This document shows positions 1 to 15,936 of a stretch of 15,936 bases of DNA, in pieces (position 1 is the stretch's first letter; each line of letters opens with the position of its first letter). A model generated the notes under the pieces. The model was not told where the DNA came from. It searched no databases and worked only from the letters and a program-made list of their open reading frames with translations. Both the position numbers and the translations under genes were made by a program. The DNA lies in assembly GCA_030064795.1 (NCBI GenBank), contig JASJEI010000225.1, positions 1 to 15,936 of the forward strand, given 5' to 3'. The stretch is from Pleurocapsa sp. MO_226.B13 (GTDB lineage Bacteria; Cyanobacteriota; Cyanobacteriia; Cyanobacteriales; Xenococcaceae).

Positions 1-38
1 TTCTACCAAAGACGGCTTTATTTCGTAAGCTCAAGAGT

Positions 39-440
39 TTAGAAGTCGATATTTTCTGCTTTTAGTGATGCTGGATCGTAATCGCGATAGAACTTAGCGA
101 AAAAGGGACTGGAGTTTTTTTCTTTATTTTGAGACTGTTTTTGCGTTCTTTCCTCCATAGTCATAACTTGCTTTCCTAGCTGTTTTAGTCCATGAGCAAA
201 TATTTGACCGTGACGTTTTTCGTCTTCTGCATGAATGGTTAGTTTTTCTGCAAGCCAGGTATCTCCTTCTGCGGATGCTCTTGCTGCTAGTTTGGTCAAA
301 AATGGTACTGCGCCAGATTCGGCTAACTGGAAACCCGCTAAGGTATTAGGGCGAGTTTGAGGATCGCGCAATCTATTTGCGAAGATATAAGCCGTTGCAC
401 CCGAACCAATGGTATTGAGAATAGTAGTAAATAAGCTCAT
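39..440 (-). pseudogene. Ferritin-like domain protein, C-terminally truncated
   Basis: The 133-residue product matches the first half of a ferritin-like (rubrerythrin/MiaE-type) four-helix bundle. A first metal-ligand glutamate lies at E41 in 'LAESGAVPF', and an ExxH pair E74/H77 lies in 'HAEDEKRHGQIF'. Ferritin-like diiron proteins need a second helix pair with another E and ExxH, and this is absent because a TAA stop follows the 'ENIDF' C-terminus. From memory, cyanobacterial relatives continue past this point into helices 3 and 4, so I read the gene as truncated and probably unable to form a complete diiron site. After the stop, a short in-frame stretch reads TLELTK and then meets another stop, as if decayed. 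The ATG at 440 is the only obvious start and has no clear Shine-Dalgarno. A lone functional half-bundle that dimerises cannot be excluded. Confidence 0.6.
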
Positions 441-693
441 GAAGATTTGAATAATTTGAATAGTTGTCTATTACTGATTAGTTTTATTTTATTCAATGCT
501 TCTTATTTAGGGCGAACTTCAAGATTTTCCATCGAAGCCGATTGGAGTCAAGAGATAGTCGAACTGCGATCGCAATCTTGACGCGAACTAACGTCAATCT
601 GAAAAACATTAAATATTAAATATATATCGACACTTTGAGGTTCTTACAGACAAGCTCGATCGATTCATAATCAGATCTTCGATTGCCTAAATA

Positions 694-1454
694 TTGTTTA
701 GAAAAACAAAAGATAGTCAAATAGCGATCGCCAAGGTTCTAATTGAAGAGATCGGACACTATTTAGATGCAGAGGCAAACCCAACCGATACACCAGGGGA
801 TGAAGGAGCAATTTTTGCTGCTGCGGTAACTGGAGAAATATTAACCGATCCAGAATTATCTGTTTTAAGATCCGAGAATGATAGTGCAACTGTAACTATT
901 GATGGGTTAAGTATCGCGATCGAACAACAGGATGGCGTTATCTATGTAGATGCTGATGCAACGGGGGAAAACAACGGTACATCCTGGGCAAATGCCTACA
1001 TCGACTTACAATCAGCTTTAGCCGTTGCTGGGGCTAGCGACCAAATTTGGGTAGAGGTCTTTTTGGACGTACAAATGCTGGTGCTACTCTCACAAATTTG
1101 ATTGTTCAGAATAACTTTGCTGCTAACAATGGTGGAGGTCTGTCTATAGAAGATGACAATAGCCCTACAATAATCAATGTTATTTTTAGAAATAATTCTG
1201 CTGCTAACAATGGTGGTGCTATTTATGCTGACAGAGGTAACAATATTGATGTAACTAGTAGTTTATTTGTCAGCAATCAAAGCTCAGGTGGAGGGGCGAT
1301 ACATCTTAATAACAATACACCTAATTTAAATATTTCAAATAGCACTTTCTACAATAATCAAGGAGGTGTTAGCGATGCAATTTTTGATGATAGTGGCGTA
1401 GGAAACTCAACAAATATTGTAAACAACGTTTTTTCTCGGATAAATCTATTATAG
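694..1454 (+). pseudogene. Remnant of a large secreted beta-helix protein, frameshifted and internally deleted
   Basis: Two consecutive reading frames describe one ancestral protein. The first (694-1101) has '[14 protein letters not shown]' and '[13 protein letters not shown]', a segment I associate with large cyanobacterial secreted calcium-binding proteins. It then runs into 'IYVDADATG' and '[15 protein letters not shown]', the usual opening of right-handed beta-helix (Pmp-like, DUF1565-type) domains. The coding sense moves to the +2 frame near 1047-1070 and continues to 1454 with '[17 protein letters not shown]', 'NNGGGLSI', 'NNGGAIYA' and 'SGGGAIHLNNN', which are Pmp-type GGAI repeats. 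At the junction the first coils of the helix ('IWV...' straight to 'GLFGRT...') are missing, so I infer an internal deletion that also shifted the frame. The 5' end is lost too: a TAA at 688-690 precedes the first frame and there is only a TTG start. No promoter or signal peptide is visible. Confidence 0.7.
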
Positions 1455-1504
1455 CGATCGCCCCTTTCCTTCCAAGTCCTGTGCTAAAGGAAAGGAGCGA
1501 TCGC
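1454..1504. repeat. Inverted repeat with HIP1 octamers at both ends
   Basis: The arms 1454-1471 (gcgatcgcccctttcctt) and 1487-1504 (aaggaaaggagcgatcgc) are complementary over 18 positions with one mismatch. They enclose a 15-base loop. Each arm begins or ends with the HIP1 octamer GCGATCGC. The structure sits directly after the end of the beta-helix remnant and could fold as a hairpin in RNA of either strand. There is no T-run right after either arm, so a classical terminator is not supported. A small palindromic repeat element is as likely. Confidence 0.65.
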
Positions 1505-1722
1505 AACCAGAGCCACGTAAAGTATTTGTAACATTTAATGCTTTTTACTTGCAGGCTATAAGGTTTTGCGGTCAACCAGGCTGGACTATGCCAGAACTGA
1601 AAATACCTGTATTAGATTTATTTGTTTTTTGTCGTTATAAATTGTATTATTTTTTTTTATTCAATATTTTTCTCCATATGGGCATTTATAGAACTAGAAC
1701 TTTAATTATCTAAAAAATACCG
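1505..1722. other. AT-rich intergenic stretch without a recognisable gene
   Basis: Between the HIP1 hairpin and the GIY-YIG gene the DNA is AT-rich, with a run of T near 1648-1659. I see no convincing open frame, tRNA or transposon end. It presumably contains the promoter of the downstream gene, but no -35/-10 pair stands out. Confidence 0.4.
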
Positions 1723-2082
1723 ATGTTGTTGTCAAAAACATCGATGCGAACTATTCTCATGAAAATGAAACGTAAAATTTCCCAACTAAGTAAGATAAAA
1801 CACCCCCAACAATTAAATCAAAAGGGAATATTTTTAGTGCGCTGTGTTCCTACTGGAGATACTTATATTGGTAGTACAAATAGAAGCTTTAGAATTCACT
1901 GGAAAGAATTTAGAAAGCAAATGAGAAACTTCCATAATCGAAGGATATCTCAACGGATTAGAAACTTATGGCAGGTATACGGAGATAAAGGTTTTGAGTT
2001 TGAAATCCTAGAAGTGACCGTACCAACACCAGAAAAAAAACATCGCTATATTAATTTGTATCGTCCTTCTCTGAATAATTAA
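1723..2082 (+). CDS. Small GIY-YIG nuclease-family protein
   Basis: The 119-residue product carries a single compact GIY-YIG fold. 'GIFLVRC' (residues 35-41) stands for the GIY strand and 'TYIGSTNRSF' (47-56) for the YIG strand. An R/H-bearing helix follows (R57, H59 in 'RIHW'), then 'VYGDKGFEFEILE' with the candidate catalytic glutamate E97, and a terminal 'YRPSLNN' that resembles the conserved asparagine end of the family. GIY-YIG proteins cut DNA using one metal ion. Small free-standing copies occur in many cyanobacteria with unknown roles, often as mobile-intron or phage-derived nucleases. The start is uncertain: ATG codons at 1723, 1744, 1759 and 1765 all lie before the domain, and none has a strong ribosome site. 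The protein is basic at its N-terminus. It stands alone between decayed and repetitive DNA, which fits a mobile origin (inference). Confidence 0.75.
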   Translation: MLLSKTSMRTILMKMKRKISQLSKIKHPQQLNQKGIFLVRCVPTGDTYIGSTNRSFRIHWKEFRKQMRNFHNRRISQRIRNLWQVYGDKGFEFEILEVTVPTPEKKHRYINLYRPSLNN

Positions 2083-2378
2083 CTTTGTAAAGTTCCACTT
2101 CTTGCTCCGTCTTGACGCTGAGGAAACCGTTGACTCGCAGGCAGTACGTGACCGAAAGTAAGGCGCATAGTTCGCCGCAACTAATCCTTTAGGGCTTTTC
2201 CTATAGCCGTACAAAGTTACGTTAGGACATATCATTTATTAGCTCGTAAGTAGCAAGTAGCAAGTAGCAAGTAGCAAGCAGTAATTTGAGAAAGTGTCCT
2301 AACCTAAATACGTAATGCTATATATGCCGAGTCATCAATAATTAAACTAAATCCTCTTGAACTGGAGGTCGAGTATTA
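2083..2378. other. Repeat-bearing intergenic region
   Basis: This stretch separates two convergent genes. Positions about 2100-2220 are richer in G+C than their surroundings and read openly on the minus strand (…LYGYRKSPKGLVAANYA…). I take this as a dispersed repeat and not a gene, because it has no domain and no ribosome site. An 8-base inverted pair, ttaggaca at 2222-2229 and tgtcctaa at 2295-2302, encloses the heptamer repeat described separately. Together these suggest a small non-autonomous element or the scar of one. Confidence 0.4.
2251..2278. repeat. Tandem heptanucleotide repeat, tagcaag x4
   Basis: Four perfect copies of the 7-base unit tagcaag lie end to end, with degenerate units on both flanks (tcgtaag before, cagtaat after). 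Short tandem heptamers are a familiar class in cyanobacterial genomes (STRR sequences) and vary in copy number between strains. No function can be read from the sequence. Confidence 0.85.
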
Positions 2379-3317
2379 CTATGTAAGAGTTATTTGTGAC
2401 TGACAAAACTGAATCTTTTGTTGGATCGTGCGAGCGCAGTTCTGGAATGCCAGCGTTTCTGGTTCATTAAGCTGAGTGGAAAGACGACGATGAATACCCT
2501 GCCGACCAATAACGCAAGGAACACTCAGGCAGCAGTTGTAAACATCGCAGTAACCATCAATTAAAACAGATACTGGTAGGGTATATCGCAAGTCTTCGAC
2601 AATACTGCGAACAATCAGTTCTACTGCTAGAGATACGGTGTAATTGGTATAGCCTTTGGTTTGGAAGATTGTCCATGCAGACTGCTTGGCATCCTCCACC
2701 ATCTGTTGGCGTAAAGGGTTAGCATCAATAAATTCACCACCACACATGGCAGAACTAAGTGCGGCAAACTGCCCGTCTCCGTGTTCCCCCAGTATATAGG
2801 CATTGATATCGGCAGGATGGATGCCGAGTTGATTTGCTAGAAGATCGCGAAACCGTGCCGAATCAATTAAAGTGCCAGTTCCAATTACTCGTTGCCAATT
2901 AGTCTGCAAGGAGTGTTGATTGGCAATTTGCCAAATCTGGTAAGTCAAGGCATCAACAGGGTTACTGACATTAATCAAGATAGCTTTAGGGCTATGTTTA
3001 ATCAGAGAAGGAATCAAAGACTGCATAATCTGAGTGTTACCCAAGAGGAGTTCATCGCGACTTGTCATCTCCTTAGTCATGGGAACACTAACAGCAATCA
3101 CAATAATGTCGGATTCGGCAGTATCTTCCATCTCTCCATCTCGAACCAGAAGCCGATGGGGAGTAAGTGCTACTGCTTGTTGAATATCGATGGCTTCAGC
3201 ATGGGCAATCTCCCGTGTACGATTATAGAGAACTAGTTCACTTGCCAAACCATCTTTGGCTAGTACAAAGCTGACAGTCGAACCTACTTTACCAATGCCA
3301 ATGACAGAGATTTTCAT
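2379..3317 (-). CDS. Lactate/malate dehydrogenase-family oxidoreductase, atypical cofactor and substrate loops
   Basis: The 312-residue protein has the LDH/MDH layout. A Rossmann glycine motif GIGKVG lies at 7-12 and 'INVSNPVDALTY' at 115-126. 'GTGTLIDSARFR' (146-157) carries the catalytic aspartate and substrate arginine, and 'LGEHGDGQF' (176-184) carries the catalytic histidine H179. Length is normal for the family, so an NAD(P)-dependent 2-hydroxyacid/2-ketoacid interconversion is likely. Two features are unusual. After the second beta strand the usual acidic residue is replaced by 'YNRTRE' (31-36), which resembles NADP-binding loops. The mobile loop 'VPMTKEMTSRDEL' has Thr/Met near where LDH has Gln and MDH has Arg, so the substrate cannot be assigned as lactate or malate. 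The start ATG at 3317 opens directly into the Rossmann strand. A same-strand cupin gene lies 71 bases upstream and may be cotranscribed. Confidence 0.85.
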   Translation of the reverse strand: MKISVIGIGKVGSTVSFVLAKDGLASELVLYNRTREIAHAEAIDIQQAVALTPHRLLVRDGEMEDTAESDIIVIAVSVPMTKEMTSRDELLLGNTQIMQSLIPSLIKHSPKAILINVSNPVDALTYQIWQIANQHSLQTNWQRVIGTGTLIDSARFRDLLANQLGIHPADINAYILGEHGDGQFAALSSAMCGGEFIDANPLRQQMVEDAKQSAWTIFQTKGYTNYTVSLAVELIVRSIVEDLRYTLPVSVLIDGYCDVYNCCLSVPCVIGRQGIHRRLSTQLNEPETLAFQNCARTIQQKIQFCQSQITLT

Positions 3318-3388
3318 GGACTAAAGTCGGCTATAACAATAGTTTTATTCTATCAACTCAGCTTGAATACTTCGATTTAATTAAATTA

Positions 3389-3715
3389 TTAAACCTTAGT
3401 TAGATCGCCATGAACGGCCAACCAGATACAGGGAGGATTAGATGATGTATATTCGACGCGATGCTTTTGATGGGCTGGTATAAGAAGATAATTTCCTGCT
3501 GTTAGCTTGATTTGCGAACCATCCTCATAAGCTAAAATAGCTTCTCCCTGTAACAGAATCACCCACTCATCTTTATCTTGATCGTACCATTCCCCTGGTG
3601 GTGTAGTCTGACCAGTAGAGACAATTCTTTCGATCAGAATATTTTCATTAGCAACTATCGATTCAAATAGCTCTTTGTTGGGTAGAGATGAAGGCAAATC
3701 GAAAATATTAGTCAT
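3389..3715 (-). CDS. Small single-domain cupin protein
   Basis: From the ATG at 3715 the product has 108 residues. A longer frame opening at 3820 adds 35 residues that look unrelated, so I use the internal ATG, which begins 'MTNIFDLPSS'. The cupin barrel is recognisable by 'TTPPGEWYDQDKDEWVILLQ' followed by GEA (motif 1) and 'AGNYLLIPAHQKHRVEYT' (motif 2). Motif 1 lacks the usual HxH metal ligands and has acidic and amide residues in 'YDQDKDEW', although the closing E and the histidines of motif 2 remain. From memory, a family of small cyanobacterial cupins shares this TPPGxWYDQ pattern. Its function is unknown to me, and metal binding, if any, would be non-standard. It lies 71 bases upstream of the dehydrogenase on the same strand and diverges from the gene at 3831. 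Confidence 0.8.
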   Translation of the reverse strand: MTNIFDLPSSLPNKELFESIVANENILIERIVSTGQTTPPGEWYDQDKDEWVILLQGEAILAYEDGSQIKLTAGNYLLIPAHQKHRVEYTSSNPPCIWLAVHGDLTKV

Positions 3716-3830
3716 GGAATCTCTGTTTTTGCGATCGTTCTCGATCTTGAAGCCTGAAAAACAAGTTACAAGAAGTTTATTGATTAAGATAATAGTGAGC
3801 GATCGATAGTAATTAAACAACTCTCAATTT

Positions 3831-4196
3831 ATGGCAGATTTAAGCGGTGCATGGCGAGGAACATATTGGCAAGGAAAGCAGCCAGTTCGCTTTGAAATGA
3901 CTTTGATTTTAGAAGGTAATACTCTTTTAGGCAGGATTTTAGACGATAACTATTTAGGAGAAGCATCCTTAGTGGGAGAAGTTAGCGGAGGCACTATTAG
4001 CTTTACCAAAACCTATTTTATATCTTCAAGACATTCAGTTTACTACATGGGTAAGATATCTGAAGAAGGAAATAAGATGCAAGGACGGTGGAGAATTAGC
4101 TCTTTTTTTGGAAGATGGGAAGCACTGCGGGATGATGAAAATTTGAATCTGGGCAAAATAATTCGCAAGAAAGATAAAGTTTCTATATCTATCTAA
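3831..4196 (+). CDS. Unrecognised 121-residue beta-rich protein
   Basis: I cannot assign this protein to a named family. It starts 'MADLSGAWRGTYWQGKQP' and alternates short hydrophobic strands with turns ('GNTLLGRILDDN', 'LGEASLVGEVSGGTISFTK', 'GNKMQGRWRISSFFGRW'). This suggests a small beta-barrel or beta-sandwich, loosely like lipocalin or avidin-type barrels, with a basic tail 'KIIRKKDKVSIS'. There is no signal peptide or membrane segment, so it should be cytosolic. The codon pattern and continuous frame support a real gene. The ATG at 3831 follows a divergent intergenic region shared with the cupin gene. The stop is 29 bases before the dioxygenase-like gene on the same strand, so the two are probably cotranscribed. 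Confidence 0.7.
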   Translation: MADLSGAWRGTYWQGKQPVRFEMTLILEGNTLLGRILDDNYLGEASLVGEVSGGTISFTKTYFISSRHSVYYMGKISEEGNKMQGRWRISSFFGRWEALRDDENLNLGKIIRKKDKVSISI

Positions 4197-4225
4197 ATCG
4201 CGCAACTTTTAATAGCAAAATAAAT

Positions 4226-4576
4226 ATGAAATTCCAAGATATTAATTTGATTGAAAAGTATCATGCTCACGTTTACTTCGATGAGTCTACAGTCGATCTT
4301 GCCCAATTATTGTGCGAGGAAGCAGGAAATCGTTTCAATGTAACGGTAGGTAGGATGCACCGTAGACCTATTGGGCCACATCCAAGTTGGAGTTGTCAGC
4401 TAGCCTTTGACCGCAGCAATCATACAGAGTTGCTGACCTGGCTGGCTCTAAATAGAAATGGTTTGACAATTTTGATTCATCCTCTATCTGGTAATGACTT
4501 AAAAGACCATACCGCTTATGCTTCGTGGATGGGCGAATCCCAGGAGTTAAATCTAGATGTATTTACAAGAAGCTAG
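4226..4576 (+). CDS. DOPA 4,5-dioxygenase-family protein
   Basis: The 116-residue protein shows the full set of motifs of the small bacterial/fungal DOPA-4,5-dioxygenase family. These are 'YHAHVYFDE' (residues 12-20, H13 and H15), 'VGRMHRRPIGPHPSWSCQ' (H45, H52), 'ILIHPLSG' (H85) and 'LKDHTAYASWMG' (H95). Several of these histidines are expected to hold the iron and the substrate. The enzyme class opens the catechol ring of L-DOPA or related catechols; in plants and fungi the analogous step leads to betalains. The natural substrate in cyanobacteria is not evident here, and no pigment genes are nearby. The length is normal, there is no signal peptide, and the gene follows the unrecognised beta-rich gene by 29 bases. 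Confidence 0.85.
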   Translation: MKFQDINLIEKYHAHVYFDESTVDLAQLLCEEAGNRFNVTVGRMHRRPIGPHPSWSCQLAFDRSNHTELLTWLALNRNGLTILIHPLSGNDLKDHTAYASWMGESQELNLDVFTRS

Positions 4577-4640
4577 GTCTAATGCGATCGCGATAAGAAT
4601 CCTTGGACTGGGATACAGCCCTCATGGAGATGGTGTCAGA

Positions 4641-4659
4641 CTTCAGGCTTGTCCTGAAG
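4641..4659. terminator. Candidate bidirectional terminator hairpin
   Basis: A perfect 7-base stem (cttcagg 4641-4647 with cctgaag 4653-4659) has a 5-base loop. It lies in the gap between two convergent genes, the dioxygenase-like gene (plus) and the Tab2-family gene (minus). The position suits transcription termination from both sides. No strong T-run follows, so it may instead be a simple stem-loop. Confidence 0.4.
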
Positions 4660-4700
4660 CTACTGTCTGTAAAGTGAGTACCACCTCAGCAGCTTGACAG

Positions 4701-5564
4701 CTATTGAGAATCCCTCGATAAATCGAGGGAGGATGTCAATAACCAAAAAGCCGTGTAAGTCATGCCCGAATCATCGGGTTGAATCAAGATAAAATGTAAT
4801 CCTTTAGCTGCTTGTTTTTTTTGTTCGTAACTTCTGGCAATTTCCGCAGCCCGTTCTGATTCAAAAGTATTAAATACCCAGCGATCTACTAAACCCGTTT
4901 CTAAAATAAAGCCTCCAGATTTACCGATTTCTGTGGGAATATAGTTAAGATAGGCGGGGTTTTGTTGCTCGATCCAGGTGGCAAGTTGCATCGATTTTCT
5001 ACCACCATAAACTACTATGCCAGGAATGGGAGTATTGGAGGCAATTCCTAAGTTAATCGGATAAAAAGCTTCTGGTAGACGACAAATAGGAATCGGGCGA
5101 TCGCGAAATAAATCAACAAGTTGTCCTGCATTGATGTTAGCGATCTGCCACTTGTCTCCCCAAAGATCTTCAGGTAGTGGTTGGGGTACGGGTTTCTCTA
5201 GTTTTAGGGGATCGTAGTTAGGATATTTCTCTTTATATCGTTGAGTTAAGACTTTTTTGATCGTAGGAGTGTTTCTGGTAGCTTCGACTTCAATACCTAA
5301 TTTTTCCGCAGCAGCAGTGATTAAACCCAATGTTTGAGGACGAAATACCTGAATTTTGTCTGGTAATTTATCTCCAGCAATTTGCTTTATTTGTTGGACT
5401 AACCATTGAGCGTTTGCTTGTTCGCTATGGCATTGAACGCTATAAACTTTATAAGATATTTTCTCTGGGGTAGAATTGAAGCGATCGCATACTACTAATT
5501 CCCATTGTTTTGGTTCGCCTGGTTGAGAGGGAAGATAATAAAAATCAGCTTGCCAAATACTCAT
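4701..5564 (-). CDS. Tab2/Atab2-family RNA-binding protein
   Basis: The 287-residue product is recognisable along its whole length as the Tab2/Atab2 (DUF1092) family. It opens 'MSIWQADFYYLPSQP', has the central 'LPEDLWGDKWQ' and 'RPIPICRLPEAFYPINLG', then 'IPGIVVYGGRKSMQLATW' and 'GFILETGLVDRWVFNTF'. It ends with 'GLHFILIQPDDSGMTYTAFW' (about 255-274). In Chlamydomonas and Arabidopsis, Tab2/Atab2 binds psaB and related mRNAs and supports photosystem I and II translation; the cyanobacterial role is inferred from homology. Length is normal. The ATG at 5564 lies 13 bases after the menE stop, so the two genes form one transcript. The last codons (SLDLSRDS) are built from an 8-base palindrome that may act as the transcript's 3' hairpin. 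Confidence 0.88.
   Translation of the reverse strand: MSIWQADFYYLPSQPGEPKQWELVVCDRFNSTPEKISYKVYSVQCHSEQANAQWLVQQIKQIAGDKLPDKIQVFRPQTLGLITAAAEKLGIEVEATRNTPTIKKVLTQRYKEKYPNYDPLKLEKPVPQPLPEDLWGDKWQIANINAGQLVDLFRDRPIPICRLPEAFYPINLGIASNTPIPGIVVYGGRKSMQLATWIEQQNPAYLNYIPTEIGKSGGFILETGLVDRWVFNTFESERAAEIARSYEQKKQAAKGLHFILIQPDDSGMTYTAFWLLTSSLDLSRDSQ
4711..4730 (-). terminator. Hairpin overlapping the 3' end of the Tab2-family gene
   Basis: tccctcga (4711-4718) and tcgaggga (4723-4730) form a perfect 8-base stem with a 4-base loop. The structure lies inside the last coding codons of the Tab2-family gene, about 8 bases before its stop. It could stabilise or end the menE-tab2 transcript, but no T-run follows on the minus strand. 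Confidence 0.4.
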
Positions 5565-5577
5565 AATATTTACTTAC

Positions 5578-7020
5578 CTATTGTTTTAGAAGTGATTCGC
5601 GAATCGTCCCTACTGCGATCGCTTTTATTTGTTGATAGTTAATTTTACCGCGATTATTGCGAGGCAAACTATCTACCTCAATCCAGTTTTTTGGTTGTTT
5701 GTATTTAGCTAGCTGTAACTTAATTTTCTCTTTAACCAAATTTAAATTAAAGTCCGATTCTAAAGGTACGTATACCGCCGTTACTGCTTGTCCCCAATGG
5801 CGATCACTTATCCCCACTACACAAACATCTCGGACTAAGTTAGTGGCTAAAATCACTGCTTCTACTTCTGTGGGAAAGACATTTTCTCCCCCAGTAATAA
5901 TCTTTTGGCTATTTCTACCAATTAAATATAAGTACCCCTCATCATCAACATAACCTAAATCGTCGGTAATAAAGCTATGAGATTTTGAAAAAACCTGGGG
6001 ATAGTATCCCAAACAGAGAGAATTACAACTAATATTAATTAGACCAATATTATTATTTTTATCTCGATGATTTTCTGATTTAATTACGATTTTGGCATGA
6101 GGTAAAACCCTTCCGCTACTATCATTACCAGCTAAAAAATCTTGAGGTTTTAGGGTGACAATTTGCGATGCAGTTTCTGTCATACCATAGGTGGGTGCGA
6201 GGGGAAGCCGATATTTTATCGCTCGTTCTAAAAGCGATCGCGATGCTGGTGCGCCACCTAGTAATATTGTTTTGAATTTTGCTAGCCAGTCAGGTATTGA
6301 TTCGATTAATTGCTGTAGTTGAGTAGGTACTAAAGAAATAAAATAGTCTTGTTTATTGAATATAATCTGTTGATTTTTAACTATGTTATAGGAACAGATA
6401 ATTAAATTTCCCTGAGTTATAAAAGAACGCATAAATTGCATCAAACCACTAACATGATATAAGGGTAAGGTGCAAAAGGAATTAATCTCTTGGCAATCAA
6501 AATAATTTTGAAAACCTATTACCGATGCACTCAAGGTTGACCAAGTATGCATGGCAAATTTAATTTTTCCCGAACTTCCCCCAGTGGGAATCATGATTAA
6601 AGCTTGAGGAAAGTCTGCTTTTTGTTTAATAGCTCGTGGATCTATATTTTGTTTAGTAATTAACTTCTTAGTTTCTGACTCGCCAAATAGTAAATCGGGT
6701 TGTACTAATTTTAATACTTGCTGCCATTCTTGTTGTTGCCAGTTAGGATCGCCCAGAAATAGATCCGCCTCTGTAATTACTCCTGCTAAAAACCCAGCCA
6801 AGAATTTTATTGGCTCGGATTCTACGATGATTATTTTATGTTTCCCAGAAGTACTATTTCTTGAAGATGATATTTGTTTTAATCTAGCCTTGGTTAACTG
6901 AAATAGATTTTTAGAACTGTCTTTTTTATTGATTGAATTATTTACTAGGTTTTCTCGATAATGCCACAGCCAGCTTTTCCTACTGCATGATTCTAAGTCA
7001 GATAACAAATCTAATCTCAT
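5578..7020 (-). CDS. menE: 2-succinylbenzoate--CoA ligase (MenE)
   Basis: This is an adenylate-forming enzyme of 480 residues. Motif A3 is 'IPTGGSSGKIKFAMHTW' (144-160) and A5 is 'PTYGMTETAS' (276-285). A7 is 'DLGYVDDEGYLYLIGR' (354-369), A8 is 'ITGGENVFPTEVEAV' (375-389), and the C-terminal catalytic lysine is in 'PRNNRGKINY' (K459). 'LPLYHVSGLMQFMRSF' (185-200) is characteristic of MenE. The enzyme activates o-succinylbenzoate to its CoA ester in phylloquinone (vitamin K1) synthesis, which supplies the photosystem I secondary acceptor. MenC, often adjacent in cyanobacteria, is not next to it here. The N-terminal region before residue 135 is poorly conserved, as usual for cyanobacterial MenE. 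The ATG at 7020 is the first in frame. The Tab2-family gene follows 13 bases downstream. Confidence 0.92.
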   Translation of the reverse strand: MRLDLLSDLESCSRKSWLWHYRENLVNNSINKKDSSKNLFQLTKARLKQISSSRNSTSGKHKIIIVESEPIKFLAGFLAGVITEADLFLGDPNWQQQEWQQVLKLVQPDLLFGESETKKLITKQNIDPRAIKQKADFPQALIMIPTGGSSGKIKFAMHTWSTLSASVIGFQNYFDCQEINSFCTLPLYHVSGLMQFMRSFITQGNLIICSYNIVKNQQIIFNKQDYFISLVPTQLQQLIESIPDWLAKFKTILLGGAPASRSLLERAIKYRLPLAPTYGMTETASQIVTLKPQDFLAGNDSSGRVLPHAKIVIKSENHRDKNNNIGLINISCNSLCLGYYPQVFSKSHSFITDDLGYVDDEGYLYLIGRNSQKIITGGENVFPTEVEAVILATNLVRDVCVVGISDRHWGQAVTAVYVPLESDFNLNLVKEKIKLQLAKYKQPKNWIEVDSLPRNNRGKINYQQIKAIAVGTIRESLLKQ

Positions 7021-7151
7021 TTAATAGCTCGTATTTCTCTCTCTGCAATCTATTAATACCATTTCTCCTTTGGCTAGTTCTATCAAGCTTTCTAGCCAAG
7101 TCAGAGCGCGATCGCTTTTTAACGAAATCCTCAACACGTTTCATGGTAAGG

Positions 7152-7157
7152 ATTATA
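7152..7157 (-). promoter_or_regulatory. Candidate -10 box of the menE-tab2 operon
   Basis: The minus strand reads TATAAT, a perfect consensus -10 box, about 130 bases upstream of the menE start and 40 bases after the CHAT gene stop. No good TTGACA-like -35 box is seen at 16-18 bases. The position suits a promoter that separates the menE-tab2 unit from the exoprotein-CHAT operon. Confidence 0.4.
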
Positions 7158-7197
7158 CCCGTTTAACTGTCTTTTATGCTTATTTTTGCGTGATACC

Positions 7198-9939
7198 TCA
7201 TAACCAATTTCCTACCAAAATAAAAGAAGCCCAATGATAAGGACGATTGTAATCTGTATCTGAATACTGACGTAAAAAAGCAAGTTGTGCTTGACGCAAT
7301 GCTTCTGCTTTAGTTATCTGAGGATTTCTCAGTTGTTGATAAAATTGAATCATAAATTCGGCAGTAGAAGCATCATTGATTTGCCAGAGAGTAGCTAAAG
7401 TACTGCGGGTTCCAGCCCTAATCGCAATTCCTGCCAATCCTAAAGCAGCTCGTTTATCGCCAGCAGCAGTTTCACAGGCACTTAAAACCAGTAGTTCAAT
7501 GGGAGTTGCGGACTGTTCTCCTCTAACTCGTAACAAATTATCTAAATCTTTAACTTTAATACGTTCTTGCCAATCGAGTAAATAAGTTTGTTCGGGATTG
7601 GAACTAAAAGTGCCGTGAGTAGCTATGTGCAGGATATTAAAAGGAACTGAATTAATCAGATTTTTCAGGTTTTGCTGAAGAAAGTTTTGCTGGACTAACT
7701 TTTGATGATTATTAATTTGTTGGGCAACTTCGGCTAATTCTAGCTCAACATTATCTATGGGACTTAATCCTTCTGCTTGAAAACTAGGAGCGTCAGTTGC
7801 TCCTGCTAATAATACATTTAACTTTTCTGACAGCAAAGATTGTGGTTCTAACAACTGTAAACCAGGCGTAACGGCGATCGCATACTTTTCTATTAGATAG
7901 CGTTTTCCGTCGTAGAGGGCTGCCATTGGTAAATTTCTTAACGAACCATCCAAAACAAACACCAAAGTTTTTATCTTATTTTCTAAATCGGTTGCCAATG
8001 GTTTAACTAACCAGTCATAAATTTGTTGCGATTCTTGTTTTACCTGATTTAAACTGGTACTTCTTCTCGTCAAGGAGCGACGTAATTGTTGAACTGCTCG
8101 ATCTACTTGAGTTTCAGAAACATCTCGATTAGCATAATGATGCAGGTTATTTGCCCCAGGTAATTTAACAATAATCTCCAGACGATTTTCTAAGATAATG
8201 GGATAGATAACTGCCGCAGAAGCGTCTAAATTGTCAATATCTACTTTTTCTGGTTGGGCGCAAGCATCTCGGAAAAAATTATCTATTTCGGCAAGTTGGA
8301 GTGCTTCGATAACATTACGAGCTTGAATTAAATTCTCTTTACTTGGTTGAGGAGAACCTAAAAGTAAATCTACTAACTGCCGATAAACTGGTTCTACGCT
8401 TTCGCGAAAGGAAAATTGAACTTCTGGATTGAGGACAACTAAATCGCTGCGTAATTCATTGAGAGTGTTAAAGGCTTGAGTGTAATAGTTAAGTACTTCT
8501 GTATTAACTTTATCTGGTGTTTGTCGTGTGCGATGCTGAATAATACGTCCCATTTGCCATTGCCACCTGTAGGTAATATCTGGTGCATTAATAGTTTGAG
8601 CGATTAATAAAGCTGAGAAAGTAAACTTTTCTGCTTGCAACCAATCTGCTTGTTGTTCGTAAAATTCGCCCAAAGTTCCCAGGGCATAGGATTCTGCTTT
8701 TTTATCATCTAGTTTTTTAGCCTGCTCGCCAGCTTGATTTAATATTTGAGCAATATTTGCCATCTTAGTTTTATTTTCTTGGCTATGCTCCAGCTTCATC
8801 AAACTCTGAGCAAAATTGACACTGGCATAGATAGATGGACGACTGACGGGTAATTGAGGGAGAAGGGAATTGATTTCTGGTAATAACATCTCAGCAGAAT
8901 TGTATCGATCCGTAGGGGACGCGGTAGCGTAATCGCGTTCGAGTAACAGACTGAACTGATTTAATCTTGCTTGAATTTGAATGAGGGGAAAATTGGTAGT
9001 TGCTGCTGCTTGTTGATAGTGAGCTAAAGCTGCCTGATGGTAAGATTCTGCTAGTTGTGGGTTTTTGCGCTCTTCTTCTCTTCGAGCTAAAGTTCTTTCG
9101 GTGTTAGCTAAACTGAATAATATTTGGCTTTTATGTTGAGGCGATTCACTTAATAATGCAGATCGCGTAGCAGCTAATTTCTCTAGCATTGCCAAGCTTC
9201 GCTCTAAAATTTCTTGGGAACGGTCTAAATCTCCTCCTTGTCTGTGAATATTCCCCAAATTATTCCAGCTTTTGACTTTAAGTAGAGAATCTGGTTCTGT
9301 CTCTAGCTTATTTTCTATCTGAGTGAATAGTTTTTGAGATCGACGATAAAACCCTAAATTTTGCAATGCTTGGGCTTGATTGATCTGGCTGCCGATTACA
9401 CCTATCTTATCTTCAGCTTGCTGATACAATAATTCAGTTTTTTCAAAATTTTCTAAGGCTTGCTCCGTTTTTCCTCTTGCCAACAGTAAACGTCCCTGAC
9501 GATTTAAAACTTGAGCGCGAACTCGATTATTTTGCTCTTTTGGGGTCAAAGTTTCAAGTAAAGACAAACTAGAAGCGATCGCCTTTTCTGCTTGCTGTAA
9601 CTCTCCTAGTTCTTGATAAGCTAATGATAGAAAACTCAGAGTTTGTGCTTGCTTAATTACATCTCGATTTGCTACATATATTTGCGTTGCTTGTTGTAAT
9701 GCTTTGACAGCATCAGTAAACTGTCCTGAATGGTAATATTGTTTTCCAGCTTGGACTAATGAGTTCGGAGTTCGGAGTTTGGAGTTCGGAGTTTGGAGTT
9801 CGGAGTTGTTCTGATTAATTGGTTGCTTGGCGTTAACGGTCAACCATCCATTAAGACTAAGACTTAGAATTAAGCCCAAAATCGCGAGATGCCTTCGGCA
9901 ACACTTCGCGATCGCTATCAATCTACCAAGACGTTTCAT
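7198..9939 (-). CDS. Exported TPR-CHAT caspase-like protein
   Basis: From the ATG at 9939 the protein has 913 residues; a longer frame to 9966 would need a TTG start. I prefer 9939 because its ATG overlaps the TGA of the upstream exoprotein gene (ATGA) and opens a signal peptide: 'MKRLGRLIAIAKCCRRH', then a hydrophobic stretch, with cleavage likely after 'TVNA' near residue 37. Residues about 60-480 are tetratricopeptide repeats ('AGKQYYHSGQFTDAVKAL', 'NLGNIHRQGGDLDRSQEIL', 'LGTLGEFYEQQADWLQAEKF'). The C-terminal third is a CHAT domain with the catalytic pair His775 in 'ILHIATHGTF' and Cys822 in 'LLVLSACETAAGD'. It ends 'YHWASFILVGNWL', as in many cyanobacterial CHAT proteins. CHAT domains are clan CD cysteine peptidases. 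The signal peptide places this one outside the cytoplasm, where the neighbouring exoproteins are likely substrates or partners (inference). Confidence 0.9.
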   Translation of the reverse strand: MKRLGRLIAIAKCCRRHLAILGLILSLSLNGWLTVNAKQPINQNNSELQTPNSKLRTPNSLVQAGKQYYHSGQFTDAVKALQQATQIYVANRDVIKQAQTLSFLSLAYQELGELQQAEKAIASSLSLLETLTPKEQNNRVRAQVLNRQGRLLLARGKTEQALENFEKTELLYQQAEDKIGVIGSQINQAQALQNLGFYRRSQKLFTQIENKLETEPDSLLKVKSWNNLGNIHRQGGDLDRSQEILERSLAMLEKLAATRSALLSESPQHKSQILFSLANTERTLARREEERKNPQLAESYHQAALAHYQQAAATTNFPLIQIQARLNQFSLLLERDYATASPTDRYNSAEMLLPEINSLLPQLPVSRPSIYASVNFAQSLMKLEHSQENKTKMANIAQILNQAGEQAKKLDDKKAESYALGTLGEFYEQQADWLQAEKFTFSALLIAQTINAPDITYRWQWQMGRIIQHRTRQTPDKVNTEVLNYYTQAFNTLNELRSDLVVLNPEVQFSFRESVEPVYRQLVDLLLGSPQPSKENLIQARNVIEALQLAEIDNFFRDACAQPEKVDIDNLDASAAVIYPIILENRLEIIVKLPGANNLHHYANRDVSETQVDRAVQQLRRSLTRRSTSLNQVKQESQQIYDWLVKPLATDLENKIKTLVFVLDGSLRNLPMAALYDGKRYLIEKYAIAVTPGLQLLEPQSLLSEKLNVLLAGATDAPSFQAEGLSPIDNVELELAEVAQQINNHQKLVQQNFLQQNLKNLINSVPFNILHIATHGTFSSNPEQTYLLDWQERIKVKDLDNLLRVRGEQSATPIELLVLSACETAAGDKRAALGLAGIAIRAGTRSTLATLWQINDASTAEFMIQFYQQLRNPQITKAEALRQAQLAFLRQYSDTDYNRPYHWASFILVGNWL
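9761..9808. repeat. In-frame heptanucleotide tandem repeat inside the CHAT gene
   Basis: Six copies of a 7-base unit (gagttcg, twice as gagtttg) plus a partial seventh run from 9761 to 9808. Six units equal 42 bases or 14 codons, so the reading frame is kept. They encode the low-complexity linker 'NSELQTPNSKLRTPNS' between the signal peptide and the first TPR. Gain or loss of one or two units would shift the frame. Confidence 0.85.
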
Positions 9940-12900
9940 TGTTTCACTTCGTCTAATAACTGACAATTTGGTGGCAAGAAGGAAGAACTTCGGGAAACTG
10001 ACTTAACTGGTTGAGCAGAGAGAACGATATTACCATTGGGTGCAATAAACCAGCTTTGAGCTTCAATGATTTGATGAGAATCATCGTAATTTTCTTCTAA
10101 AAGCGATCGCGTTTGAGATGATTGAGGCGATCGTTGATGATTGGATTCACTATTTACTACCATGCGCCAATCTTCCCAACCAGCATCAGTATTGAGAGTA
10201 TCTTGGGGAGAAGGAGATAAGCCACCTTTACCAGTAATAATAAATTCGCCTTCTTGACCAGCCGAACAAAGATTCCGATTGATTAATTTACTGACATCAA
10301 CAATTTCTATGGGCAACGCGATCGATTCTTGACCAGGCTCAAGTCCTGAAGTGTTAATGTTGACAGTACCATCGAAACCAAACTCAGAGCTAGCGGTAAT
10401 GTCACTTAAATTAGAATTTTCTTGCAGTGCAAAGCCAAAGATATTTTCAGTATCGATTTGAATATTACCGCCATCCCCTGCAAAAGCATTAGCAGTAATA
10501 TCGCTATTTTCTTGGGGAAAAGCCACAATTAAATCAGCAGCAATATTGATATCGCCACCATCTCCGCCAGCTTGAGCAGTACCAGCAGTAGTGGAGATTT
10601 GGCTTTGATTGCGCAACAGCAATAAGTCCTGCATCTGTAGCGCAATGTCGCCCCCTGTGTTGCTAGCGGTTTGAGCAGAGATGGAGGCTCCATTGTCGAG
10701 GGTGAGAGAATCTGCCTGAAGGAAGATGTTGCCCCCTGTTCCCTCTCCCTGGCTATTGACAGAGATAGTCGCGCCATCCCGAATGACCACGATTCTGGGG
10801 TCAATGAAAATACTGCCGCCTTGACCGCTAGAACCGACAGTGGTGCTGGCAAATAGTCCACTGTCAGCCTCGGTTAGGATAATGCTGTCAGTTACTTTCA
10901 GGGTGATATCCCCCGCATTAAAGCTGCCTGATGTACTCGTGAGCAGTTGCCCGCCATTGGTGGCTTCAAGGGTGTTCGCGGTGACGGCAATGCTGCCTGC
11001 TTTACCTTCTCCCAAAGTACTGGCAGACACTTGAGCTCCATTGGTAACAGACAGAGAGCCTGTACTAATCTCCACACCTCCGGCGTTTCCTACTGCCCTA
11101 GGCTGTACTTTGCTTAATGCACCACCGGACCCGAATCGGCTAGATTCCCCTTCAAACACCACAGAGTCGGCGGCATGAATCGTCACACTGCCGGCATTCC
11201 CCTCTCCTCTGGTACTGGCAGACACTTGAGCGCCATTGGTAACAGAAAGGGAGCCAGTGGTAATTGAGATACTCCCCGCGTTGCCCCTTGCGAGGGGGTC
11301 TACTAAGCTGAATGCACCACTGTTCAATCCAATGCTAGTTTCCCCATCAAACAAGACCTTCTCGCTGGCAGTAAGGGTCATACTACCAGCATTTCCCTCT
11401 CCAATGGTACTGACAGACAATTCAGCTCCATTGGTGACTTCAAGAGAGCTAGTAGTAATTGAGATACCCCCCGCGTTACCTCTTCCCCTAGGACGCACTT
11501 GGCTAAATGCACCACTGCCTTCTCCATCGATATCTTCCCCATCAAACACGACAGACTCCGTGGCTTGAATCGTCACTATGCCGGCATTGCCCTCTCCATT
11601 GGTACTGGCAGACAGTATAGCTCCATTGAGTACTTTCAGGGAGCCAGTAGTAATTGAGATATTCCCCGCGTTGCCCCTTGCCCCAAAACTCAATCGGCTG
11701 AATGCACCACCCGGACCAAATAATTGCTTGCCAGCCCCATCAAACAAGACGGTATCGGTGGCATTAATCTTCACACTGCCGGCATTCCCCTCTCCTTCTG
11801 TAAAAGTCGCCACTTGAGCTCCATTGGTAACAGCAAGGTAAACAGTTGTAATGTCTATATTGCCTGCGTTACCCCTTCCTTGAGTTTGAGTAAACAGGCC
11901 ACTGGAAGTACCATCAACAGGATCAAAGCCAATCACTTGCACTGATTCGGAGGCATTCACCGTTAAGTCTCCCCCGTCTCTATCGCCCCTATTAGTAGCT
12001 GTAATCTGAGCCCCTTCCAGAAGCTGCAATTGACTGGTTATAATCGTTACGTTTCCACCCTTTCCCGTTACTAAAGTTTGGTCGTCCAAGGGACTGCGAA
12101 ACAAGCGACTGCCAAAAGAAGAACCTGTGTTGCTTTGTATACTACTACTAAAACTACCATTATCAAAGGGAAGAGATCCTGTAGCACCAATTATTTGGAC
12201 TGATTCTGAGGCGTTTACGGTTAAATTTCCTCCATTCCCCTGACTGAAAGTACCAGCTAAGACTCTTGCTCCATTTTCGACTCGCAAATGTTTGGTAGTA
12301 ATTGTCAGGTCTCCCGCATCTCCTGTTCCTCCAGTTTGAGTAAACAAACCGCTAGATAGTAGCTTGTCAGCTGTAGTCCCAGTAAGTTCGACTGATTCCG
12401 AGGCATTTACTACCAACCCTTGTCCAGCCTTCGCTCCCAGAGTGGTAGCTGCTATCTGGGAACCATCACTAAGCTTCACCTGCCTACCCCATACTGCGAT
12501 TGCACCACCACCCTCACCACTGGTGTTGACAAAAGCTTCATTGGTAAGTGATATATCTGCTCGCGCTATATCTTCGGGAAAACTTAAATTCAGGTTGCTT
12601 CCATCAACATTTAGCCCTATCGTTCCTGAGCCAGCGACTCCTGCTAATTCCACTTGCCCTCCTGGAGCGTGCAACCCTCCTCCATCTATGGCAATGTCTC
12701 CACCCACCAGCAGCAAACTCTGACCATCAGGCACTCGCAAACCAGATAGAGGCTCTCCTAATAGATCTACTCCTGCTGGTGCAGTTGACCTATTTTCAAT
12801 CCGTCCTGGGTTAATTTGATTGAAGAAAAAAGCAGAGGGTTTAATTGTTAATAACGGTGGTTGTTCTGGTTCAGTGGCACTAAAAAAACCGCGATCGCCA

Positions 12901-13379
12901 AATTGAATGGCATTAGCCGTACTCGCTGCAAACGAACCTCCCACATCTAAACTGGCATTTTCGCCAAAAATAATGCCATTAGGATTAATCAAAAATAGAT
13001 TGGCATTACCATTAACCCCCAAGGTTCCGAAAATCTCTGAAAGATTACTGCCCGTTACTCGACTAAAAATATTAGTAATTCCTGCTGGATTAGCAAAATA
13101 AACCCGTTGTAAATCTCCGATATTGAATTCTTGGAAACTGTGAAACAGATTACTATCTCTGATAGCACCACCATCAATGCGATCGGCGGTTCGTCCTTTT
13201 ATTTCTACATTAGGTGTGACAACTGAGGCTTCATTACCCAAACTATTATCGGGAATAATCTGAGCTATAGCGCGATCGCCATTGCCAGCAAATAATACTA
13301 GCTCTGTTAAGAAAGCGAGCTTGGCTAAAATACCAGATAATACGAATTTCAAGTCATGGTGATTCCAGTATTGAGTCAT
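9936..13379 (-). CDS. TPS-domain exoprotein with filamentous haemagglutinin N-terminus, 1147 aa
   Basis: The protein starts with an extended signal peptide, with cleavage likely after 'DRAIA' at residue 39. A TPS (haemagglutination-activity) domain follows, with 'SNLFHSFQEFNIGDLQRVYF' (76-95), 'FSRVTGSNLSEIFGTLG' and the family motif NPNGI in 'INPNGIIFGENASLDVGG'. After about residue 300 come seven or so beta-helix repeats of 63-65 residues, patterned as 'GNAGSVTIHAADSVVFEG…' then 'GNAGSISITTGSLSVTNGAQ'. The conserved C-terminus has 'DGTVNINTSGLEPGQESIAL', 'VDVSKLINRNLCS' and 'GWEDWR'. The only cysteines of the mature protein are C1038 and C1139. Such proteins cross the outer membrane through a TpsB pore; none is encoded in this window. 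It is the second gene of the operon, 43 bases after its paralog. Its TGA stop overlaps the CHAT gene start. Confidence 0.9.
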   Translation of the reverse strand: MTQYWNHHDLKFVLSGILAKLAFLTELVLFAGNGDRAIAQIIPDNSLGNEASVVTPNVEIKGRTADRIDGGAIRDSNLFHSFQEFNIGDLQRVYFANPAGITNIFSRVTGSNLSEIFGTLGVNGNANLFLINPNGIIFGENASLDVGGSFAASTANAIQFGDRGFFSATEPEQPPLLTIKPSAFFFNQINPGRIENRSTAPAGVDLLGEPLSGLRVPDGQSLLLVGGDIAIDGGGLHAPGGQVELAGVAGSGTIGLNVDGSNLNLSFPEDIARADISLTNEAFVNTSGEGGGAIAVWGRQVKLSDGSQIAATTLGAKAGQGLVVNASESVELTGTTADKLLSSGLFTQTGGTGDAGDLTITTKHLRVENGARVLAGTFSQGNGGNLTVNASESVQIIGATGSLPFDNGSFSSSIQSNTGSSFGSRLFRSPLDDQTLVTGKGGNVTIITSQLQLLEGAQITATNRGDRDGGDLTVNASESVQVIGFDPVDGTSSGLFTQTQGRGNAGNIDITTVYLAVTNGAQVATFTEGEGNAGSVKINATDTVLFDGAGKQLFGPGGAFSRLSFGARGNAGNISITTGSLKVLNGAILSASTNGEGNAGIVTIQATESVVFDGEDIDGEGSGAFSQVRPRGRGNAGGISITTSSLEVTNGAELSVSTIGEGNAGSMTLTASEKVLFDGETSIGLNSGAFSLVDPLARGNAGSISITTGSLSVTNGAQVSASTRGEGNAGSVTIHAADSVVFEGESSRFGSGGALSKVQPRAVGNAGGVEISTGSLSVTNGAQVSASTLGEGKAGSIAVTANTLEATNGGQLLTSTSGSFNAGDITLKVTDSIILTEADSGLFASTTVGSSGQGGSIFIDPRIVVIRDGATISVNSQGEGTGGNIFLQADSLTLDNGASISAQTASNTGGDIALQMQDLLLLRNQSQISTTAGTAQAGGDGGDINIAADLIVAFPQENSDITANAFAGDGGNIQIDTENIFGFALQENSNLSDITASSEFGFDGTVNINTSGLEPGQESIALPIEIVDVSKLINRNLCSAGQEGEFIITGKGGLSPSPQDTLNTDAGWEDWRMVVNSESNHQRSPQSSQTRSLLEENYDDSHQIIEAQSWFIAPNGNIVLSAQPVKSVSRSSSFLPPNCQLLDEVKQ
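10163..10660 (-). repeat. C-terminal module shared by the two exoprotein genes (copy 1)
   Basis: This part of the 1147-residue exoprotein gene is closely similar to about 13619-14119 in the upstream paralog, both as DNA and as protein. It includes 'QDLLLLR', 'GGDGGDINIAADLIV', 'GQESIALPIEIVDVSKLI' and 'GKGGLSPSP'. It marks the fixed C-terminal end of the duplicated genes. Confidence 0.75.
10985..11990 (-). repeat. Approximately 195-bp tandem coding repeats
   Basis: Within the 1147-residue exoprotein, the DNA around the codons for 'GNAG(S/I)(V/M)T' recurs near 11769, 11572, 11377, 11183 and 10985, a spacing of 194-198 bases. Each unit encodes one 63-65 residue beta-helix module. The nearest units keep strong nucleotide similarity ('gccggcattcccctctcc' and 'tggtactggcagacacttga'), which indicates recent duplication or gene conversion. 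Confidence 0.75.
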
Positions 13380-13419
13380 GTTGTTAATTTTCGATTCTTA
13401 TCTATTCACGTTCTCTCAG
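12826..13419 (-). repeat. Duplicated 5' block of the exoprotein genes (copy 1)
   Basis: The leader and TPS-domain coding sequence match 15344-15936 almost base for base. The match includes about 40 untranslated bases upstream of the ATG, where both copies share 'atcgaaaattaacaac' and 'ctgagaga'. The proteins differ at only about a dozen of the first 170 residues, so the tandem duplication carried its own leader. Confidence 0.85.
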
Positions 13420-13422
13420 CAA

Positions 13423-15897
13423 TCAACAATCGAATGGATCTAACCAAGAATCTTGAGATTGTACATTAGTTGGTTGGGCAGTAAGAACGATCTTACCATT
13501 GGGAGCTTTGTACCAACCCTGAGCTTCAATAATTGTTGGAAAATTATCTCGATTTTTGGGAGTTACTTCTTTTCTGGGTGCAATTGCTTGTTGATTATTT
13601 CCTTGATTATCTTCTGTGATGCGCCAATCTTCCCAGCCCGCATCGGTGTCAAGAGGATCTTTTGGAGAAGGAGATAAACCACCTTTACCAGTAATAATAA
13701 ATTCGTCCTTTTGCTCAGACGAACAAAGATTGCGATCGATTAATTTACTGACATCAACAATTTCTATCGGTAACGCGATCGATTCTTGACCAGGCTCAAG
13801 TCCTGAAGTGTTAATGTTGACAGTACCATCTAGACCAAATTGAGAGCTAGCGGTAATGTCACTTAAGTTAGGATTTGCTTGCAACTCAAATCCAAAGATA
13901 TTTTCAGTATTAATTTGGATATTACCACCCTTACCTTCAAAAGCATTAGCAGTAATATCGCTATTTTCTTGAGGAAAAGAAACAATCAAATCGGCAGCAA
14001 TGTTGATATCGCCACCATCTCCCCCTGATTCAGCAGTGCCAGCAGTAGTAGAGATTTGGCTACCGCGACGCAGTAGCAATAAGTCCTGAACTTTCAAGGT
14101 AATATCGCCTCCATTACCCGAACTGGTTGTGGCAGAGATCGCTCCTTGATTATCTAGCAGAATAGAACCAGCTGTAATTTCAAGTTGACCAGCATCTCCT
14201 GGCTGAGAATTTGAGTCTGGAAGGTTTTCTAAACTGCTGACACTAACTTGAGCCCTATCCTGGATAGTCAATTGACCCGTGTTAATAGTCAAATTACCTC
14301 CATTACCTGTACCGACGACAACTACCCCCCTTCTAATTGCTTCTAGTCGTCCACCAGTTTCAGCAACTAACCTGCTAGGTTGACCATTCTCTGAAGTTCC
14401 AATTAAGAAGATGGATTCAGTTGCATTGATATTGACATCGCCTCCATCACCTTCACCAAAGGTAGAAGCTGAAACCTCTGCGCCGTCTCGAACCATCAAT
14501 CGTTTCGTGTTAATGTTTAAATTTCCTGCTTTTCCCGAGCCTCGTGTCTGCACCGATAATCCACCAGGACGTTGTCTGTTAGGTAAGAAACCACTCAACT
14601 CTACTGACTCAGAAGCATTGACGATAATATTTCCTCCTCCAGGCTTATCTATAGTAGATGCTGAAATCCTCGCCCCATCTCGAACAATTAAGTGTTTGGT
14701 GTTGAGAATCAAGTTTCCAGCTTCTCCTTCTCCTCTGGCATCACTTTCCAATTGACTCGGTCTTTCCCTTTGCATTGAGTTTTGACTCTGACCACCAATA
14801 GAGAAGCCAGTTACTTCTATCAAGTCAGCAGCATTAACCTCAATCCCACTACTATTTCCCTGACTTTCTTCTGTGGTAGAGGCTGATATTTGCGAACCAC
14901 CTCGAACAAGAAGCTGCCTAGTCTGAAGAGAAATTCTTTTGCCATTTAAATTTCCCAGAGTGTTGGCAATAATTTCTGATTCATTATCTAGGGTAATATG
15001 CTGACCCTGAATCTTCACGAAACCACCACCCTGCCCGCTAACATCTACTTGCGCTCGATTAATCAAGGATATATCAGCTAAGTTTAAACTTTCAGGAACA
15101 GTTACGCTCAGGTTATTGCCATCAAGATTAAGCCCTACAGTTCCAGAGTTAGCAATTCCTACTAATTCCACTTGACCTTCTAAAGCATTTAATCCTCCGC
15201 CATCTAAAACAATATCTCCTCCCACCAATAGTAAGCTTCGACCGTCAGGAACTCTTAAACCGAATAAAGGCTCGTCTGCTAAATTAACTCCTGCTGATGC
15301 GGTTGCTCGATTGGTAATTTTTGCTGTCTGAATTTGATTTAAAAAAAAGGCAGAAGGATTCACTGTTAGTAACGGTGGTTGTTCTGGATCGGTGGCACTA
15401 AAAAAACCGCGATCGCCGAACTGGATAGCATTAGCCGTACTCGCTGCAAATGAACCTCCCACATCTAAACTGGCATTTTCGCCAAAAATAATCCCGTTGG
15501 GATTGAGCAAAAAAAGATTGGCATTGCCATTAACCCCCAAGGTTCCCAAAATCTCTGAAAGATTACTGCCCGTTACTCGACTAAAAATATTAGTAATTCC
15601 TTCTGGATTAGCAAAATATACCCGTTGCAAATCTCCAATATTAAATTCTTGAAAACTGTGAAACAGATTACTATCTCTGATTGCACCACCATCAATACGC
15701 TCGGCGGTTCGTCCTTTAATTTCTACATTAGGTGTTACAACTGAAGCTTCTGCACCCAAACTATCATCAGGAATAATTTGAGCTATAGCGCGATCGCTCC
15801 ATCCAGCAAATAATACTAGCTCTGTTAAGAGAGCGAGCTTGGCTAAAATACCAGATAATAAGAATTTAAAGTAATGGTGATTCCAGTATTGAGTCAT
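13423..15897 (-). CDS. TPS-domain exoprotein with filamentous haemagglutinin N-terminus, 824 aa
   Basis: This is a shorter paralog of the next gene and shares its first 170 residues almost exactly: signal peptide to 'SDRAIA' at 39, the TPS domain with NPNGI in 'LNPNGIIFGENASLDVGG', and 'SFQEFNIGDLQRVYF'. The middle is different, with about four beta-helix modules that are more diverged, such as 'GEAGNLILNTKHLIVRDGAR' and 'GDGGDVNINATESIFLIGT'. The C-terminal module is again shared ('GQESIALPIEIVDVSKLI', 'GWEDWR'). The two cysteines of the mature protein are C725 and the final residue C824. It is the first gene of the operon seen here; its promoter lies beyond the window edge. No Shine-Dalgarno precedes the ATG at 15897, as in its paralog. 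An exported, surface-bound or released beta-helix protein is expected; its binding target is unknown. Confidence 0.9.
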   Translation of the reverse strand: MTQYWNHHYFKFLLSGILAKLALLTELVLFAGWSDRAIAQIIPDDSLGAEASVVTPNVEIKGRTAERIDGGAIRDSNLFHSFQEFNIGDLQRVYFANPEGITNIFSRVTGSNLSEILGTLGVNGNANLFLLNPNGIIFGENASLDVGGSFAASTANAIQFGDRGFFSATDPEQPPLLTVNPSAFFLNQIQTAKITNRATASAGVNLADEPLFGLRVPDGRSLLLVGGDIVLDGGGLNALEGQVELVGIANSGTVGLNLDGNNLSVTVPESLNLADISLINRAQVDVSGQGGGFVKIQGQHITLDNESEIIANTLGNLNGKRISLQTRQLLVRGGSQISASTTEESQGNSSGIEVNAADLIEVTGFSIGGQSQNSMQRERPSQLESDARGEGEAGNLILNTKHLIVRDGARISASTIDKPGGGNIIVNASESVELSGFLPNRQRPGGLSVQTRGSGKAGNLNINTKRLMVRDGAEVSASTFGEGDGGDVNINATESIFLIGTSENGQPSRLVAETGGRLEAIRRGVVVVGTGNGGNLTINTGQLTIQDRAQVSVSSLENLPDSNSQPGDAGQLEITAGSILLDNQGAISATTSSGNGGDITLKVQDLLLLRRGSQISTTAGTAESGGDGGDINIAADLIVSFPQENSDITANAFEGKGGNIQINTENIFGFELQANPNLSDITASSQFGLDGTVNINTSGLEPGQESIALPIEIVDVSKLIDRNLCSSEQKDEFIITGKGGLSPSPKDPLDTDAGWEDWRITEDNQGNNQQAIAPRKEVTPKNRDNFPTIIEAQGWYKAPNGKIVLTAQPTNVQSQDSWLDPFDC
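13619..14119 (-). repeat. C-terminal module shared by the two exoprotein genes (copy 2)
   Basis: Partner of the block at about 10163-10660. Similarity falls off past the 'GWEDWR' codons, where the two proteins carry unrelated spacers, and then partly recovers in the terminal 'IIEAQ…APNG…IVL.AQP' segment. Confidence 0.75.
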
Positions 15898-15936
15898 GTT
15901 GTTAATTTTCGATGCCGATCAATTCACTTCTCTCAG
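15344..15936 (-). repeat. Duplicated 5' block of the exoprotein genes (copy 2)
   Basis: Partner of 12826-13419. The match still holds at the window edge ('ctgagaga' at 15929-15936), so the duplicated unit may extend further and another paralog may lie upstream. Confidence 0.85.

Follow-up and report, generated by a model that had tools for sequence, protein, structure and literature searches.

In the LapG/LapA and PorU/T9SS systems, a periplasmic or surface cysteine protease governs the retention or C-terminal trimming of surface proteins, and PorU is itself a clan CD peptidase. For exoproteins of two-partner secretion (TPS), the C-terminal disulfide anchor of HMW1 and HxuA is an established precedent, used here by analogy. 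As described in the sections cited, the C-terminal cysteine pair of HMW1 is needed for tethering, and the C-terminus lies in the periplasm or in the TpsB pore (PMC3983070, PMC5422565). Proteins that combine TPRs with a CHAT domain include Csx29 of type III-E CRISPR, which works with an RNA-guided CRISPR partner (section cited of PMC9729208), and the cyanobacterial HetF of Anabaena (section cited of PMC8406250). A search that covered few subscription papers or preprints returned no paper joining the CHAT domain to two-partner secretion or filamentous hemagglutinin, and wider literature listings, consulted as titles only, held none on a CHAT/exoprotein pairing. We propose that, at the locus described below, the C-terminal anchor of TPS exoproteins is the target of an exported CHAT protease, which thereby governs exoprotein retention, trimming or release, a reading to which we assign a probability of about 0.6.

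The window (the whole 15,936-nt stretch of DNA that was analysed) carries a minus-strand block of two TPS exoprotein ORFs followed by a TPR-CHAT ORF. Exoprotein 1 (824 aa; 13423..15897, minus strand) and exoprotein 2 (1147 aa; 9936..13379, minus strand) are TpsA-like, and both possess the TPS secretion domain of TpsA exoproteins (PF05860 at 4.2e-51 and 2.2e-54, respectively; TIGR01901 in each). They are tandem paralogues, identical at 178 of 200 N-terminal residues, and are spaced by 43 bp. The ATG of the TPR-CHAT ORF (913 aa from this ATG; 7198..9939, minus strand; Pfam CHAT E=7.4e-60 plus TPRs) shares 4 nt (ATGA) with the TGA of exoprotein 2, which reads TCAT at 9936-9939 of the plus strand, and an in-frame TTG lies upstream of this ATG at 9966. 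No cognate TpsB gene was seen within the 15,936-nt window.

All three proteins begin with a hydrophobic, signal-peptide-like segment, as judged by hydropathy rather than a dedicated predictor. In the TPR-CHAT protein, which is predicted to be exported, the putative signal peptide spans residues 1-37 (9829..9939, minus strand), with a cleavage site placed by eye between TVNA and KQ from an A-x-A-like pattern. It is followed by a TPR superhelix (about residues 58-545; 8305..9768, minus strand) and a caspase-like CHAT domain (residues 636-911; 7207..8034, minus strand) with catalytic His775 (7615..7617, minus strand) and Cys822 (7474..7476, minus strand). Both catalytic residues are conserved in 197/197 homologues spanning those positions, and a CHAT domain with a His/Cys dyad after TPRs marks the protein as a putative clan CD peptidase. 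A non-catalytic cysteine, Cys560 (8260..8262, minus strand), is present in 200/200 aligned homologues. The original prediction had described this gene order with its 43-base gap and 4-base overlap, signal peptides on both kinds of protein, and an intact His775/Cys822 pair; the ORF coordinates confirm the first, the hydrophobic N-termini agree with the second as a prediction, and both residues were found in place.

Export does not single out this family, because five of eight other cyanobacterial CHAT proteins also appear exported by eye. An N-terminal-only hydropathy pattern occurs in 73 of 82 CHAT ORFs versus 48 of 399 other ORFs, and this crude test under-calls exported proteins, since only 18 of 73 TPS ORFs pass it. 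A case for Arg/Lys specificity based on the S1 pocket was dropped because there was no reliable mapping of the separase residue given in the cited section of PMC9729208, and because Asp856 and Glu734 are CHAT-wide (20/20 outgroup CHATs). Asp828 is invariant in the family (197/197) and is D in 7/20 outgroup CHATs.

The predicted structure of the TPR-CHAT protein resembles Csx29 and separase and also plain TPR proteins, and the CHAT domain by itself, searched by sequence against the PDB, gave no match. The earlier comparison with Csx29 therefore stands for the predicted fold and falls for family membership, which was rejected at 26.7 bits against a 300-bit family cut-off. This similarity of fold, together with the cutting of Csx30 by a Csx29-type TPR-CHAT protein upon activation (section cited of PMC9729208), would suit a conflict or cell-death protease of Csx29-like or gasdermin-like type that is triggered by surface contact via the exoprotein. 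Such a role seems highly improbable given the extracytoplasmic location predicted for the protein. In addition, neither gasdermin nor CRISPR families were found among the window proteins scanned, and a defence-system reading is disfavoured, as the one PADLOC match was to a generic TPR model at a weak 20.7 bits.

The two exoproteins share a conserved C-terminal domain of ~100 residues that carries no Pfam or NCBIfam annotation. In exoprotein 1 this domain includes a TGKGG motif (residues 736-740; 13678..13692, minus strand), and the only two cysteines of the protein are Cys725 (13723..13725, minus strand) and its final residue, Cys824 (13426..13428, minus strand), the presumed disulfide partner of Cys725. 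The corresponding features of exoprotein 2 are TGKGG at residues 1049-1053 (10221..10235), Cys1038 (10266..10268) and Cys1139 (9963..9965), all on the minus strand, and an extra TGKGG occurs in its beta-helix body (residues 438-442). A C-terminal cysteine pair of the kind found in an HMW1-type anchor is thus present. More broadly, TG[RK]GG is bracketed by the sole two cysteines of the exoprotein in 66/68 exoproteins from related loci (68 of 70 ORFs, with L031 masked and one L050 ORF set aside whose motif lies 188 residues from its end) and in 109/112 database exoproteins. The latter were 112 of 120 proteins; of the other eight, three stop before the tail and five carry variants (one IGKGG, one IGRGG and three TGRRG).

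Among 69 loci ORFs, 66 have R or K at the variable motif position and the other three have S, S or Q (a 70th lacked a pattern match and reads ATGRGG by eye). R or K likewise occupies this position in 107 of 112 database exoproteins, with Q, T or S in the other five, and it is P in genome G022. The predicted structure of the domain is of low confidence (pLDDT 61.7), and a sequence search for a solved relative found none, with one match at E 0.98. In TpsA-TpsB fusions the domain immediately precedes POTRA, which places it on the periplasmic side. Three of four such fusions have G or S instead of R/K, and the neighbouring CHAT proteins retain their catalytic motifs. Because some exoproteins, three of the four fusions among them, have neither R nor K there, a precise cut after the R or K of TG[RK]GG is a tentative lead, and because the residue is substituted while the CHAT proteins stay intact, the motif may form a turn in the structure and not be the cut site.

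Across 194 cyanobacterial genomes, each counted singly without regard to kinship, the C-terminal domain and the TPR-CHAT family occupy an identical set of 49. In two of these the modules are not independent because both lie on one ORF. By comparison, the TPS domain occurs in 72 genomes, any CHAT in 82, and POTRA_2 in 172, including all 49 (G084 and G101 gave no POTRA_2 match at 1e-8). Relaxed thresholds covered the 44 genomes that have CHAT or TPS but neither module; no full-length TPR-CHAT emerged (best match E 3e-72, to the CHAT part alone), and nothing better than 4e-4 was seen for the C-terminal domain. The remaining 101 negatives rest on the first-pass search. Copy numbers are lower bounds, taken from the best candidates per genome (4 for TPR-CHAT, 20 for the C-terminal domain, 11 for CHAT and 13 for TPS). 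The model for the domain may miss variants elsewhere because it was built solely from exoproteins of CHAT loci and the window. Genomes positive for the domain often hold more TPS matches than domain matches (3 vs 1 in G117 and G127, 13 vs 7 in G016), partly because the best 20 candidates per genome were scored. Overall, comparative genomics shows a genetic TPS-CHAT tie in 59 of the 61 genomes having both, 49 through the C-terminal domain and TPR-CHAT and 10 through fused or adjacent genes, and TPS exoproteins and TPR-CHAT proteins appear almost certain to be functionally coupled.

A C-terminal-domain match lies at most 1 kb upstream and on the same strand for at least 32 of 131 TPR-CHAT family members, against 0.07 expected from match density, a lower bound obtained in evenly drawn genomes among 150 of 269 domain matches listed and with the best four CHATs per genome. 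The conserved TPS-CHAT adjacency that the original prediction proposed to look for was thereby found in further cyanobacterial genomes. Relatives show operon-like TPS-CHAT and TPS-TpsB-CHAT orders, and ShlB genes adjoin some related loci; 17 of 57 loci, taken with 4 kb on both sides, are without a TPS or C-terminal-domain ORF inside that distance. On the CHAT tree, TPS adjacency requires 15 changes versus a shuffled mean of 16.0, so an origin of the adjacency in one clade was rejected. This recurrence also bears on neutral co-inheritance, in which the C-terminal domain would merely mark an exoprotein lineage whose expansion took place in the large-genome cyanobacteria in which TPR-CHAT also expanded. 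In favour of that explanation, both modules are often multi-copy and occur in genomes of 3.5-9 Mb, and the 49-genome coincidence is uncorrected for kinship. Nevertheless, it is strongly disfavoured and seems scarcely probable: the genome sets are identical, negative genomes above 5 Mb exist (e.g., G012, G024, G026 and G030), TpsB adjoins CHAT in some loci, and TPS-CHAT fusions come in two kinds.

The first kind appears among the 12 other genomes with TPS and CHAT, nine of which encode both on a single polypeptide and one on adjacent ORFs (the remaining two have TPS matches at contig edges). None of 13 single-chain TPS-CHAT proteins contains TG.GGLP or TG.GGIP, and the His pattern used is missing from two of the 13 CHAT domains. 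Genomes G070 and G187 have further TPS ORFs that showed no CHAT motif. Because the 13 proteins are without its motif, the C-terminal domain looks like a recognition tag that is required when the CHAT protein is separate. In the second kind, the TPS domain, tag, TPRs and CHAT domain are all fused, as in ORFs L081 and L082 from two of the 49 genomes and in five database proteins. All five of the latter keep TGRGG, have lost the terminal exoprotein cysteine and retain the upstream one, and have a cysteine at the Cys560 position, 259-260 residues before the catalytic cysteine versus 262 in the window protein. Such natural fusions set TPR-CHAT behind the signal peptide and TPS domain of an exoprotein, which argues against a cytoplasmic CHAT protein.

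A rather unlikely but credible alternative is that TPR-CHAT serves as a periplasmic chaperone or receptor of the exoprotein C-terminus, with the exoprotein as signal and the protease target elsewhere, such as DUF928 or a CHASE2 sensor. Of 57 family loci, 37 have DUF928 and 34 have CHASE2 inside 4 kb. DUF928 was found in 60 of the 194 genomes, among them 48 of the 49 that have tag and TPR-CHAT, and most of 12 DUF928 N-termini have a hydrophobic stretch by eye. The motif R/K is also dispensable in some exoproteins. However, DUF928 and CHASE2 are absent from the seven window ORFs scanned with Pfam, and the exoprotein is the most immediate substrate because both single-chain TPS-CHAT proteins and tagged fusions exist. 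The surface system envisaged in the original prediction, with a TPR-CHAT protein that processes or senses the exoproteins, gains support from these proteins and from the wider adjacency. To that prediction the present analysis adds the conserved C-terminal domain, its cysteine pair and the DUF928 and CHASE2 genes found beside relatives in other genomes.

Our preferred reading, action of the protease on the exoprotein anchor, describes two-partner-secretion (type Vb) exoproteins with a dedicated clan CD (caspase-like) partner. The exoproteins would cross the inner membrane via Sec and the outer membrane via a TpsB pore, and we infer that the C-terminal domain, closed by a disulfide between its cysteines, would remain periplasmic as an anchor or stop. 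The TPR-CHAT protein, predicted to be exported separately, would recognise this domain, probably by its TPR superhelix, and would cut in or beside it, plausibly at TG[RK]GG. The exoprotein's retention, trimming or release would depend on that cut. Proteolysis of the C-terminus is slightly favoured on present evidence. Where CHAT is fused behind the TPS/beta-helix passenger, the tag would be absent because recognition occurs in cis. With considerable doubt, one might go further and see an undescribed tag/protease class, in which a Cys-closed TG[RK]GG tail is read by an exported caspase-fold protease in trans (tagged) or in cis (fused, tag lost). In such a class, a thiol handover may link the upstream exoprotein cysteine with the invariant Cys560, and DUF928 and CHASE2 would relay a surface signal into the cell.

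Because a caspase-family protein is tied to TPS exoproteins in 59/61 genomes, part of the large cyanobacterial CHAT expansion gains a predicted substrate, and the exoprotein C-terminal domain provides a defined candidate recognition domain. Across many cyanobacterial genomes, very large proteins predicted to lie at the surface are accompanied by a caspase-like enzyme of their own, either fused to them or matched to a conserved tail that they carry. This may point to a built-in protease for the trimming, anchoring or release of cell-surface proteins. The result is a testable model of how cyanobacteria hold or shed such proteins.

LapG/LapA and PorU/T9SS differ from this system in protease family, secretion route and recognition signal. 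FHA/SphB1 of Bordetella resembles it in pairing a TPS exoprotein with a dedicated exported protease for processing, which is presumed here, and SphB1 is a subtilisin autotransporter, unlike the CHAT protein. In contrast to Csx29, the window TPR-CHAT protein is predicted to be exported and scores 26.7 versus 300 bits. The CHAT domain of HetF lies within residues 1-555; the protein has a single predicted transmembrane segment and a role in cell division and heterocysts, and the section of its report cited shows no TPS link (PMC8406250). According to the sections cited, HMW1 and HxuA of H. influenzae are likewise TPS exoproteins that bear a pair of cysteines at the C-terminus; the spacing is about 100 residues here, where pairing is presumed, versus 10 in HMW1 (Cys1518 and Cys1528) (PMC5422565, PMC3983070). 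Unlike HMW1, the loop between the cysteines here bears TG[RK]GG and is coupled to a CHAT protein.

The two TPS exoproteins and the TPR-CHAT protein are encoded on the minus strand, with exoprotein 1 at 13423-15897, exoprotein 2 in tandem at 9936-13379, and the TPR-CHAT protein at 7198-9939. Both Pfam and NCBIfam confirm the TPS domain in each exoprotein and the TPR and CHAT domains in their partner. The exoprotein ORFs are separated by 43 bp, and the end of exoprotein 2 overlaps the start of the CHAT gene as ATGA. The exoproteins are close paralogues that share 178 of 200 N-terminal residues. Because the leader of exoprotein 1 (15898-15936) is similar to that of exoprotein 2, a further tandem copy may exist beyond the window edge. 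No TpsB gene was seen within the window, and the genes downstream of the block are unrelated (e.g., O-succinylbenzoate-CoA ligase-like and Tab2-like by Pfam/NCBIfam). Judged by eye, two overlapping plus-strand ORFs at 694-1454 resemble a single beta-helix-type gene broken by a frameshift, and a short ORF at 1723-2082 is similar to a GIY-YIG nuclease fragment.

Searches of the window proteins with Pfam and NCBIfam returned no entry for the C-terminal domain shared by exoproteins of this family. This domain, or tag, consists of a cysteine, about 12-15 residues, the motif (T)G[RK]GG(L/I)P, a variable linker, an EAQGW...G.V.L.A segment, and a cysteine at or near the end. Its two cysteines are the only ones past residue 60 in 66 of 68 ORFs from the surveyed loci and in 109 of 112 database proteins. 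Among 69 loci ORFs, 66 have arginine or lysine at the variable motif position, as do 107 of 112 database proteins.

Among 194 cyanobacterial genomes, the tag was found in 49. The TPR-CHAT profile, whose threshold was fixed before its result was seen, was also found in 49, and the two genome lists are identical. TPS (72 genomes) and CHAT (82 genomes) each cover all 49, POTRA_2 occurs in 172, and DUF928 occurs in 60 that include 48 of the 49. The chance of identical sets is 4e-47 overall and 6e-13 among the 61 genomes with TPS and CHAT, although both values assume independence and are made too small by kinship. Relaxed searches of the 44 genomes with CHAT or TPS but neither module revealed a wide gap separating positive from negative genomes. 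The top TPR-CHAT match in these 44 (E 3e-72) involved the CHAT part only, compared with 1e-121 or better for positives, and the top tag match was 4e-4, compared with about 1e-13 or better. The searches for the two modules are partly dependent on each other because tag and TPR-CHAT share one ORF in 2 of the 49 genomes (G117 and G127), and because the tag model was derived from exoproteins of CHAT loci plus the window. Tag-positive genomes also contain TPS matches additional to the counted tags. Genomes G001-G008 each carry 14-62 CHAT matches at E<=1e-15, with the 62 of G005 seemingly including near-duplicate contigs. Genomes G084 and G101 have a TPS protein and no POTRA_2 match at E<=1e-8.

Gene neighborhoods were taken from the best 80 loci listed from one genome scan and annotated with HMMs made in this analysis. 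Of these best 80, 64 extend 1.5 kb or more upstream, and in 35 of them a TPS or C-terminal-domain ORF of the same strand ends no more than 400 bp before CHAT. In five more loci (L015, L020, L028, L034, and L056), an ORF of 589-640 aa immediately precedes CHAT and the TPS/C-terminal-domain ORF lies farther upstream; the three such ORFs that were checked (L015, L020, and L056) are ShlB-type TpsB transporters. Fifty-seven loci include 4 kb on either side; within that distance, 40 of them have a TPS or C-terminal-domain ORF, 37 a DUF928 gene, 34 a CHASE2 gene, and 6 a ShlB gene. DUF928 genes and CHASE2 proteins recur next to this CHAT family (e.g., L026, L054, L021, L076, L077, and L060), and the outputs of these CHASE2 proteins are kinase, SpoIIE, or CHAT. 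In an evenly drawn set, at least 32 of 131 CHATs have a C-terminal-domain match within 1 kb upstream among the matches listed, whereas 0.07 would be expected. Mapped on the CHAT tree, TPS adjacency requires 15 changes versus a shuffled mean of 16.0. Adjacent loci are spread throughout this tree, and therefore the TPS-CHAT link has been repeatedly gained, kept, or lost.

Three kinds of fusion were encountered. The first joins TPS and CHAT in a single chain, and accounts for 9 of the 12 genomes that have TPS and CHAT but neither module (13 proteins). In G084, a TPS ORF and a CHAT ORF lie in that order about 60 bp apart, and the last two genomes (G159 and G163) have TPS matches at contig edges. 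Pfam detected both domains in 10 of 11 chains scanned; in the eleventh (L151), CHAT was assigned by Pfam and TPS by a separate search. Two of the 13 (L154:6821-12295 and L155) are based on six-frame matches. The catalytic Cys pattern is present in all 13 and the His pattern used in 11, and the TG.GG(L/I)P pattern was found in none. Two genomes, G070 and G187, additionally encode TPS ORFs without a visible CHAT motif.

In the second kind, a single polypeptide contains TPS, the C-terminal domain, TPR, and CHAT; it is represented by five database proteins of 1618-1768 aa, two of them from Geminocystis sp. and Cyanobacterium aponinum. All five keep TGRGG and the upstream cysteine and lack the terminal cysteine. 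In the third kind (L083-L086), an exoprotein with its C-terminal domain is joined to a POTRA/ShlB transporter and followed by a separate CHAT, with domains assigned by Pfam in the first three of the four fusions. One carries TGRGG, and the others carry TGGGG, PGSGG, and TGSSG. Such a TpsA-TpsB single polypeptide, seen here in four cyanobacterial genomes, is an unusual type V arrangement.

The CHAT dyad is conserved in 197 of 197 homologues that cover it, which argues for a protein that acts catalytically. The noncatalytic Cys560 is found in all 200 aligned homologues, 159 of which carry exactly two cysteines in their mature part. Eight further cyanobacterial CHATs were compared: six lack a cysteine in the 350 residues preceding the catalytic Cys, and five appear by eye to be exported. 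The fold model of the CHAT protein is similar to Csx29 and separase, but equally high scores are reached by LGN and other plain TPR proteins. The named proteins nearest to it come from Pleurocapsa sp., and residues 11-18 of P0001 form an 8-residue insertion in its predicted signal peptide when compared with the rest of alignment A1.

The tag most likely serves recognition in trans, because it accompanies a separate CHAT and is missing where passenger and CHAT are directly joined in one chain. The simplest mechanism would be cleavage within or next to the C-terminal anchor. TG[RK]GG would be no more than a candidate cut site, since R/K is not universal and exoprotein 2 carries one more TGKGG within its beta-helix body. 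Taken singly, TPS proteins, disulfide anchors, and CHAT proteases are all known. Among the titles listed by literature searches, none was on a pairing of CHAT with two-partner secretion. Its location ahead of POTRA in the TpsA-TpsB fusions, together with the analogy to the C-terminal anchor of HMW1 and HxuA (PMC5422565, PMC3983070), would place the tag on the periplasmic side.
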